Shown here piece after piece: positions 1-64,000 of a stretch of 64,000 nucleotides of DNA. The stretch is from positions 62,001 to 126,000 of the forward strand of contig RXIY01000021.1 of the NCBI GenBank assembly GCA_003963405.1, in the 5' to 3' direction. A program made the position numbers and the translations under genes. Within the stretch, counting starts at the first letter, position 1. Every line of letters begins with the position of its first letter. Source of the stretch: Hyphomicrobiales bacterium (GTDB taxonomy: Bacteria > Pseudomonadota > Alphaproteobacteria > Rhizobiales > Beijerinckiaceae). Below the pieces are notes generated by a model, which worked only from the letters and a program-made list of their open reading frames with translations, was not told where the DNA came from and searched no databases.

Positions 1-427
1 GCCGCTTGCGCGATTCGTCGAACAGCCCCTCGGCGGCGAGTTTCTTGCGCCTCTCGTCGAGCAGCGCCATCAGCGCGCCGACGCCGGCGGGCTCCATCGC
101 CTCGATGACGATCTGGTAGGAGGATTTGCCGGGGAAGGTCGTGATGCGGCCGGTGGCGACGACCTCGAGGCCTTCCTGCGGGCGGGTGCGCAGGCGCAGG
201 AAGGTTCCCTTCCAGATCACGGCGTCGAGCCGCGCGCCCTGATCCTTGAGGCAGAAATAGGCGTGGCCGGAAGCGTGCGGGCCGCGATAATTCGAGATTT
301 CGCCGCGCACGCGCACGCGGCCGAAACGGTCCTCGACCGTGCGCTTGAGCGCATTGGCGAGTTCCGTGACGCTGAGCTCGGGGGCGTTGGTTCCTTGCGG
401 AATTGTGAGGTCGTCTTCGGCCTGCAT
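1..427 (-). CDS. xseA: Exodeoxyribonuclease VII large subunit, N-terminal part (cut by window edge)
   Basis: The minus strand reads an open frame from an ATG at 427 to the window edge, giving about 142 residues without a stop. The protein has the OB-fold nucleic-acid-binding domain typical of XseA (residues about 18-110, including [10 protein letters not shown] and [10 protein letters not shown]) and the conserved continuation [20 protein letters not shown]. XseA is the catalytic and DNA-binding subunit of exonuclease VII, which degrades single-stranded DNA together with XseB. The catalytic C-terminal domain lies outside the window. The gene diverges from infA across 230 bp. The family call is secure; only the truncation by the window is abnormal. 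Confidence 0.93.
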
Positions 428-576
428 GGGGCGGACTATGGCGCCTTTCGGCCGGGCGGGCGACTCCGCTTGGCGCCCCTGTCGGGAACCGGCGAGCTTG
501 GCCTTCCGGGCAGGCCGCGCAAACTCTTTGGTTCACAAATGCGACTTTCTCGATTACGTTCCGCGCCGACTCCGCC

Positions 577-601
577 GCCCGACCGGGCGAGCGGGCTTTT
601 T
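577..601 (+). terminator. Terminator-like hairpin upstream of infA
   Basis: GCCCG at 577-581 pairs with CGGGC at 592-596 and is followed directly by TTTTT (597-601). It lies in the divergent xseA-infA gap, 56 bp before the infA start, so it cannot end a known plus-strand gene. It may end a short leader transcript or act as an attenuator. The stem is only 5 bp, so confidence is modest. Confidence 0.4.
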
Positions 602-657
602 GCTTTCCCGCGCTATGTGACCCTTTCGGCAGGGCCAGGGCGCTCAAAAGGAACCAC

Positions 658-876
658 ATGGCGAAGGAAGAACTGCTCGAATTTCCCGGAATCGTCACTG
701 AACTCTTGCCCAGCGCGATGTTTCGGGTAAAGCTCGAGAACGATCATGAGATCATCGCCCACACGGCGGGCAAGATGCGCAAGAACCGCATTCGCGTGCT
801 CGAGGGCGACAAGGTGCTGGTCGAGATGACGCCCTACGACCTTACCAAAGGCCGAATCACCTATCGTTTCCGGTAA
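658..876 (+). CDS. infA: Translation initiation factor IF-1
   Basis: This 72-residue protein is the standard length for bacterial IF-1 and is a single S1/OB-fold domain. The start [11 protein letters not shown], the central [16 protein letters not shown] and the end [13 protein letters not shown] are hallmarks of alphaproteobacterial IF-1. IF-1 binds the ribosomal A site of the 30S subunit with IF-2 and IF-3 during initiation. The gene is followed after 24 bp by maf in the same direction, the usual infA-maf pair. In many relatives this pair follows hisD, UPF0262 and the phosphatase gene directly; here those genes lie about 10 kb away. Confidence 0.98.
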
Positions 877-900
877 CTCCTTTTCGAGGCGGAGACTTTC

Positions 901-1539
901 GTGACTGCCGACCCCGCCGCTCCCAAGACCAAGCTCGTTCTGGCCTCGGCCTCGCCGCGGCGCCTTGCGCTTTTGCAGCAGGCGGGGCTAGAGGCCGACG
1001 CTTTGCTTCCCGCCGATATCGACGAAACGCCGCAAAGAGGCGAATCGCCCCGCGCGCTGGCTATCCGCCTTGCGAGCGAGAAGGCCGCCGCCGCCGCCAA
1101 GGTGCGCACGGTCCATCCGGATCTGAAGCATTCCTATCTCATCGCCGCCGACACGGTCGTCGCCGTCGGCCGCCGCAGCCTGCCCAAGCCGGACACGACA
1201 GAGGAAGCGGAGGAATGCCTCCAGCTTCTCTCAGGCCGCCAGCATCGCGTCTATACGGCGGTGAGCCTCATCAACCCGCGCGGCTACGAGCGCAAACGGC
1301 TCGTCGAGGCGCGACTGCGCTTCAAGCGGCTGAGTTCGCTCGAGGTCGACGCCTATCTCGCCTCGGGGGAATGGCGCGGCAAGGCGGGCGGCTATGCGAT
1401 TCAGGGTCTCGCGGGAGCCTTTGTCGTGAAGCTCGTCGGCTCCTACACGGCTGTTGTCGGCCTGCCGCTCTACGAGACCGTTTCCCTGCTGGCGGGCGAG
1501 GGCTATCCCGTCCTTCAGCCCTGGTTCGCCAAGGCCTAA
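901..1539 (+). CDS. maf: Maf family nucleoside triphosphate pyrophosphatase
   Basis: A 212-residue Maf/YhdE/YceF-type protein starting at a GTG. The N-terminal substrate-binding motif LASASPRR (residues about 14-21) and the ERK/ESEKA-like region ([10 protein letters not shown]) are present, as are AADTVVAVG and the C-terminal [14 protein letters not shown], all family signatures. Members hydrolyse canonical and modified nucleotides (dTTP, UTP or m7GTP depending on subgroup) and some affect septum formation. It is co-oriented with infA and 24 bp downstream, so the two probably share a transcript. The substrate subgroup cannot be settled from sequence alone. It ends 27 bp before the convergent alr stop. 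Confidence 0.93.
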
Positions 1540-1566
1540 CGGCGCGCCTTCAAGGATCGTTGGCGG

Positions 1567-2715
1567 CTAACCGCCGACATACCGACGGGCATAGCGCCGC
1601 CCCAGACGCGTGAGCGCCTCATAACCGATGGTGCGGGCGCGGGACGCCAGCTCGTCCACGTCGATCGTATCGCCGAGCAGCTCCACCCAGGCGCCGCGGT
1701 GTGCGGCTTGCGCCGGTGCGTCGGTGACGTCGAGCACAATATAGTCCATCGACACCCGGCCAACGAACGGGCAACGCCGGCCGCCGACCACGGCCTCGCC
1801 GGCCGCCTTGCCGGGCGCGGCGGTGGCGGAAACCGGCAGGCCGTCGGCATAGCCGGCCCCGATGGTCGCGACCCTGGTCGGGCGCTGCGCCATGAAGACC
1901 CCGTCATAGCCGACGGTTTCCCCGGCGGCGAGTTCGCGAACGGAGAGGATTCGAGCGATGAGACTCGCCACGCGTCGCATCGGATTGGCTGCGCCGGGGG
2001 TGGGATTGCCGCCGTAGAGCGCATAGCCGGGGCGCACCAGATCGAGATGCGGCCGCTGCGGCAGAAACACGCCGGAGGAGGCGGCGAGGGAGGCGGGAAC
2101 GCCCGGGAAATACGCCCGCGCCGTCTCGAAGGCGCTGATCTGCTTCGCGTTGACAGGCGCGTCCGGCAATTGCGCGCTGAGGAAATGGCTCATCACCAGC
2201 GTGGGCGAAATTCCGGTTGACCGCGCCGCCGCCTCGGCGGCGTCCGACGGCGCAAAGCCGAGCCGGTTCATGCCGGTGTCAAAGTGGATCGCGGCCTCTA
2301 GCCTGCGGCCAAGGAGGACGCTCGTCGCCGACCATTCCTCCAGTTCGGCGAAAGAGCCGATACAGGGCCTGAGCGCGGCGGCGGCGAGCCGCGGCGCGCA
2401 GCCCGGCGCAACGCCGTCCAGGACATAAATATTCGCGTGGGGCGCGAGCGCCCGCGCGGTCTCGCCCTCTGCGAGATTGGCGACGAAGAAGGTCCTGCAC
2501 CCCGCCGAGGCGAGCGCGCGCATCACCGCGGCCTGGCCGAGCCCATAGCCATCGGCCTTGACCACGGCGCCGCACTCGGTGCCTCGTGCGGCGGACGAGA
2601 GCTGGCGCCAGTTGGCGGCGAGCGCGCCGAGGTCGACGGTCAGCACGCCCGTCTCGATCGGCTCAGACGGATCGATGGCCGCGACAGGGCGCTCGGCGGG
2701 CGAAAGGATTCCCAT
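1567..2715 (-). CDS. alr: Alanine racemase
   Basis: A 382-residue PLP-dependent racemase converting L-alanine to D-alanine for peptidoglycan. The PLP lysine is K53 in VVKADGYGLG. The family motifs HFDTGMNRLG and DLVRPGYALYGG, and the second catalytic tyrosine in VGYDGVF, are all present. Length and domain order (TIM barrel then C-terminal beta domain) are normal. The N-terminus before TVDLGALAANWRQL is about 25 residues longer than a minimal racemase, so a start slightly inside the frame is possible. It is convergent with maf and 64 bp downstream of the UbiH-like gene on the same strand, so the two may be cotranscribed. Confidence 0.95.
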   Translation of the reverse strand: MGILSPAERPVAAIDPSEPIETGVLTVDLGALAANWRQLSSAARGTECGAVVKADGYGLGQAAVMRALASAGCRTFFVANLAEGETARALAPHANIYVLDGVAPGCAPRLAAAALRPCIGSFAELEEWSATSVLLGRRLEAAIHFDTGMNRLGFAPSDAAEAAARSTGISPTLVMSHFLSAQLPDAPVNAKQISAFETARAYFPGVPASLAASSGVFLPQRPHLDLVRPGYALYGGNPTPGAANPMRRVASLIARILSVRELAAGETVGYDGVFMAQRPTRVATIGAGYADGLPVSATAAPGKAAGEAVVGGRRCPFVGRVSMDYIVLDVTDAPAQAAHRGAWVELLGDTIDVDELASRARTIGYEALTRLGRRYARRYVGG

Positions 2716-2779
2716 AGACGGACACCATAGGCCGAAAAATCGGCGAGCGCATGGCGGCGCATGTGGGCGCCGCGGCAGG

Positions 2780-4036
2780 TCAGCCTGCGCGCGCCTCCCG
2801 CACGGCGCGGCGCATCAGACGCGGCAGCACGAGATGCGGCAGCACGCCCTCACGGATCACGGCGCGGCGCAGCGGACCCAGCGCCGCCACGGCGATGAAG
2901 CTGGCGCCGCGGAAGAGATCGACCGGCAGATAGGGGATGATCAGCGAGCGGTTGAGCACGTCGACGCCGTGGGTGCGGAATCCGATGTCGGCGCGACGGT
3001 GCCGGTCGTAGCGGGCGAGGGCGCGCGAGAGTTCGCGCTCGTTGCGCAGATCGACGCTGGCCAGACAATCTTCGAGATCGGCCACGTCGCGCAGGCTCAG
3101 ATTGAGGCCCTGCGCGCCGATCGGCGGGAAGATGTGGCAGGTCTCGCCGACCAGCGCCATGCGGCCGGCGGCGTGTTTCGACACCTGCATGCCGCCCATG
3201 CGGAACTGGCCGATGTCGCTCTCGATGCGCATCGTCCCGAATTCAGACTTGGCGTAGTCCTCGATCTCATATTCGAGTTCCTCGCGCGGCTTGGCGAGGC
3301 GGCGGCGGGCGTCGGCGACGCTCATCAGCCAGACGAGGCTGGAGCGGTGCGGCGCGTCCTCGCGCGGCGGCAGCGGCACGAGCGTGAACGGGCCGGAGCG
3401 CGTGTGCCACTCGGTCGACATGTTGTCGTGGGGGAATTCGTGGCGCAGCATCATCGTGAGGGCGACCTGGGGATAGGTCCATTCCTTCACGTCGATGCCC
3501 GCGACGGCGCGCGCGCGGCTGTTGCGCCCATCGGCGGCGACGAGGAAATCCGCCTCGAGCCGGCGTCCGTCCGAAAGGATCGCGGCCGCGCTCGCGCCGC
3601 TATACTCGTAATCAGCGATGTCCGCGTCGATCAGCTCGATCTCGGGACGCCCGCGTACGAGGTCGAGCAGCACGCCGACGAGGTCGTCGTTCGCGATGTT
3701 GACGCCCAGCGCCGGCAGATCGACCTCACTGGCGCGCAGCGTCAGCTCCGGCACCGGAAAGAGCTGATCAGTGTCGTCGATCATGCGGATCGCCTCGACC
3801 GGGCAGCCCAGCTCCTTCACGCGCTCGAGCGCGCCCAGGGCGTCGAGAAAGCGGATCGATGCCTCGAAGAGCGCCACGGTGCGGCCCGGCAGCGGCGGCG
3901 GAATGCGGCCGACGAGCGCGACCTTCAGCCCCGAGCGGGCGAAGGCCAGCGCGGCGGCGAGGCCCGTGGAGCCCGCCCCGGCAACGAGAATGTCGGTCTT
4001 CGTCGTCGCGCCCGTCCGCGCGGAACCCTCGGTCAT
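2780..4036 (-). CDS. FAD-dependent UbiH/UbiF-family monooxygenase
   Basis: I place the start at the ATG at 4036, which has AGGAG at the right distance, giving 418 residues. The open frame extends to 4153, but the extra 39 residues look noncoding. The N-terminal FAD site is LVAGAGSTGLAAALAFARSG, the middle motif is AADGRNSRARA, and the C-terminal flavin motif is LVGETCHIFPPIGAQGLNLS. These are features of class A flavoprotein hydroxylases of ubiquinone biosynthesis (UbiH, UbiF, UbiL). Such enzymes hydroxylate the quinone ring at the membrane. Which ring position is used cannot be told from sequence, so I give no symbol. Confidence 0.88.
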   Translation of the reverse strand: MTEGSARTGATTKTDILVAGAGSTGLAAALAFARSGLKVALVGRIPPPLPGRTVALFEASIRFLDALGALERVKELGCPVEAIRMIDDTDQLFPVPELTLRASEVDLPALGVNIANDDLVGVLLDLVRGRPEIELIDADIADYEYSGASAAAILSDGRRLEADFLVAADGRNSRARAVAGIDVKEWTYPQVALTMMLRHEFPHDNMSTEWHTRSGPFTLVPLPPREDAPHRSSLVWLMSVADARRRLAKPREELEYEIEDYAKSEFGTMRIESDIGQFRMGGMQVSKHAAGRMALVGETCHIFPPIGAQGLNLSLRDVADLEDCLASVDLRNERELSRALARYDRHRRADIGFRTHGVDVLNRSLIIPYLPVDLFRGASFIAVAALGPLRRAVIREGVLPHLVLPRLMRRAVREARAG

Positions 4037-4200
4037 CACAAAACTCCTGATCCTCACCCCGTTATAGCGGCCCCTGCGGCCGAGGGCGAGACTCTGGCCG
4101 CGATGCGGACAGGTTTCAGGCTCATAGCGCGGTTTCCGGCTGTCTTGTCGCAATCCCGTGCTATCTGAACCGTATTGGCGGTTTATTTCTGGAGGTTTTG

Positions 4201-5172
4201 ATGGTCAAGGCGATCCGCGTTCACCGGCCGGGCGGCCCCGAGGCGCTTCTGCTGGAGGAGGTCGACCTCGCGCCGCCGGCGCCGGGCGAGGTGCAGATTC
4301 GCCACAAGGCCATCGGGGTGAACTACATCGACATCTACCGCCGCACCGGGGCCTATCCCGCCGAGCATCCCTACGTGCCGGGCCACGAGGGCGCCGGGCA
4401 GGTGGTCGCGGTCGGCGAGGGGGTCGAGGATTTCGAGGTCGGCGACCGGGTCGCCTATGTCGGCGCGCTCGGCGGCTATAGCGAGGCGCGCAACATTTCC
4501 GCCGATTCGGTCATTCATCTGCCGAAGTCGATCAGCTACGAGCAGGGCGCCGTCATGATGCTCAAGGGCCTGACCGCGCAATATCTGCTGCGCCGGACCT
4601 TCCGGGTGAAAAAGGGCCATCGCGTGCTGATTCACGCCGGGGCGGGCGGCGTCGGCCAGTTGCTCTGCGAGTGGGCGCGCGCGCTCGGCGCCAAGGTCAT
4701 CGCCACCGTCGGCTCGCCGGAGAAGGCGGCCATCGCCGAGAAGGCTGGGGCGCAGCATACGATCCTCTATCGTGAGGAGAATTTCCCCGAGCGGGTGCGC
4801 GAGATCACGCGCGGCCGGCTTTGCGACGTGGTCTATGACGGGGTCGGGCGGGCGACCTTCCCGGCCTCGCTCGACTGCCTCGCGCCCCTGGGCATGTTCG
4901 TGAGCTTCGGATCGGCTTCCGGTCCGATCGACGCGTTCGACATCAATCTTCTCGCGCAGAAGGGCTCGCTCTATGCGACGCGGCCGTCGCTTTTCACCTA
5001 TATCGCCAGGCGCAAGGATTACGAGGACATGGCCGAGGATATGCTGCGCGCCATCAAGCGCGGCCATCTGACCATCGAGGAGCCGAAGTCTTTTCCGCTC
5101 GCGGACGCCGCAAGCGTTCACGCCGCGCTCGAATCACGCCAAACGGCGGGGTCCATGGTGCTGATCCCCTGA
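4201..5172 (+). CDS. qor: NADPH:quinone oxidoreductase, zinc-independent MDR family
   Basis: A 323-residue medium-chain dehydrogenase/reductase. The start at the ATG at 4201 is supported by GGAGG at 4191-4195; a TTG just upstream adds one codon. The N-terminal GroES-like part has YIDIYRRTGAYP and VPGHEGAG. The NADPH-binding Rossmann part has HAGAGGVGQLLCEWAR and VYDGVG. The zinc-binding residues of alcohol dehydrogenases are absent, as expected for quinone reductases. It probably reduces quinones with NADPH, a detoxifying role. It is divergent from the UbiH-like gene. No gene follows for about 430 bp. Confidence 0.9.
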   Translation: MVKAIRVHRPGGPEALLLEEVDLAPPAPGEVQIRHKAIGVNYIDIYRRTGAYPAEHPYVPGHEGAGQVVAVGEGVEDFEVGDRVAYVGALGGYSEARNISADSVIHLPKSISYEQGAVMMLKGLTAQYLLRRTFRVKKGHRVLIHAGAGGVGQLLCEWARALGAKVIATVGSPEKAAIAEKAGAQHTILYREENFPERVREITRGRLCDVVYDGVGRATFPASLDCLAPLGMFVSFGSASGPIDAFDINLLAQKGSLYATRPSLFTYIARRKDYEDMAEDMLRAIKRGHLTIEEPKSFPLADAASVHAALESRQTAGSMVLIP

Positions 5173-5394
5173 ATTCGGCCTCTGGCGGGCGGTGAGCCTG
5201 CCATGCCGCGCAATTCGCTCGCGCCTGTGGCTTTCGAGACACGGGCTGCGGGCCGGCTGCGCCTAGCCGTCTGCTAAGTTGCTGAATCGGTGCATGTTTC
5301 AAAATCGGACAGCGAGGCGGCCGACGTCCATGAGGACGTGTTTTTGATTGATATCATATCCGATTCGTCCCTCTGTCGGTCTTCGTGACGAAAA

Positions 5395-5513
5395 AGAAAC
5401 GAGCAATTCGTCGCAAACTGATCTATATTTCAGTTGTTCCGGCTTTGAGGTTCCTCCCGCCTCTCGATTAGCCCGAACTGCCTAGAGACCCGGCAAACGC
5501 GCCGGGTTTTTTT
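5395..5513 (+). ncRNA. Candidate small RNA with anti-Shine-Dalgarno loop and own terminator
   Basis: The 435-bp gap between qor and rsfS has no convincing ORF but a series of hairpins. AACTGA (5416-5421) pairs with TCAGTT (5430-5435). GAGG (5447-5450) pairs with CCTC (5460-5463), exposing a loop with CCTCCC. CCCGGC (5489-5494) pairs with GCCGGG (5501-5506), followed by seven T. A three-hairpin RNA with a CCUCC loop and a Rho-independent end is the layout of several alphaproteobacterial trans-acting sRNA families (suhB/MmgR, AbcR and related), known to block ribosome binding. The 5' end is a guess, and I did not identify a clear promoter or a specific family. Confidence 0.5.
5489..5513 (+). 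terminator. Rho-independent terminator
   Basis: CCCGGC (5489-5494), a six-base loop and GCCGGG (5501-5506) are followed by TTTTTTT (5507-5513). It lies 317 bp after qor and before rsfS. It most likely ends the candidate sRNA, or possibly a long qor transcript. Confidence 0.85.
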
Positions 5514-5607
5514 CTGCCTTCGGCGGGTCCAGCGGACCGCTTTCATATTGCAATCGGGACGAAAGGGTTCCATCCTCTGGATGCGGTCAGGCAAGAGGCC
5601 GCGAAGT

Positions 5608-6030
5608 ATGAGGATTGCAACGCTGTCGACGAGTGTTCAACCGGGAGCGGGACGCCCCTCCCAGCCGAGGATCGGCGCCAAAGCGCCGCCAGGCGGCTCG
5701 ATCGTGCAAAATGTTCTCAAGGCTCTGGACGAAACAAAGGCCGAGGACGTCATCTCCATCGATCTGCGCGGAAAGACCGCCCTCGCCGATGAAATGATCA
5801 TCGCGACCGGGCGCTCGACCGTGCATGTCGGAGCCATCGCCGACAAGGCGGTCCGGGCTCTCAAGGATGCGGGCGTCGTCGCGCGCATCGAGGGCCTGCC
5901 CCAGTGCGACTGGGTGCTGATCGACGCCGGCGACGTCATCGTCCACATTTTCCGTCCCGAGGTGCGCCAGTTCTACAACCTCGAGAAGATGTGGGGCGGC
6001 GACCGGCCTGTCGAGATTCGGCTCGTTTGA
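5608..6030 (+). CDS. rsfS: Ribosome silencing factor RsfS
   Basis: From the ATG at 5608 the protein has 140 residues. The conserved RsfS/Iojap domain begins at VLKALDETKAEDVISIDL and continues through ADEMIIATGRSTVHVGAIAD and WVLIDAGDVIVHIFRPEVRQFYNLEKMW, the family signature end. RsfS binds ribosomal protein L14 and keeps the subunits apart in stationary phase or starvation. The frame is open further upstream (to 5548), and a GTG at 5704 would give a 108-residue protein, which is the more common family length. The start is therefore uncertain. rlmH follows after 30 bp, the usual partner in bacteria. Confidence 0.93.
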   Translation: MRIATLSTSVQPGAGRPSQPRIGAKAPPGGSIVQNVLKALDETKAEDVISIDLRGKTALADEMIIATGRSTVHVGAIADKAVRALKDAGVVARIEGLPQCDWVLIDAGDVIVHIFRPEVRQFYNLEKMWGGDRPVEIRLV

Positions 6031-6060
6031 CGCCTTAGACCGCGTCGGGCAGGCCGTTTC

Positions 6061-6540
6061 GTGCGATTGGGGCTCATTTGCGTGGGTCGGCTGAAGGCTG
6101 GTCCCGAGCGAGAGATTTACGCGCGCTACGCCGAGCGCATCGCCGCGCTGCGGCGCATCGGCCTGGAAGGGCTCGACCTCAGGGAACTGGACGAAAGCAA
6201 GGCCAGGAACGCCGCCGAGCGCATGGCGCGGGAGGCGGAAGACATGCTGGCGGTCCTCCCGGCCGACGCCGGGCTCGTCGTCTTCGACGAGCGGGGCAGG
6301 GCGGCGGATAGCGCGGCCTTCGCGAACTTCATCGGCCGCGAGCGAGACGCCGGCCGCAAGGCGCTCTGGTTTGCCGTGGGTGGTTCGGAAGGGCTAGACG
6401 CCAGTATCCGCGCGCGGGCGACGGCGGTCTTTTCGTTCGGGGCGATGACGCTGCCGCATCAACTCGTGCGCATTCTGGCGGCCGAGCAGATTTACCGGGC
6501 CATGACAATCCTGTCGGGCCATCCCTATCACCGGGCCTGA
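6061..6540 (+). CDS. rlmH: 23S rRNA (pseudouridine1915-N3)-methyltransferase
   Basis: A 159-residue SPOUT-class methyltransferase beginning at a GTG. The cofactor-knot motifs FAVGGSEGLD and the C-terminal LPHQLVRILAAEQIYRAM plus GHPYHRA are diagnostic of RlmH. It methylates pseudouridine 1915 in helix 69 of 23S rRNA on assembled 70S ribosomes. The length matches the family (about 155-160). It sits 30 bp downstream of rsfS in an apparent two-gene operon. Its last 13 bases overlap the 3' end of the convergent gene that follows. Confidence 0.97.
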   Translation: MRLGLICVGRLKAGPEREIYARYAERIAALRRIGLEGLDLRELDESKARNAAERMAREAEDMLAVLPADAGLVVFDERGRAADSAAFANFIGRERDAGRKALWFAVGGSEGLDASIRARATAVFSFGAMTLPHQLVRILAAEQIYRAMTILSGHPYHRA

Positions 6541-7214
6541 CCATCGGGCCCTGGCCCCTCCCGCAGATAGCGCCCGTTCACCCAGCCGGCCTGTTTGCGG
6601 GCGTCTTCCACGCGGCACCAGCGCTGGCCACCCGTGTTGCGGCAACCAAGATTCCTGAGCGCCGCCCCATTCGGCGCGTCCGCGACGAGCCTTGCCTTCG
6701 GCGAGGACGTCGCCCGAATCTTGAGCGCGTCCCCGGCCGGAACACCCGTCACCTGCCAGTAATCCGGGCCGCCCGTGAGCCCATCGGCGAAATCAGGGCC
6801 TTTTTCCGCCGCTGCTTTCTTTTGTCCGACTTCGATCGCGAGTGTGTAGGGGGAGACCGCGCCCCGGCGCGCCTCATTGCGCATGAGATAGACGCGGGCG
6901 GTGTAATCGCCGCTGATGGCCGCCTCGCCTGTGAAGATCGAGCCCGCGATAGAGCCATTGAAGAGCGCCTCCTCCGAGCCCGGCGGGTTCACGTTGAAGA
7001 AGGCTTTGCGGCTCGTGAGTCTGATCTTGATCGACTCGCCTGCGCCAGCGGGGAAGACGTAGTCATGCGTGTCGTAGCCCTTCACGGCGCCCCTGACGAC
7101 GGCGCGTCCGTCCTTGAAAGAGACCCGAAGAACTTGCGACGCGTCCTGCGCTTGGGCGCAGGGCGACAAGGCGCCGAGGGCAAGCGCCGCAGCGAGGGTT
7201 AAAAACTGGCGCAT
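6528..7214 (-). CDS. Secreted protein with C-terminal bacterial SH3-like domain
   Basis: From the ATG at 7214 this is a 228-residue protein with a clear Sec signal peptide (MRQFLTLAAALALG to CAQAQ, residues 1-22). A beta-rich middle part (about 30-130, with VFPAGAGESIKIRL) resembles periplasmic inhibitor-type domains. The C-terminal domain (about 165-225, with DALKIRATSSPKARLV and GWVNGRYLRE) matches bacterial SH3 domains, which usually bind cell-wall peptides. Its exact role is unknown. The frame is open to 7277, but the signal peptide fixes the start at 7214. It converges on rlmH with a 13-bp overlap of the 3' ends. Confidence 0.8.
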   Translation of the reverse strand: MRQFLTLAAALALGALSPCAQAQDASQVLRVSFKDGRAVVRGAVKGYDTHDYVFPAGAGESIKIRLTSRKAFFNVNPPGSEEALFNGSIAGSIFTGEAAISGDYTARVYLMRNEARRGAVSPYTLAIEVGQKKAAAEKGPDFADGLTGGPDYWQVTGVPAGDALKIRATSSPKARLVADAPNGAALRNLGCRNTGGQRWCRVEDARKQAGWVNGRYLREGPGPDGQAR

Positions 7215-7316
7215 AGGACTTATCCATGGATCAAACCACGGCACTATGCGCCCGTCCCCCGCCGAGGGCCAGAGCATAAAGCGCCGCAGGCGGAGCAGCG
7301 CGCCAGTGCGCCGCTT

Positions 7317-7784
7317 TTACTGCGGCAGATGCTCTTCGCGCGCCGGCCTTTCCGCGCGAACCGCTTGCAGGCGCTCCATGGCGTCCTCCACCTGCCGGAA
7401 ATCGCCGCGCAAGGCTTTCAGCGCGTAGCGTTCGCGGTCGATTTCGCGCTGGGTGCGGAAGCCCAGGCGACGGAGAACCGGGAGCGGCGGACACCAGCCC
7501 TGAAGGGCGTGTTGCAGCAGGAAGCCCGCGACGAGGACGGGCAGGGCGAGCCACCGGCGATCGACGGCGAAGCCGAGGGTGAGCCCGGCGAGGGCGAAGA
7601 TCGAGGCGTTGGCCTCGAGCGCCCGCTCGATGTCCCATTCCCGGTCGAGATGATGGAGCCTTTCCTCGATCCGTTCAGGATGCAGGGCAAAATAGACGAG
7701 CCGCTCCAGCATTTGCGCGTGGATCGTGCGGTTGACGGCCTCGTCGGTATGGCGCTGGACCCGGTCCGCGGCGACGGTAGCCAT
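7317..7784 (-). CDS. DUF2892-type small membrane protein
   Basis: The coding part is the last 155 residues of a much longer minus-strand frame that otherwise shadows purA. I start it at the ATG at 7784 (MATVAADRVQRHTDEAVN). Residues about 50-90 (ANASIFALAGLTLGFAV, then LALPVLVAGFLLQHALQG) form two hydrophobic segments as in DUF2892/YgaP-like inner-membrane proteins. The C-terminus (EIDRERYALKALRGDF and onward) is charged and helical. Function is not known. It diverges from purA. Confidence 0.7.
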   Translation of the reverse strand: MATVAADRVQRHTDEAVNRTIHAQMLERLVYFALHPERIEERLHHLDREWDIERALEANASIFALAGLTLGFAVDRRWLALPVLVAGFLLQHALQGWCPPLPVLRRLGFRTQREIDRERYALKALRGDFRQVEDAMERLQAVRAERPAREEHLPQ

Positions 7785-7817
7785 TGTCGTGACCCTCTTG
7801 GTCGTGACCCCCTTGAA

Positions 7818-7966
7818 CGCCCCGCGTTTCGGGGCGATCCAACGCCAACCGCGCAGCGGCCGGGATGTTCCTGAAGGGCTGAATCTTGCGCGGTCTTTAC
7901 GATCCGGCCATCCTGCGGTAAACCCCGCCCGTAACGAGCCCTTCGCGTTACCGCGCGGGGCTTTTT
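7818..7966 (+). promoter_or_regulatory. Structured leader of purA with two GC-rich hairpins
   Basis: Two hairpins stand between the divergent DUF2892 gene and purA. The first is CGCCCCG (7818-7824) pairing with CGGGGCG (7830-7836) across a CGTTT loop. The second is two-part: CCCCGC (7923-7928) with GCGGGG (7955-7960), and inside it GTAACG (7931-7936) with CGTTAC (7946-7951), followed by C and TTTTT (7962-7966). The second has the form of an intrinsic terminator 28 bp before the purA start, with no plus-strand gene upstream. Premature termination or attenuation of purA is my inference. Confidence 0.55.
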
Positions 7967-7994
7967 GTCGTTTCGGACAGCGCGAAGAAGCATC

Positions 7995-9290
<1,296 letters not shown>

Positions 9291-9346
9291 CTGTCGCTCT
9301 CGCCCTCGCGCGCTAGCTACCCATTCGTGAGAGTGGGAGACGGGCG

Positions 9347-9538
9347 ATGGACGAAGACGCGTTCAACATGGCGGTTCGCAAGTTCCTCAAGGAGGTGGGC
9401 GTCACCTCCCAGCGGGAGATCGAGCGCGTCGTGCGCGAGCACAAGGTCAACGGCGGCAAGTTGAAATTGCGCATGACGCTGACCGCCGAGGGAACGCCGC
9501 TCGAACATGTGGTTGATGCGGAAATCGACGTGTCCTGA
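9347..9538 (+). CDS. DUF6494-like small conserved protein
   Basis: A 63-residue protein starting at an ATG with GGGAG upstream. The N-terminal half (MDEDAFNMAVRKFLKEVGV then TSQREIERVVRE) is helical and the second half is a beta hairpin (KLKLRMTLTAEGTPLEHVV). This pattern matches a small family seen in alphaproteobacteria that I recall as DUF6494. Function is unknown. It lies 56 bp after purA and ends 8 bp before the stop of the convergent VOC gene. Confidence 0.75.
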   Translation: MDEDAFNMAVRKFLKEVGVTSQREIERVVREHKVNGGKLKLRMTLTAEGTPLEHVVDAEIDVS

Positions 9539-9546
9539 CGCCGCCT

Positions 9547-10008
9547 TCATCCCTTGAAGGCGGCTTCCAGCCCGGCGATGTCGAGCTTGACCATGCCGAG
9601 CATCGCCTGCATTGCGCGCCCGGCGGCGGCGCGGTCCGGAGCCGTCAGCAGGCGCGGCAGGACTTCGGGCACGATCTGCCAGGAGAGGCCGAAACGGTCT
9701 TTCAGCCAGCCGCATCGATTCTCGGCGCCGCCGTCGGCGAGCAGCGCCGCCCAAAGCCGGTCGGTTTCTTCCTGATCCTTGGTCATCACCGAGATCGAGA
9801 CGGCGTCGTTCAGCGTGACGTAATCGCCCATGTTCAGCGCCTGATAGGGCGTACCCGCGAGGGTGAAGAGGGCCGTCAGCGCCGGCTCGCCGGGGTTCGG
9901 CCGAAAGACGGTCTCGAGTTCCGAACCGGGCAGGAGCGAGACGTAAAAGCGGGCCGCTTCCTCGGCCTGATCGCGAAAAGCCAGGCAGGTCCGCACTTTT
10001 GCATGCAT
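9547..10008 (-). CDS. VOC-fold (PhnB-like) protein
   Basis: A 153-residue vicinal-oxygen-chelate protein of the PhnB/3-demethylubiquinone methyltransferase-like group. Visible features are RTCLAFRDQAEEAARFYVSLLP, TLAGTPYQALNMGD and CGWLKDRFGLSWQIVPEVL, the usual pattern of this group. The tail AMLGMVKLDIAGLEAAFKG is also typical. Such proteins lack a known reaction in most cases. It is divergent from a MarR regulator, with a perfect 12-bp palindrome between them, so regulation by that MarR protein is likely. Confidence 0.82.
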   Translation of the reverse strand: MHAKVRTCLAFRDQAEEAARFYVSLLPGSELETVFRPNPGEPALTALFTLAGTPYQALNMGDYVTLNDAVSISVMTKDQEETDRLWAALLADGGAENRCGWLKDRFGLSWQIVPEVLPRLLTAPDRAAAGRAMQAMLGMVKLDIAGLEAAFKG

Positions 10009-10043
10009 CGGCCGTTTCCTTCCTCTGGACGAAATCCATAAAT

Positions 10044-10055
10044 GTTGATATCAAC
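10044..10055. promoter_or_regulatory. Palindromic operator candidate for the adjacent MarR regulator
   Basis: GTTGATATCAAC is a perfect 12-bp palindrome located between the divergent VOC gene (start 10008) and marR (start 10067). MarR-type dimers bind such short AT-centred dyads, usually overlapping promoters of divergent genes. It lies 12 bp before the marR start, so it may allow autoregulation. Confidence 0.6.
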
Positions 10056-10066
10056 CTATATACGCC

Positions 10067-10507
10067 ATGTCAAAGTCGCTTCCCCTCGAGGTCGTCCATG
10101 AGATTCGAGACGCTTGCCTCTGCCTCGCGACGCAAAGGGCGGCGCGTCAGCTTGCGCGGCGCTTCGACCGGGCCTTTGCGCCGGTCGGACTCACCAATGG
10201 GCAGTTTTCGCTGATGATGGCGCTGAACGCCCCGCAGGCGCCGACCGTCGGCAGGCTTGCCGACTTTCTCGCCATGGACCGCACGACGCTGACGGCCGCG
10301 CTCAAATCGCTGGAGAGGCGCGGGCTCGTGCGGGTCGCCATCCATGAGAAGGACAAGCGCGCGCGGCGCGTGTCGCTCACCGACGACGGGCGCGCCGCCC
10401 TCGAGCAGGCGGTCCCGACCTGGCGCGCGACTCATGCGGCTCTGGAGCAGGAGCTCGCACAAATGGATAGCGACGCGCTTCGCGAATCGCTTCGTAAAAT
10501 CCGCTGA
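10067..10507 (+). CDS. MarR family transcriptional regulator
   Basis: A 146-residue winged-helix protein. The recognition region TVGRLADFLAMDRTTLTAALKSLERRGLV followed by the wing (HEKDKRARRVSLTDDGRAAL) is the MarR signature. Flanking helices would form the dimer interface. It stands between two VOC-fold genes, one divergent (9547-10008) and one 20 bp downstream on the same strand. It probably controls both in response to a small lipophilic or electrophilic compound; the ligand is unknown. A palindrome at 10044-10055 is a likely binding site. Confidence 0.92.
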   Translation: MSKSLPLEVVHEIRDACLCLATQRAARQLARRFDRAFAPVGLTNGQFSLMMALNAPQAPTVGRLADFLAMDRTTLTAALKSLERRGLVRVAIHEKDKRARRVSLTDDGRAALEQAVPTWRATHAALEQELAQMDSDALRESLRKIR

Positions 10508-10527
10508 CTTCTACGAAGGAGGACAAC

Positions 10528-11022
10528 ATGGGCGAGAAGGTGAAGCCGGTCCCGGAGGGCGCGCATACGCTGACGCCTCACATTGTCTGCGCCGGCGCCG
10601 CCGAGGCGATCAAATTCTACAAGAAGGCCTTCGGCGCGACGGAGCTGATGCGTCTGCCGGGGCCGGACGGCCGGCTGATGCACGCGAGCGTCAGGATCGG
10701 CGATTCTATGCTCATGCTGGTCGATGAAATGCCGGAGTGGGGCGCGCTCGGCCCCAGGGCGCTCAAGGGGACGCCCGTGACGATCCACGTCGCCGTGCCG
10801 AATGTCGATGAGGTTTTCGCGCAGGCTGTGGCGGCTGGCGCCACGGTGAAGATGCCCGTCGCCGACATGTTCTGGGGCGATCGATATGGAATCGTCGTCG
10901 ATCCCTTCGGCCATGAGTGGTCCATCGCCACGCATGTCCGCGACATGACTCCGGAGGAGATCGCCGCAGCCGGCCGCGAGGCGATGAGCAAAGGCTGCGC
11001 GGAGGCGCAGAAGACCGCATGA
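10528..11022 (+). CDS. VOC-fold (glyoxalase/PhnB-like) protein
   Basis: A 164-residue VOC protein starting at an ATG with AAGGAGG upstream. Features are HIVCAGAAEAIKFYKKAFGATELMR, HASVRIGDSMLMLVDEMPEWG, and the second-module WGDRYGIVVDPFGHEWSIATH, typical of the group annotated as glyoxalase/bleomycin-resistance. The potential metal ligands (H of HIVC, E of WSIATH region) are only partly conserved, so enzymatic activity is unproven. It is 20 bp downstream of marR and probably in its operon. Confidence 0.85.
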   Translation: MGEKVKPVPEGAHTLTPHIVCAGAAEAIKFYKKAFGATELMRLPGPDGRLMHASVRIGDSMLMLVDEMPEWGALGPRALKGTPVTIHVAVPNVDEVFAQAVAAGATVKMPVADMFWGDRYGIVVDPFGHEWSIATHVRDMTPEEIAAAGREAMSKGCAEAQKTA

Positions 11023-11127
11023 AGCGCCGATGAGGCGGCCGTCGTCCCGGCGTGTCTGGCGCCGCGAGACGATGCGCACTTGCGTCGCCTCGCGTCCCTC
11101 GCCATATCCGGCGCAGGGAGGATCAGC

Positions 11128-11613
11128 ATGGCCGCCACACCGCTCGATAACAGCGCCTCGACGCCGGCGCTGCGCTTGCATGCGCTCGACAGCGAAGACC
11201 TCGCGCTCCTTTCCGCTCATGTGCAGGACGCGCTGGTGCGCGTCGGCGACATCGCCTATTTGCCGGGCAAGCGCCGCTTTGCGCTCGTGGGCTCGCGCTT
11301 CGATTGGGCGGCCGAAATGGAAGGGCGGCTCGAACGCTGCCGGGCCGGGCTGCATTTCGAGGGCGTGCAGCGGGTGCGATGCGCGCGCGTCTCCCGCGAC
11401 GAGCCCGACGCCATTCTCGAGCTTCTCGCCGTCACCTTCGAGCCGGGTCCAGAGGCTCCGGGAGGCGTTGTTCGCCTGACCTTCGCAGGCGGCGCCGCGA
11501 TCTGCCTCGATGTCGAATGCGTCGAGGCTCAGCTGTGCGACATCGGGCCACGCTGGAAAACGGCGGCCCGACCCACCCACGAACTCAACGTCCGCGAGGC
11601 GGGCGCGCCCTGA
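11128..11613 (+). CDS. DUF2948 family protein
   Basis: A 161-residue protein; the start at the ATG at 11128 follows GGGAGGA. The pattern LRLHALDSEDLALLSAHVQDA, LPGKRRFALVGSRFDWA, and LTFAGGAAICLDVECVEAQL matches DUF2948, a family found next to hisD in alphaproteobacteria. Its role is unknown. It is about 100 bp upstream of hisD and co-oriented. The gene order DUF2948-hisD-UPF0262-phosphatase supports the call. Confidence 0.88.
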   Translation: MAATPLDNSASTPALRLHALDSEDLALLSAHVQDALVRVGDIAYLPGKRRFALVGSRFDWAAEMEGRLERCRAGLHFEGVQRVRCARVSRDEPDAILELLAVTFEPGPEAPGGVVRLTFAGGAAICLDVECVEAQLCDIGPRWKTAARPTHELNVREAGAP

Positions 11614-11688
11614 AGGCAGGGTTCCCGCGGGGAGGTCGGACCCCCGGGCTTCATCAAACTTGACGAAGGCGCTTCGGCAAGGTCATGA

Positions 11689-11708
11689 CAACCGGGAAAA
11701 CCCGGTTG
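11689..11708 (+). promoter_or_regulatory. Perfect hairpin just upstream of hisD
   Basis: CAACCGGG (11689-11696) pairs perfectly with CCCGGTTG (11701-11708) around an AAAA loop, 9 bp before the probable hisD start at 11718. The 3' side of the stem touches the purine-rich ribosome-binding region. There is no T-run, so it is not a terminator. A role in translation or mRNA stability is inference. Confidence 0.45.
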
Positions 11709-11717
11709 GAGATGGAA

Positions 11718-13019
11718 ATGACCCTGCGTTTGGACGCCGCCGCCCCTGACTTCGAGCAGCAGTTCGTGGCTCTGCTCGCCATGAAGCGGGAGTCGTCCCA
11801 GGATGTCGACGCGACCGTTCGCGCCATCATCGAGGATGTGGTCGCGCGCGGCGACGAGGCGCTGATCGATTATTCCAAGCGGTTCGACCGGATCGACCTC
11901 GCGCAGACCGGCATCGCCGTCAGCGCCGCCGAGGTGACGTCGGCGGAATCCAAGTGCTCGAAGGAGCAGCTCGCGGCGCTCGATCTCGCGCTCGAGCGCA
12001 TCACCGCCTTCCACGAGAAGCAGAAGCCGCAGGATCTGCGCTACCGCGACGCGGCGGGCGTCGAACTCGGCTGGCGCTGGTCGCCGCTCGACTCCGTCGG
12101 TCTCTACGTGCCGGGCGGCACGGCGGCCTATCCGTCCTCCGTGCTGATGAATGTCGTGCCGGCGAAGGTCGCGGGCGTGAAGCGCATCGTGATGGTCGTG
12201 CCGACGCCCGGCGGCCATGTCGAGCCGCTGGTGCTCGCCGCCGCGCGGCGTTCCGGCATCGATGAGATCTACCGCGTCGGCGGGGCGCAGGCCGTGGCGG
12301 CTCTGGCCTATGGAACGAAGACGATCGCGCCTGTCGCCAAGATCGTCGGCCCCGGCAACGCCTGGGTCGCGGCCGCCAAGCGCCGCGTCTTCGGCCAGGT
12401 CGGCATCGACATGATCGCCGGCCCTTCCGAGGTGCTGGTGCTCGCCGACAAGACCGCGAACCCCGACTGGATCGCCGCCGATCTTCTCGCGCAGGCGGAG
12501 CACGACGAGTCGGCGCAATCCATCCTGATCACTGACAGCGCCGAGATCGCCGACGCCACCGTCGCGGCGGTCGAGCGTCACCTTTCGACCCTCTCGCGCC
12601 ACGAGATCGCCGGCGCCTCCTGGCGTGACTATGGCGCGGTGATTCTCGTCGAGAAACTCTCGGACTCCCTGCCGCTCGCCAATCGCATCGCGGCCGAGCA
12701 TCTCGAAATCATCAGCGAGGACGCCGAGGAGCTCGCGGCGCGCGTCTCCAACGCCGGCGCGATCTTCATCGGCGCCTATACGCCGGAGGCCGTCGGCGAT
12801 TATGTCGGCGGCAGCAATCACGTGCTGCCGACCGCGCGCTCGGCGCGCTTCTCCTCCGGCCTGAGCGTACTCGATTTCGTGAAGCGCACCTCCATCCTGA
12901 AATGCGACGCCGACTCGCTGCGCGCCATCGGCGCCGCGGCGGTGACGCTGGGCGACGCCGAGGGCCTCCAGGCGCATGCGCGCTCCGTTTCGATCCGGCT
13001 CAATTCGCTCGGGGCCTAG
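11718..13019 (+). CDS. hisD: Histidinol dehydrogenase
   Basis: From the ATG at 11718 the protein has 433 residues, the usual HisD length; the frame also has starts at 11685 and 11712. It is a zinc- and NAD-dependent enzyme that oxidises L-histidinol to histidine in two steps. Family motifs are present: [55 protein letters not shown] and [15 protein letters not shown]. The C-terminal catalytic region has AAEHLEI and [12 protein letters not shown]0262 begins 1 bp after the stop, so translation is probably coupled. Confidence 0.97.
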
Positions 13020-13020
13020 G

Positions 13021-13500
13021 GTGGACGCAGCCGCGCAGAATCGCCTGATTTCGGTCACGCTCGACGAGAATTCGATCGGGCGTGGCTCGGCCGACCAGGA
13101 ACATGAGCGCGCCATCGCGGTCTACGACCTCATCGAGGACAACAGCTTCGCCCTCGTCGGCCATGAAGCCGGTCCTTACGCGCTGCATATTTCGCTTGTC
13201 GACGCGCGGCTCGTCTTCGAGATCAAGGACAGCGCCGGCGTCGTCATCATCACGCATATTTTGTCGCTGACCCCCTTCAGGCGCATTCTGAAGGATTATT
13301 TTCTGATCTGCGAAAGCTACTACGCCGCGATACGAACGGCGACGCCGAGCCGCATCGAGGCGATCGACATGGGCCGGCGCGGCCTTCACAACGAGGGGGC
13401 CCTGCTTCTTGCCGAGCGTCTCAAGGGCAAGATCGAGACGGACGCCGACACGGCGCGGCGCCTGTTCACACTGATCACGGCGCTGCACTGGAAGGGCTGA
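13021..13500 (+). CDS. UPF0262 family protein
   Basis: A 159-residue protein with a GTG start at 13021, directly after the hisD stop. The sequence [48 protein letters not shown] and the end [11 protein letters not shown] define UPF0262, an alphaproteobacterial family of unknown function that nearly always follows hisD. A longer frame overlapping hisD has no support. The phosphatase gene follows after 75 bp. Confidence 0.93.
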
Positions 13501-13575
13501 CCGGCCTTTGTATTTGCGAACTCATGGCCATCTTGACAGCGGGCCAGCCCCCTCGGCGCCAGACAAGCCTCGGCG

Positions 13576-14016
13576 ATGACGCGACCGCAATCAATACTCT
13601 TCGCCTGCACGATGAATACGGTGCGCTCGCCCATGGCGGAAGCGATCGCGCGGCATTACTTCGGGCGCGAAATCTACTTTGCTTCCGCCGGGCTGAAACG
13701 CGGCGATCCCGATCCCTTCGCTGTCGCGGCCATGGAGGAGATCGGCGTCGACATGAGCCGGCACCGGCCGCAGACCTTCGAGGATCTCGAAGACTCGAAT
13801 TTCGACCTCATCATCACGCTGTCGCCAGAAGCGCATCACAAGGCGCTCGAATTCACCCGCGCCATGGCCGTCGATGTCGTCTATTGGCCGACGCCCGACG
13901 CGACTGTCGCGCAAGGGTCGCGGGACGCCATTCTTTCCGCCTATCGGGACGTGCGGGACAGGCTGACCGCGCGCATCAGAGAGCTTCTCGGGCGCGCGCC
14001 CGTCGCCGGCGGCTGA
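13576..14016 (+). CDS. Low molecular weight protein-tyrosine phosphatase-like protein
   Basis: A 146-residue protein of the low-molecular-weight phosphatase/arsenate reductase fold. The P-loop is CTMNTVRSP: the nucleophile Cys and the Arg are kept, but the usual Gly and second Cys of CxGNxCRS are replaced. The general-acid Asp may be in YWPTPDATV. This variant is characteristic of the copy that sits after UPF0262 in alphaproteobacteria. The altered P-loop leaves its substrate uncertain. It completes the DUF2948-hisD-UPF0262-phosphatase cluster; infA-maf, often next, is at 658-1539 here. Confidence 0.87.
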   Translation: MTRPQSILFACTMNTVRSPMAEAIARHYFGREIYFASAGLKRGDPDPFAVAAMEEIGVDMSRHRPQTFEDLEDSNFDLIITLSPEAHHKALEFTRAMAVDVVYWPTPDATVAQGSRDAILSAYRDVRDRLTARIRELLGRAPVAGG

Positions 14017-14019
14017 GCC

Positions 14020-15186
14020 TTACTTTTTCATCCGCGCGCAAAACCGCTGGGCCAACGCGATCAATTGCCGGTCGGTTCCCTTTCGGCCGACGAAGGAGAG
14101 GGCGACAGGGGCCTCGCTCGATGGCAATGGCAGGCTGATCTGCGGCAGACCGAAATAGCTTGCAATCAGGAACAGCCGGAACATCTGGTAGCGCCTTGCG
14201 TCGAGCTGCTCTTCGCTCTCGGTGAGCAGCGGCGCGCGGAACGGCGTCGTCGGCATCACGAGGAAGCCCGTCTCTCCAAGCAGGGCGTCGATACGGCCGC
14301 GCGTCTCCTCACGAAAGGCGAGGGCGGCATTCTTCTGATCTGCCGTCACCTTGGAGGCGATGGCGAAACGCTCCTCCACGCCCTTGCCGAAGGTCGGATG
14401 CTGCGCCGTGATCCAGCCGCCGTGCGAGGCCCAGGCCTCATGCGCCTGGAGATTGCGAAAATACGCGAGCGCCGTCTTGAAGAACTCCTCGTCGAGGCGC
14501 CCCTCGCGCCAGCGCCCGCCCTTGAGCATGTCGACCGCCGGGGCGGCGGCCGTGGCGAAGGCCGTCTCGACGCCGTGGAACGCGTCACTGAGCAGGACGG
14601 CTTCGTCATAGCCGCGATCGTCCGCGTCCGGCGGCAGCAGCGCGTCGCCGACGTTTCTCATGCGGTCGAGGTCGCGCGCGAACCAGCCGATCACGTCCAG
14701 AGAGGGCGCCAGCGGGATGACGCCCTCCATCGGAATGGCGCCATGGGACGAGCGGAATCCGAAAACGCCGCAAAACGCGGCGGGCGCGCGGCAGGAGCCC
14801 GCCGTATCGGTGCCAATGGCGAAATTCACGAGGGCGGCGGCGACAGCCACGGCGGAGCCGGAGGACGAGCCGCCGGGGTGACGGTCCGGGTCCGCCGGAT
14901 TGATCGGCGTGCCGTAATGTGGATTGGCGCCCATCAGGCTGTAGGCCATCTCGTCCATATGCGCCTTGCCGACGAGGCGCGCGCCGGCGCCGAGCAGCCT
15001 GTCGACGACGACGGCGTTGGCGCGCGCTGGCGGATGCGTCGCCGCCCATTGCGGATGGCCGTTCGTCGAGACCTGGCCGGCGACGTCGATATTCTCCTTG
15101 ACGACAAAGGTCGCCCCCGAGAGGGAGCCGGAGCCGTCCGCGCCTTCGTTCAAAACGACCGAGATCGCGCCCACATCGGCTTTCAT
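14020..15186 (-). CDS. Amidase signature family hydrolase
   Basis: I start it at the ATG at 15186 (MKADVGAISVVLNEG), giving 388 residues; the frame extends to 15495 but the extra part is not amidase-like. The Ser-cisSer-Lys triad region is visible: Lys in FVVKENIDVAG, GGSSSGSAVAVAAALV, and the nucleophile Ser in GTDTAGSCRAPAAFCG. The rest resembles short amidases such as AtzE/AtzF or GatA-like proteins, which cleave carboxamides. The substrate is unknown. It is convergent with the phosphatase gene, 3 bp between stops. Confidence 0.88.
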   Translation of the reverse strand: MKADVGAISVVLNEGADGSGSLSGATFVVKENIDVAGQVSTNGHPQWAATHPPARANAVVVDRLLGAGARLVGKAHMDEMAYSLMGANPHYGTPINPADPDRHPGGSSSGSAVAVAAALVNFAIGTDTAGSCRAPAAFCGVFGFRSSHGAIPMEGVIPLAPSLDVIGWFARDLDRMRNVGDALLPPDADDRGYDEAVLLSDAFHGVETAFATAAAPAVDMLKGGRWREGRLDEEFFKTALAYFRNLQAHEAWASHGGWITAQHPTFGKGVEERFAIASKVTADQKNAALAFREETRGRIDALLGETGFLVMPTTPFRAPLLTESEEQLDARRYQMFRLFLIASYFGLPQISLPLPSSEAPVALSFVGRKGTDRQLIALAQRFCARMKK

Positions 15187-15310
15187 CGCGCCAACCTTTG
15201 CAGCTCGAGGGCAATTAAGTTGGACGGCCGCCGCGAGTCCCGCGCGGCGCCGTCCGTTCACTATACATAGATTTGCTACGAAGGCGCGAAATCGGCGGGC
15301 GGGCGCGAGA

Positions 15311-15547
15311 TTACCAGCGGTGCCAATACGGCCTGCGCCAGCCCCAGCCGCCCCATTGTCCGCCACGCCGGCAGCCGCCCCATGGGCCGCGATGTCCATA
15401 AGGGCCGCAGCCGCCCCAAACCTTCTCGATGGGCGCGTCCACGCCGGCGATCTTCTGGAGCGGCATCGCCCGAGCGGCCCCTGGCGCCAAGGCAAGAACG
15501 AGCCCGGCGCTCAAAACAGCCGAGGCGACAAGCGTTCTGAAATTCAT
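15311..15547 (-). CDS. Small secreted Gly/Trp/Arg-rich protein (GCG-type)
   Basis: From the ATG at 15547 the protein has 78 residues with a clear signal peptide (MNFRTLVASAVLSAGL to AARAMP, about 25 residues). The mature part holds VWGGCGPYGHRGPWGGC and then a Gly-Trp-Arg-rich tail ending RRPYWHRW. This resembles the small proteins of Hyphomicrobiales named after a GCG prefix followed by Cys/Arg/Pro/Asn repeats. Function is unknown; it could be an envelope or metal-binding peptide. The frame is open to 15601, but the signal peptide fixes the start. Confidence 0.65.
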   Translation of the reverse strand: MNFRTLVASAVLSAGLVLALAPGAARAMPLQKIAGVDAPIEKVWGGCGPYGHRGPWGGCRRGGQWGGWGWRRPYWHRW

Positions 15548-15716
15548 CTGCACCTCCCAATCGCAGACAGCCGGCCCATTGGGGCCAGGAAGCTGTCGCA
15601 TAGGGAAATCTACAGCCGGAGCAGGTGGATGCTACGCGAATCGCGAGGCACGGTAAAAAAGCGGGAGGGATCTCGCCGATAAATCTCTCTCGGAGAAGGC
15701 GGCTGATCGAAAACTT

Positions 15717-15793
15717 TGGTCGGAGTGAGAGGATTCGAACCTCCGACCCCCTCGTCCCGAACGAGGTGCGCTACCAGGCTGCGCTACACTCCG
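15717..15793 (-). tRNA. tRNA-Pro (CGG)
   Basis: Read on the minus strand the sequence begins CGGAGTG and ends CACTCCG-A-CCA, giving a perfect 7-bp acceptor stem with an encoded CCA. The D arm contains AGCGCAGCCTGGTAGCGC. The anticodon stem CCTCG/CGAGG encloses TTCGGGA with anticodon CGG. The T arm is GGTTCGAATCC. It lies between the small secreted protein gene and folA. Confidence 0.97.
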
Positions 15794-15894
15794 AACCGGC
15801 GGCCGTGTCGGCCGCTGTTGAGGGGCCTTATAGCCATTGAGAGGCGTCCCCGCAACTGGTCTCTGGTCGATATTTTTATGCCTTGCGCGAGATT

Positions 15895-16419
15895 TTACGC
15901 CTTGCGCAAGTCTCGCCTGAGCAGGGTCACGAACGCAAAGTCGGCTTCGTCTTTTTCCCCGCGCGGCGGGGCGTCGCGGGCGATTTCCTCCCATTCCGCG
16001 GGGTGCAGGGCGGGAAAATGGGCGTCGCCGGGAAGGTCGAGGTCGACCTCGGTCAGTTCAATTATCGCGGTCTGGTCGAGTAGCGCCCGGTAAATTTCCG
16101 CCCCGCCAGCCACAATGATCTCGTCCGATCCCATCTCCCGAGCGATTCGGCGGGCGAGTTCGAGCGATTCGTCGATGCTGCGCGCCACGTGGGCGCCGGG
16201 CGCGGCGAAGTCCGGCCGACGCGTGACGACCACGCTCTCGCGGCCGGGGAGGGGCCGGCCAATCGAGTCCCATGTGCGCCGACCCATGATCATGGGTCGG
16301 CCCCAGGTGCGCGCCTTGTAGCGTTTCAGATCGGTCGAGAGCCGCCACGGCAGGCCATTGCCGACCCCGATTACGCCATTCTGCGCGCGCGCCACGACCG
16401 CCACGAGCTTCGGTTTCAT
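15895..16419 (-). CDS. folA: Dihydrofolate reductase
   Basis: A 174-residue enzyme that reduces dihydrofolate with NADPH, renewing the folate used by thymidylate synthase. Active-site motifs are NGVIGVGNGLPWRLSTDLK (substrate side), RPMIMGRRTWDSIGRPLPGR (NADPH) and IIVAGGAEIYRAL. Length and order are normal. It is 9 bp downstream of thyA on the same strand, the common thyA-folA operon, so both halves of the thymidylate cycle are expressed together. Confidence 0.96.
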   Translation of the reverse strand: MKPKLVAVVARAQNGVIGVGNGLPWRLSTDLKRYKARTWGRPMIMGRRTWDSIGRPLPGRESVVVTRRPDFAAPGAHVARSIDESLELARRIAREMGSDEIIVAGGAEIYRALLDQTAIIELTEVDLDLPGDAHFPALHPAEWEEIARDAPPRGEKDEADFAFVTLLRRDLRKA

Positions 16420-16428
16420 GCGTCTCCT

Positions 16429-17235
16429 TCAGACAGAGATGGGAGCGGAGATCGCTGGCCAGGGGTCGTAACCCTCGACCGAGATGTCCTCGTAGCGGAA
16501 GTCGAAAAGCGAGTTGACGGCCGGGTTTAGCCTCAGTCGGGGCAGGGGCCTCGGCGCGCGGGTCAGTTGCAGCCGCGCCTGCTCCAGGTGATTCAGGTAA
16601 AGATGCGCGTCGCCGAAACTGTGGATGAAATCCCCCGCGACGCAGCCTGTCGCCTGCGCCACCATATGGGTGAGGAGGGCGTAGCTTGCGATGTTGAAGG
16701 GAACCCCGAGGAAGACATCGGCCGAGCGCTGATAAAGCTGGCAGGACAGGCGTTTTTTTCCATCGACTTCGGCGACGTGGAATTGAAACAGGCAGTGGCA
16801 CGGCGGGAGCGCCATTCTGTCGATCTCCGCCGGGTTCCAGGCGGTGACGATCAGCCGGCGTGAGAAGGGGTTGCGTCTGATCTCGTCCACGAGCCAGGCA
16901 ATCTGGTCGATAACCTCGCCGGACGGCGCCGGCCAGGCGCGCCACTGGGCGCCATAGACTGGCCCGAGGTCGCCGTTTCCGTCGGCCCATTCGTCCCAGA
17001 TCGTGACGCCGTTTTCCCGAAGGTAGGCGATATTTGTTTCGCCCTTGAGAAACCACAGTAATTCGTGGATGACCGATTTTACATGCACCCGCTTTGTCGT
17101 CACGAGCGGAAAGCCCGAAGCGAGATCGAAGCGCATCTGATGCCCGAAGATGGAGAGGGCGCCCGTGCCCGTGCGGTCCTCCTTTCGGACGCCCTCGCGC
17201 AGAATTTTGTCGAGCAGGTCGAGATAGGGACGCAT
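16429..17235 (-). CDS. thyA: Thymidylate synthase
   Basis: Starting at the ATG at 17235 ([15 protein letters not shown]) the protein has 268 residues. The frame is open to 17610, but the upstream part is not ThyA-like. The catalytic Cys is in [17 protein letters not shown] near the N-terminus, the phosphate-binding Arg in [14 protein letters not shown] and the C-terminal [13 protein letters not shown] are conserved. It methylates dUMP to dTMP using methylene-tetrahydrofolate. folA follows after 9 bp. Confidence 0.97.
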
Positions 17236-17410
17236 GGCTTTAGCGGGGCGCCTCTTACGCTGATCAGGAGCGGGTTTCCTAACATCTGGCGAGCGCCCGC
17301 GCCAAATCCTCGCCGCTTCCGTCGCGACCCGGTCTTTGCAGCCGGGTCGGGGCGTCCCTATATTCTTTCCTCGATGGGGAGCCTCGCTCCCCGTAAAAGA
17401 GGATGTGCAG

Positions 17411-18427
17411 ATGTTGCGGTTTCTTGCGCAAAAGCGCGGATCGCTGATTTCATTGTGTCTTGCGGCTCTGCTCGCGCTGGCGCCGGCCATTGCCGAGGCG
17501 CGTATGGGCGGGGGCGGCAGCTTCGGCAGCCGGGGCTCGCGGACGTGGTCCGCGCCGCCGTCGACCCGCACCGCGCCGGGAACGGCCTCGCCCTTCGAAC
17601 GTAGCGACACGGCGCGGCCGGGCTACGGCATGGGCCAGCAGCAGCCGGGCTGGAACAGCCCCGCCTATGGCGGCTCCTCCTTCGGACGCGGCCTGCTCGG
17701 CGGTCTCGCGGGCGGTCTGCTCGGCGCCGGCCTGTTCGGCATGCTGACCGGCAACGGCTTCTTCGGCGGCATCGGCGGCTTCATGTCCGTCATCGGCTTC
17801 CTGATGCAGATCGCCCTGATCGTGTTCCTGGCGCGCATGGCCTTCGCCTGGTGGCAGCGGCGCAATGCGCCGGCGGGCGTCGGTCCGCAGGGCTCGACCT
17901 TCTCCTTCACGGGCGGCGCGCCCTTTGGCGGCCGCGCGGGCGGGGGCGGCCTCGGCGGAGCGCCATTCGGCTTCGGCGGCGGCGGTCCGGGCCGGCAGCG
18001 CCCGGCGACGACGCCGATCCGCGTCGCGCCCGAGGATTTCAACGCCTTCGAGCGTCTGCTTAGCGAGTCGCAGGCCGCCTACAGCCGCGAGGACATGGGC
18101 GCGCTGCGCGCCGTGGCGACGCCGGAGATGGTGCGGCATTTCGATGAGGAGCTGGACGCCAACCGCCGCAAGGGCCTGGTCAACCGAGTCACGGATGTGA
18201 AGCTCCTGCAAGGCGATCTCTCGGAGGCCTGGCGCGAGGGCTCGGACGAATACGCCACCGTCGCCATGCGCTTCGCGCTCAACGACGAGATGGTGGACCG
18301 CTCGACGGGCAAGCCCGCGCCGGGCTCTCAGGGCCCGTCGGAAGCGACCGAGGTCTGGACCTTCCGCCGCCCGGCGGGCGCCGGCCCTCAGGGCTGGAAG
18401 CTCTCGGGGATCCAGCAGGCGGCGTAA
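17411..18427 (+). CDS. TIM44-like domain protein, exported/membrane-bound
   Basis: A 338-residue protein from the ATG at 17411. A signal peptide covers about residues 1-30 ([16 protein letters not shown]). A Gly/Ser-rich stretch follows, then glycine-zipper hydrophobic segments ([15 protein letters not shown] and [20 protein letters not shown], about 90-150), then a Gly-rich linker. The C-terminal TIM44/MBA1-like domain (about 200-335) has [20 protein letters not shown] and VRHFDEEL. Bacterial members such as Caulobacter TimA are related to the mitochondrial import motor subunit but their role is unclear. A strong terminator follows. Confidence 0.85.
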
Positions 18428-18450
18428 CGGCTCAAAGGCTGATAATGAGA

Positions 18451-18480
18451 GGCGCTCCCTCCCCGGAGGGGGCGCCTTTT
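18451..18480 (+). terminator. Rho-independent terminator after the TIM44-like gene
   Basis: GGCGCTCCCTCC (18451-18462) pairs with GGAGGGGGCGCC (18465-18476) apart from one G-T pair, and TTTT follows. It lies 24 bp after the TIM44-like stop and overlaps the 5' end of the open frame of hrpB, so hrpB probably starts downstream of it. Confidence 0.8.
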
Positions 18481-18483
18481 GCT

Positions 18484-20973
18484 GTGAAGAGCCCTGAGTT
18501 GACACGCCCGCAAGACGCTTTGCCCATCGACGCCGTGCTGCCGGACATTGTGGCGGCGCTGGCTGAATCGCCCAATCTCGTGATCGTCGCGCCGCCCGGC
18601 GCCGGCAAGACCACGCGCGCGCCGCTCGCGCTTCTCGACGCGGCCTGGACCAGGGGCCGCAAGCTCATTCTGCTGGAGCCACGCCGGCTCGCCGCGCGCG
18701 CCGCCGCCAGTCGCATGGCGGCGACGCTCGGCGAACAGCTGGGCGAAACCATCGGCCTGCGCATGCGGCTCGAATCCAGGGTCTCGGCGCGCACGCGCAT
18801 CGAGGTCGTGACCGAGGGCGTCTTCGCCCGCATGATTCTCGACGATCCGGCGCTGGAGGGCGTCGCGGCGGTTCTCTTCGACGAATATCACGAGCGCTCG
18901 CTCGACGCCGATCTCGGCCTTGCGCTGGCGCTCGACGCTCAGTCCGGCCTGAGAGACGATCTGCGGCTCGTCGCCATGTCGGCGACGCTCGACGGCGCGC
19001 GGGTCGCGGCGCTGATGGGAGGCGCCCGGACGATCGTCAGCGAGGGCCGCGCCTTCGATGTGGAGACCCGCTATCTGGGCCGCGACGCCCATGAGCGCAT
19101 AGAGGACGCCGTGACCCGCGCCGTCCTGCGCGCGCTGCGCGAGGAGAAAGGCTCGATTCTCGCGTTCCTGCCGGGGCAGGGGGAAATCACGCGCGTCGCC
19201 GCGCGCCTCGCCGACGCGCGGCTCGATGGCGTCGACATCGCGCCGCTTTATGGCGCCCTCGAGCGCGGGGAACAGGATCGCGCCATCTCTCCCGCGCCGG
19301 CGGGGCGCCGCAAGGTCGTCCTTGCCACCTCCATCGCCGAAACCTCGCTCACCATCGAGGGCGTGCGCATCGTGATCGACTCGGGTCTGTCGCGCGTGCA
19401 GCTCTACGAGCCGGACCTCGGCCTCTCCCGGCTGGAGACCGTCCGCGCCGCCCGCGCCAGCGTCGATCAGCGCCGCGGCCGCGCCGGCCGCACCGAGCCC
19501 GGCGTCTGCTACCGGCTGTGGGACGAGCCCCAGACCGCCGCGCTCCCCGCCTTCGCGGCGCCCGAAATCCTTGCCGCCGACCTTGCCGGCCTCGCGCTCG
19601 ATCTCGCGGCCTGGGGCGTGAATGATCCCGGCCAGCTCGGATGGCTCGATCCGCCGCCCGCGCCGGCCTGGAAGGAGGCCGTGGCGCTCGACCGCGATCT
19701 CGGCGCGCTTGACGCCGACGGACGCCTTACCGATCAGGGCAAGGCGTTGCGCGCCTTGCCGCTGCCGCCGCGTCTCGCCCGCATGATCCTCGAAGCCGCG
19801 CGCCACGGCGAGGCCGAGCGGGCCGCGGAACTCGCGATGCTGCTCTCGGAGCGGGGGCTCGCGGGCAATGACGCCGATCTTTCGCACAGGCTCGCGCGCC
19901 TGCAAGGCGACGGCTCGAAGCGCGGCCGCGACGCGCGGCGCCTTGCGGGCAATTGGGCGCGGCTGGCCAGATCGGCTGCGCCGTCGACTCAAGGAGGGTC
20001 GGAGCTCTCCGACGGCGCGCTCATCGCGCTGGCGTTCCCGGACCGTATCGCCAAGTCGCGCGGCGCCAAAGGCGATTTTCTCATGGCCAATGGCCGCGCC
20101 GCGAGCCTGCCGGTCGAGGATCCGCTGTCGCGCGCACCCTTCCTCGCGGTCGCTGAACTCACCGGCCGCGCCGCACAGGCCCGCATTCTCGCCGCCTGCG
20201 CGCTTGGCGCCGAGGAGGTGGAGGAGATCGGCGCCGGCCGGATCGAGACGCGCGACGAGACGGTTTTCGATCCCGGAAGCGCCAGCTTGCGGCGTCGGCG
20301 ATTTCGCCGCCTCGGCGCGATCCGTCTCGGCGAGCAGAACCTTCCGGTCGAGCCGGACGAGGAGAGCGCGCGGGCGCTGGCGCGCGGAATCGCGCAGCTC
20401 GGAATCGCGCGCTTGCCCTGGACGAAGGGGCAGGCGCAGCTGCGTGATCGCGTCGCCTTCCTGCGCCGCGCCGAGGGCGAGGAATGGCCGGACCTCTCCG
20501 ATGCGGCTTTGGCCTCGGCGGCCGAGGAATGGCTCGCGCCTTTCATCATCGGCCGCGCATCCCTCGACAGCCTAACGCCCGGCGATCTCGACGCCGCGCT
20601 CGCCGGCCTCTTGCCCTACGAGCTGGCGCGCCGCCTCGACGTCGAGGCGCCTTCGCATTTCGAAACGCCCGCGGGTTCCCGTCACGCGCTCGATTACGCC
20701 GCGCCCAATGGCCCGCTCCTCTCGGTGCGCGTGCAGGAGCTTTACGGCCTCGCTCAACATCCGACGCTCGCGCGCGGGCGGGCGCCCTTGACGCTCGAAC
20801 TTCTCTCGCCCGCGCATCGCCCCATCCAGACGACCCGCGATCTGCCGAGCTTCTGGGCGGGGTCCTGGAACGAGGTGAAAAAGGAGATGAAGGGCCGCTA
20901 TCCGCGTCACCTCTGGCCGGACGATCCCGCGCGCGCGGCGCCGACCACGCGCGCAAAGCCGCGCTCAGCCTGA
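18484..20973 (+). CDS. hrpB: ATP-dependent helicase HrpB
   Basis: The frame is open from 18445, but that ATG lies before the terminator hairpin of the preceding gene. I prefer the GTG at 18484, giving 829 residues; this is not certain. Motif I is APPGAGKTTRAPLALL, motif II DEYHERSLDADLGLAL, motif III SATLDG, motif V TSIAETSLTIEGVRIVIDSGL and motif VI QRRGRAGRTEPGVCYRLW. The C-terminal HrpB-specific domain is complete. HrpB is a DExH helicase of poorly known function in bacteria. Confidence 0.94.
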   Translation: MKSPELTRPQDALPIDAVLPDIVAALAESPNLVIVAPPGAGKTTRAPLALLDAAWTRGRKLILLEPRRLAARAAASRMAATLGEQLGETIGLRMRLESRVSARTRIEVVTEGVFARMILDDPALEGVAAVLFDEYHERSLDADLGLALALDAQSGLRDDLRLVAMSATLDGARVAALMGGARTIVSEGRAFDVETRYLGRDAHERIEDAVTRAVLRALREEKGSILAFLPGQGEITRVAARLADARLDGVDIAPLYGALERGEQDRAISPAPAGRRKVVLATSIAETSLTIEGVRIVIDSGLSRVQLYEPDLGLSRLETVRAARASVDQRRGRAGRTEPGVCYRLWDEPQTAALPAFAAPEILAADLAGLALDLAAWGVNDPGQLGWLDPPPAPAWKEAVALDRDLGALDADGRLTDQGKALRALPLPPRLARMILEAARHGEAERAAELAMLLSERGLAGNDADLSHRLARLQGDGSKRGRDARRLAGNWARLARSAAPSTQGGSELSDGALIALAFPDRIAKSRGAKGDFLMANGRAASLPVEDPLSRAPFLAVAELTGRAAQARILAACALGAEEVEEIGAGRIETRDETVFDPGSASLRRRRFRRLGAIRLGEQNLPVEPDEESARALARGIAQLGIARLPWTKGQAQLRDRVAFLRRAEGEEWPDLSDAALASAAEEWLAPFIIGRASLDSLTPGDLDAALAGLLPYELARRLDVEAPSHFETPAGSRHALDYAAPNGPLLSVRVQELYGLAQHPTLARGRAPLTLELLSPAHRPIQTTRDLPSFWAGSWNEVKKEMKGRYPRHLWPDDPARAAPTTRAKPRSA

Positions 20974-21270
20974 GCGCAGTCAACGCAGGGTAGCTTCGCC
21001 GTCTTTCACGCACTTGTACGACATTTGACGACAAGCGTAGGAATTGGACTCACTTCATTAACGGCCACGAAATCATTTGCGCAGAATATCCCTTTGTCTC
21101 TGGAGACAGGGGGCGGCGTCGAGGGCAGCGGCGTCGCCCCTTATCCGTCTGCGGCAGTCCTTGGAACAACCAGCGCTTCCCCGTGTTGCCACAACCAGGG
21201 ATGGCCGTTTTGCCGTGTCCGCCGCGACGGTGTAGATGACAGGCGCCGTTTCGAGCGCCAAGGACATTCC
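20974..21270. other. Gene-free gap between hrpB and the phosphomannomutase gene
   Basis: These 297 bp contain no convincing coding frame. The frame of the downstream enzyme is open through most of it but lacks family similarity. A promoter for the downstream gene is expected here, but I cannot place it with confidence. Confidence 0.5.
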
Positions 21271-22770
21271 ATGCTGCCCAAGCCTGTCTCCGCCCTCACT
21301 CCGAATACATTCGAATATGAGCAGAAGCCCCTGGTGAAGCCCACAGGCTTTCGCGAATATGACGCGCGTTGGCTGTTCGGCCCAGAGCTCAATCTGATGG
21401 GCGTGCAGGCGCTCGGCATGGGTCTCGGCACGCTGATTCACGAGATGGGCGTCGCGCCCGACCTCGTGACCGGCCACGATTATCGCTCCTATTCCGCCTC
21501 CATTAAGCTCGCGCTGATCGCGGGCCTGATGGCCTCTGGCGTGCGCGTGCGGGACATCGGGCTCGCGCTGTCGCCCATGGCCTATTTTGCGCAGTTCGAA
21601 CTCGACGCGGCCGCCGTGGCGATGGTGACCGCCTCGCACAACGACAATGGCTGGACCGGCGTGAAGATGGGCGCACAGCGCCCGGTGACGTTCGGGCCGG
21701 AAGAGATGGGCCGGCTCAAGGAGATTGTGCTCTCCGGCAAGTTCCGGGCGGCAGGCGGCGGCTCCTATCGCTATATCGAGAACTTCAGCGCGCGTTATCT
21801 CGATGATCTGACGCGCCGGCCGAACTTCTCACGAAAGCTGAAGGTGGTCGCCGCCTGTGGCAATGGCACCGCGGGCGCCTTCGCGCCGCAGATGCTCGAG
21901 CGGCTGGGCTGCGAAGTGATCCCGCTCGACGCCGAGCCCGACTACACTTTCCCGCGCTATAATCCAAATCCCGAAGATCTGCACATGCTGCACGCGATTG
22001 CGCACAAGGTGCGGGAGACGGGCGCGGATGTGGGCCTTGGATTCGATGGCGACGGCGACCGCTGCGGAGTCGTCGACAATCATGGCGAGGAGATTTTCGC
22101 CGACAAGATCGGCGTGATGCTCGCGCGCGACCTCTCGAAAGTCTATCCCGGCGCAAAATTCGTCGTCGATGTGAAATCCACTGGTCTTTTCGCGACAGAC
22201 CCGGAGCTCATTGGAAGACATGTGCATACGGAATATTGGAAGACCGGCCATTCCTACATCAAGCGACGCGTCAACGATCTCGGCGCCCTCGCGGGATTCG
22301 AGAAATCAGGACATTTCTTTTTCAACGCCCCGATCGGTCGCGGATACGACGACGGTCTGCTGACAGCTGTTCATATCCTCGAGATGCTCGACCGCAACCC
22401 TGGAAAGAGCATGGCAGATCTTTACGCCGCACTCCCGAAGACCTGGGGATCGCCGACAATGTCGCCGCATTGCGACGACGAGAAGAAATACCAGGTAGTG
22501 AAGAGGGTTGTCGCTCACATCGAGGGTATGAAGGCCCGCGGCGAAACGCTCATCGGTCAACCCATACGCAGCGTTGTGACGGTCAACGGAGTACGCGTCA
22601 CCGTCGAAGACGGAACATGGGGACTGGTGCGAGCCTCGTCGAACAAGCCCGAGCTGGTTGTCGTTGTCGAAAGCCCGGCGTCTCAGGCGCGTATGCGCGA
22701 GATGTTCGCCGCGCTGGACGCCATCCTGCGCGAGAATCCTGAGGTGGGCGCTTATAATCAGACCATCTGA
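21271..22770 (+). CDS. manB: Phosphomannomutase/phosphoglucomutase
   Basis: A 499-residue alpha-D-phosphohexomutase from the ATG at 21271 (MLPKPVSALTPNTFEYEQKP). The phosphoserine motif is MVTASHNDNGWTGVKMG, the metal-binding loop is GFDGDGDRCGVVD, the sugar-binding loop includes FEKSGHFFF, and the phosphate-binding region has VRASSNKPELVVVVES. All four domains are present. It interconverts mannose-6-P or glucose-6-P with the 1-phosphates for GDP-mannose or polysaccharide synthesis. The 5' half is very GC-rich and the last third less so, as the lower-GC pilus island begins. The precise sugar preference cannot be told. Confidence 0.93.
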   Translation: MLPKPVSALTPNTFEYEQKPLVKPTGFREYDARWLFGPELNLMGVQALGMGLGTLIHEMGVAPDLVTGHDYRSYSASIKLALIAGLMASGVRVRDIGLALSPMAYFAQFELDAAAVAMVTASHNDNGWTGVKMGAQRPVTFGPEEMGRLKEIVLSGKFRAAGGGSYRYIENFSARYLDDLTRRPNFSRKLKVVAACGNGTAGAFAPQMLERLGCEVIPLDAEPDYTFPRYNPNPEDLHMLHAIAHKVRETGADVGLGFDGDGDRCGVVDNHGEEIFADKIGVMLARDLSKVYPGAKFVVDVKSTGLFATDPELIGRHVHTEYWKTGHSYIKRRVNDLGALAGFEKSGHFFFNAPIGRGYDDGLLTAVHILEMLDRNPGKSMADLYAALPKTWGSPTMSPHCDDEKKYQVVKRVVAHIEGMKARGETLIGQPIRSVVTVNGVRVTVEDGTWGLVRASSNKPELVVVVESPASQARMREMFAALDAILRENPEVGAYNQTI

Positions 22771-22775
22771 GCGAT

Positions 22776-22800
22776 CCGCGGCGCCTTTTCGGCGCCGCGG
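22776..22800. terminator. Perfect 10-bp hairpin between convergent genes
   Basis: CCGCGGCGCC (22776-22785) pairs perfectly with GGCGCCGCGG (22791-22800). The loop is TTTTC. It sits 6 bp after the phosphomannomutase stop and before the stop of the convergent pilus gene. It lacks a clear T-run on either strand, so termination is likely but not certain. Confidence 0.5.
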
Positions 22801-22827
22801 TCAGAGAAGGGGGAAGATGCAGTTGTT

Positions 22828-23535
22828 CTACGTCGTCTGCACGCCGAAATGCTGAATATGCGGCGGATCGTAAGTGTTACGGATCGGCGAATAGAAGGTG
22901 CGCCTGAAAGTCCAGGTCGGCGCATTGCGCCACTTGAACATCTCGAAATTGATCCCTGGAGAATATGTGTACGTCACGTCCGCGATGATGATGTAAGTCG
23001 GTGGATTGGTCCCGTTCAGATAGGCCGGTTCGATATTGTTTGGGGAAAGGATGGTCGACGGCGTCAGAGCGACGTCGCAGGGACGATGGAGGCCCCTGAC
23101 CGTTTCTGTCCACTGAACCATCGCCTTGTAGCCGCCGCCCGCTTTCGGCGAAATCTTTACCTCTGAAATCGTCATTCCGAGTTGCCAGAAGGACAGCGGC
23201 GCGATCAGCGCATTCCCGGCGCTGAAAAGTTGTCGCCACTCCCATTCCAGTATGGCGGCTTGTCCCGGATTCTGCCCGCCACCGATTTTCTGGGCTGCGA
23301 GATCCCCGAGCGTACGAACAATCTGGTCGAGCTTCTGGCTCACGCGCATGCCACGCGACACTTCGACCAGTCCCAGATAGAACATCAGAAAGAGCGGCAG
23401 GATCAGTGCAAATTCGACCGCCGCAATGCCGTTCTCATCGCGCGTGAAGCGCATGGCGCGGATCCGGCGCTTGTTTCTCCGCCAGATCGATAGACGGATA
23501 AACGGAAGCCGCTGCGTGGGGCGACCTCGTCTCAT
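22828..23535 (-). CDS. TadE/TadG-like pilus assembly protein (second of pair)
   Basis: A 235-residue protein. After a basic N-terminus, the TadE-like motif DENGIAAVEFALILPLFLMFYLGLVEVSRGM (about residues 32-62) supplies a processing site (G before AAVEF) and a single hydrophobic helix, as in pseudopilins cut by the CpaA peptidase. The rest is predicted periplasmic. Its start overlaps the stop of the preceding gene by ATGA. It is a Tad/Flp pilus minor component. It could be called TadF or TadE; the sequence does not decide. Confidence 0.82.
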   Translation of the reverse strand: MRRGRPTQRLPFIRLSIWRRNKRRIRAMRFTRDENGIAAVEFALILPLFLMFYLGLVEVSRGMRVSQKLDQIVRTLGDLAAQKIGGGQNPGQAAILEWEWRQLFSAGNALIAPLSFWQLGMTISEVKISPKAGGGYKAMVQWTETVRGLHRPCDVALTPSTILSPNNIEPAYLNGTNPPTYIIIADVTYTYSPGINFEMFKWRNAPTWTFRRTFYSPIRNTYDPPHIQHFGVQTT

Positions 23536-24149
23536 AGGTCCGGCTCCACGCGGAACGCCGTTACGGCGGTCAACACATAGACATTCTGGCTGCCGAGAAA
23601 AGCCTGCAATTTGGGTGTGATCTTCTTGATGTCGCCCGCAGCGGTCAAACCAAGCATGCTGATCATCGGGCGAACCGGGTAAAACACTTTCACGACCGCG
23701 ATTTCGCCAGCGTCAGGCAACGTCAGGGGTATGGACTGGTTCGGAACCGTCGAATCGTTGATATCGTTCGGGTCCCACCAGTCCGGCGCATCGATGGAGA
23801 CATAGACCTTGTCGCAGTCGAACATACGACCAAGGGTGCCGGGCTCCACTTTCCCGGTGGACTTCCAGGTGCAGAGTTTCTGTTTAACGAAATTAGAGGG
23901 ACTGATAGTCCCAACGAGCCTGTTTGTGAGAATGCTGCGACTCGCGGTTTCGACGGCAACCTGCAATTGTGCTGTACGAAAATAGGCCATCCCCATTTCG
24001 ATTGTTCCGCCGATGAGGCCAAAAAACGGAACCATGATCATTGCGAATTCGACCGCAGTAGCGCCATCCTTGTCGCTAGTGAAGGCTCGGGCTCGCGCCG
24101 AAAGCCTTTGAGACAGGGAGAAACGAGCGGGGGGAAGTCTTGAGAGCAT
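23532..24149 (-). CDS. TadE/TadG-like pilus assembly protein (first of pair)
   Basis: From the ATG at 24149 (MLSRLPPARF) the protein has 205 residues; the open frame to 24257 has no recognisable extension. The TadE-like motif DKDGATAVEFAMIMVPFFGLIGGTIEMGMAYF gives a pseudopilin-type cleavage site followed by one transmembrane helix. The exported part holds two cysteines, probably a disulfide. It overlaps the next TadE-like gene by ATGA, so the two are translationally coupled. With its partner it forms minor subunits of the Flp pilus. Confidence 0.82.
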   Translation of the reverse strand: MLSRLPPARFSLSQRLSARARAFTSDKDGATAVEFAMIMVPFFGLIGGTIEMGMAYFRTAQLQVAVETASRSILTNRLVGTISPSNFVKQKLCTWKSTGKVEPGTLGRMFDCDKVYVSIDAPDWWDPNDINDSTVPNQSIPLTLPDAGEIAVVKVFYPVRPMISMLGLTAAGDIKKITPKLQAFLGSQNVYVLTAVTAFRVEPDL

Positions 24150-24290
24150 TCTATGCGAGTCCCGATCCACACAACCACAAATGCGAGAGCCTGACGCAAG
24201 ACGTTCAATTATAGTAGGCGGACGAGTGGTTTCAGTCCCGTTATCGTCGTCCTTCAAAACGTTATGACTACGCGTTTACGCGCCACGTCG

Positions 24291-24752
24291 CTATTTGCGC
24301 GTGGATGTTGCACCCTCATAGGCTTTGGCGCCCTCGATTGCATTCCGCATATATTGAACGTCATCGGCAAGATCGATGGCGCGAGCACAGTTCGGTCGAC
24401 ACGAGAGCGACTCGCGATGCGCGCCACGCTGCACGACAACCTTGTCTTCCGCCGGAACGACCGTAATGATTGACTCGCCCACCTGCGAGCCGCTTCGATC
24501 GAGGACGACGAGATTGGTCGACCCGAAGCCCTTACCTGTCACCACCATCAGGTGATTGGCTTTCAGCATGGTGACATCCGCGATGAGAGGATTGCCGACC
24601 ACGAGCGTCTGCGCCCCTTCCGGCACTTTTACGATACGAGCATGGTCCACCTCGACTCGGATTGTTCGCTCGTCGGCGCGAGCTGTTGCAGCAGAGGACA
24701 CGAGAAGCGCCGCGAGTGGCGCGACGCGTGTGAAATACGAACGAAAAGACAT
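24291..24752 (-). CDS. Standalone pilus assembly N-terminal domain protein (CpaC-N-like)
   Basis: I choose the ATG at 24752 (MSFRSYFTRVAPL), giving 153 residues; an ATG 12 bp upstream is possible. A signal peptide covers about residues 1-27 (LAALLVSSAATARAD). The rest carries the T2SS/T3SS pilus N domain: VEVDHARIVKVPEGAQTLVVGNPLIADVTML and GKGFGSTNLVVLDRSG, the same domain that begins CpaC (27001-28503) but without BON and secretin parts. It probably docks with the Tad secretin or its plug. It diverges from the Flp pilin gene across an AT-rich 370-bp region. Confidence 0.8.
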   Translation of the reverse strand: MSFRSYFTRVAPLAALLVSSAATARADERTIRVEVDHARIVKVPEGAQTLVVGNPLIADVTMLKANHLMVVTGKGFGSTNLVVLDRSGSQVGESIITVVPAEDKVVVQRGAHRESLSCRPNCARAIDLADDVQYMRNAIEGAKAYEGATSTRK

Positions 24753-24764
24753 GCAGGTCACCAT

Positions 24765-25136
24765 GTCGCGCCAACGGGCGCCCGTTTCCCGGAACACGAA
24801 CAGATGCGCATTGCTCCCACGCATCATTCGCGACGAAAATCCAGCGGACTGAAACAATGAAAGGTGAAAGAAGACTGAAACGAAACTCCAACGCTTGGAG
24901 AAAACTAAAATCGCGTTCCCCAGTAATATCTTCCAGGATGTATGCAGATATTTGAGCGGTAATGCGTCTAGAAATTCAATCCTTGATTGCGAAGGAGTTT
25001 CGGCTGGCGCGAAAAAGATTCGGAGTCCTGTTTTTATAAACGAGTTTGAAAGATTCACGGCCTAGCTTTCGCTTGTTCGCAGAACCAAGACCCGCGGAAT
25101 CGGTTCGGCGAATGTCAACTTATTCGGAGCACAACC
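24765..25136. promoter_or_regulatory. AT-rich divergent intergenic region of the Tad locus
   Basis: These 372 bp separate the minus-strand pilus genes from the Flp pilin and are the most AT-rich stretch of the locus. Long minus-strand frames here have no family similarity. It must hold the divergent promoters of the two pilus transcripts, but I cannot assign -35/-10 elements confidently. Confidence 0.5.
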
Positions 25137-25301
25137 ATGAAGCACTTCTTTTCCCGTTTCCTGAAGAACGAGTCGGGCGCGACGGCGATCGAGTATGGCC
25201 TTATTGCCTCTCTGATCGGCATCGCGATTGTCGCTGCATCCAGGGCTCTCGGGACCAAGCTCTCGTCGACCTTCGCCAATGTGACGGGCAACCTTTCCTA
25301 A
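25137..25301 (+). CDS. flp: Flp-family type IVb pilin
   Basis: This short gene encodes 54 residues. The order is basic leader MKHFFSRFLKNESG, cleavage after G, then ATAIEYGLIASLIGIAIVA with the invariant Glu and Tyr of the Flp motif, then a short tail LGTKLSSTFANVTGNLS. It is the major subunit of the Tad pilus used for surface attachment. CpaA removes the leader. A GC-rich hairpin follows, likely allowing much higher pilin expression than the downstream genes. The length is typical for Flp pilins. Confidence 0.96.
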   Translation: MKHFFSRFLKNESGATAIEYGLIASLIGIAIVAASRALGTKLSSTFANVTGNLS

Positions 25302-25324
25302 CGCCTTCGAACAGCGTGTGCATT

Positions 25325-25346
25325 GCGGCCCCGGGAACGGGGCCGC
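25325..25346 (+). terminator. Hairpin after the Flp pilin gene
   Basis: GCGGCCCCG (25325-25333) pairs perfectly with CGGGGCCGC (25338-25346) around GGAA. The T-rich tail (TCGTATTT) is weak. It lies 23 bp after the flp stop, so it may partly terminate or stabilise the pilin mRNA. Confidence 0.65.
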
Positions 25347-25468
25347 TCGTATTTGTGGAGCCCATAGAGCGGCCCTTGCGCGTTTAATGATAGTGAATGA
25401 CCAACGGACAGACTGGAATAAGACGCCGGCGCTCATCTGGCCGCTTCAACATCGAGGATCGACTCGTC

Positions 25469-25975
25469 ATGGAAAATATCGCGCTCGTGCTTTTCCCTGC
25501 TCTGATGGTCTTTGCAGCATTTTCCGATCTTCTGACGTTGACGATCCCAAATATGATTTCACTCGTTCTTATCTTGCTATATTTCGCGCTGTCCGCCTGG
25601 ATCGGGACACCCTTGTTCGTCATCACGCTTCATGTGTGCTGTGGCCTCGTCGTGCTGGCGATTTCATTCGTCCTCTTTGAAATGGGGATTATTGGCGGGG
25701 GGGATGCGAAGCTCGCCTCCGCGACAGCCCTGTGGCTCGGGTTCGAGAATTTGATGGACTACGCCGTTGCGTTTTCATTCATCGGTGGTGGTCTCGCGAT
25801 GGCGATCATCTCGCTTCGCTGGCACACTCATGCCGATCAAGGCCAATCCGTAAGCCTGCTCGGGCGCCTTGCAGACAAGGCGGTAAATCGGATGCCTTAC
25901 GGCGTCGCGCTGGGAATCGCAGGGATGCTTCTCTACCCCCACAGCACAATTTGGCATGGCCTTGCGGGCGTCTGA
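25469..25975 (+). CDS. cpaA: Prepilin peptidase CpaA/TadV
   Basis: From the ATG at 25469 (MENIALVLFPALMV) the protein has 168 residues, the family length; an upstream ATG at 25397 would add 24 hydrophilic residues. Several transmembrane segments cover the length. The two aspartates of A24-type prepilin peptidases are seen as FAAFSDLLTLTIPN and IIGGGDAKLASATALW. It removes the leader from Flp and the TadE-like proteins at the inner membrane. It lies between flp and cpaB in the usual Tad order. Confidence 0.92.
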   Translation: MENIALVLFPALMVFAAFSDLLTLTIPNMISLVLILLYFALSAWIGTPLFVITLHVCCGLVVLAISFVLFEMGIIGGGDAKLASATALWLGFENLMDYAVAFSFIGGGLAMAIISLRWHTHADQGQSVSLLGRLADKAVNRMPYGVALGIAGMLLYPHSTIWHGLAGV

Positions 25976-26184
25976 GTTCACTCGAAAATTCCCGCTCTAA
26001 TTGTGTAGCGATGGGCTCCTCGCGGCGTCAGATAGGTTGCAAAAGAGTCGTCCAAGGCAAAATTCCTATATCAGAAAACAACTTGTTTCTTATCTAAGAG
26101 AAGAAAGGAGTAATTAACTGTAATTTGACACATCAATGATCAAATCCTCTGCAGTTCTCGTTTGCGAGTGCGGAACGATTCCCG

Positions 26185-26991
26185 ATGAACAGGGCGCAAA
26201 TTACAATTATCAGCGTCGCCGTTGCTTCAGGCGGCGTCGCATTCATGATGATGAGCGGCGATACGCCATCGGCTCCGGTCGTAACGCCTGCGCCATCGGC
26301 GCCAGCTTTGCCGCTTGATCAGGTGCTGGTGGTGACGCGCGACTTGTCCTATGGCGCGGAAGTGAACGCACAGGATATCGCTTGGATCGATTGGCCCAAG
26401 GCGTCGGTTCCCGCCGGCGCTATGACGAAAAGCGCCAACCCTGACGCAGAACAGGACGTAAAATCGTCGTATGTCCGCATACCCCTCTCTGCGGGCGACC
26501 CATTGCGCAGAGAGCGTCTCGTCAAGGGAGTGACCGCAGGGGTGATGTCGACGATGCTTCCTGCCGGAAAGCGTGCAGTCGCCATCGACGTGACGTTGAA
26601 CAGCACTGCGGGTGGCTTCATCCTTCCCAACGACCGTGTTGACGTGATGCGGACCTTCCGGGACGTAGAAGCATCCAAGGAAAGCGGTCATGATGTTTAC
26701 GGGTCGGAAGTCCTCCTCACCAATGTGCGCGTTCTCGCGATAGGGCAGACCGTGGAAAAGAAGAGCGGGGACGCGGTTGCAGCAGGTCCAACGGCGACGC
26801 TCGAACTCGATCCGCGTCAGGCTGAGTTCATCTTGTTGTCTCAGCGTAGCGGCCAGCTGACGCTCATTTTGCGCCCGATCTCGGACGCGCTGCCGCAAGC
26901 CAGCGAAGATCCGACGGCTGAGGACGATTTCCAGGATGGGACGATGACGATCGTGAAGAGAGGGGCCGCTGCTAGCCTCCGGATGAAATGA
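26185..26991 (+). CDS. cpaB: Flp pilus assembly protein CpaB/RcpC
   Basis: A 268-residue protein starting at an ATG. One N-terminal membrane segment (QITIISVAVASGGVAFMM) is followed by the SAF domain: VVTRDLSYGAEVNAQDIAWIDWP, the LRRERLVKG region and GKRAVAIDVTLNSTAGGFILPNDRVDVM. CpaB is an inner-membrane protein that works with the CpaC secretin. A low-GC gap of 209 bp before it probably carries the promoter of cpaB to tadC. cpaC follows 9 bp later. Confidence 0.94.
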   Translation: MNRAQITIISVAVASGGVAFMMMSGDTPSAPVVTPAPSAPALPLDQVLVVTRDLSYGAEVNAQDIAWIDWPKASVPAGAMTKSANPDAEQDVKSSYVRIPLSAGDPLRRERLVKGVTAGVMSTMLPAGKRAVAIDVTLNSTAGGFILPNDRVDVMRTFRDVEASKESGHDVYGSEVLLTNVRVLAIGQTVEKKSGDAVAAGPTATLELDPRQAEFILLSQRSGQLTLILRPISDALPQASEDPTAEDDFQDGTMTIVKRGAAASLRMK

Positions 26992-27000
26992 GACGCTGAA

Positions 27001-28503
27001 ATGATTTTCCGCCAGGGAACGCCTCTGATGAGACGTATGCATAAGATAATCACCGGGTTTGCGCTGAGCGCCATGTGCGTGAGCAACGCGTGGTCGGAGG
27101 TGGCGGATCGACCGGGTGTGGAATCTGAAAGCAGCGCGATGCTGTCGAAGCGGATTTCGATGGGGGTCGGAAAGTCGATGATCATCGATCTCCCGAGAAA
27201 TGTTTCCGAGGTGGTTGTCGGTAATCCAAAGGTGGCGGATGCAGTTGTTCGCACGCCGCGCAAAATTTACATCATCGGTGGTGAAACGGGCCAAACAACG
27301 ATCATCGGCCTGGATTCCGCTGGTCGGCAAGTCGCCAATCTGGAAATAAGCGTGGGGCGGGATGTCGGGGAATTGGCGCCGCTGCTGAAAGCGGCGTTGC
27401 CTCGATCGAACATCGCCGCGCGGACCGTCAACGACATTATTATTCTCACAGGTACGGTGGCGTCGGCCGGAGAGGCTCAACGCGCCGTCGACATCGCGAA
27501 GGGCTTTGCTTCTCGTTCGGCGGCGGCGACCGGAGGCGTCGTCTCGGTGGCGCAAGGAGGCGCCCCCGGCGATACGAACAACAGTGGCGTCATCAACGCG
27601 CTTGTGATCCGCGGCGAAGATCAGGTCATGCTGAAGGTGACCGTGGCGGAGATCGAGCGAAAGGTTGTCAAGCAGCTCGGCTTCTCGGCGCAGGCCGGCG
27701 GAGACACGCTGCTCAACGGGGGGTGGGGAAAATTCACCTCCGAGAACCCATTTGCTGTCAATCCTATTGTTTCGAATACCGCGCTCTCGATCAACGGTCA
27801 GAACGACACGAGGGCGACGCTAAAGGCGTTCGAGAGATATGGCGTTACGCGCATCCTTGCGGAACCGACAGTGACGGCGATCTCGGGAGAACAGGCGAAA
27901 ATGCTCGTCGGCGGGGAAATTGCAGTTCCTTCGTCTGGAACCTGTACGTTTTCCTCAGGTGGGGCGATGCCGGTCTGTACCCCCGGCATCGCGTTCAAAT
28001 CCTATGGCGTTTCGTTGAATTTCATTCCAACCGTCCTGTCTGAGGGGCGTATTTCTCTTCATCTGGCAACGGAGGTTACGGAAGTAGACGTGCAGGGCAG
28101 CTTCACCTACGCCAACGTCACTGTGCCGGGTTTCAAGTCTCGAAAAAATGAAACGACCGTGGAACTGCCGTCTGGAGCGTCGATCGCGACAGCGGGGCTG
28201 CTCCGCCAGACAAGCGCCCAGGCCATCTCAGGGCTTCCTGGACTTTTGAACCTGCCGGTCCTCGGCGCGCTGTTCAGATCCCGCGATTATCAGCGTAACG
28301 AGACGGAGCTGCTTGTGGTTGTCACGCCATACATCGCGCGGTCGCTTTCCCCACAGGAGGTTGCCCGTCCGGATGATGGATTTGCTGATGCTTCCGATCC
28401 GCAGGGTTGGTTACTTGGTCGCGTCAACCGCATCTATTCGACCCGCAGCAATCCGCAGATGATGCAAAAATTCAGGGGCCGCGTCGGATTCATTCACGAC
28501 TAG
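27001..28503 (+). CDS. cpaC: Tad pilus secretin CpaC/RcpA
   Basis: A 500-residue outer-membrane secretin. A possible second start lies at 27028, closer to the signal peptide (MHKIITGFALSAMCVSNAWS). The pilus N domain (about residues 50-120: GKSMIIDLPRNVSEVVVGNPKVADAVV) is followed by a BON-like part (VNDIIILTGTVASAGEAQRAVDIA) and the secretin domain (about 190-460: VTVAEIERKVVKQLGFS, ILAEPTVTAISGEQAKMLVGGEI, LNLPVLGALFRSRDYQRNETELLVVVTP). Twelve or more copies form the pore through which the Flp pilus leaves the cell. All domains are complete. Confidence 0.96.
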   Translation: MIFRQGTPLMRRMHKIITGFALSAMCVSNAWSEVADRPGVESESSAMLSKRISMGVGKSMIIDLPRNVSEVVVGNPKVADAVVRTPRKIYIIGGETGQTTIIGLDSAGRQVANLEISVGRDVGELAPLLKAALPRSNIAARTVNDIIILTGTVASAGEAQRAVDIAKGFASRSAAATGGVVSVAQGGAPGDTNNSGVINALVIRGEDQVMLKVTVAEIERKVVKQLGFSAQAGGDTLLNGGWGKFTSENPFAVNPIVSNTALSINGQNDTRATLKAFERYGVTRILAEPTVTAISGEQAKMLVGGEIAVPSSGTCTFSSGGAMPVCTPGIAFKSYGVSLNFIPTVLSEGRISLHLATEVTEVDVQGSFTYANVTVPGFKSRKNETTVELPSGASIATAGLLRQTSAQAISGLPGLLNLPVLGALFRSRDYQRNETELLVVVTPYIARSLSPQEVARPDDGFADASDPQGWLLGRVNRIYSTRSNPQMMQKFRGRVGFIHD

Positions 28504-28524
28504 CAGGCTCCGGCGCGAGGATTC

Positions 28525-29268
28525 ATGCGAATGTGGTTCACACTTGATACGAAGACGCTAGGCGCGCGTCGACTCCCTATCCTTGCAGCGATCGGAGCGG
28601 TAGCCCTGGGCGGGTGCGCCGCGCCGCGCGCGCTCCCGCCACCGGTGACTCCATATGATTACCGTGACCGTCATCCGGTGGTGCTTACTGATGCGCCCTT
28701 TGTGCTCGATCTCTTCCCTTCCTTCGAAAGGGGTCGAGTGGACTCGGAGACGATGGGGCGAATCCGGGAGTTTGCTGCTCATTACAGAGAATTCGGTCAT
28801 GGTCCGATCAGCCTCCTGACTCCGTCTGGAGGATCGGCGGGAAAGGTCTGGGCAAGTGGAGCCGACGCTGTCCGGCGCGCGCTTGCATCGGTCGGGCTCG
28901 GGGGTGAGATCGCGATGGGCTCTTATCCATTGGTCGATGACAAGCTCGCAGCGCCCATTCGCCTGTCATTCCAGGCATTGAAGGCCAAGGTCGCAAATCG
29001 CTGTGGCGAGTGGCCTCAGGATCTTGCCTCCGGGAGTAGCGTCAACGGTTGGCAAAACGAAACGTATTGGAATTTCGGTTGTGCGAACCAGGCGACGTTG
29101 GCGGCCCAGGTCGCCGATCCACGCGATCTGGCGAACCCCAGGGGCGAGACGGCGTCGTACGTCGAGATGCGGATGCGGGCAATCACCAAATTACGCATGG
29201 GCGAAGATCCGAGCACGAATTGGCGTATGAAGCCCAGCTCAATCAGCAGTGTCGGCGGCGGGTCTTAA
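28525..29268 (+). CDS. cpaD: Pilus lipoprotein CpaD
   Basis: A 247-residue protein with a lipoprotein signal ending in the lipobox LGGCAAP (Cys about 31). The CpaD family pattern is seen in DYRDRHPVVLTDAPFVLDLFP, PISLLTPSG and CGEWPQDLASG, followed by YWNFGCANQATLAAQVADPRDLANPRG. It is an outer-membrane-anchored pilotin-like protein needed for CpaC assembly. cpaE begins close by: its GTG at 29282 is 13 bp after the cpaD stop, and another GTG at 29249 lies inside cpaD. Confidence 0.94.
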   Translation: MRMWFTLDTKTLGARRLPILAAIGAVALGGCAAPRALPPPVTPYDYRDRHPVVLTDAPFVLDLFPSFERGRVDSETMGRIREFAAHYREFGHGPISLLTPSGGSAGKVWASGADAVRRALASVGLGGEIAMGSYPLVDDKLAAPIRLSFQALKAKVANRCGEWPQDLASGSSVNGWQNETYWNFGCANQATLAAQVADPRDLANPRGETASYVEMRMRAITKLRMGEDPSTNWRMKPSSISSVGGGS

Positions 29269-29281
29269 GGGCGGGTGCGCA

Positions 29282-30526
29282 GTGCCAAAAACTCGGAACG
29301 ATTCGAAGACTCATATTGCGCCTATACCTAGAATCTCGGTGCAGGGCTTTCTTGAGTCGAATGACGTCGTGGCGGTGGTCGAAAGCGCTGCGAACGACCG
29401 TCGAATGATCAAGGCGCATGTGAAGGTTCATATAGGCGGCGTTCCCGCGGCCGTAGAAGCCTATCGCAATTCGCCAACTCCGAACCTGATTGTTCTTGAA
29501 TCGTCCGCGGATCGCAGTGTGCTCTTCGAGCAGCTTGCGCTTCTGGCCGAGTGTTGCGACTCTGGCACCAAGGTGATGGTCATCGGTCATGAAAATGACA
29601 TCCTGCTATATCGGGAGCTAATATCTCGTGGCGTGAGCGATTACATCGTCGCGCCGATGAATATCCTGGACTTCATCGGTCATATATCGGCTCTTTACAA
29701 TGGTGAGAGCAGCGAAACGCTGGGGCGCGTTATCGCAGTCGTGGGCGCTAAGGGCGGGGTAGGGGCGTCGACAGTGTGCCATAACCTCGCATGGTCCATC
29801 TCTCGCCAGCTTGCGCTTCAGACGGTGCTCGTCGATCTGGATCTGGCCTTCGGGACCGTAGGTCTCGATTTCAATCAAGATCCGCCCCAGGGGATCGCTG
29901 AAGCAATTTTCTCTCCCGAACGGTTGGACGCCAATTTTATCGACAGACTCGCATCGAGATGTAGCGATACGCTGAGCATCCTGCCTGCGCCCGCCACGCT
30001 CGATCGATCTTATGATCTTTCTGAACATGCCGTCGACGCGACGCTCGATATTCTTCGCGCGACGACGCCCTGCGTCATTCTGGACGTTCCGCACCAATGG
30101 TGCGCGTGGACGCGGCGGGTCTTGGTGGGTTGTGATGACGTCGTGATCGTAGCGTCGCCTGACCTGGCGAATCTTCGAAACACGAAAACCTTGATCGATT
30201 CTCTCAACGCATCGCGGCTCAACGACCATCCGCCTCGATTGATCCTCAATATGGTTGGGCTGCCGCGGCGCCCCGAGATATCTCTCGGCGAGTTCACGAA
30301 GGCAATGGAAATGGAACCGTTGGGCGTAATCCCTTTTGAGGCCAGATTGTTCGGCGCGGCGGCGAACAATGGCCAGATGCTCGCCGAAGTCGATCCGAGG
30401 TCCAAGATCATCGAGACAATTGACGACGCTGGGCAATTGCTGATGGGGCGCGCCATTGTCAGGCGCGGGAAAAAACCCTTGCTCGCGCCCTTCATCGAGC
30501 GACTGAGCCGAATGAAAGCAAGTTGA
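29282..30526 (+). CDS. cpaE: Pilus localisation ATPase CpaE/TadZ
   Basis: I choose the GTG at 29282 (414 residues); a GTG at 29249 would add 11 residues. An N-terminal receiver-like domain lacking the phospho-acceptor site covers about residues 40-140. The C-terminal MinD/ParA-type ATPase domain has the deviant Walker A VVGAKGGVGASTVCHNLAW and the loop VLVDLDLAFGTVGLD. CpaE/TadZ places the pilus machine at a cell pole. It is followed 42 bp later by cpaF. Confidence 0.94.
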   Translation: MPKTRNDSKTHIAPIPRISVQGFLESNDVVAVVESAANDRRMIKAHVKVHIGGVPAAVEAYRNSPTPNLIVLESSADRSVLFEQLALLAECCDSGTKVMVIGHENDILLYRELISRGVSDYIVAPMNILDFIGHISALYNGESSETLGRVIAVVGAKGGVGASTVCHNLAWSISRQLALQTVLVDLDLAFGTVGLDFNQDPPQGIAEAIFSPERLDANFIDRLASRCSDTLSILPAPATLDRSYDLSEHAVDATLDILRATTPCVILDVPHQWCAWTRRVLVGCDDVVIVASPDLANLRNTKTLIDSLNASRLNDHPPRLILNMVGLPRRPEISLGEFTKAMEMEPLGVIPFEARLFGAAANNGQMLAEVDPRSKIIETIDDAGQLLMGRAIVRRGKKPLLAPFIERLSRMKAS

Positions 30527-30568
30527 ATTATCCCGCGACAGGCCCGATGGGCGGGGGAATATCCTTAG

Positions 30569-32005
30569 ATGTTTGGAAAGCGTACCAACGTCAACGATAC
30601 AGGCGCTCGGGGGCAGAAATCCATCGCCTCGGTAAACGGGGTGAGAAGCGCGGGCCCAATGCAAGCGGCTGAGCCGAGAGAGCAGGTCGCAGCTGCGAAG
30701 CCGGCAGAACCGGTTAAGTCCGACGAATATTTCGTTACAAAGGGCATAATATTCAACGCTTTGATCGAAGCGATCGATCTGGCTCAACTTTCCAAGCTGG
30801 ACGTGGAAAATGCGCGAGAGGAAATCCGCGACATCGTCAACGAAATCATATCCATTAAAAATGTGGTGATGTCGATAGCCGAGCAGGAAGATTTGCTCGA
30901 CGACATATGCAATGACGTTCTCGGTTACGGCCCGCTGGAGCCCTTGTTGGCGCGTGACGACATCGCCGACATAATGGTGAATGGCGCCTATAAAACCTAT
31001 ATCGAAGTGGGTGGGAAAATACAGCTGACGAATGTCCGGTTTAGAGACAATGCGCAGCTGATGAATATCTGTCAAAGAATCGTTTCGCAGGTTGGTCGTC
31101 GCGTAGACGATGCCTCTCCAATCTGCGACGCGCGTCTGTTCGATGGTTCGCGCGTGAATGTCATCGCACCGCCGCTGGCGATTGATGGACCTGCGCTGAC
31201 AATACGAAAATTCAAAAAAGACAAGCTTACACTAGACCAACTGGTCCGTTTCGGGGCCATCTCGATCGAAGGGGGCGAGGTCTTAAAAATAATCGGACGC
31301 GTGCGATGCAATGTGCTGATTTCTGGCGGCACGGGGTCGGGAAAGACGACTCTGCTGAACTGTCTCACGAATTACATAGACACTGACGAACGCGTTATTA
31401 CTTGCGAGGATGCCGCAGAACTTCAGCTCCAACAGCCGCACGTGGTGCGCCTGGAAACGCGCCCGCCAAATCTGGAAGGGCAGGGGGCGATCACCATGCG
31501 TGAACTCGTCAAGAACTGCCTTCGCATGCGCCCCGAGCGCATCATCGTCGGCGAGGTGCGTGGCCCGGAAGCTTTCGATCTCTTGCAGGCCATGAACACC
31601 GGCCACGATGGGTCGATGGGGACTCTCCATGCAAATTCGCCGCGAGAAGCGCTTGCCCGTCTGGAGTCGATGATCACAATGGGGGGCTTCACCTTACCGG
31701 CGAAAACCATTCGTGACATGATCGTATCCTCGGTCGACATCATCATCCAGGCCATGCGTTTGCGCGACGGATCTCGCCGCATCACACATATCACCGAGGT
31801 CGTGGGAACGGAGGGGGAGGTGGTCACGATGCAGGACTTATTTGTCTACGATATCCTGGGCGAGGACGCCAACGGCAAGCTGATGGGCCGCCACCGTTCG
31901 ACCGGAGTCACGCGCCCGAGGTTTCTCGAGCGCGCGCGTTATTACGGAGAGGAAGATCGGCTCGTCGCGGCATTGGAGGCCGCCCATGTAACCGAAGATA
32001 TATAA
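30569..32005 (+). CDS. cpaF: Secretion ATPase CpaF/TadA
   Basis: A 478-residue type II/IV secretion ATPase. Residues 1-50 form a variable tail. The N-terminal domain contains [31 protein letters not shown]. Walker A is GGTGSGKT at residues 253-260, the Asp box is [12 protein letters not shown], Walker B is in [15 protein letters not shown], and the His box is [15 protein letters not shown]. This hexameric motor powers assembly and retraction of the Flp pilus. Its position before tadB-tadC is the standard order. Confidence 0.97.
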
Positions 32006-32026
32006 GGCCGAACAGGAGCGCCCGTG

Positions 32027-32998
32027 ATGGATCAAAAGCTCATCGTCGCCATGCTGTTCTCGGTCAGTATCGGAACAGCGCTTTATGGCCTGTTTTATTC
32101 GTATGTCGGTGGGGGAGGAACGGCGAAGAGGCGTCAAGCCGCACTGATGACCGGGGTGATGGATCACAAGGGGGGAGCGGCGGCCGAACAGGTGAGGCGC
32201 CGCAAGGTAATTGCCGACAGCCTCAATGAAGTCGGTGGAAAAAACAGGTCTCGATCTCTTCGTCTCGAGGAGAAGCTCGCACAGGCCGGCGTGACGTGGT
32301 CGCCGGCGGCATTTTATGCCGGGTCGGCTGGCGCTGGCCTGCTTCTTTCTGTCCTCGGTTATATGGTTGGCGGCGATTTGCTGCTGGCGCTCTGCTTCAT
32401 TCCGGTCGGCGCTTGGGCTATTCCCCGCTGGGCGATTTCTTTCATGGTGAGGCGCCGGGTCAACCAGTTTGTTGACTCATTTCCCGAGGCGCTTGATGTC
32501 ATCATACGTGGCGTGAGAGCGGGTCTGCCTGTCAGCGATTGCCTGCGCGTCATTGCGAATGAAGGTCAGGAGCCCGTACGATCCGAGTTCAAGGTCATCG
32601 TTGACGCCCTGACAATCGGGATGACGGTCGGCGAGGCCGTCGAGCGTTTGGCGGAGAGGGTTCCTGTCGCTGAGGCGTCTTTCTTCGCGATTGTGATCAA
32701 TATCCAGCAAAAGGCCGGCGGCAACCTCTCCGAGGCTCTTGCAAATCTGTCTCGTGTTCTTCGCGACAGGAAGAAGATGAAAGGCAAGGTAAAGTCCATA
32801 TCGGCAGAAGCGAAGGCGTCGGCCGGGATCATCGGCTCTCTGCCATTTCTTGTCGGAGCCGCAGTTTCGGTTCTCAATCCGGGCTACATGGCGGTGCTCT
32901 ACACAACGACCATTGGCGAGATATGCCTCGCTGGCGGCCTGCTATGGATGGGGATTGGCGTTCTCATCATGCGTAAGATGATCCAGTTCGACTTTTGA
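32027..32998 (+). CDS. tadB: Tad inner-membrane platform protein TadB
   Basis: A 323-residue protein from the ATG at 32027 (a GTG directly before it would add one residue), with CAGGAG upstream. Transmembrane segments lie at the N-terminus, around residues 95-135 and at the C-terminus. The T2SSF domain is marked by FPEALDVIIRGVRAGLPVSDCLRVIANEGQEPVRSEF and AEASFFAIVINIQQKAGGNLSEALANLSRVLRDR. TadB and TadC form the platform on which CpaF acts. tadC follows 7 bp later. Confidence 0.94.
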   Translation: MDQKLIVAMLFSVSIGTALYGLFYSYVGGGGTAKRRQAALMTGVMDHKGGAAAEQVRRRKVIADSLNEVGGKNRSRSLRLEEKLAQAGVTWSPAAFYAGSAGAGLLLSVLGYMVGGDLLLALCFIPVGAWAIPRWAISFMVRRRVNQFVDSFPEALDVIIRGVRAGLPVSDCLRVIANEGQEPVRSEFKVIVDALTIGMTVGEAVERLAERVPVAEASFFAIVINIQQKAGGNLSEALANLSRVLRDRKKMKGKVKSISAEAKASAGIIGSLPFLVGAAVSVLNPGYMAVLYTTTIGEICLAGGLLWMGIGVLIMRKMIQFDF

Positions 32999-33005
32999 CG
33001 GAAAG

Positions 33006-33989
33006 ATGTCCGAGGGCTCAATGCTGGAAGGGATCACGATGAAATTTGGCAATCAGAGTGCGCTGGCCGGCGTGATCGCCTCCCTTTCCATCGTCGTAAC
33101 TATGGTGACGATCGGGTTTTCGCTGATAGAGAACGGCGGCTTTGCCAAGCGCGTGAAAAGCGTTTCGAACGAGCGCGAGAGAATGAGGCAGCGCGAGCGA
33201 GCCAAAAATGCGTCGCCAAGAGGACTGCGGCAAGAGTCAAACGCCTATATGAGAGATATTGTGGAGCGTTACTCGCTCGCCACTTGGCTGAATACCGCGA
33301 ATGTGAAAGACAGGCTGGCCTGCGCGGGCTATCGTGGCCCGCAAGCGGAAATTGCGTTTCTGTTCTTCAGGGCAGCGTCGCCGATTGTTTTTCTGTTATG
33401 CGCGCTCCTATATTTCAACCTGCTCGGGGATTCGGAAACGGATTTGGTGATGGAAGGCGGGATTTCCATTAGCGTCTTATATGCCGGAGTAAAGGCTCCG
33501 GAAGTTTTTTTGAGGAATGCGACCGTCAAGCGCCAGCAATCGATGCGGCGGGCTTTCCCCGACGCCCTGGATCTATTGCTCATTTGCGTGGAGTCGGGGA
33601 TGTCCATCGAAATGGCGTTCCGAAAAGTCGGGCAGGAAATCGGCGTGCAGTCGAGGGCGCTTGCCGAGGAGTTCGCGCTTGCGACGGCTGAGCTCAATTA
33701 TCTGCCGGATCGGCGGACGGCGTATAATAATCTCGCAACGCGAACGGGCCTTCCGGCCGTGAAACAGGTCGCCACTGTGCTCGTTCAGGCGGAAAAATAT
33801 GGCACGCCGCTCGGCCAGGCGCTGCGCGTCACCGCACAGGAAAGCCGTGATGCGCGGATGATCGAGGCGGAAAGAATTGCTGCGTCGCTGCCGCCCAAGC
33901 TCACCGTGCCGATGATTGTGTTCTTTCTGCCTGTGCTGATGCTTGTCGTGATGGCGCCGGCTGGCATCCAGATTTTTCTGATGAACTGA
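33006..33989 (+). CDS. tadC: Tad inner-membrane platform protein TadC
   Basis: A 327-residue partner of TadB. The frame has ATGs at 33006, 33021 and 33039; the last ([11 protein letters not shown]) has the best ribosome-binding site (GAAGGGA), so the true protein may be 11 residues shorter. The T2SSF domain has [30 protein letters not shown] and [27 protein letters not shown]. It ends with a hydrophobic helix ([22 protein letters not shown]). It closes the Tad operon; cobS follows after 46 bp with higher GC. Confidence 0.93.
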
Positions 33990-34035
33990 GCGACCGGCGC
34001 TCGACAAGGGGGACGCGGTCGATCATGAAGAGGGC

Positions 34036-34809
34036 ATGATTCCAACGATTGGCGACGATATCCGCGCCTGCCTGCGTTTCTATTCGCGCTTGCCCGTTCG
34101 GGCGGGTGTGGACGGGCACGCGATGCCCGATTTCTCTCGTGTGAGTTGGGCGACGCCCGTGGCTGGGGCAGCGATTGGAGCGCTGGGCTCCGCTGTCTTG
34201 CTCTTGTCGGCGATTGTTCACCTGCCGCCGATTGTCGCGGCGGCAACTGCTGTCGCCGTTCTCTCGCTTTCGACCGGCGCGCTTCATGAAGACGGTCTGG
34301 CTGATGTCGCGGATGGCTTCGGCGGCGGGGCTACGCGCGAACAGAAGCTGGCGATCATGCGCGACAGTCGTCTCGGGACCTATGGCACGCTGGCGCTCTG
34401 CCTATCGACTCTCGTTCGGGTCGGAGCCATTGGCGCGCTGTGCGAGCGTGGTGCGCTTTCCGCAGCTATCGCCATCGTTGCGGCCTCGGCCCTGTCACGC
34501 GCCGTCGGTCTGATCCCTCTCGTGATTTCGTTGCCCGCGCGGGGAGATGGGGCCGGCTCCTCGGCGGCGACGCCGTCTGCGCCGGCCTTGCGGGTCGCAC
34601 TCTACCTCGGCTGCGCAATCGCTCTGACGCCGGCTCTTGGCCCCGCCTCGCTGGCGCAGACCGTCGTCGCGGTGATGGCGGCTTTCGGCGGGGCGATCGC
34701 AATTACGAAAATGGCGCAGCTTCAGATCGGCGGCTATACCGGGGATGTTCTGGGAGCGGCCCAGCAGGTCTCGGAAGTCGCGATGCTCGTAGCTCTATCG
34801 GCTGGCTGA
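34036..34809 (+). CDS. cobS: Adenosylcobinamide-GDP ribazoletransferase (cobalamin synthase)
   Basis: A 257-residue integral membrane enzyme that joins adenosylcobinamide-GDP with alpha-ribazole to make adenosylcobalamin. The N-terminus has [10 protein letters not shown], the active-site motif is [16 protein letters not shown], and [14 protein letters not shown] follows, all diagnostic. Several hydrophobic helices follow. GC returns to the level of the flanking chromosome here, marking the right edge of the Tad island. No other cobalamin genes are in the window. It converges on dusA with 3 bp between stops. Confidence 0.95.
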
Positions 34810-34812
34810 ACG

Positions 34813-35826
34813 TTACGCCGCAGCGTCGCGGAGACGTGACATGGCCTCGGTCACTTCGCGCGTTGCGCCGGCGAGAACCTCGACGCCGGCGCCGGATCGC
34901 ACCGCTTCCAGCGCCAGCCGCCGACGGAAGCTGCGCGCGCCCGGCAGTCCGGCGAACAGGCCGAGCATATGGCGGGTGATATTGGAAAGCTTTTCACCCT
35001 TACTCAGTTCACGCTCAATATAGGGCAGAAACGCCTCGATGGCGGCGAAGCCATCGGCGACAGGCGCCGGCGCGTCGAAGAGTTCAGGATCGACGGAAAG
35101 CAGCAGTCCGGGATCGTGGTAGGCGGCGCGACCAACCATGACGCCGTCCATGTTCTCGAGTTGCTCACGCATCTGCGCGATCGTCGAGATGCCGCCATTG
35201 ATGGCGATCGGCGTGTCGGGATAGGCGCGCTTGAGCCGATGCACGAGCGGATAGTCGAGCGGGGGAATATCGCGGTTTTCCTTGGGCGAAAGTCCCTTTA
35301 GCCACGCCTTGCGCGCGTGGACGAAGAGAGCGTCGGCGCCGGCGTCGATGCATTGCGCCGCCATGTCGAACAGCGCCTGCTCGGGGTCCTGTTCGTCCAC
35401 GCCGATCCGGCATTTGACTGTTACAGGGAGAGCGACGGCGTCCTTCATCGCTTTGACGCAATCGGCGACGAGCGCTGGCCGCTGCATGAGACAGGCGCCG
35501 AAGGCGCCATTTTGAACGCGATCGGACGGGCAACCGACGTTGAGATTGACTTCGCAATAGCCGAAGTCTTCCACGACTTTTGCCGCGCGCGCGAGGTCGC
35601 CGGGGTCGGAGCCGCCGAGCTGAAAGGCGACCGGCTGCTCGAAGGCTTCGAAGCCCATCAGCCTGTCGCGCTGCCCGTGAATGACGGCGCCTGTCGTCAG
35701 CATCTCCGTGTAAAGCCGCGCGCGCCGGGTGAGCATGCGATGGAAGAAGCGGCAATGCCGATCCGTCCAGTCCATCATCGGCGCGACTGAGAAGCGGATG
35801 TCGGCTGGCGAGACGAGGCTAGCCAT
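34813..35826 (-). CDS. dusA: tRNA-dihydrouridine synthase A
   Basis: A 337-residue flavoenzyme reducing uridines 20/20a in tRNA D loops. The start MASLVSPADIRFSVAPMMDWTD carries the FMN-binding motif. VNLNVGCPSDRVQNGAFGACLM includes the active-site Cys. VKCRIGVDEQD, HARKAWLKGLSPKENRDIPPLDY and INGGISTI are typical of the DusA subgroup. The first 8 bp overlap the end of the glycosyltransferase gene upstream, suggesting cotranscription. Confidence 0.96.
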   Translation of the reverse strand: MASLVSPADIRFSVAPMMDWTDRHCRFFHRMLTRRARLYTEMLTTGAVIHGQRDRLMGFEAFEQPVAFQLGGSDPGDLARAAKVVEDFGYCEVNLNVGCPSDRVQNGAFGACLMQRPALVADCVKAMKDAVALPVTVKCRIGVDEQDPEQALFDMAAQCIDAGADALFVHARKAWLKGLSPKENRDIPPLDYPLVHRLKRAYPDTPIAINGGISTIAQMREQLENMDGVMVGRAAYHDPGLLLSVDPELFDAPAPVADGFAAIEAFLPYIERELSKGEKLSNITRHMLGLFAGLPGARSFRRRLALEAVRSGAGVEVLAGATREVTEAMSRLRDAAA

Positions 35827-37009
35827 TCGGCGCCTCCGCCAGCGTGAGGGATTCGTCGCGCAGCGTCAGTTCGGGCGGATAGTAAGGATCGTCGATCAGG
35901 GCGCGGCCCCAGCGACGCATGAACAGGCTGCGATCGAGAACCTCGCGCTCGCGCAAGGGACGGGCCTGCCGGGTCGAGCCTTCCTTGTGGACGAGGGTCG
36001 GCTCGGCGGCGCAGATTACGGCATAGCCCGCCGCGCCGGCGCGCAGGCAATAATCCACATCGTTGAACTCGACGACGAACTCCTCGTCGAATCCGCCGAG
36101 CGCGTCGAAGACGTCGCGACGGGTCAGGAGGCAGGCGCCCGTGACGGCGGAGACGCGCCGCGTCGTCGTCAGCATGGCGTAGGGGCCTGGATCGTCGGCG
36201 GCGCGGCCGCACCCCGCGTGAGCGACAAGCCCGCGAATGCCGAGCGCAATGCCCGCGTGCTGCACGGTTCCGTCTTCATGAAGGAGCTTCGCGCCGACAG
36301 CGCCGACGCGCGGATCGACGGCAAGCGCCACCAGCGACGCGAGCCAGTCGGGGTTGTCGGTTTCGACGTCATTGTTCAGGAGCGCAAGCACTTCGCCGCG
36401 CGATGCGCGAACGCCCTCGTTCACCAGACGCGCGAAGTTGAAGGGTTCGTCCCGGCGCAGGATCGTGACATTGGGCAGGCGCCGGAGCCTGTCGAACAGG
36501 GCGAAAGTCTCCGCTTCGACCGATCCGTTGTCGACGACCACGAGCTCCTTGTTCGGCCAGCGCGCCGTTTCAAAAAGCGTTTCCGCGGCGCGCGCGAGCA
36601 GGCTGGCGCGGTCGCGCGTCGGGATGACGATGCTGACGAGCGGCGTGGCCGATGACGTGGCTACGCTCTCGGCTTCAAAGGGAACGATTCGCGCCGGATC
36701 GGGCCTCGGGGGCGCGGGCTTTCTGCGGAAATTGTCGAGGAAGTGGGAGAGCTTGCGCCTGAGCCGGTATGTCTCGTCGCAGGGCCTCACGCGCACCGAA
36801 ATGCGCGCGTCGGGCTCGCCGGGGTCGATCTCCACCGAGAGGCGCGGGTCCATCATCACTTCATTGAAATGGGTGACGCGATTCTGTAGCCGGTAGGGGA
36901 AGGCCAGGACGCAGGCGCCCTCGGCGTCGAAAAATCGAAAAAACGCCGTGACAGGCCGCTTCGGCGCGTGGCGGATCATCTCGATCTGGCAGGGGATTTC
37001 ATTCGCCAT
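35819..37009 (-). CDS. Family 2 glycosyltransferase
   Basis: From the ATG at 37009 (MANEIPCQIEMIRH) the protein has 396 residues; the frame is open to 37144. The first 140 residues are a separate domain of unknown role. The GT-A catalytic domain starts at PLVSIVIPTRDRASLLARA and includes LVVVDNGSVEAE, EVLALLNNDVETDNPDWL (the metal-binding DxD position) and AVTGACLLTRRDVFDALGGFDEEF. This looks like a rhamnosyl- or similar transferase for surface polysaccharide. It overlaps dusA by 8 bp and diverges from another glycosyltransferase. Confidence 0.88.
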   Translation of the reverse strand: MANEIPCQIEMIRHAPKRPVTAFFRFFDAEGACVLAFPYRLQNRVTHFNEVMMDPRLSVEIDPGEPDARISVRVRPCDETYRLRRKLSHFLDNFRRKPAPPRPDPARIVPFEAESVATSSATPLVSIVIPTRDRASLLARAAETLFETARWPNKELVVVDNGSVEAETFALFDRLRRLPNVTILRRDEPFNFARLVNEGVRASRGEVLALLNNDVETDNPDWLASLVALAVDPRVGAVGAKLLHEDGTVQHAGIALGIRGLVAHAGCGRAADDPGPYAMLTTTRRVSAVTGACLLTRRDVFDALGGFDEEFVVEFNDVDYCLRAGAAGYAVICAAEPTLVHKEGSTRQARPLREREVLDRSLFMRRWGRALIDDPYYPPELTLRDESLTLAEAPNG

Positions 37010-37202
37010 TCGGTCTGCTTCGGCGGTTGGGGAGGGCGGGCCGGCAAGGCCGTGTTTATGCCTGCGCCGGACGCAAGATAGCCTTTTCGGGCGCAGAGCG
37101 GCAAGGCGTGGTTCGGCGCCCGCGGCGGCGTTTTCGCTTTCCATCCCGGCGAGGGTTCAATAGTGATGCGGGGATATTGGGCGCCGGGGAACACGTCGCA
37201 TC

Positions 37203-38555
37203 GTGGCCGAAAATCACTCTGCACAGGATAATGGCGACGTCATCCGCGCCTATCTCGACAGGCTTGCGGCGCGTGAGGCGGCCGCGCTGGAGACGAAGGG
37301 GCTCGAGAAATTCGTCAGGCTGAAGGCGCAGGAGCTCTACTGGACGGTCTCCCGTCTGTTGCGCACTCTCCGGGTCAAGCTCTTTCCCAGCTCTGTCGCG
37401 CGTGGGGGGCCGCCGAAATGGGCGCGCGTCGCGTCACAGGCCGTTCCGGACGTGTTCACAAAGCGTCCGCGCCTGCTTTTCGACATGACGAGCGCGTTGC
37501 GGTCCGGCAAGAACACCGGCATTCAGCGCGTCGTGCGCGAAATCGCGCGTCATGGCTGGGAGATGGGTCTTTGCATCCCGGTGGCGATCCACGAGGGCGC
37601 CTTGCATCTCTATTACAGCAATCCGGGCGTCGCGGAGACGATCGCCATCGAGGCGGGCGATATGTTCATCATGCTCGACGCGAGCTGGAACCATCTCTAC
37701 GAATATCCTCCGATCATCGAGGAGGTGAAGGCCAAGGGAGGTGCCACGATCCTGTGCCTCCACGACATTCTGCCGATCCTCTACCCGGCCGCTTTCAGCC
37801 CTCCCATTGCACAGCGGTTTCAAGAATGGATGCCGAAGGTCGTTTTGACCAGCGACGGCGTCATCGCCAATTCCCGCGCCACCGCCGAGAGCCTGCGCGA
37901 CTATCTCGACGCGAGCGGGCAGGGGAAGGAGGGCTTCCCGATTGGCTGGTGGCGGCTGGGCGATGATTTTTCGGGCTCGGGAACGGGCGAAGCTTCCGCG
38001 CAGGCGCAGCGGATCGCCCATGGCCGACCCTACTTCCTGAGCGTCGGCACCATCGAGCCGCGCAAGGGCCATCCCATCGTTCTGGACGCCATGGAAAAGC
38101 TCTGGGCCGAGGGTCTCGACGCCGCCTATGTGATCGTGGGCGGCAAGGGCTGGGGGATGCGACATTTCGAGCGTCGCCTGTCGTGGCATCCGGAATTTGG
38201 CAAGAGGCTGTTCTGGCTCGCCAATGCCGGGGACGCCGATTTGGCGTTGCTCTATCGCCATGCGCGCGCGCTGGCGCTCGCCTCCGTGGCCGAAGGCTTC
38301 GGCCTCCCAATCGTCGAAGCGGCGCGCTCCGGAACGCCGGTCATTGCGACGGATATTCCCGTGTTCCGGGAGGCGGCGGGGGAAACCGCGACCTATTTCC
38401 CGCTTCTGGACAGCGACGCGCTCGCGGCGCGGATGCGGGAGGCGCTGATTGCGCGCCCGCACCCTACGACTGTCGCGCCGATGAGCTGGCGAGACTCGGC
38501 GGCGCAGCTTCTTACCATGGCGCGCGACGGCTCCTACCAGATGAGGCTCGGCTAG
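37203..38555 (+). CDS. Family 4 (group 1) glycosyltransferase
   Basis: A 450-residue GT-B protein beginning with a GTG at 37203 (MAENHSAQDNGDV). The first about 90 residues look helical. The N-terminal Rossmann part has TGIQRVVREIARHGWEMG and LCLHDILPILYPAAF. The C-terminal nucleotide-sugar part has YFLSVGTIEPRKGHPIVLDA and the EX7E-type motif SVAEGFGLPIVEAARSGTPVIATDIPVFRE. It probably acts in surface polysaccharide synthesis with the divergent family 2 enzyme. The acceptor is unknown. The frame is intact. Confidence 0.9.
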   Translation: MAENHSAQDNGDVIRAYLDRLAAREAAALETKGLEKFVRLKAQELYWTVSRLLRTLRVKLFPSSVARGGPPKWARVASQAVPDVFTKRPRLLFDMTSALRSGKNTGIQRVVREIARHGWEMGLCIPVAIHEGALHLYYSNPGVAETIAIEAGDMFIMLDASWNHLYEYPPIIEEVKAKGGATILCLHDILPILYPAAFSPPIAQRFQEWMPKVVLTSDGVIANSRATAESLRDYLDASGQGKEGFPIGWWRLGDDFSGSGTGEASAQAQRIAHGRPYFLSVGTIEPRKGHPIVLDAMEKLWAEGLDAAYVIVGGKGWGMRHFERRLSWHPEFGKRLFWLANAGDADLALLYRHARALALASVAEGFGLPIVEAARSGTPVIATDIPVFREAAGETATYFPLLDSDALAARMREALIARPHPTTVAPMSWRDSAAQLLTMARDGSYQMRLG

Positions 38556-38575
38556 GGCCTCGGGCGGCGGCGCGG

Positions 38576-40165
38576 TCAGAACGGATGATACTGGTAGAGC
38601 CAGTTCTCGGACAGGATCGTGTCGCCGTTCTTGAGATAGAGCCGCATTTCCACAGGCTCCTTGCCGTCGACGGTGAGGTCGAACTGGGCGCGCCAATGTC
38701 CCGGCACGCCATCGAAGACGGCCTCGGTGAAAATATATGAGAAGCTGCCGCGAGAGGCCCAGAGCACTGGCTCGGGTTTCACGCCGAAGGGCAGCTTGGC
38801 GAGCGGTTCCCCCAGAAACTCCACCATGAATTTGCGCACGCCCTTGGGGCGCGGCCTTCCCGGCTGACCGCCATTGCCGAGGCGCGTCGCCACGCAGCGG
38901 GCGAGCGGCGACGGGAAGGGCTCGTCGGCAAGCCAGTACAGGCGGTAGGAAAGCTCGAAACTGGCGCCGGGCATGGCCGGTTTTTCGGGCACCCACATGG
39001 CGACGACGTTGTCGTGAATCTCGTCGTCTGTGGGAATCTCGATGAGATGGATCGCCCCGCCGCCCCAATCGCCCTTCGGTTCGACCCACACGCTCGGGCG
39101 GCGGTCGTAGAAGACGCCGTCGAGATAGTGGTCGAAATTTCGGTCCCGCTGCATCAGGCCGAAGCCCTTGGGATTTTTATCGCCGAAGGCTGAGGCGATC
39201 ACACGCGGAGGGTTATTCAGCGGTCGCCAGAGCCGCTCGCCCGTTCCCGTCCACATGCTGAGCCCGTCTGAATCATGGACCTCGGGGCGCCAGTCGACGC
39301 CCGTGGGCTTCACCGTCTCGGAGAACCAGTACATGGAGGTCAGCGGGGCGATGCCGAAACGGGTGAATTTGCCCCGCAGATAGAGCGAGCAGTCGATGTC
39401 CATCACGACGCCCTTGCCGCGCGTCATGAGGAACTTATAGGCGCCGACGATGGACGGACCCTCGAGGAGCGCATGCAGAACGACGCCGTCCTGCGTCTCC
39501 GGCCCGACGTAAATATGTGTGAAGTCTGGGAATTCCTCCGGCGCGCCGGCCTGCCAGGTGTCGAGCGCGACGCCGCGCGCGGAGAGGCCGTACTGGCGGA
39601 GTTCACCGATCGCGCGGAAATAGGAGGCCCCGAGAAAAGCGACCCAGTCGTTCTTCTTCCAGTCGAGCGGGCCGTCCTTGGACTCCTGGATGCGGAAGCC
39701 CGCGAAGCCAGCGCCAGGCGGCAGCTGCCGCGCGATGGAATCCTCGGGCATGTTGAAATAGCTGGTATCGTAGAGCACCTCGCGCGCCTCGCCGTTCTCC
39801 ACGACGTGGATGCGAACGGCCTTTCGAAAGAACATGCCGAGGTGGAAGAACTCGATCGGAAAACGATCTTTGGTGTCGGCGAAGAGCGCGTGATCCGTGT
39901 TGTAGGTGATGTGTCCCCACTTCTCGTAGTCGATCTGCGAGGTGATCTCCGGCGAGGGTATGTTGGGATTGCGATAGGGCTCCTTGACGAGCCGCTGCGC
40001 CTCCTGCTTCAGCGCCTCGAAAGAGAAGGGCTCGGCTTGGCCGAGCTTCACATTCGTGATTTGGGATGGCGCCGCCGCATTCGCCGGCGGGGCCCCAACG
40101 GCGCCGAGCGCGCTCGTGGCGGCCGCTGTCTTGAGGAAGGAACGGCGGTCTTGCTTGTCGATCAT
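38576..40165 (-). CDS. Periplasmic glucan biosynthesis protein OpgG/OpgD family
   Basis: From the ATG at 40165 the protein has 529 residues. It begins with a twin-arginine signal (DRRSFLKTAAATSALGAVG). The MdoG domain spans most of the length: PFSFEALKQEAQRLVKEPYRNP, FFHLGMFFRKAVRIHVVENGEA and GFGLMQRDRNFDHYLDG and SVWVEPKGDWGGGAIHLIEIPT. The family works in the periplasm on osmoregulated beta-glucans. Tat export fits OpgD of E. coli better than the Sec-exported OpgG, but I leave the symbol open. Confidence 0.9.
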   Translation of the reverse strand: MIDKQDRRSFLKTAAATSALGAVGAPPANAAAPSQITNVKLGQAEPFSFEALKQEAQRLVKEPYRNPNIPSPEITSQIDYEKWGHITYNTDHALFADTKDRFPIEFFHLGMFFRKAVRIHVVENGEAREVLYDTSYFNMPEDSIARQLPPGAGFAGFRIQESKDGPLDWKKNDWVAFLGASYFRAIGELRQYGLSARGVALDTWQAGAPEEFPDFTHIYVGPETQDGVVLHALLEGPSIVGAYKFLMTRGKGVVMDIDCSLYLRGKFTRFGIAPLTSMYWFSETVKPTGVDWRPEVHDSDGLSMWTGTGERLWRPLNNPPRVIASAFGDKNPKGFGLMQRDRNFDHYLDGVFYDRRPSVWVEPKGDWGGGAIHLIEIPTDDEIHDNVVAMWVPEKPAMPGASFELSYRLYWLADEPFPSPLARCVATRLGNGGQPGRPRPKGVRKFMVEFLGEPLAKLPFGVKPEPVLWASRGSFSYIFTEAVFDGVPGHWRAQFDLTVDGKEPVEMRLYLKNGDTILSENWLYQYHPF

Positions 40166-40269
40166 TCCCGAATCACCTGCGAAAATGCTTTTGTTACTAT
40201 AGCCATGCAATAGGGCGCCCTCGGGGCGGCGCCCCAAGCGCTCCAGACTTCAAGATCGGGTTTCAGCTC

Positions 40270-40503
40270 TCAACCGCGAACAGGCTCATTGCGGATGGCG
40301 GTCTTCATGAAGAAGTAAAGGCCCACAAAGCCTAGAAGCGAGAAGATCACTTCGATCGCGCGGCTGACCATAGGGTCGAGCTGGAAGAGACCGCCGAGCG
40401 CCCATCCCGCCGCCCAGGAAGCCCCGACAAGCTCCGTTCCGACGAGGATCGCCACTGCGATCAACGTGGAGAGATGGACAAGGTTGATCGGCTTCTGGCT
40501 CAT
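40270..40503 (-). CDS. Small membrane protein of unknown function
   Basis: A 77-residue protein with two predicted helices: LSTLIAVAILVGTELVGASWAAGWALGG and AIEVIFSLLGFVGLYFFMKTAI. The start MSQKPINLVHLS lies at 40503. I cannot assign a family. It sits between the OpgG/D-like gene and ssb, in the same orientation as both. The composition is like the rest of the chromosome. It might be a conserved hypothetical protein; homology search is needed for more. Confidence 0.6.
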   Translation of the reverse strand: MSQKPINLVHLSTLIAVAILVGTELVGASWAAGWALGGLFQLDPMVSRAIEVIFSLLGFVGLYFFMKTAIRNEPVRG

Positions 40504-40655
40504 GGAGCTTTCCCGGCGCTGTCGCGCGCAGTCCTCTGGATCGCGCGGCCGGCCGCGCCTCGGTTTCTGCTATAACAATGGGCGTCCCGAGGCAATACCG
40601 GGGCGTCCCGAGGCAATCGGGCCCGTATTCGCACCTACCTCCAGCCGGGGCGGGC

Positions 40656-41189
40656 TCAGAACGGAATGTCGTCGTCCAGCTGCTCGGACAGGCGCCCGCC
40701 GCCGCCGCCGCCACCGGCCGCCGGAGCAGGGCGGCGCTCCGCGGGCGCGCGCTCCATAGGGGAGGAGCGACCGAAAGAGCCCCCGCCGCTTTGGCCATAG
40801 CCGCCGCCCTCAAAATCGCCTTCGCCGCGTCCGCCGCCCTTGCTGTCGAGAAGGGTCATCTCGCCGCGGAAGCGGGGCACGACGACCTCGGTCACCTTGC
40901 GCTGATTGCCGTCCTTGTCGGTATATTCGCGCGTCTGAAGCTGTCCCTCGATATAGATCTTGGAGCCCTTGCGGCAGTACTGCTCCGCGACGCGCCCGAG
41001 ATTCTCATTGAAAATCTGGACATTGTGCCACTCGGTGCGATCCTTGCGCTCGCCGGTGTTCTTGTCGCGCCAGGACTCGGTCGTCGCCACCGAAAAGGAA
41101 ACGACGCGGTCGCCGTTGGAAAAGGTTCTCACTTCCGGATCGCGGCCGAGATTGCCGACCAGAATGACCTTGTTGACGCTACCCGCCAT
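40656..41189 (-). CDS. ssb: Single-stranded DNA-binding protein
   Basis: From the ATG at 41189 (MAGSVNKVILVGNLGRDPE) the protein has 177 residues. The OB fold covers residues about 5-115 (VVSFSVATTESWRDK, WHNVQIFNENLGRVAEQYCRKG). A disordered Gly-rich linker follows. It ends in the acidic tip DDDIPF that recruits partners in replication and repair. The frame is open four codons upstream, but MAGSVNK is the usual start. It is the chromosomal SSB by position; the integrated element to the right seems to lack one. Confidence 0.97.
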   Translation of the reverse strand: MAGSVNKVILVGNLGRDPEVRTFSNGDRVVSFSVATTESWRDKNTGERKDRTEWHNVQIFNENLGRVAEQYCRKGSKIYIEGQLQTREYTDKDGNQRKVTEVVVPRFRGEMTLLDSKGGGRGEGDFEGGGYGQSGGGSFGRSSPMERAPAERRPAPAAGGGGGGGRLSEQLDDDIPF

Positions 41190-41441
41190 GTCTCTCTCCA
41201 CGTGGTGACGCGCCGCACTTTAGTGCAACGAGGGTCCCAACTGGCGTACCCGTCCGGCTTGTCCACAGATCTCCGTGGCCGGCTCGCGTTCGATTTTTGT
41301 TCTAGCATTCAGCGAATGACCCGGCAAGAGCCCCGTTGCGATATGGCTGCGCCCGCGCCTTTGCCTTGCAGAGGGGGACTCGCGCCCGACATAAAGGCAA
41401 GCGTATCGCGAAAGAGGCCGGACGCCGCCGGGGCCTTGCGC

Positions 41442-41669
41442 ATGACTTTCACATTTGACGAGGACATGATCATCCAAGCGCTCGAGGCGAATGGGTGGCG
41501 CAATGTGTGGGACATCTACTGGGTGCAGGAAAGAGAGGCGGGCTTCTGCGGCTTGACGACAGAAGACGCCTTCATCGCCTTGCTTCGAGAAAAGACTCTC
41601 CTGCCATCGCTCTGCGCCCCGTCAGAGCGAGAAGATCATTCGAACGAGCGCCCGTTTCCAAGCTCCTAG
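41442..41669 (+). CDS. Small hypothetical protein
   Basis: A 75-residue frame starting at the ATG at 41442 (MTFTFDEDMIIQALEANGW). It reads like a real small soluble protein: a helix-forming first half and TEDAFIALLREKTLLP in the middle. I recognise no family. Its stop at 41669 overlaps the convergent hydroxylase stop at 41666 by 4 bp. No strong ribosome-binding site is seen. It is a hypothetical call. Confidence 0.45.
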   Translation: MTFTFDEDMIIQALEANGWRNVWDIYWVQEREAGFCGLTTEDAFIALLREKTLLPSLCAPSEREDHSNERPFPSS

Positions 41670-42523
41670 CTGCGCCGCTCGCGTCGAACAGGCAAGGCGA
41701 TCGGCGCGGGCCGCAGTTCGTGGCGCCGGTCGGGCCTGGGAAGGAGATGCATCACGCGTGCAAAGTAATGTTCGGTAACGAAAGCCAGGCTGAAAAGCTG
41801 GAGGATGTTTCGCGCTTCGACGTTTTCAAGTCCGAATTCCTGTGGCGCGAGAACTTTGCGCGTGCCGAAAAGAATGTCCCAGCAGGCGAGGACGATGCCG
41901 TAATTGCTATCGTGTTCGATCCGGCGCGTGGAATGATGCGCGCGGTGCAGGCTGGGCGTGATGACCAGATAGGAGAGCCAGCGCTCGCCCGGCACGGCGA
42001 CATTGGCGTGGTGGAAGAAAACGAAGAACATGCGGATAATTTCGCAGACGACGACAACATGCGCGGCCACGCCGACGATCATCACCGCGATGCATTTCAC
42101 GCCGACCTCCAGGAGTTGGTCGAGGACATGAAAGCGCAAGCCAGTCGAAACATGGATGATCTTGTCGCTGTGATGAACCTTGTGGAGACGCCAGAGACGC
42201 TCGGAATGATGTCCAAGGAAGTGCCAGCAATAGACGACAAAATCGAAGAAGACGAAGCTGAGCGCCAGTTTCATCGGGCCATCGTCGAGGCCGTGCAGCA
42301 GCCCGTGCGAACCGTAGCGTTGCGCGACGACGAAAAGGCTCGAGAGCGACAGCGCGTTCATCACGAGATTGTTGAACAAAAAGGCTGACGCGTTCGTCGT
42401 GAGGGACTGCCTCAGACTGGACGTTGGCGTCGGCCGGTATGGCCGTCGCTTCTCGGCAATCAGCAGAAGCAGGAACAGCCCAACTGCAAGGACAAGAAGA
42501 CCGCCTTCGACGCCCGCGCTCAT
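41666..42523 (-). CDS. Sterol desaturase / fatty acid hydroxylase superfamily protein
   Basis: A 285-residue membrane-bound di-iron hydroxylase. An N-terminal membrane segment (LLVLAVGLFLLLLIAEKRRP) and others follow. The eight-histidine motifs are HFLGHHSERLWRLHKVHHSD near residue 100-120 and HRAHHSTR near 215. A further FHHANVAVP matches the family. Such proteins hydroxylate or desaturate sterols, carotenoids or fatty acids. The substrate is unknown; hopanoid or lipid modification is a guess. It diverges from the SRPBCC-kinase gene by 179 bp. Confidence 0.9.
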   Translation of the reverse strand: MSAGVEGGLLVLAVGLFLLLLIAEKRRPYRPTPTSSLRQSLTTNASAFLFNNLVMNALSLSSLFVVAQRYGSHGLLHGLDDGPMKLALSFVFFDFVVYCWHFLGHHSERLWRLHKVHHSDKIIHVSTGLRFHVLDQLLEVGVKCIAVMIVGVAAHVVVVCEIIRMFFVFFHHANVAVPGERWLSYLVITPSLHRAHHSTRRIEHDSNYGIVLACWDILFGTRKVLAPQEFGLENVEARNILQLFSLAFVTEHYFARVMHLLPRPDRRHELRPAPIALPVRRERRS

Positions 42524-42702
42524 GGTCTTGTTTCTCCGTGGAGTCCGCCACAGGCTCTCGAAGCGAAACGTCGTTCGTTTTCGAGAGAAATCAAGTGGCC
42601 GATGGGATTGGAACAGAAGCGGGAGACTGGTTCATAGTTGAATGTGAGGCGGCCTGTCACCAACTTTCGTTTCAGGCTGGTTGCTTTCCAGGAGGCCCTA
42701 CA

Positions 42703-43899
42703 ATGCTCACCTCCAGATCGGCGCGAGTGATTGGCGGCGCCGCATCGATCGTGGTTCATCGCCCGCTCTGTGCGGTATTCGATTTTGCGGGACACGGGTT
42801 TTTCACGAACTACACGCGTTGGTCTCCGCAAGTGGTCGAGTTCGAGCCGTTTGCGAAAGGGTCCGCGAAGACAGGGATGAAGGCTCGGCAGACGACGCTC
42901 GATCGCGGCATTCGCACGGTGTCGACTTTTGAAATCCAATCTTTTGCGCCGCCGAACGCAATTTGCCTGAAGGGCCTGACGGAACCCTTCACTGCACATT
43001 ACGAATTCCGCAGGCAGACGGACGAGTCGACGCTTGTCAAATTCGATATAGAAGTGGAGGAGCGTCGGCTGTTCATGCGCCCGTTCCGGCAGATCCTGCG
43101 CGAGTCGCTCGACGAAGGCGCAAGGCGGACGGTGGAAAATCTCAAGCAGGCGCTCGAAAGCGACTATGCCGCCGCGACGACCTCGGAGCCGCTTGCCCGC
43201 TTCATTTATGTCACCTCGCTCGACCTCCAGGAGCCATTACGCAAGATAGAGGCGTTCTCCGAACTGCTCGAAAACGCTCTGGCGTCCTCCAACAAGGCGG
43301 ACATGGCCTACGCACAGGAGTCCGTCCGCGGCTACGCTGCAACCGCGCGAAAGCTCGTTGATGATTTATTGACCTATTCCGGCGCGGTCATGGGCGGCCA
43401 ACGTCTCGAAATTCTCGACATGCGAGAAGAAATAGACGGGCTGCTTCTTGAACTCGAGGGCGCGCACGAGGGGTTGGAAATTTGCGTGAAAGTCCCCGCG
43501 CTGAGGTTTCAGGCGGACCGGTCCCAGTTCGCTTGTCTCATTCGGAACATTCTCGGCAACGCGGTAAAATATCGAAAAGCGGGCGAGTCTGCGAAAATAC
43601 GCATCAGCTCCGAGGCGGTGGAAAATGGCGCCATCCGACTCGAAATTGCCGATAGCGGCGTGGGCTTCAAGGAGGAGTTCGCCCAGGCTGTATTCGAGCC
43701 GCTGAAACATATTCCCAACAAGACGGAATATCCCGGAACGGGGATCGAGCTCGCGATTTGCAAGTCGATCGCCGACCGCCATGGTTGGGGCATTGGCGTA
43801 AAAGCGAAGCCGGGGGAGGGCGCGGCGTTCTATTTCACCATCCCTGCGCTTCGTGACGATGTTCGGATGACCGAACGGGAAAAATCGGCGGCCGAATGA
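42703..43899 (+). CDS. SRPBCC-like domain fused to a histidine kinase lacking the phospho-acceptor His
   Basis: A 398-residue protein; the start at 42703 has AGGAGG 7 bp upstream. Residues about 13-155 resemble an SRPBCC/START-like ligand-binding domain (IVVHRPLCAVFDFAGHG, FTAHYEFRRQTDESTLVKFDI). Residues about 160-225 are a HisKA-like dimerisation helix pair: the H-box reads TSLDLQEPLRKIEAFSELL where the family has SHDLQEPLR. The codon at residue 173 (43219-43221) is CTC instead of CAC. The ATPase part is intact: NILGNAVKYRK, DSGVGF and GTGIELAICKSI. There is no adjacent response regulator. It may act as a pseudokinase or ligand-controlled phosphatase; this is inference. Confidence 0.8.
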   Translation: MLTSRSARVIGGAASIVVHRPLCAVFDFAGHGFFTNYTRWSPQVVEFEPFAKGSAKTGMKARQTTLDRGIRTVSTFEIQSFAPPNAICLKGLTEPFTAHYEFRRQTDESTLVKFDIEVEERRLFMRPFRQILRESLDEGARRTVENLKQALESDYAAATTSEPLARFIYVTSLDLQEPLRKIEAFSELLENALASSNKADMAYAQESVRGYAATARKLVDDLLTYSGAVMGGQRLEILDMREEIDGLLLELEGAHEGLEICVKVPALRFQADRSQFACLIRNILGNAVKYRKAGESAKIRISSEAVENGAIRLEIADSGVGFKEEFAQAVFEPLKHIPNKTEYPGTGIELAICKSIADRHGWGIGVKAKPGEGAAFYFTIPALRDDVRMTEREKSAAE

Positions 43900-43911
43900 C
43901 TCCATAGTCGC

Positions 43912-45078
43912 CTATGGAGCGCCGAGGCGGTAATCCGATCTTTCCCCCGCGACCCAGGCTGCAAAGACCGAAATGTCTTTGGGGTCGAACGCCGCCATAT
44001 CGGCGCGGTAGCCCGGCGCAAGACGACCGAGCGGCTGGCCGAGACCGAGAAACTCGGCCGGGTTGAGCGAGGCGAACCGCAGTGCTTGCTCCAGTGGAAG
44101 GCTAAGAAGCCGGATGCAGTTGCGGATCGCGCTGGCCATTTCGATTGACGATCCCGCGAGCGCGTCGTCCTGTGTGCGGCAACTGCCATCGCGCACCGCG
44201 ATGCGCCTGCCCATAAGATCGAAATTGTCGCGCATGCCGCCGACGGGCGGCATGGCGTCGCTCACGAGCATGGGGCGCCCGACGCCGCGCAAAGCCAGCC
44301 TGAGCATGGCCGGCGCTACATGCTCGCCATCCACGATGAGTCCGTAAGAAGCCTGCGGGGATTCCAGCGCCGCCGCGACAGGACCGGGCTCGCGGGCGGC
44401 AAGCGGACGCATGGCGTTGAAGAGATGCGTGAATCCGGTGAGCCCTTCGGCCATCGCGGCGCGCGTTTGTTCATAGGTCGCCATCGAATGGCCGAGCGCG
44501 ACCTTCGCGCCCAAAGCGACAAGTTCGGCGACGAAGCCGTCGGGCGTTTCCTCGGGCGCAAGCGTCACCAGGAGGACCCCCTTGCGAAACGCGCCAAGCA
44601 TTTGGCCATGATGCCGCTGCGGGCGGCGGATGAAGTCGCGCCGGTGAATGCCCGGTTTTTCTGGCGATAAAAACGGCCCTTCGAGATGGATGCCGAGAAC
44701 GCCGGGCTCGCGCGCCATGACGTCGCCCACGGCCTCGAGCGCCGCAGCCATGACCTCGTCGCTGTCGGTGATGATCGTCGGCAGCAGCGCCGTCACGCCG
44801 AACTTGCGATGCGCTTCGACAATCTTGACAAGCGCAGCTGGGGTGGGATCGGCGTTGAAAAGAACATCGCCGCCGCCGTTGACCTGAATGTCGATGAAGC
44901 CCGGCGCGAGCCATGCGCCGGGGGGCGCGTGATAAACCTCGATCGTGGAGGGAAGGTCCGACCGCCGCGTCAGCGCAGCAATTCGAGACCCCTCGATCAC
45001 AACGGCGAAATCGTCGCGCCGGCTTTCGCCGTCGAAAACGACATCGGCAGCCACTGCATGTCGGGACATGTCGCTCAT
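43912..45078 (-). CDS. nagA: N-acetylglucosamine-6-phosphate deacetylase
   Basis: A 388-residue amidohydrolase converting GlcNAc-6-P to GlcN-6-P and acetate. Motifs match NagA: APGFIDIQVNGGGDVLFN, GIHLEGPFLSPEKPGIH (metal Glu), ALGHSMATYEQT, GFTHLFNAM and the catalytic Asp in MLVSDAMPPVGG. Its start overlaps the stop of the SIS-domain gene by ATGA, so the two are translationally coupled. Together they would feed GlcNAc-6-P, including that from MurQ, into glycolysis or wall recycling. Confidence 0.95.
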   Translation of the reverse strand: MSDMSRHAVAADVVFDGESRRDDFAVVIEGSRIAALTRRSDLPSTIEVYHAPPGAWLAPGFIDIQVNGGGDVLFNADPTPAALVKIVEAHRKFGVTALLPTIITDSDEVMAAALEAVGDVMAREPGVLGIHLEGPFLSPEKPGIHRRDFIRRPQRHHGQMLGAFRKGVLLVTLAPEETPDGFVAELVALGAKVALGHSMATYEQTRAAMAEGLTGFTHLFNAMRPLAAREPGPVAAALESPQASYGLIVDGEHVAPAMLRLALRGVGRPMLVSDAMPPVGGMRDNFDLMGRRIAVRDGSCRTQDDALAGSSIEMASAIRNCIRLLSLPLEQALRFASLNPAEFLGLGQPLGRLAPGYRADMAAFDPKDISVFAAWVAGERSDYRLGAP

Positions 45079-46106
45079 CGAGTCCGCGTGATCTTGCGCA
45101 GATGGCGCGGTTTATCGACATTCGTCCCGCGCATCGCCGCCAGGCGAACAACCATGGCGTAGAAGCTCTGAATGAGGCAGATTGCGTCGGTCTCCGGATG
45201 ATCATCGGGTAGCGCGGGGAGCCGGTCCGGCGCCGACGCGAGCGTGGACGTGATGAAGGCCGCCGCCCCCTTGGCCCTGAGATCGGCGGCGAGTTCTGTC
45301 ATGCCCACGGCGGCGGCGTCCGTCGGCGCGAACATGAGCACGGGATAAGACGGCGCGACCAGCGCAATGGGGCCATGGAGGAATTCGGCAGCGGAAAACG
45401 CTTCCGCATGGAGATCGGACGTTTCCTTCAGCTTGAGCGCTGCTTCCCGCGCGATGGCAAGCGTCGGCCCGCGCCCAATCGTTACGAGGCTTTCGGCTGC
45501 GGTGAAGCTGTCCAGGAGGCGGCTCCAGTCGAGTTCGCCGGCGGCGGCGAGGCGATCCGGCAATCGTCGCAACGCCTCCGCGAGAGCCTCGTCCTCTGCC
45601 CAAGAGGCGACCAATCGTGCGAGCGCCGCGACCGACGCGATGAATGTCTTGGTTGCGGGGATGCTGAGCTCAGGCCCTGCCGCCATCGGCGCCACGAATT
45701 CGCAGGCCCGCGCCAGCGCGCTCGCCGGGTCGTTCGTAATGCAGGCGGTCACGGCGCCGCCGGCGCGGGCCGACGCGGCCTGCTCGACGATGTCGCTGCT
45801 CTCGCCGGACTGCGAAATTGCAAGGAAGAGCTGATCAGCAAGGCGCAGAGGCTGATGGTAAATCGTCGTCACGCTCGGCGCGGCGGCGGCGACCACAGTG
45901 CCGAGATATCGCTCGATCAGGTGCTTCCCGAAGGTCGCCGCATGGGCGGAACTGCCGCGCGCGCAGGTGACGACGAGTTGCGGCGGCTTGCGCCGCAACC
46001 GTTCCGCCAGAGCCTGGAAAACTTCTGCGAGAGCCGCCTCCTGCCGCCTCACGGCCTCGGGCGCCGCTCGCATGTCCGAAATCATCTGTGCGTCGGGGAG
46101 GGGCAT
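45075..46106 (-). CDS. Double-SIS sugar isomerase, NagB-II/GlmS-like
   Basis: From the ATG at 46106 (MPLPDAQMISDMRAAP) the protein has 343 residues with two SIS domains: LVVTCARGSSAHAATFGKHLIERYLG and SQSGESSDIVEQAASARAGGA in the first, VTIGRGPTLAIAREAALKLKETSDLHAEAFSAAEFLHGP in the second. It resembles the GlmS isomerase half without a glutaminase domain. In a nagA operon this type is the alternative GlcN-6-P deaminase NagB-II. The role is inferred from operon context. The frame is open to 46178 without support. Confidence 0.87.
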   Translation of the reverse strand: MPLPDAQMISDMRAAPEAVRRQEAALAEVFQALAERLRRKPPQLVVTCARGSSAHAATFGKHLIERYLGTVVAAAAPSVTTIYHQPLRLADQLFLAISQSGESSDIVEQAASARAGGAVTACITNDPASALARACEFVAPMAAGPELSIPATKTFIASVAALARLVASWAEDEALAEALRRLPDRLAAAGELDWSRLLDSFTAAESLVTIGRGPTLAIAREAALKLKETSDLHAEAFSAAEFLHGPIALVAPSYPVLMFAPTDAAAVGMTELAADLRAKGAAAFITSTLASAPDRLPALPDDHPETDAICLIQSFYAMVVRLAAMRGTNVDKPRHLRKITRTR

Positions 46107-46254
46107 GATCTTTGTCGTTTCGGCTAGCGGTCGATCAATGAAAATTGAGCCGGTTGCGCGGGAAGGCAAGTTGGCCACAAAAACACCAGGTCACGCTGCT
46201 ATTGCAAGAGGTGAGCGATCTGTCGACTCGAAGCAACGACGAAGGGAGCGGAGG

Positions 46255-46572
46255 GTGAAGAGGTCCAAAGAGGCGGCGCCATGGCGACAGGAGATGGCCG
46301 AGTTCCCGGTCGCCTTCACTTCCGATGAATGGGAGTCGTTGAAGGCGGCCGGGCAAAACTCGACGGCGAGGATGCAGCATGTCCTTCGCGAGGCGCTGTG
46401 TTTCTATCTCGCGACCAGCAAGGAGGACTTCGCCAATCTTCCGATCCTGATGCTCGAAAAGACCCTCATGAGCCTCACCGCCCTGCAAAATCAGGCCGAA
46501 AACCTGACCGCCCTCAGAAGCGAGGTCGAAAAAGCGATTATCGACAAGGAGCGGCTCAAGCGCCTGGGCTGA
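46255..46572 (+). CDS. Hypothetical helical protein
   Basis: I choose the GTG at 46255 (105 residues), preceded by GGGAGCGGAG; an ATG at 46138 or 46294 is also possible. The protein is mostly alpha-helical: EFPVAFTSDEWESLKAAGQ, STARMQHVLREALCFYLATS and a coiled-coil-like tail LTALQNQAENLTALRSEVEKAI. It has no family I recognise. The middle could be a ribbon-helix-helix-like repressor, but that is a weak guess. It is divergent from the nagA operon and could regulate it. Confidence 0.5.
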   Translation: MKRSKEAAPWRQEMAEFPVAFTSDEWESLKAAGQNSTARMQHVLREALCFYLATSKEDFANLPILMLEKTLMSLTALQNQAENLTALRSEVEKAIIDKERLKRLG

Positions 46573-46732
46573 TGCGATCACCGTCAGAGACATGCGCTCG
46601 CGCACTTACGCTCCGAGCGCCTTTGGCTACCGTTGGATAATCGAAAGGATCGAAGAGAACCAAGCAGAGCTGACCATGACGAAGTTGACCAGCCGCCGCG
46701 GAAGGTTTCAATAACTTCGATACCCGGGCCTG

Positions 46733-47155
46733 CTACTGCTTGGATCCATGAATGCTGGAAAAGCGGGGAACGGAGTGCAAATTTTGAAACGGCCTCAGCT
46801 TCATGGGCGCGCCGAAATAAGCCCGAACTTCAGGGGGGACGCCCGCAAGCTTCTTGTTGACAAGCGCGACCAGGAACGCGACCCCATCCTGAATGCTCAG
46901 CTCAGAGAGATCCAGCCAGCCTGCTCCAAGGCAGCTTGAGAGCAGGTCGAATTCGTCGCGATCGGTTGAACGGTTCGACAATTGGTTCAAAATATCATCC
47001 GGCGCAACGTCCAGAGCGCGCGCGAGAGCATCCAGCGGCGACTCTCCTTTGTGCCAGCCTCCGACGTAATAAGCCAAAATCGCATGTTTCGAGGCGCGCC
47101 ACTGACGGTCGATGCCGGGGGTCTTGTCTGGTCGATCCGCGTATAAAAATGTCAT
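46733..47155 (-). CDS. Hypothetical protein
   Basis: A 140-residue frame from the ATG at 47155 (MTFLYADRPDKTPGIDRQW). It has soluble, helical character (ALARALDVAPDDILNQLSN, LLSSCLGAGWLDLSELSIQDGVAFLVALVNKKL). No domain is recognised. Composition is slightly less GC-rich than neighbours. It precedes the cluster of small secreted proteins on the same strand, but a shared role is unproven. Confidence 0.5.
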   Translation of the reverse strand: MTFLYADRPDKTPGIDRQWRASKHAILAYYVGGWHKGESPLDALARALDVAPDDILNQLSNRSTDRDEFDLLSSCLGAGWLDLSELSIQDGVAFLVALVNKKLAGVPPEVRAYFGAPMKLRPFQNLHSVPRFSSIHGSKQ

Positions 47156-47185
47156 AGCGCTAGACCCGTCCTCGGGAAAATATCT

Positions 47186-47494
47186 TTATCGGAACAGTCC
47201 CAGTTCCTTGGCGTGATTTTGCTGCCATGCTCTGAGAGCGTTCACCTGAGGAGACTGCAATGGCAGCAGGCCGAAGCCATTTATTATTCTGATCGTCGTC
47301 CCGTTTTGGCTGTAAGGCAGCGTTACCGGAACGCCATTGACCATGGCGGTCGCGAGACCGTTCGTATTGGTCACGCTGAGTGACTGCGTTCCGCCGTTGG
47401 AATTGACGCTCGACACGATCAGGGCGTCGGCAAGGGCGGCGCCGGATGAGAGGAGGATGACTAAAACGGGAAGGGTGACGCCGCGCGTTTTCAT
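47186..47494 (-). CDS. Small secreted protein with Asn/Ser-rich start
   Basis: A 102-residue protein with a signal peptide (MKTRGVTLPVLVILLSSGAALAD, cut after ALA about residue 22). The mature part starts with a low-complexity stretch ALIVSSVNSNGGTQSLSVTNTNG. The rest (MVNGVPVTLPYSQNGTTIRIING) is beta-like and the end helical. No family recognised. It is the first of three small exported proteins in a row (with 47621-48019 and 48145-48444), all minus strand, which may form an extracellular structure together. Confidence 0.6.
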   Translation of the reverse strand: MKTRGVTLPVLVILLSSGAALADALIVSSVNSNGGTQSLSVTNTNGLATAMVNGVPVTLPYSQNGTTIRIINGFGLLPLQSPQVNALRAWQQNHAKELGLFR

Positions 47495-47620
47495 CGCAAA
47501 CTCCTTGCAGTCGAGTCGCCCAGGCGGTCGCGCTCAGTGGAAGGCGACTAAGCGCGGCCTAGCCTGGCCAGGCAGACATTGCTTCATTTTTGCGCCCTTT
47601 TATCTGGAGCGCCGAAGCGA

Positions 47621-48019
47621 TCAGGGGCCGCCCATTGGCATGAGAGGCGCGGACTGGATATGCTGGCCGAGACCTACATAATTCACCACCCCTTTTTGTT
47701 TGACGGTTGTATTGTTGCTGGGGTTTCCGCCCGGCGCGCCGTTGGAGATGGCGATGTTTTGGCCGGCGTAGGCGTTTGCAAATCCTTTTTGGGTGACATT
47801 CGTATTGTTACTGGGGCTATTGCCGCCGACGGCGAGGTTTTGAACAGCGTACGCATTGACGAAGCTGTTCTGGTTGGCGGTGTCGCTGTTGGATGGCCCC
47901 ACCGACACCCCGCCTTTAACGCTCACAATCGGGTTGTTGATGTTGGCGCCGATGAAACTACCCGCGTGGGCCTGGGCGGCTCCAACGCAGACAAGCACAG
48001 GAATAAGCCAATATCTCAT
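47621..48019 (-). CDS. Secreted protein with curlin-like repeats
   Basis: A 132-residue protein with signal peptide MRYWLIPVLVCVGAAQAHAG. The mature part has three imperfect repeats of about 25-30 residues: NSDTANQNSFVNAYAVQNLAV, NNTNVTQKGFANAYAGQNIAI and NNTTVKQKGVVNYVGLGQHI. The spacing of Asn, Gln, Gly and Asn (N-x-x-x-Q-x-G-x-x-N-x-x-x-x-Q) resembles the amyloid-forming repeats of CsgA/CsgB curli subunits. Its role as an extracellular amyloid is inference. No csgE/F/G homologue is in the window. Confidence 0.6.
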   Translation of the reverse strand: MRYWLIPVLVCVGAAQAHAGSFIGANINNPIVSVKGGVSVGPSNSDTANQNSFVNAYAVQNLAVGGNSPSNNTNVTQKGFANAYAGQNIAISNGAPGGNPSNNTTVKQKGVVNYVGLGQHIQSAPLMPMGGP

Positions 48020-48144
48020 TTTGCTGCTCCTCGTTTTGCGGCGGGCTCGCCGACGACGATAGGCAGGGACGCAATCGCGTCCGAAGCGAAGTCGCGGCCG
48101 ATCTCGGCCGCGACCTGTTTCAACTCAACAAGTCTGGGTAGATC

Positions 48145-48444
48145 TTACCAAACGAAGCCGCCGATCGGGACCTGCGCCTGAATAACCGTCGCCCGGTTGA
48201 TGGCCCTGCTGCCGCCCGTGGTGGTGCCAATCGACTGGTCGACGGTCGCGGTCTGCGAAAGGTCGCCATGCCGCTGGCCAATCGGAACTTGCGCCTGCAA
48301 AACGAAAGCGCGGTTCAGGGCAAAGCTGCCGGCCGAGGTGGTGCCGATCGACTGGGTGACGTGAGCTGTCTGGCTCAGGTCGAGCGCGAACGCCAGGCTC
48401 GTTGAAAAAATGAGAGCGGCAGGAATGAGAAGGAGCTTCTTCAT
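48145..48444 (-). CDS. Small secreted protein with two 35-residue repeats
   Basis: A 99-residue protein with signal peptide MKKLLLIPAALIFSTSLAFA. Residues 22-56 and 61-95 are two copies of a 35-residue unit starting DLSQTA and ending QAQVPIG, with 27 of 35 positions identical by my count. The unit holds regularly spaced Gln, Ser, Thr and Asn (TQSIGTT, ALNRAFVLQAQ), like curlin and other functional-amyloid repeats. It probably belongs with the preceding two exported proteins. The repeat unit is not one I know. Confidence 0.6.
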   Translation of the reverse strand: MKKLLLIPAALIFSTSLAFALDLSQTAHVTQSIGTTSAGSFALNRAFVLQAQVPIGQRHGDLSQTATVDQSIGTTTGGSRAINRATVIQAQVPIGGFVW

Positions 48445-48854
48445 GAGTATTCCTCCATACTACGGGCGAAGCCGCCTTTTTGGCGCTTCGAGTAAGGAAA
48501 TATGGCCACACAAAGGCACTGACAGGCGCCTTTTAGGATAGGTGTCCGAAGGGGTTAAGTATCTTTACTGACATGCAGTTTCAGTCATGGCGTCGGCTCC
48601 GCTCACATCCATTGCCTGCATCGTTGAGGAAGGCGCGCGCGTTTGATTGCTTGGTGTGAACGAGATCGTTTGAGCTGGCGCCTCGCTCACACAGCAATGG
48701 AAGTCTGAGCTGCAATGAGGCGGATGAATGCGTCGCATGAGCGCGTTGGCTGACCCTCCGCGCGACTTCCGCACATGCGATACGCCTGGTTTCAAGCTTC
48801 GCTTGAACTTCCCCTCACGCTGGCCATATCCGGGTTGTCAGCTGGAATTTCGCC
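48445..48854. other. Gene-free gap between secreted repeat proteins and murQ
   Basis: These 410 bp contain one 76-residue minus-strand frame (48565-48795) that has no signal, domain or ribosome-binding support and I do not call it. The gap should contain the promoters for the divergent minus-strand secreted-protein genes and murQ. No clear repeat or RNA gene is visible. Confidence 0.5.
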
Positions 48855-49808
48855 ATGTGTCCTATGGAGACTGAACGCCAAAGCCCGCGCTACGCCAAGA
48901 TCGACCTCTGGGAGCCTGGCGAGATCCTCGAGTCGATCATCGAGGGGCAATTTTCCGCCGTTGCGGCGGTGCGGGCCGCACGGCCTGCGATAGAGCGGGC
49001 GGGGCTGGCGATTGAGCGGAGGCTGCGAGGGTCGGGGCGGCTCGTTTATGTGGGGGCCGGCACGTCGGGCCGTCTGGCGGCGCAGGACGGGGCGGAGCTG
49101 ATGCCGACTTTCGGCTGGCCGTCTGACCGGCTTCTGCTGCTGATCGCGGGCGGACACAAGGCGCTTCTGCACGCTGTTGAAGGAGCCGAGGACGAAGACC
49201 AGCAGGCGATTGAACTCGTGGCTCGCCATGAGATCGGCCAGGCTGATGTGGTAATTGCGCTGGCCGCGAGCGGCACGACGCCCTTCACGCTCGCCTGCTT
49301 GCGCGAGGCGAAAAGAAGGGGCGCGCTGACGATTGGCGTCGCCAATAACCGGGGTACGCCGCTTCTTCACGAGGCCGATCATCCGATCTTTCTCGAGACG
49401 GGCCCGGAGCCGATCGCGGGCTCGACGCGCATGAAGGCGGGCGCCGCCCAGCGGATCACGCTTATCCTGCTTTCGTCCCTCGTGATGATCTTGCTCGGTC
49501 GGGTTTATGACGGCCTGATGGTTGACGTGCAGGCCTCGAACAAGAAGCTCGTCCGGCGAAGCGAAAAAATTCTGTCCCGACTAACGGGCCGCAGCGGCGG
49601 AGAGATCCATGCGGCTCTGCAACACGCGGGCGGAAGCGTAAAGCTGGCTTTTCTGCTGCTCCAGGGGTACGGGCTCCGCGAGTCGGAGGCGGCGCTGGAT
49701 GAGGCCGAGGGCCATTTGCGGCGCGCCATGAGCCTGATCGTCGAGCGACGAGACACGGGGGACGCGCGAGAGGTCGCGTCCTTCCGGGAGGATGCGACGC
49801 ATGACTAG
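48855..49808 (+). CDS. murQ: N-acetylmuramic acid 6-phosphate etherase
   Basis: A 317-residue enzyme that cleaves the lactyl ether of MurNAc-6-P to give GlcNAc-6-P in peptidoglycan recycling. Two ATGs (48855 and 48864) lie at the start. Family motifs are YVGAGTSGRLAAQDGAELMPTFGW, IALAASGTTPFTLACLREAKRRGA, TGPEPIAGSTRMKAGAAQRI and a C-terminal UBA-like helical part. The product is the substrate of NagA encoded 4 kb away. It is the last chromosomal gene before the integrated element. Confidence 0.95.
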   Translation: MCPMETERQSPRYAKIDLWEPGEILESIIEGQFSAVAAVRAARPAIERAGLAIERRLRGSGRLVYVGAGTSGRLAAQDGAELMPTFGWPSDRLLLLIAGGHKALLHAVEGAEDEDQQAIELVARHEIGQADVVIALAASGTTPFTLACLREAKRRGALTIGVANNRGTPLLHEADHPIFLETGPEPIAGSTRMKAGAAQRITLILLSSLVMILLGRVYDGLMVDVQASNKKLVRRSEKILSRLTGRSGGEIHAALQHAGGSVKLAFLLLQGYGLRESEAALDEAEGHLRRAMSLIVERRDTGDAREVASFREDATHD

Positions 49809-49909
49809 CGCGCCAGCGACCCATTGAGACAGCGGAACGTTGACCGCGCGATCGCATGGTCCGTAAAATCGCAGGCAATTCGGGCAACCAGAAAAACGAT
49901 CGCACGATT

Positions 49910-49955
49910 TGGTGCCGGTTGAGGGATTCGAACCCCCGACCTACTGATTACAAAT
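49910..49955 (-). repeat. 3' half of tRNA-Thr(TGT): attachment site of the integrated element
   Basis: On the minus strand the sequence from 49955 to 49910 reads anticodon loop TTTGTAA (anticodon TGT), the 3' anticodon stem, T arm GGGGGTTCGAATCCC, acceptor AACCGGC, A and CCA, matching tRNA-Thr. To the right of 49955 the tRNA 5' half is missing and unrelated sequence starts. This is the usual scar of integration into a tRNA gene. The restored full tRNA should lie at the far end of the element, beyond 64,000. The integrase gene lies 322 bp away. Confidence 0.8.
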
Positions 49956-50276
49956 TCGTATAGCGTTTTACGATCCAGAACGCTCAAATTCGATTATCTG
50001 CGAAAATCAATGGGAAACGACGAGGGTGACTACGATGGAATACGCGCCAGCTGCGCTGAATTCGCTCTCTTCTGGTGACACATTGCTGACACGGCGCGCG
50101 AGGTGTAGCACCTTCCACGACGCTGAAATGCAGAGAGACGAGATAGAGAGTAGGGGTCAAAAGCCGTCCAAGCCGTCCAGGTCGTCTTAAATCACGTAAA
50201 ATCAAAAAGATATGCATGGACGGCTGTTGTCCTAAAGCCGTCCATCAGGTCGTCCAATTCGAGGCCAGGTCGTCCA
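49956..50276. other. Element left end: gene-free region before the integrase
   Basis: No coding frame of merit is present in these 321 bp. The region holds the attachment-site flank and the set of 9-bp repeats described separately. Short frames on the minus strand run through the tRNA fragment and are rejected. Confidence 0.6.
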
Positions 50277-50278
50277 AT
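50162..50278. repeat. Cluster of 9-bp repeats before the integrase gene
   Basis: The motif AGCCGTCCA occurs at 50162-50170, 50171-50179 and 50236-50244, and inverted (TGGACGGCT) at 50217-50225. The related GGTCGTCCA occurs at 50248-50256 and 50268-50276, exactly 20 bp apart, and a further degenerate GGTCGTCTT lies at 50180-50188. The last copy reaches the int start codon. Arm-type integrase sites next to an att core have this appearance; autoregulatory operators are the alternative. Confidence 0.65.
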
Positions 50279-51527
50279 GCCAAAAATCACCAAACGCATG
50301 ATCGACGCGCTTCAAATTGACGCAAGTCGCAGAATTTATTGGGATTCCGAGCTGAAAGGGTTCGGGCTCATCGTCCTACCGAGCGGCGTTCGCTCATTCA
50401 TCCTGCAATATCGAAACAAGGATGGCCGGCAGCGGCGTCTCACGCTGGGGCGGTATGGCGTGATCACACCAGACCAGGGGCGCAAGGCCGCGCAACTGGC
50501 GCTGGCGCGCGTCCTAGACGGAGAAGATCCCGTGACAGAAAGGCGCACTGCGCGGGCCGCTCCGCTCCTCGACGATCTCCTCGACCGCTATCTCGCCGAG
50601 CATGTAGACGTGCATAATGCCACGCGGACTCGCGCAGATGTCCGCGCCACGCTCACGCGCCACGTGCGGCCGCGGCTCGGCGCGCTCAAGGCGGCGGCTG
50701 TGACGCGCGAGGATGTTTCGAAGCTTCACCACGCGCTGCAAGACACCCCGAGAACAGCCAATTTTTGCCTCGCGATCTTGTCGAAGGCATTCAATCTAGC
50801 GGCTGACTGGGGGATGCGGCCGAAGGGCTCCAACCCGTGCGAGGGAATTCGCCGCTATGATGAGAACAGCAGAGAAAGGTTCATCAACGCGGACGAACTG
50901 TCACGTCTCGGGCAGGTCTTGCATGAGGTAGAAACGATCGGGCTTCCTTGGCGCCTGAGGCAAAACGCGAAGGGAAAGCACCGGGCGAAAGAAGGAAATC
51001 AGCGTGTCCGCGTCAATCCCGGGGCTCTCGCGGCGATAAGACTCGCGCTTTTCACCGGCGCCAGGATCTCCGAGATACTTGAACTGCGCTGGGAGCATGT
51101 CGATTTCGAAGCATGCACGCTCGCTCTTCCGGAGCGCAAGGGCGGCAAGAGACGACGCCACCCGGTCAGCGCGGCGGCAATGGAGATCATCTACGGCATT
51201 TCCCGCATCGAGGGATCGCCCTGGGTTTTATCCGCGCCGAAGGACGCGACTGCCCATTTGAGCATTTTCCTGGTGGAAAAAGCCTGGCGGCGCATCCGCG
51301 CCTGCGCCGGTCTAGACGATGTTCGCATTCACGACTTGCGCCACACAGTAGGAACATATGCGTCGCAGTCTGGGGTCAACGCCTTCGCGGTGCGCGACCT
51401 GCTCCGGCACACGAACACGTTAATGACGAACCGATACGTCCAACGCGACGCAGAGCCGATCCGCGCGCTTTCGGAAGAGATCGGACAGAGGATCGCCGAA
51501 GGTCTCGCCACAAAACCAATCGAATAG
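50277..51527 (+). CDS. int: Tyrosine integrase (tRNA-targeting, DUF4102 type)
   Basis: A 416-residue recombinase. The N-terminal arm-binding domain (residues 1-90, ALQIDASRRIYWDSELKGFGLIVLPSGVRSFILQYR) is DUF4102-like. A core-binding domain follows. The catalytic residues are R263 (GARISE), K291 (GGKRRRHP), H352 and R355 (IHDLRHT), H378 (RHTN) and the nucleophile Y387 (TNRYVQ). All are intact, so the protein should be active. It lies next to the tRNA-Thr scar, the usual place for a satellite or prophage integrase. Confidence 0.95.
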   Translation: MPKITKRMIDALQIDASRRIYWDSELKGFGLIVLPSGVRSFILQYRNKDGRQRRLTLGRYGVITPDQGRKAAQLALARVLDGEDPVTERRTARAAPLLDDLLDRYLAEHVDVHNATRTRADVRATLTRHVRPRLGALKAAAVTREDVSKLHHALQDTPRTANFCLAILSKAFNLAADWGMRPKGSNPCEGIRRYDENSRERFINADELSRLGQVLHEVETIGLPWRLRQNAKGKHRAKEGNQRVRVNPGALAAIRLALFTGARISEILELRWEHVDFEACTLALPERKGGKRRRHPVSAAAMEIIYGISRIEGSPWVLSAPKDATAHLSIFLVEKAWRRIRACAGLDDVRIHDLRHTVGTYASQSGVNAFAVRDLLRHTNTLMTNRYVQRDAEPIRALSEEIGQRIAEGLATKPIE

Positions 51528-51558
51528 GCGCGCCTTCGGCCGGCTCACATTCAATCGA

Positions 51559-51610
51559 AAATGTCAATGCGGTTTTGATCAGTTAATTTTCGCGCCGTTA
51601 GCCGCATGGA
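51559..51610 (+). promoter_or_regulatory. 52-bp module, copy A (start of first plus-strand block after int)
   Basis: This module shares its first 17 bases (AAATGTCAATGCGGTTT) and last 11 bases (AGCCGCATGGA) with the module at 58602-58653, with identical total length. ATGCGG (51567-51572) and CCGCAT (51602-51607) form a dyad whose right half includes the start codon of the following gene. The spacer between the halves is not conserved. It may be an operator or an RNA stem hiding the start codon. Confidence 0.6.
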
Positions 51611-51917
51611 GGAAAAAACCTTCTCATGCTCCGCTGGCGACATGAAACCTCCTTCAGCCCCAAACGGGAATTCATCAAAGCCGGCTCGCTCGCTCGATGC
51701 TCAGGCGCGCGAGCTCATCAGTCGGCGCACGCGTGAGGCAATGGCCGATCCGGACGTTCGTAAACGCATTTCTGAGGCGACGAAGTCCGCCATGCGCGAG
51801 CGGGCTAAGTGGTTCCCAGAACTCTGCGCGCTCCAATCTGCCTGGCGCGCGGCGGGGCCGGAGGCGCGGCGCCGCTTCCTGGAGGAGATCATCGGGGGCG
51901 TGTGCGATGGCGCGTGA
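51606..51917 (+). CDS. Hypothetical protein with NUMOD3-like helix
   Basis: A 103-residue protein whose ATG is part of the 52-bp module. The middle, ISRRTREAMADPDVRKRIS then EATKSAMRERAKW, resembles NUMOD3-type DNA-binding helices found with homing and phage nucleases, but no nuclease is attached. The end RFLEEIIGGVCDGA overlaps the next gene by 11 bp. It begins the plus-strand small-gene block after the integrase. A DNA-binding regulator is a guess. Confidence 0.6.
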   Translation: MEEKTFSCSAGDMKPPSAPNGNSSKPARSLDAQARELISRRTREAMADPDVRKRISEATKSAMRERAKWFPELCALQSAWRAAGPEARRRFLEEIIGGVCDGA

Positions 51918-52434
51918 CGCTCCGGAGCTCCGGAAGGATGCCGAGATCGACGAAGGCCACGAGCCGACGATGCCCGAGGTTCTGGCGTTGCTACCGCCGC
52001 GCCATCGGCGGTTCTTGATCGAGCGCCAGCTCTCCCGCGCCGCCGCCGCCGATAGCGACGAGCCGCTGTGGCACGACGTCTTTATGTTGCTCCCGCCTCG
52101 CGCTCGGGTTCGGCTTCTGGATGAGGTAGTTCGACTCAGCCGAAAGGCTGCCGCTTTCGAGCGTATGGCCGCCGAGTTGCGCGAAGAGCTGGCGCGAGCA
52201 CGTCCGCCATCTCCGAAAGAACGTCTCGACGCCCGCGACGAGGCCATCCGTGAGGCTCTCCTCTTATACGACGGACCGCCAACCGTCCGGGCGAAGAAGC
52301 TCGCCAGAGACCTGCTAAGGCCTGCCAGCAACGCGTCAGCGCAGCGCCGGGCGGCTGCCGAGGTTCTGCGTCTCAACCGAGGCCGCCCAATCGGCTGGAG
52401 ACAGCTACATGACATCGGAGCGGGCTACCGGTGA
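51907..52434 (+). CDS. Hypothetical helical protein
   Basis: A 175-residue protein beginning at the ATG at 51907, overlapping the previous stop by 11 bp, so translation is likely coupled. It is mostly helical with Leu/Arg/Glu-rich stretches (LALLPPRHRRFLIERQLSRAA, RLLDEVVRLSRKAAAFERMAAELREEL). The C-terminal RRAAAEVLRLNRGRPIGWRQLHDI looks like a winged or short HTH tail. No family is recognised. It is part of the small-gene block of the element. Confidence 0.55.
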   Translation: MARDAPELRKDAEIDEGHEPTMPEVLALLPPRHRRFLIERQLSRAAAADSDEPLWHDVFMLLPPRARVRLLDEVVRLSRKAAAFERMAAELREELARARPPSPKERLDARDEAIREALLLYDGPPTVRAKKLARDLLRPASNASAQRRAAAEVLRLNRGRPIGWRQLHDIGAGYR

Positions 52435-52507
52435 GCGAGATTGCAGCAACACGATCTTTCGATTGCAACGGATTTACGCCATCGTTCTGAGAACGGAGGT
52501 TTTGCAA

Positions 52508-53383
52508 ATGGGATTTTTCGAACGTTTCCTTCCCAACGCGGTCAAGTCGCCCGAAGAATTGGCGACGATTGTCGACTGCAACAGCGCCCTCATCGCCTTG
52601 CGCAATGAGCGAGTGGAAAACGATGCGGAGCGGGCGCAGATTACCGATCGGCGCCAAGCGGCTCTGGAAGCCGATGAGAGCGACGCCGCGCTTGGCAAGA
52701 TCGACGACCAACTCGACCGCTCTTTCCTATCCTCAGAGCGCCTGGACGTATTGGAGCGCCGCATTCTCGACCGACTCGCCACGCTGCAAGACGACGCGCG
52801 CCGCGAGCAGCTCACCCTCCTCGAAGGAGAGATGCGGCGGGTGGAAAACGAACTTGACGCCGCGATGGGCGCGGCAGCCGAGGTTTTTGACCGGTATCTT
52901 ACGCTCGCCGGCCAGTTCGATCAGTGCGGCTTCAGCGAAGTAGCGCGTTCCATCTTCGCTGTGCCGCCCATGATTTCCGGCGGCCTCGTCTGCGGGAAAG
53001 AGCCGCTCGAAATTTGGCGGAGGGAGCGTGAGCGCATCTCTGATATGCGCGCCCGTTCTGCGGCCGGTCAGCCGTTGAAGTTGGGTCATCCTGCTCTCCC
53101 GATCGCCCCGGTTCGTCCCGCGCCGAATCCGCCTGAGCGCGCGGTGATGCAGGATCCCAGTTACCGCCCGGGCCCGTCCCGCGCGCCGCAGAAGGTCGCG
53201 GAGCGTCCGTCTTACGGCTTCTCAAAAATCGTATTTCTTCGCAGCGGCGTCGAGCTTGACGGAAATCTGCATGTCGTCGGCGACGAGGTCATTGTCGGCT
53301 CCGACAAGGCCAACGATCTGATGCGCACGGGAGCTGCTGATTTGATCGAGCGGGGCCTGCATGATGCGGAGGTGGCGCAGTGA
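52508..53383 (+). CDS. Coiled-coil protein of unknown function, possibly head-related
   Basis: From the ATG at 52508 (291 residues), supported by GGAGG at 52496-52500. Residues about 20-130 are a long charged coiled-coil (ALRNERVENDAERAQITDRRQ, LSSERLDVLERRILDRLATLQ). A Pro-rich linker leads to a C-terminal beta part (FSKIVFLRSGVELDGNLHVVGDEVIVG). It precedes a small gene and the prohead protease. Scaffold or tail-chaperone roles are possible but not shown. The next gene starts next to its stop. Confidence 0.6.
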   Translation: MGFFERFLPNAVKSPEELATIVDCNSALIALRNERVENDAERAQITDRRQAALEADESDAALGKIDDQLDRSFLSSERLDVLERRILDRLATLQDDARREQLTLLEGEMRRVENELDAAMGAAAEVFDRYLTLAGQFDQCGFSEVARSIFAVPPMISGGLVCGKEPLEIWRRERERISDMRARSAAGQPLKLGHPALPIAPVRPAPNPPERAVMQDPSYRPGPSRAPQKVAERPSYGFSKIVFLRSGVELDGNLHVVGDEVIVGSDKANDLMRTGAADLIERGLHDAEVAQ

Positions 53384-53385
53384 GC

Positions 53386-53652
53386 ATGTATCTTCCGGTG
53401 GCGCTTGGTTCGGCCAATTCTCAATCGATCGTAGCGAACGTCGCGCCCAACGATTTGATGGCCCCGCTGCGCACTGTGACAGTGTCCGCCGACTACGCGC
53501 GTAACGCACCACCCGGGTGGCCGTGCACGCCTGCCGGCGCTTCACCGGCGGCGCAACAGCTTTTCCCAAATCCAACGACAGTTAACTATGGCGCATCGAT
53601 CACTGTCACGGCCGAGGAAGGCTCTGGCGCTGATCGCGGCGGGTGTGGATAG
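53386..53652 (+). CDS. Small hypothetical protein before the prohead protease
   Basis: An 88-residue protein from the ATG at 53386 (MYLPVALGSANSQSIVANV); a GTG 6 bp earlier would overlap the previous stop. It is Ala/Pro/Thr-rich, with beta-strand character (LRTVTVSADYARNAPPGWPC, NYGASITVTAEEG). No family is recognised. It lies 13 bp before the protease gene. A structural or decoration role is conceivable only from position. Confidence 0.5.
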   Translation: MYLPVALGSANSQSIVANVAPNDLMAPLRTVTVSADYARNAPPGWPCTPAGASPAAQQLFPNPTTVNYGASITVTAEEGSGADRGGCG

Positions 53653-53665
53653 CTGAGGGGCTTAC

Positions 53666-54352
53666 ATGAAACACCTTTCCGGCACTATCGTTCGCAAATC
53701 AAATCTCGGCGCCCGTCAAATTTTCGTGACAGCAAGCACGGAAATACGCGACCGACAAAACGACATCATGAGCATGTCGGGCTGTGACCTGACCTTCTAC
53801 AAATCCAACCCGGTCGTTCTCGCTAATCACGACCCTCTTGCGCCCATCGGCAATGCAGCCCCATTTATCGTGAACGGCAAGCTACAGGCAACCATCACCT
53901 TCGCACCCGAGGGGGCGTCCAAGACCGCGGACGAATATTGCGCCCTTGCCAAAGCGGGCGTCATTAGCGCGATCAGCATTGGGTTCGAGCCAACCGATTG
54001 GGAACTCCTCTCTGGCGGCGGCTGCAGATACACGTCTTGGACGCTGCTCGAAATCTCGCTCGTCGCCGTTCCTGCGAATCCGGAGGCCACCATCGTGCAA
54101 CGCTCCTATCGCCCCGCCGCTCGAGCCAATAGATTCGCTGATATCTCTCGTCTTTCTGAGATAGGAAAGCAATACGAGCGCGACGAAGCCCGCTCTATCG
54201 CCACTGCGCCGACCAGTGCGGACTATGTTCATCTGATGCGCGAGAAGATGGAGCGAGAGCAGCTTGCCGCGCATGCCGCTACCCGTGAGAGCGACCCATT
54301 CGTGTTGCGTCAGAAACGGGTGTGCGAAATTGAAGCGCTTCGGCGCGAATAA
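53666..54352 (+). CDS. HK97-family phage prohead protease
   Basis: A 228-residue protein. The pattern ASTEIRDRQNDIMSMSGCDL, NPVVLANHDPLAPIGNA, YCALAKAGVISAISIGFEPTDWE and WTLLEISLVAVPANPEATIV is that of prohead serine proteases (peptidase family U35), with His in LANHD and Ser in AISIGF or SLVAV. These process the capsid precursor in tailed phages. No major capsid gene follows; a strong terminator does. That makes it an isolated morphogenesis gene in this element. Confidence 0.88.
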   Translation: MKHLSGTIVRKSNLGARQIFVTASTEIRDRQNDIMSMSGCDLTFYKSNPVVLANHDPLAPIGNAAPFIVNGKLQATITFAPEGASKTADEYCALAKAGVISAISIGFEPTDWELLSGGGCRYTSWTLLEISLVAVPANPEATIVQRSYRPAARANRFADISRLSEIGKQYERDEARSIATAPTSADYVHLMREKMEREQLAAHAATRESDPFVLRQKRVCEIEALRRE

Positions 54353-54381
54353 ATCCCGTGGTCCGTCGGGGAGGCAGAGAG

Positions 54382-54412
54382 GGGTCGCGGTGACAGGCCG
54401 CGGCCCTTTTTT
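54382..54412 (+). terminator. Strong terminator after the prohead protease
   Basis: GGGTCGCGG (54382-54390) pairs with CCGCGGCCC (54398-54406) with one G-T pair, and TTTTTT follows (54407-54412). It lies 29 bp after the protease stop, ending the first plus-strand block of the element. Confidence 0.88.
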
Positions 54413-54421
54413 GGAAAAACC

Positions 54422-54667
54422 ATGAAGCTTGACACCAAAATGAAAGATCAGTGTCGCGCTGTCGCCCGCGATTTGTTTTCAATGGACGCGGTGTGTCGCG
54501 AGATCAAGCTCGATGATTTTTCGGTAAAATTCAATGAAAATCTAGTTGGCGCTGGCAATGATCCTCAGATCGCTATGCGGCTCGTGCGTGAAGTCCGCGA
54601 CGAAATTTGGCTTAGACTTTTCCTCGCCGATCGCGATGAGTTTCGCAAACGCCGCGCGATGCGATGA
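54422..54667 (+). CDS. Small hypothetical protein
   Basis: An 81-residue frame starting just after the terminator (MKLDTKMKDQCRAVARDLFSM). It is charged and helical (GNDPQIAMRLVREVRDEIW, RLFLADRDEFRKRRAMR). A GGAAAA stretch precedes the ATG. Because the terminator lies directly upstream, it would need its own promoter or read-through, which lowers confidence. It is convergent with the HEPN-motif gene. No family is recognised. Confidence 0.45.
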   Translation: MKLDTKMKDQCRAVARDLFSMDAVCREIKLDDFSVKFNENLVGAGNDPQIAMRLVREVRDEIWLRLFLADRDEFRKRRAMR

Positions 54668-54749
54668 CAGTCGCTCCCCGCAATGCGATCGATGCTCGCC
54701 TCATCGAAGTCGACGATGACACAGCCGCCCGTCTTGCGTGCGACAGACT

Positions 54750-55553
54750 TCAAGAAAGCGCCTGCCGCAGGCGCATCATCTGTCGCGCAAAAGGGACAAA
54801 TAGCTGGAGATTCACATAGACCTGCTCACGATCGGGAACAAAGGTCCCGGTAGGATGACCTGCGTCGTTGCGAGCGATGCGAAGAATTGACTGGATGGCG
54901 TTGAGATTGATGTCGATATCTTCAAAGTGATTGCGCGGCTCGAGAGAAGGTAAAACCGGCCTGAGAGCTGCGTGAAACTTGGTTATCTTGCGTCGAATGA
55001 ACACTTCCCTAGTCGCATTCTCGAAGAGAGATCTATAATTTTCACTCGCAGCGACTCCATCAAGCAAACGCAGGAATTCAGCCTCCGCCGCGACGCCCAG
55101 CATGACGCAAGAGGCTAAAAGGCAACCCGCGTAGAAGGCGCTAACAGCCTCCTCAAGATATGAAACTGCCTCCCTCGAAATATCGGGGATCTCGCGATCT
55201 ATTATTGCAAGAAAGGTATTCGCATCGTGGAACCGATAGGGGCTCTGAGATTGCAAGCTATTCTTTCCAAAATGACTCAGTCGGAAGAAAGGCCAATTCG
55301 AATTTGAATTGTCGAGTCCTAGTGTGATGTAACCTTGGCGGAAAAGATCCCAAAAAACGTCGCGGACCAGCTCCTTATCCATTCGATGGACCAGGTGTTG
55401 CTCGCAAGATTCTCTCCGGCTAAGGACCTCGGTGACACCAGAGACAAGCGACCCAAACTGCGTCGGGTCGTAGGCGACCCTCTCTTGTCCGAGTAAAATA
55501 CTAACGACAATTTCACGAATTTCTTCGTAAGAATGGGCAATTCCGCCTGGCAT
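54750..55553 (-). CDS. HEPN-motif protein, candidate RNase or defence effector
   Basis: A 267-residue protein. The second half (about residues 125-265) is all-helical with AVSYLEEAVSAFYAGCLLASCVMLGVAAEAEFLRLL and the R-x4-H motif R228-N-D-A-G-H233 in LRIARNDAGHPTG, the HEPN signature as in DUF4145-like proteins. HEPN RNases act in toxin-antitoxin and abortive-infection systems. The first half (RRESCEQHLVHRMDKELVRDVFWDLF) looks like a winged-helix adaptor but is not assigned. It ends a minus-strand run that starts with two XRE regulators. The RNase function is inference. Confidence 0.65.
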   Translation of the reverse strand: MPGGIAHSYEEIREIVVSILLGQERVAYDPTQFGSLVSGVTEVLSRRESCEQHLVHRMDKELVRDVFWDLFRQGYITLGLDNSNSNWPFFRLSHFGKNSLQSQSPYRFHDANTFLAIIDREIPDISREAVSYLEEAVSAFYAGCLLASCVMLGVAAEAEFLRLLDGVAASENYRSLFENATREVFIRRKITKFHAALRPVLPSLEPRNHFEDIDINLNAIQSILRIARNDAGHPTGTFVPDREQVYVNLQLFVPFARQMMRLRQALS

Positions 55554-55752
55554 TCCTGGCCTCCCTAATCAAATCCGACCCTGCTAGGACGGACATCATG
55601 CTTTCGCAGTTAATGTCGCGCCGCATCATGACCCACGAGTTGTACCGTTAGGATTAATCTTTGCTGTGTTTGGGCATGATCTCGCCCTCGGCTGGAGTCT
55701 CTGCGTCCGTCTTAACGTGAAAAAATTCCGCCGATTTTTCATTCTGGCGACT

Positions 55753-56628
55753 TTATCGCCGTCTTTCGAAGGCATCGAAGCGTTCTTCTTTCGGTCTGCC
55801 GCCTTCGCCTTTGACTCCATTCACGCGCTCGATCGCTGTCCTGACCTTTGCCTCGGAGCATTCCGCCAGACGGAGGCCGGCAAGGGCCGCATTCACGAAA
55901 TCGACGAAAGCGTTTGATGAAGATGGATTGTGCCCTGTTAAGCCGTACCAAAGCTTCCCCAGCCCCTCGATAAAAAGAGAGTCCCAATCGGCCCTTGGCG
56001 GACCCCGCACCTCCTTTTCCCATTCAATTCGTTGTTTCAACGCGTCTGCTACGTCGTTAAGAAGTCGAATTCTGCTATTGTTTTGCAAAAATTTTCGTCT
56101 CCATCCTTCGAATTTTCTTGGATCAGACGGAATTCCTTTTTCTTGTTCTGGCCAAAAGAACAAATCCAACAGGTCAGGCTCGTTCAGGTGTTCCAAAACA
56201 GATTGAATATTCTTTAATTCGCGCTTTAGCTTTCTTTCACGATTAATGCTACTTGTGACTAATGCTAAATGCGTGGTCGTTTCTCCTGCGATCCTGGCTA
56301 TTTCGGTGCGTGCGAGGTAATATGGACAACGCAGGCCGATGTTTTTCAAATACTCTCTTCTATCATACTTAGTGATGGCGGAATTTATTTCCTTGTCGAG
56401 ACGCTCAAGGCTTTCTTCTTGATTTGAGGAAATATTCCAGGGCTTCCAGGGTATTCTTGGAATGACGTGACGCCAAAGCGATCGGCTTATAAATCCGTCA
56501 GGAAACCCAACGTCTGGATCCCACTCAAAGTCAGGTAAAAGCAGAGTGAGAGCTTTGTGCAGTGTCGGATAGGCAATGTGGCGTCCGGCGCGCGCGCCCT
56601 TCTTCTGGCATTTTCCTTTTTCAGACAT
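55753..56628 (-). CDS. Hypothetical protein of the XRE-HEPN operon
   Basis: A 291-residue protein from the ATG at 56628. It is rich in charged and aromatic residues (LLPDFEWDPDVGFPDGFISRSLWRHVIPRIPWKPWN) with a long helical middle (INRERKLKRELKNIQSVLEHLNEPDLLDLFFWPE) and a conserved-looking LWYGLTGHNPSSSNAFVDFVNAAL. I recognise no domain. It lies 6 bp after the second XRE gene, so the two are in one transcript. It is about 200 bp before the HEPN-motif gene. The base composition is lower in GC than the core genes, as in typical cargo. Confidence 0.65.
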   Translation of the reverse strand: MSEKGKCQKKGARAGRHIAYPTLHKALTLLLPDFEWDPDVGFPDGFISRSLWRHVIPRIPWKPWNISSNQEESLERLDKEINSAITKYDRREYLKNIGLRCPYYLARTEIARIAGETTTHLALVTSSINRERKLKRELKNIQSVLEHLNEPDLLDLFFWPEQEKGIPSDPRKFEGWRRKFLQNNSRIRLLNDVADALKQRIEWEKEVRGPPRADWDSLFIEGLGKLWYGLTGHNPSSSNAFVDFVNAALAGLRLAECSEAKVRTAIERVNGVKGEGGRPKEERFDAFERRR

Positions 56629-56634
56629 ACAAGC

Positions 56635-56862
56635 TCAACGGTGCTTCATAAGGTGCACGCCTGGCCGGCCGCCACTCTCCGGGATGAACTCGACGCCAGC
56701 TGCTTCGAGAGCGACTTGAATGGTTGCAACCAGGCAATCCGGAACTGGCCGCCCTTGCTCGAAATCGTCGATTGTAGAGATGCTGAGGTCGGCCATATCG
56801 GCGAGCTGCTCTTGAGAGAGCCGTAATAGCTCCCGCGCCGCGATGCACTGCGATGGGATCAT
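56635..56862 (-). CDS. XRE-family HTH regulator (second of a tandem pair)
   Basis: A 75-residue one-domain repressor. The HTH is ELLRLSQEQLADMADLSISTIDDFEQGRPVP (residues about 11-42), followed by VALEAAGVEFIPESGGRPGVHLMKH, a tail shared with the upstream gene. Its start overlaps the upstream stop by ATGA. The pair looks like an old duplication (same HTH length and the same AGV-x-F-I/V-x-E-x-G-x-GPGV tail). It may control the downstream cargo or the divergent block. Confidence 0.85.
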   Translation of the reverse strand: MIPSQCIAARELLRLSQEQLADMADLSISTIDDFEQGRPVPDCLVATIQVALEAAGVEFIPESGGRPGVHLMKHR

Positions 56863-57116
56863 TGCGGAACGAAGCTCTTCTTCAGCCGCACCCCTGGCCC
56901 TTCGCCATTTTCCTCGACGAAGATTACGCCGGCGGCTTCGAGAGCAGAGCGGATATCTTGTAGCGTCCGCCCATAGGGCTGGCGTTTGCCGGCCTCAAAA
57001 TCAGCTAGCGCGGCAACGGAGACGCCGGAGCGTTGCGCCAAGTCTCCGCGAGACCATTCCAGCAATGCCCTTGCGGCTCTCGACTGTAGAGGGAGAAGCG
57101 TCGTTTTATCTGACAT
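56859..57116 (-). CDS. XRE-family HTH regulator (first of a tandem pair)
   Basis: An 85-residue protein: HTH LLEWSRGDLAQRSGVSVAALADFEAGKRQP (about residues 19-48) and tail IRSALEAAGVIFVEENGEGPGVRLKKSF. The type is common in rhizobial prophages and islands. Its start codon overlaps an imperfect dyad, so autoregulation is likely. It is divergent from the small-gene and replication block starting at 57237, the place of a CI-like switch. Confidence 0.88.
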   Translation of the reverse strand: MSDKTTLLPLQSRAARALLEWSRGDLAQRSGVSVAALADFEAGKRQPYGRTLQDIRSALEAAGVIFVEENGEGPGVRLKKSFVPQ

Positions 57117-57168
57117 TAGATTTTTTCGCTTGTCTTGCGCAGAACCTCATGTATTTTATCCGAGGTTA
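57109..57168. promoter_or_regulatory. Divergent control region of the XRE regulator
   Basis: TCTGACATTAGA at 57109-57120 is an imperfect dyad covering the XRE start codon. A related TCTAAC element lies inverted (GTTAGA) in ATCCGAGGTTAGAC near 57158-57171. AT-rich spacers lie between them. This is a plausible operator pair for the XRE repressor, separating the minus-strand cargo operon from the plus-strand replication block. Confidence 0.4.
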
Positions 57169-57236
57169 GACAAATTCACAACCACGCCGACCAACGCCAG
57201 AAATACCATTCCTGGTGAACGGGAAAGTATTGTCCA

Positions 57237-57368
57237 ATGCCCTGGAAAACGACCGTAACCCTACTCGCCCTCACACCCTTCGCGCCCCTATGGCTGGCCT
57301 TCGCTGTCGTCGAGGCGCGCAAGGCGCTGGCAGTCGCCCGTGTTCATGGAGGCCGCTGCCATGACTGA
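57237..57368 (+). CDS. Tiny membrane protein
   Basis: A 43-residue frame: MPWKTTVTLLALTPFAPLWL then AFAVVEARKALAVARVHGG. One hydrophobic segment (residues 8-25) suggests a membrane peptide. Its stop overlaps the next start at 57361 by 8 bp (ATGACTGA), suggesting coupling. It is the first possible gene of the plus-strand block after the XRE promoter region. Small size keeps confidence low. Confidence 0.4.
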   Translation: MPWKTTVTLLALTPFAPLWLAFAVVEARKALAVARVHGGRCHD

Positions 57369-57939
57369 TAATGACGCTGAAATCTTGCGCCTCGCCGCCA
57401 TACTGTCCGTCGCATGGGAGCACGAGAAGGATCTCCAGGCCAAGGAGGATAAAAAGGAGAAATATTTCGCCGCGGTAGCCGACAGCGGCCGCATCGTCGA
57501 TATGATGATCGCTACGCCCGCGCGGACGCTCTCCGCACTTCGCGCGAAAGCCGGGGCTCTCCACTGGTGTCAAATGGGGAGATTCGAGGGAATTTGCCCA
57601 ACTAGCCGCGAAAATGTGTGTCGATCGAGTGGGCCGGCAACTACGGATATGCGTCTCGCGGAGTCGATCCTTTTCGACTTACTCGCTATCTCCAATCCCA
57701 CAAGCGCGCCTGATGAGAATGGAGGCGCCATGGCCGCTGATAAACCGGCGCCGTTTAGCCCCTATGACATGGCGCTCCGCCAGCGCGACCGCCTGAAAGG
57801 CCTCTCCGTGCTGGTCGAGGCGGCGCATCTTCACGCGGGTTCACTTCACGAGGCCGGCGAAGGGCTAATTCAACTGCTCAAGGACGTCGCCGCCGACGCT
57901 GAGGAACTATTCGAAGCTCTTCGCAGAGACCCAGCCTGA
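57361..57939 (+). CDS. Hypothetical protein of the replication block
   Basis: A 192-residue protein from the ATG at 57361 (MTDNDAEILRLAAILSVAWE). The N-terminus is helical with KDLQAKEDKKEKYFAAVADSG. The C-terminal third (SPYDMALRQRDRLKGLSVLVEAAHLHAGSL) is also helical. The middle is Cys-containing but lacks a paired zinc motif. No family recognised. It follows the XRE control region and is probably expressed early in element induction. Confidence 0.5.
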   Translation: MTDNDAEILRLAAILSVAWEHEKDLQAKEDKKEKYFAAVADSGRIVDMMIATPARTLSALRAKAGALHWCQMGRFEGICPTSRENVCRSSGPATTDMRLAESILFDLLAISNPTSAPDENGGAMAADKPAPFSPYDMALRQRDRLKGLSVLVEAAHLHAGSLHEAGEGLIQLLKDVAADAEELFEALRRDPA

Positions 57940-57979
57940 ATACGGCGCTCGACGCCTGGCATGAACAGGAGAAAGCGAA

Positions 57980-58366
57980 ATGACCGAGATCCTCCTCACG
58001 GAACAGCCCGCCAGACGCGGCTTCTTGCGCTCACTTTTCGCTGCGCCAGTCGCAGCACTGGCCACACACAAGCTGATCCTGCCCGCCAATGCGCTTGTAA
58101 CGCCAGGCGATGCCGCCGCTCGTCTTGCCCATCACGTCGCGGGCGCCGAAGTCGCCTTCGGGGAGCTGTATCCGCATGGCGAAATTTTGCAGTGGGGAAG
58201 CCATAATAGAAACGCCGTCACGGACCTAAGAAAGCGCTTCTTCCGGGGTAAGCTTAGCGGGGATTTTGTCCTTGATTTCAGCACAATCCAGCCTGAGCCC
58301 ATTCCTGAAAATCTGCGTCAGATGCTCGATAAATTCGAGCGCACGCGGGGGCTTCGAGGACCATAA
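57980..58366 (+). CDS. Hypothetical protein with twin-Arg-like N-terminus
   Basis: A 128-residue protein. The N-terminus, QPARRGFLRSLFAAPVAALATHK, resembles a twin-arginine or Sec signal, followed by HVAGAEVAFGELYPHGEILQWGS and LRKRFFRGKLSGDFVLDFS. No domain is recognised. An exported protein in an element of this type would be unusual; the signal could instead be a helix. It lies 40 bp after the previous gene. Confidence 0.5.
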   Translation: MTEILLTEQPARRGFLRSLFAAPVAALATHKLILPANALVTPGDAAARLAHHVAGAEVAFGELYPHGEILQWGSHNRNAVTDLRKRFFRGKLSGDFVLDFSTIQPEPIPENLRQMLDKFERTRGLRGP

Positions 58367-58387
58367 TCGAGCTCCCCCGCCGCCGGG

Positions 58388-58600
58388 GTGCGCGCCGGAC
58401 CGCTCGTTGAGCGGCCAAAGAGGCTCGAGAGGCGCGTGAATCGTGCCTTCGATGCCCTTGGCGACCTTCCCGACATCGGGCAGGCGCTTATCGCCGTCGC
58501 GGACGAGTTGGCGGCCGATCCTGACCTCGAAGACGATGAACTCGACGAAGAGCCCGCGCCGCTCCTCATCCGACTCGGTGAGGGCGTTCGGACTTTTTAG
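58388..58600 (+). CDS. Small acidic hypothetical protein
   Basis: A 70-residue frame with a GTG start (MRAGPLVERPKRLERRVNRAF). The C-terminal half is highly acidic (ADELAADPDLEDDELDEEPA). It could be an anti-repressor or DNA-mimic type protein, but that is only by analogy with other small acidic phage proteins. It ends just before the 52-bp module copy B. No strong ribosome-binding site. Confidence 0.45.
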   Translation: MRAGPLVERPKRLERRVNRAFDALGDLPDIGQALIAVADELAADPDLEDDELDEEPAPLLIRLGEGVRTF

Positions 58601-58601
58601 C

Positions 58602-58653
58602 AAATGTCAATGCGGTTTCGCGGGGCTGATTTCACGCCCTCAAGCCGCATGGA
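58602..58653 (+). promoter_or_regulatory. 52-bp module, copy B (start of the AlpA-primase block)
   Basis: The module has the same length and ends as copy A at 51559-51610. ATGCGG (58610-58615) and CCGCAT (58645-58650) are spaced exactly as in copy A. The ATG in its right half starts a short reading frame that overlaps the AlpA-like gene. Two copies at the beginning of the element's two plus-strand blocks point to shared control. Confidence 0.6.
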
Positions 58654-58747
58654 CGCTCACCCATATGCGTTGCTGAATGCGCGTCATCGCAACGGCTCGC
58701 GCCGGATAGGAAACGCGAGTGATTGGGGGAATCAGCACGATGTCTAA
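58649..58747 (+). CDS. Possible leader peptide before the AlpA-like gene
   Basis: The ATG inside the 52-bp module opens a 32-codon frame (MDAHPYALLNARHRNGSRRI and so on) that stops at 58747, overlapping the AlpA-like start at 58740 by 8 bp. It has no domain and no clear ribosome-binding site. It may couple translation of the downstream gene to the state of the module. It may also be chance. Confidence 0.3.
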   Translation: MDAHPYALLNARHRNGSRRIGNASDWGNQHDV

Positions 58748-58973
58748 AGACGCAAATCAACCTGCGACGAAATTGCTGACGGAGAATGAAGCTGCGAATC
58801 TTCTGAGCATCAGTCATCGGACCTTGCAGGCCTGGCGCATCAAGGGAGAAGGCCCGCTTTTCGTGTCCGTCGGCCGCTTGGTGCGCTACCGTCAGGCGGA
58901 CCTCGACGCTTGGCTCGAAAGCCGCAAATCGGCCAGCACCTCGGCGCTCGCGGCGAGCGGTGGAGCGCGCTGA
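58740..58973 (+). CDS. AlpA/excisionase-like HTH protein
   Basis: A 77-residue winged-helix protein from the ATG at 58740, with TGGGGGA upstream. The MerR/Xis-type HTH reads LTENEAANLLSISHRTLQAWRIKGEGPLFVSVGRLVRYRQADLDAWLES, the standard form for excisionases and AlpA regulators. In P4-like and PICI satellites such a protein switches on excision and the replication operon. It lies directly upstream of the primase genes with near-overlap, supporting that role. Confidence 0.88.
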   Translation: MSKDANQPATKLLTENEAANLLSISHRTLQAWRIKGEGPLFVSVGRLVRYRQADLDAWLESRKSASTSALAASGGAR

Positions 58974-58975
58974 GG

Positions 58976-59287
58976 ATGTCGCCCCATGGCCGCATTGCCT
59001 TTCGCCGTATAGCTGAGAAAGCGGCCGCGCATTCGGAACTCATTGTGACACGTTGGCTTCCGGACGGCCGCCGCGAAGCCGGAGAATGGGTCTCGAGAAA
59101 CCCCAAGCGCGCGGATAAACGCCTCGGGTCGTTCAAGATCAATCTTAAGACTGGCGCGTGGGGAGATTTCGCGACCGACGATCGAGGGCGCGATCTCATT
59201 TCGCTTGCGGCCTTCCTTTTCGACATCAAACAGCGCGACGCGGCGATCCGCGTCGCTGAAATGCTCGGCATTTTCCCCTATGAATGA
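58976..59287 (+). CDS. Short primase-associated protein
   Basis: A 103-residue protein from the ATG at 58976, 2 bp after the AlpA stop. The pattern LPDGRREAGEWVSRNPKRADKRLGSFKINLKTGAWGDFATDDRGRDLISLAAFLFDI resembles the N-terminal domain of phage and plasmid primases (the segment before TOPRIM), but with no zinc cysteines. Its stop overlaps the helicase-primase start by 8 bp, so the primase seems split into two coupled proteins. Confidence 0.7.
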   Translation: MSPHGRIAFRRIAEKAAAHSELIVTRWLPDGRREAGEWVSRNPKRADKRLGSFKINLKTGAWGDFATDDRGRDLISLAAFLFDIKQRDAAIRVAEMLGIFPYE

Positions 59288-61433
59288 CCCCTTCGCGCCG
59301 ATCTCCGGCGTAAAACCAAATTTGCGCGTCGTTTCGAGCGACCACGTCATCGTCTCGCCAGTTCCGCCTGACGCGCCTAAATCGCCGGAGCGTCATCCAA
59401 GACTTGGAGTCCCTTCGGCCCGGTGGGAATATCGCAACGCGTCCGGCGAGCTTTTAGGCTTCGCCTGCCGCTTTGATCCCAAGGGGGGAAAGCAATTCAG
59501 GCCGCTCGCGCTCTACCGCGCGCCCGGCGGCGCCCTTGAATGGAGGTGGGAGAGCTCGCCCGCCCCGCGTCCGCTCTACGGTCTCGACCGACTCGCCGCG
59601 TCGCCCGATAGCGACGTCGTTGTCTGTGAGGGCGAGAAATCCGCAGATGCGGCGGCGCGGCTGCTGCCGAAATGCGTCGCCGTTACCTCGCCGAATGGAG
59701 CGAAGAGCGCCAACAAGGCTGATTGGGGTCCGCTTCGCGGCCGGCGCGTCGTCATCTGGCCCGACGCTGACGAGCCGGGCTCCAAATATGCCGAGACGGT
59801 AGCCGAGCTCGCTTATGAGGCCGGCGCTATCTCCGTGGCGATCGTCGTGCGGCCGGCCAACGTAAAAGACGGTTGGGACGCAGCCGACGCGGAAGATGAG
59901 GGCCGCAACACGGAATGGGCTACTGAATTGATCACCCGGGCGACGGCCGTCGCCGCGCCGTCTCAGACCCGAGGCGCCAATGGTCGCGCACGCTCTGGCG
60001 CCGACGGCAAACGTCGGCGCACGCCACAGCGCGACTTGCTTAGCCAGCTCGCGGAAAGCTGCTCGTTTTGGCATGCGCCAAATGGCGATGCGTATGTGAC
60101 CTTTCCCGTCAATGATCATCGCGAAAACTGGAAGGTTCGCTCGCCCGAATTCAAACGGTGGATGACCTGCCAGGCTTATGAAAACCTCGGTCAGGTCCCG
60201 GGTGCCCAGGCCGTGGAGGATGTGCTTCGGTTTCTCGAGGGCCGCGCGATAAACGATGGGCCCGAGCGTAAGCCTTGGCTGCGCGTGGGTGAGGGCGGAG
60301 GAAAATGGTATATCGACGTAGGCGACCCAAAGTGGCGCGTTGTCGAGATAAGCGCTGTCGGCTGGGAAATTCGAGAGCGCCATGATCTTCCGCTTGTGCG
60401 TTCGCGATCTATGCAGTCATTACCGATGCCCCAGCGCGGGGGATACGTCGACGACATGCGACGCTTCGTCAATGTTCGGGACGAGGACAGCTTCAAAGCC
60501 GTAGTCGCGTGGCAACTGGCCGCGCTTCGCCCAAGCGGGCCTTACCCTGTTTTGTTGATCCAGGGCGAACAAGGCAGCGGCAAATCCGTCCTTTCACGCC
60601 TATTGCGGTCCATCGTTGACCCCAATCTCGCGCCAATCCGAACAGCGCCGAAAGACGAAGAAGACCTTCTAATAGCTGCCAAGAACGGACACTTGGTAGC
60701 GCTCGATAATGTGTCTCGGATCGATCCCATGATGGCCGACGCACTCTGCCGCGTCGCGACCGGTGGCGGCTTTTCAACGCGAGTAAAATATACGAACGAC
60801 GAGGAGCATGTGGTGTGGGCTTGTAACCCAATCCTGGCGAATGGAATTCCCTCGCTCGCCGATCGGCCCGACCTCGCGAGCCGCGCGCTAATCGTCCATT
60901 TAACTGCCATACCGGACGAGGCGCGTCAGCCTGAGGACGAGTATCTCGATGACTGGTCACGAACGGCTCCCTTTGTCTTCGGCGCGCTTTGCGGTGTCCT
61001 TTCTGCCGCGCTCGCTCGCCTCCCAACGGTAAAGCTGGCCCGTGCCTCGCGCATGGCAGACTTCGAAAAATTAATCGTCGCAGCGTCCCCGGAGCTCGGA
61101 TGGGAGCTTGACGAGTTCTCGGCCGCCTATTCCGCAATCCGCCGCGATCTCGACGAAGCGGCATTCGAGGCGGACCCAGTGGCCATGGCGATAGATGGAC
61201 TAATCGCAGAGGAATATCCGCGAGGATGGTCGGGCACGGCAACGCGGCTCCTGGATCTGCTAATGCAGCGTGTTCCGGATGGAATGAAGCGCTCGCGCGC
61301 GTGGCCACAGACGGCTCAGGGGCTCGGCAACAGAATCGAGCGCGCAACGCCGCTACTACGTCGGCGCGGCATCACCGTCGAGCGCCGGCATAGCGGCGAG
61401 CGAATGATTACCATCGCTCCTGTCGATAGCTGA
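59280..61433 (+). CDS. TOPRIM/P-loop primase-helicase of the element
   Basis: A 717-residue replication protein starting at the ATG at 59280. The TOPRIM-like part (about residues 100-200) has VVVCEGEKSADAAARLLP and VVIWPDADEPGSKYAE (Glu and DxD metal site). A helicase-type P-loop is in VLLIQGEQGSGKSVLSRLL (about residues 420-440), with LVALDNVSRIDPMMADALCR as Walker B-like. A C-terminal domain (about 600-717) ends MKRSRAWPQTAQGLGNRIE and onward. It likely primes and unwinds the element's replication origin. The C-terminal domain is partly repeated downstream (see below). Confidence 0.87.
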   Translation: MNDPFAPISGVKPNLRVVSSDHVIVSPVPPDAPKSPERHPRLGVPSARWEYRNASGELLGFACRFDPKGGKQFRPLALYRAPGGALEWRWESSPAPRPLYGLDRLAASPDSDVVVCEGEKSADAAARLLPKCVAVTSPNGAKSANKADWGPLRGRRVVIWPDADEPGSKYAETVAELAYEAGAISVAIVVRPANVKDGWDAADAEDEGRNTEWATELITRATAVAAPSQTRGANGRARSGADGKRRRTPQRDLLSQLAESCSFWHAPNGDAYVTFPVNDHRENWKVRSPEFKRWMTCQAYENLGQVPGAQAVEDVLRFLEGRAINDGPERKPWLRVGEGGGKWYIDVGDPKWRVVEISAVGWEIRERHDLPLVRSRSMQSLPMPQRGGYVDDMRRFVNVRDEDSFKAVVAWQLAALRPSGPYPVLLIQGEQGSGKSVLSRLLRSIVDPNLAPIRTAPKDEEDLLIAAKNGHLVALDNVSRIDPMMADALCRVATGGGFSTRVKYTNDEEHVVWACNPILANGIPSLADRPDLASRALIVHLTAIPDEARQPEDEYLDDWSRTAPFVFGALCGVLSAALARLPTVKLARASRMADFEKLIVAASPELGWELDEFSAAYSAIRRDLDEAAFEADPVAMAIDGLIAEEYPRGWSGTATRLLDLLMQRVPDGMKRSRAWPQTAQGLGNRIERATPLLRRRGITVERRHSGERMITIAPVDS

Positions 61434-61454
61434 TCTTCGCGGCGCGGCCTCCCC

Positions 61455-61614
61455 GGCGCTCGGATGGAATTGACGAGTTCCCGGACGCCTATCCCGCGAT
61501 CCGCCGCGATCTTGACGAAGCGGCCTTCGAGGCGGACCCTGTGGCCATGGCGATAGATTGCCTCATTACAGAGCAATGCCCGGGAGGGTCAGGCACGGCC
61601 ACGCGGCTCCTAGT
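61455..61614 (+). pseudogene. Partial second copy of the primase C-terminal domain (left piece)
   Basis: This stretch codes for DEFPDAYPAIRRDLDEAAFE and ADPVAMAIDCLITEQCPGG, close to residues about 615-660 of the primase-helicase (DEFSAAYSAIRRDLDEAAFE, ADPVAMAIDGLIAEEYPRG). DNA similarity to about 61093-61250 is obvious. It has no start codon of its own and is broken by the inverted-repeat element at 61615. The matching continuation appears at 63434-63575. Confidence 0.8.
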
Positions 61615-63440
61615 GGTCCAAATCTAACACTTGGGTTCCCTTGGCAGGAGGGCCGAACACTAGAGTCCCCAATGCGCCAGGAACGGACGTCGGGTCCGCA
61701 GTCTGGACCGACATCTCGCAACGACACCGTAGCCTCACCGCTCGGGACTTCCGAGCGTGGCTCGCTGCTTCGCTTCCCTTGACTTGTTAGGATCTTCGAT
61801 CGCCCCGACCGACTGGATGTATTTCGAAATATACTCCGGCGGCAGGCCGTGTTCTCTGCCACCTGCTAGGACAAAGTCCTTGTACCAGCTATAGGGTTTG
61901 AGGCTGTCGTCGATGTAGTCGGCGGTGGCGAGATAGGTAAGAACCTTCCGCCTGCGACCTTTGTCGTCGATGACAGTGACCATCGCGTGCTCGTAGCCGC
62001 TGCCGACGCCTTCGGCCTCATCTAGCTTGGCACGCTCGGCAGGGTCAAAGCTGAAAAGGACTCCGATTACGTTTTCGTTGGAACTGGCAAATGCGTTGCA
62101 TTTCCCGGATTTGTCCATGCTGCTTTTATGGAAGCGAAGCGCATGACCGGGCAAGGTAGCAATACCGAGCGGCTTGCAACTAGGCATGCGCTTAGACAAT
62201 CGGGCGGTCGACATATTGGACCCGTAGGCAAAATAGACGACCGGATCCGGTGGCCCGGTCTCTGTTATCTTCAGAGGCTCGATCGGCGGATCGCCCGGCT
62301 TAAGGATCGTGCGCAGGGGTACCGTCATGATGCCGTGCTCGTTAGATTTTTCGCCTTCGCGGGTGATGATGGGCTGTCCATTCTCGAGGTCTAGGATAGG
62401 AATGGGCCTGCCGGTCCATCCGCAGTCGGCGCAGCGCGGTCGTTCCCAGAGTAAGCCGGGTGCCGCCGTATTTTCGCCCTGTTCGGGTTCGAGGTGGGGC
62501 GAGCCGCAGTTCGGGCATTCCTCAGGCACACCGCGCAGCTCGCGAACAATTAATGAGGCCGCCATGCCGCTGGCATGCTGGGTCAACGAGTGCGCCATGT
62601 CGGCATCAATCCAGGTTGCCGACTTTGAGTGCGTCAGCCAGTTGGAAAACGTCCATGCGGACTCAAGCGCACCCTTGAGGGCCCCGCGACGCTCTTTGTT
62701 GGTGTCGCCCGTCAAAAGATCGTTACAGATGATCTCCGTCCACGCGCGGAAGTTCGCGCGCTGTGGCGGTGTGTCGGTCCACACTGCTGCGTCCTGCGCG
62801 ACGCCGATCAGTTCGAGTAACGTCTCGCGGCAGCGGACGCCGACGGCCTGATAGCCCGCGAGGTTATGCGCCTGTGTCACGGCGGTGCCTGCTTCTTCCA
62901 TCTTCTCGAAGATGGGACCGAACGGGAGGATGCGGAGATCGTGTTCCTGTTGTTCTTCCGTACGCGGAATACGAAGGATCAGGCCAATATGGAAGGTCAG
63001 AGCAAGATCCATATTTGGGAACTGCTCCTGAGAATAGAGGTTTGTACCGCCCGTTATGACCCACCAGCGATCCTTGTTGGTGTGAATGTCCCATACGTCG
63101 TGGCGGGTGCTCAGGACGGTCTCCGAGTAAACCTTCTGCATGAAGGTCACTTCGAGGTCAGGTGCCTGCCATTGAAAGTATTCCCGGACATTCTCGATCT
63201 CCTCTTCGGTAGCTTTCAACACGATCATCATCTCCGCAATGCGCCGGTCGAACCGCGCTGCAAAGGATTTGCGAAACCCCTCAACAATAGTCCGATGGCG
63301 CTGATCTTCCAAAATCCAACTCGGCTTCGCAGGATGTCCGCTTTGGGTCGAGTTGGTGCAAAAAGCACGAAGGTCAGAAGCGGTGGACCTGCAATTGATG
63401 CGCTCGCTCCCGCCGCAGGAACCGAGCGTTAGATTAAACC
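61615..63440. mobile_element. Terminal-inverted-repeat element carrying a zinc-ribbon/GGCT gene, no transposase
   Basis: The left end reads GGTCCAAATCTAACACTTGG then GTTCC (61615-61639). The reverse complement of the right end (63440 leftwards) reads GGTTTAATCTAACGCTCGGT then TCC. Aligned with two single-base gaps, about 18 of 23 positions agree. The segment of 1.8 kb interrupts the second primase copy and holds only one gene, about 100 bp from each end. No transposase is inside, so movement would need one supplied elsewhere. A short piece of the primase copy (about 35 bp) is missing at the junction, and I see no clean target duplication. Confidence 0.65.
61735..63312 (-). CDS. Unknown domain - zinc ribbon - gamma-glutamylcyclotransferase fusion
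   Basis: Up to 525 residues from a TTG at 63312; ATGs at 63231 and 63228 would give about 498. Residues about 1-250 are a region of unknown fold (EFFRK-type helix, KVYSETVLSTRHDVWDIHT, RWWVITGGTNLYSQEQFPN). Residues about 285-315 hold a zinc ribbon (ECPNCGSPH and RCADCGW). The C-terminal domain has the GGCT motif VYFAYGSNMSTARLSKRMPS and a catalytic Glu candidate in LDEAEGVGSGYE. GGCT enzymes cyclise gamma-glutamyl groups. As sole cargo of an inverted-repeat element within a phage satellite, a defence role is possible but only inferred. Confidence 0.75.
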   Translation of the reverse strand: MEDQRHRTIVEGFRKSFAARFDRRIAEMMIVLKATEEEIENVREYFQWQAPDLEVTFMQKVYSETVLSTRHDVWDIHTNKDRWWVITGGTNLYSQEQFPNMDLALTFHIGLILRIPRTEEQQEHDLRILPFGPIFEKMEEAGTAVTQAHNLAGYQAVGVRCRETLLELIGVAQDAAVWTDTPPQRANFRAWTEIICNDLLTGDTNKERRGALKGALESAWTFSNWLTHSKSATWIDADMAHSLTQHASGMAASLIVRELRGVPEECPNCGSPHLEPEQGENTAAPGLLWERPRCADCGWTGRPIPILDLENGQPIITREGEKSNEHGIMTVPLRTILKPGDPPIEPLKITETGPPDPVVYFAYGSNMSTARLSKRMPSCKPLGIATLPGHALRFHKSSMDKSGKCNAFASSNENVIGVLFSFDPAERAKLDEAEGVGSGYEHAMVTVIDDKGRRRKVLTYLATADYIDDSLKPYSWYKDFVLAGGREHGLPPEYISKYIQSVGAIEDPNKSREAKQRATLGSPER

Positions 63441-63575
63441 GCTCGCGCGCGTGGCCACAGACGGCTCAGCGACTCTGCAACCGGATCGACCACGCCGCTG
63501 CTAGCCGACGCGGCATCTTCATCGAGCGTCGGCACGGCGGCGACACCACCTATCGATTGCTGACCTTCCCCGCGC
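63434..63575 (+). pseudogene. Partial second copy of the primase C-terminal domain (right piece)
   Basis: In frame the sequence codes for NRSRAWPQTAQRLCNRIDHA then SRRGIFIERRHGGDTTYRLL, matching the last about 45 residues of the primase-helicase (KRSRAWPQTAQGLGNRIERA, RRRGITVERRHSGERMI). The DNA matches 61285-61430. It continues the left piece at 61455-61614, from which it is separated by the inverted-repeat element. The reading frame is open but has no own start. Confidence 0.8.
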
Positions 63576-64000
63576 CCTTTGCTTTTATCTTCGCCACCCG
63601 TCCAACATCGACCGGCGCTCTCGTCGTCCCACGGCGGCGACGGGCACCGGCCGTCTTAGTCACCATAGGGGTAGGGGTTTAAATCCCTCCATTAGGGCGG
63701 AGTCCCCAACCGGGTATGGTCCAAGCCATAGATTTTGCATGAAAAATCACGAAATTCTTTTTTTTATCAGCTGTTTAGATCGATTTTCCTGGCATGCTAC
63801 CGCCGCGCGATCAGGATTGCTCTCAAAGGGCGCGTAGGGGGTTGCTTCGCTCATCGAGATGGGACCGGCGCCTGGACTCAACTGAGAACAATCTTTCGTC
63901 GCGCCGACGCGCGCCTGCGCGCGCCGAAACACGCGCTTTGCAACTCGGTCCGATCCGCAAGTTGCGGCCAGGTCATCTCAGCGCGAACGGTGAAAAGGTG
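63576..64000. other. Window end inside the element, no supported gene
   Basis: These 425 bp have no convincing frame. AGGGGTTTAAATCCCT (63673-63688) is an almost perfect palindrome. GATTTT (63731-63736) pairs with AAAATC (63743-63748), and a run of eight T follows at 63758-63765, a weak terminator shape. The right attachment site is not reached. Confidence 0.5.

Follow-up and report, generated by a model that had tools for sequence, protein, structure and literature searches.

Single-gene cassettes with IS630-type terminal inverted repeats in Hyphomicrobiales, and a probable member carrying a GGCT-fusion gene in a phage-satellite-like island

Integron gene cassettes are single promiscuous genes, each a portable unit with an imperfect palindrome. 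Among insertion sequences, IS231 belongs to the IS4 family, and IS630 is said, from work by Tenzen and Ohtsubo in 1991, to prefer the TA in CTAG. According to the accessible text of PMC2170065, IS630 duplicates TA. Mobile insertion cassettes (MICs), as defined in the available portion of PMC3913671, are passenger genes without a transposase that lie between IS-like terminal inverted repeats (TIRs) and move as units with target duplication; MIC231A1 is moved in trans by IS231A. In the excerpted text of PMC4133298, TIMEs have Tn3-type 38-bp ends, make 5-6 bp duplications and form composites from two MITEs.

We analyzed a stretch of 64,000 nucleotides (the window), part of contig C42 of a 4.64-Mb genome, and found a segment that is very probably a MIC, a single passenger gene with IS630-type TIRs on either side, which would have entered the 3' end of a primase gene at a CTAG. 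The family to which this cassette would belong is spread through Hyphomicrobiales, with a different single gene in nearly every unit examined. The cassette and its repeats are as follows:

61610-63445, no strand: whole cassette, outer tetranucleotides included (inverted repeat; left end against the family position matrix, right end with gaps only)
61610-61648, plus strand: left TIR, starting with CTAG at 61610-61613 (arm comparison and family matrix)
63407-63445, minus strand: right TIR, its tip decayed to CGAG at 63442-63445 (arm comparison and gapped scoring)

The two arms, about 36 nt each, read CTAGTGGTCCAAATCTAACACTTGGGTTCCCTTGGCAGGAG from 61610 and CGAGCGGTTTAATCTAACGCTCGGTTCCTGCGGCGGGAG inwards from 63445. 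A preliminary description had reported an imperfect inverted repeat at both ends of a unit limited to 61615-63440; the repeat was confirmed in the sequence and the unit is real, with arms longer than described and true ends 5 nt further out on each side. The left end scored 39.3 bits against the family position matrix, and the right end matched the family only with gaps (gapped score 32, versus a 99th percentile of 22 for random segments). The local score of the inverted repeat was reached by 1 to 11 of 20,000 random equal-length island pairs, depending on scoring, and that of an 80-nt flank test by 18 of 5,000 random cases, frequencies that are not family-wise probabilities because the positions had been preselected in that description. 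No perfect target duplication is visible (left CTAG, right CGAG), nor is a second site known for this copy. The window copy is old, its right tip having changed and about 37 bp of the target beside that tip having been deleted, and with both tip and adjacent target damaged it may no longer move.

The cassette lies in an island that extends rightwards from 49.9 kb and contains a tyrosine integrase, a prohead-protease-like gene, regulators and a primase/helicase:

49910-49956, no strand: copy of a 47-bp attachment site, with its partner at 126361-126407 of contig C42 (L149 462-508), about 0.4 kb past the window end
50277-51527, plus strand: tyrosine integrase (Pfam)
53666-54352: prohead-protease-like gene
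59205-61433, plus strand: primase/helicase gene, whose 3' end is the intact one of two copies (PHROG and weak Pfam matches; duplication)
61440-61609, plus strand: pseudogene, left part of the second copy of the primase 3' end (duplication alignment)
63446-63567, plus strand: right part of the second copy, its homology to the primase starting again at the right tip or slightly inside it

The duplication of the primase 3' end comprises blocks of 118, 64, 38, 29 and 28 nt at 82-90% identity. The second copy breaks off at about 61609 and picks up again at about 63440, bearing out the earlier claim that the segment interrupts a duplicated primase C-terminus; the primase stretch lost between the two parts is about 37 nt long and corresponds to 61253-61290 of the intact copy. 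Across 61440-61609 and 63446-63567 this copy is about 85% identical. The duplication looks like the remnant of a second related island, perhaps fused to the first, rather than a target duplication. By our own reading the attachment site would be the 3' end of a tRNA-Thr gene with anticodon TGT (tRNA-Thr(UGU)); ARAGORN reported no tRNA there, as expected if the tRNA gene is partial. A second integrase-like gene directly follows the right attachment-site copy, an arrangement that looks like tandem satellite-like islands at one tRNA. The cassette segment is the last part with a long gene ahead of the right attachment site.

The segment contains one long open reading frame (ORF), which lies in a conserved block:

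61735-63312, minus strand: cargo gene, a 525-aa ORF (Pfam; alignment of 42 sequences; Foldseek)
61672-63352, minus strand: DNA block conserved with the gene, made up of a promoter-like region, the gene and a 3' region (blastn against 47 loci; flanks of 28 loci)

The encoded protein has GGACT/AIG2 domains at its C-terminus, and its conserved start is, by our own reading, probably a GTG near 63222 or one of the ATGs just upstream. A YGSN loop marks gamma-glutamylcyclotransferases, and the cargo alignment contains YFAYGSNM (42 sequences). The C-terminal part belongs to the gamma-glutamylcyclotransferase (AIG2-like) family by a Pfam match above cut-off, and the cargo matches human GGCT in a PDB profile search (E 2.4e-18) and 2i5t_B in Foldseek (E 8.7e-10). 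Four invariant cysteines probably form a zinc ribbon. The helical region weakly resembles HEPN domains in Foldseek (4nqf_A at probability 0.99 but E 0.033, with 2q00_A and 7bxo_F likewise weak), and the structure model has a mean pLDDT of 72 and a pTM of 0.39. HEPN domains have a motif of the R-x4-6-H type; the N-terminal part of the cargo has an invariant N195-W196-L197-x-H199. In Pfam this part matched nothing at E<=0.01, and its single NCBIfam match fell well short of the cut-off. Compared with known defense systems in PADLOC, the protein matched no family at E<=0.1. The cargo is perhaps a stress or phage-defense factor, a guess from fold and mobility. The open-access literature, anti-phage work included, yielded no paper on the combination of GGCT and HEPN domains in such text as is freely available. 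Proteins of about 320 aa (L072-L081, L089 and L012-L014), mostly hypothetical where annotated, have the N-terminal domain and zinc ribbon and lack the GGCT domain.

Full-length relatives of the cargo at 73-89% identity number 28 (27 among the 47 loci and one plasmid copy), in diverse alphaproteobacteria and one Paraburkholderia. Among the matches listed, the flanks of these loci differ mutually, except for a relaxase-traG junction common to L040, L049 and L050. In these three (about 5900-7650) the GGCT/HEPN-like gene sits between the relaxase and traG of conjugative elements; plasmid relatives of those ICEs (L094-L098) lack the gene, and the junction is not exactly placeable. The conserved block ends inside the window's terminal repeats, and the relatives contain TTGAAA-N17-TATTGT, which we read as a putative sigma70-like promoter. 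No other GGCT locus among the 28 is enclosed by cassette ends, p 0.015 being reached at 2 of their 56 flanks; the cassette family therefore did not spread the gene everywhere. AAGCGGACATC, rejected as the true terminal repeat of a GGCT unit, lies near the block boundary in several loci and forms no clean terminus; a gapped pattern of this type was found in 0 of 21. The gene is split in L076 (4600-6000) and broken in L088 (3659-5983) by IS21 genes. The latter interruption prompted IS21 as a candidate source of the cassette ends, which found no other support and was dropped.

The family ends have the consensus CTAGTGGTCnAAATCTgACgCTTGGTaCCC, read from loci in genomes of the order, and the left arm of the window belongs to it. 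Outside the window, 18 unit rows (17 distinct, one empty) of 102-3775 bp carry single unrelated genes:

L185: glyoxalase-type protein
L186: small membrane protein with DUF1648
L187: small membrane protein, 63 aa
L188: alpha/beta hydrolase, in a host of the window's own genus
L195: sulfotransferase
L199: Flp pilin
L200: DUF3833 protein
L153 (IMG/VR contig): 131-aa protein, a putative lipoprotein by our own reading
Seven plasmid units: ankyrin, SnoaL/NTF2, two hypotheticals, O-methyltransferase, HAD hydrolase and one empty 102-bp miniature
L219: AraC-type regulator
L218: 3775-bp unit holding an IS1182-like element, its transposase 114 bp from one end

IS-like TIRs flank these units, and a passenger gene without a transposase is found both in the window (GGCT/HEPN-like) and among the other cargos. 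Apart from the inserted IS1182 of L218, no recognized transposase was detected in the cargos, in a scan that left out the 63-aa ORF of L187.

Two other members moved as units with target duplication. Rhizobium sp. CC1099 carries the SnoaL unit twice on pCC1099_2 (834/834 identical) between unrelated flanks, and one of these sites is empty in R. gallicum pRGM101a, with a single CTAG and 122/124 nt matching; a second R. gallicum record has only the left flank of the unit. The L206 unit is 740/740 identical in S. sojae pSJ05684a, with unrelated flanks, and the identity ends no more than 1 nt from the predicted ends on both sides. Among the matches listed, the same 740-bp match occurs on at least three further plasmids, and pNGR234b has it at 94%. 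At the L206 site pNGR234a has a CTAG about where expected and a differing right flank, and was left uncounted; for L188, no match listed from 39 same-genus genomes spans the insertion point, and no empty site was seen. CTAG starts 31 of the 36 non-window ends (29 of 34 without the duplicate copy), which together with the one empty site places insertion at the TA within CTAG; since CTAG is palindromic, duplication of TA and of CTAG are indistinguishable in these data. The preliminary description had proposed a cargo-carrying, transposase-less inverted-repeat unit, and the same ends pairing elsewhere, identical units at unrelated sites and the empty site support that proposal. Its suggested comparison with loci lacking the insert gave a clean empty site for the SnoaL unit but not for the GGCT cassette, whose window junctions are covered by no match listed from 396 family genomes.

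Inside many cassette ends lies an imperfect palindrome, GTCCGCnnGGGTSGAAAGCGGACAT, which is weakly present in the window:

61636-61695, no strand: left subterminal stretch with a weak palindromic box (p 0.045)
63360-63419, no strand: right subterminal stretch with a weak palindromic box (p 0.045); related GCGGACAT motif at 63334

This box reached p<=0.05 at 18 of 36 ends in 18 units, window included (1.8 expected), in a test made partly circular by a consensus read from some of the tested units. Among the 18 units examined, all eight with both boxes at p<=0.05 have them in direct orientation, and the TIRs are inverted. A possible though unlikely alternative is that the mobile unit is an inner core bounded by the dispersed box, the TIRs being one of several envelopes. 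It draws on P. zundukense, in which the SnoaL core occurs at 98.7% without TIRs and with one internal gap, its left and right junctions (cassette nt 48 and nt 780) both falling at the box, and on the GGCT block, which ends near the box motif in several genomes (on both sides in L042, L053 and L064), with raised box scores at 6/28 upstream and 7/28 downstream flanks (1.4 expected each). However, the box fails to reach p<=0.05 at 22/28 and 21/28 of those flanks, it does so at just half of the cassette ends under a consensus taken partly from those same ends, the genome-wide enrichment of CNAAAGCGGACAT is modest (25 versus 7 reversed, in 18 genomes or records carrying the GGCT gene), and we know of no enzyme for such a box.

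Several CNAAAGCGGACAT copies (L109-L128) read as a dispersed palindromic repeat. By our own reading, IS1182-like elements (L218 1040-2860, L237 1430-3120 and L238 1430-3130, with ends near TCCTGGCTGTGTGAAAACGG) adjoin box-like palindromes CCGCTnCCGACCC, and the dispersed box may therefore be an IS1182 target. The box could be a route of cargo exchange, a common insertion target or a conserved component of the ends. The direct orientation in 8/8 units and the TIR-less core with junctions at the box suggest a further reading, which we hold to be distinctly doubtful: genes would be shuffled in two layers, with IS630-type TIRs transposing the unit and the direct boxes serving as a second site at which cargos are swapped between envelopes or locations. 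Such a system, if true, would resemble integron cassettes carried inside MITEs.

The cassette reading also has to be set against a chance match of inverted repeats at the edges of a gene brought in by illegitimate recombination. With up to two mismatches, the narrow end pattern matched the two arms in the window's own genome, plus four isolated places elsewhere in it (two mismatches each), forming one inverted pair only, and it occurred in 4 of 199 family genomes, own genome included, which is estimated to be no more than chance; these results, the 28 GGCT loci without these ends and the window's missing target duplication all agree with coincidence. This early apparent refutation was overturned by the M. 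nodulans plasmid left end and a broader consensus. Across 72,556 plasmid records the window left arm found one similar place, on M. nodulans pMNOD01, which agrees also outside the arm (AGT before, AGGAGGGCCG after). Searching 397 genomes of the order with a pattern made from what the two have in common turned up 19 places in 13 of them, window included, versus 2 for the reversed pattern, and eight of the 19 form four inverted pairs. Plasmids gave 51 places in 33 of the 72,556 records at E up to 10, where the weakest rows may be chance; 20 of the 33 had a best E<=0.02. In 29 genomes or records, mostly picked for having ends, 74 places were found in 26, versus 0 reversed. A matrix from 21 ends located an inverted partner (>=34 bits) in 7 of 12 plasmid loci outside training; of the other five, L208 had a candidate of only 17.5 bits (uncounted) and four had none. 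In reversed sequence nothing reached 15 bits in 1.53 Mb, versus 112 forward matches at >=30 bits, a count in which overlapping loci were entered more than once. Viral contigs matched the pattern AATCTAACNCTN{0,2}GGTTCC in 13 cases, fewer than the estimated chance number, one of them (L153) being a paired unit; the stricter consensus matched none. Two solo palindromes (L192 1477 and L194 1511) consist of two cassette ends almost head to head (about 55 bp), leaving no space for a cargo. Related genomes, where the preliminary description had suggested looking for the terminal repeats, hold them as inverted pairs around single unrelated genes. Recurrence of the left arm in dozens of places, often paired, the movement of other members as exact units, the reversed controls and the gapped score of the right arm largely refute the chance match, which we regard as very improbable.

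Equally little credence is due to the idea that a complete IS or transposon (IS630, IS1182 or another) left these ends and cargo behind, its transposase having been exchanged for cargo in this one case, since the one unit that favors it, L218, contains a transposase (IS1182-like by name of its annotated relatives) with its own inverted repeats TCCTGGCTGTGTGAAAACGG inside the unit, as in L237 and L238 (L236 gave none), indicating a later insertion, and since units with different cargos argue for a standing family. IS1182 was rejected as the mobilizing transposase because those repeats lie inside L218.

For the cassette reading, an element of about 1152 bp is the closest candidate link to a transposase, with full or partial copies on three cassette plasmids (pCC1099_2, pMspAR07a and pSF83666a). 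Both ends have CTAGTGG in L220 and L221, two copies at 99.9% identity; L215, an 85%-identical copy, encodes a DDE_3 transposase with its stop codon within the right end and has no CTAGTGG at the other end. The right end of the element agrees with the cassette consensus at 23-24 of 30 positions, the likeness being good at one end only. IS630 is our own provisional label for it, taken from DDE_3, TA/CTAG and end structure. No transposase gene with exactly the cassette ends on both sides was found, and the search of the own genome, which the preliminary description had suggested, turned up none. That genome does contain an IS630-like transposase gene with an open frame (G000:C121:8981-10030, L242), whose left end we read as CTAGTGTCCTG; having other ends, it is not an obvious helper. 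CTAG and the tips suggest IS630-family transposition in trans, in which an IS630-family (Tc1/mariner-like) transposase would recognize the CTAGTGG-type tips and move the cassette by cut and paste, duplicating TA. The window unit would have inserted at a CTAG in the 3' end of the satellite-island primase, its right tip changing and about 37 bp being deleted afterwards.

Many alphaproteobacterial genes look lone and promiscuous without a visible vehicle, and these cassettes offer a concrete one. Their recognizable ends make such genes findable by motif search, and the cargos suggest that metabolic, regulatory, pilin and possibly defense genes move in this way. Within the freely available text of the open-access literature found, with ISfinder and subscription papers outside scope, such a cassette family is absent.

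Among known systems, integron cassettes are alike in their single portable genes and imperfect palindrome, whereas the cassettes here have TIRs, with no integrase and no array seen. TIMEs and TIME-COMP elements (Tn3-derived, from Pseudomonas) are, in the excerpted text of PMC4133298, likewise non-autonomous and mobilize unrelated DNA, and differ in their Tn3-type ends and in composite units made out of two MITEs. IS630 and Tc1-mariner elements share CTAGTGG tips, CTAG insertion and, through the related 1152-bp element, a DDE_3 transposase; unlike them, the cassettes carry passenger genes and no recognized transposase, and no exact autonomous partner was found. The closest likeness in kind is to MICs (MIC231 of Bacillus cereus; mic-qnrD and mic-qnrS2), which also hold a passenger gene between IS-type inverted repeats without a transposase, but have IS231 or orphan ends and, in mic-qnrD, a CA duplication, whereas the ends and target here are IS630-like (CTAG). 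Also unlike MICs, the present cassettes are alphaproteobacterial, their cargo differs in nearly every unit examined and many have the box; they bear on a question that MICs leave, namely how one pair of ends gains so many different cargos. The kind, a mobile insertion cassette, is thus already known and the family apparently undescribed; its novelty lies in ends of the IS630 type, in its occurrence across alphaproteobacteria, in the number of its cargos and in the box.
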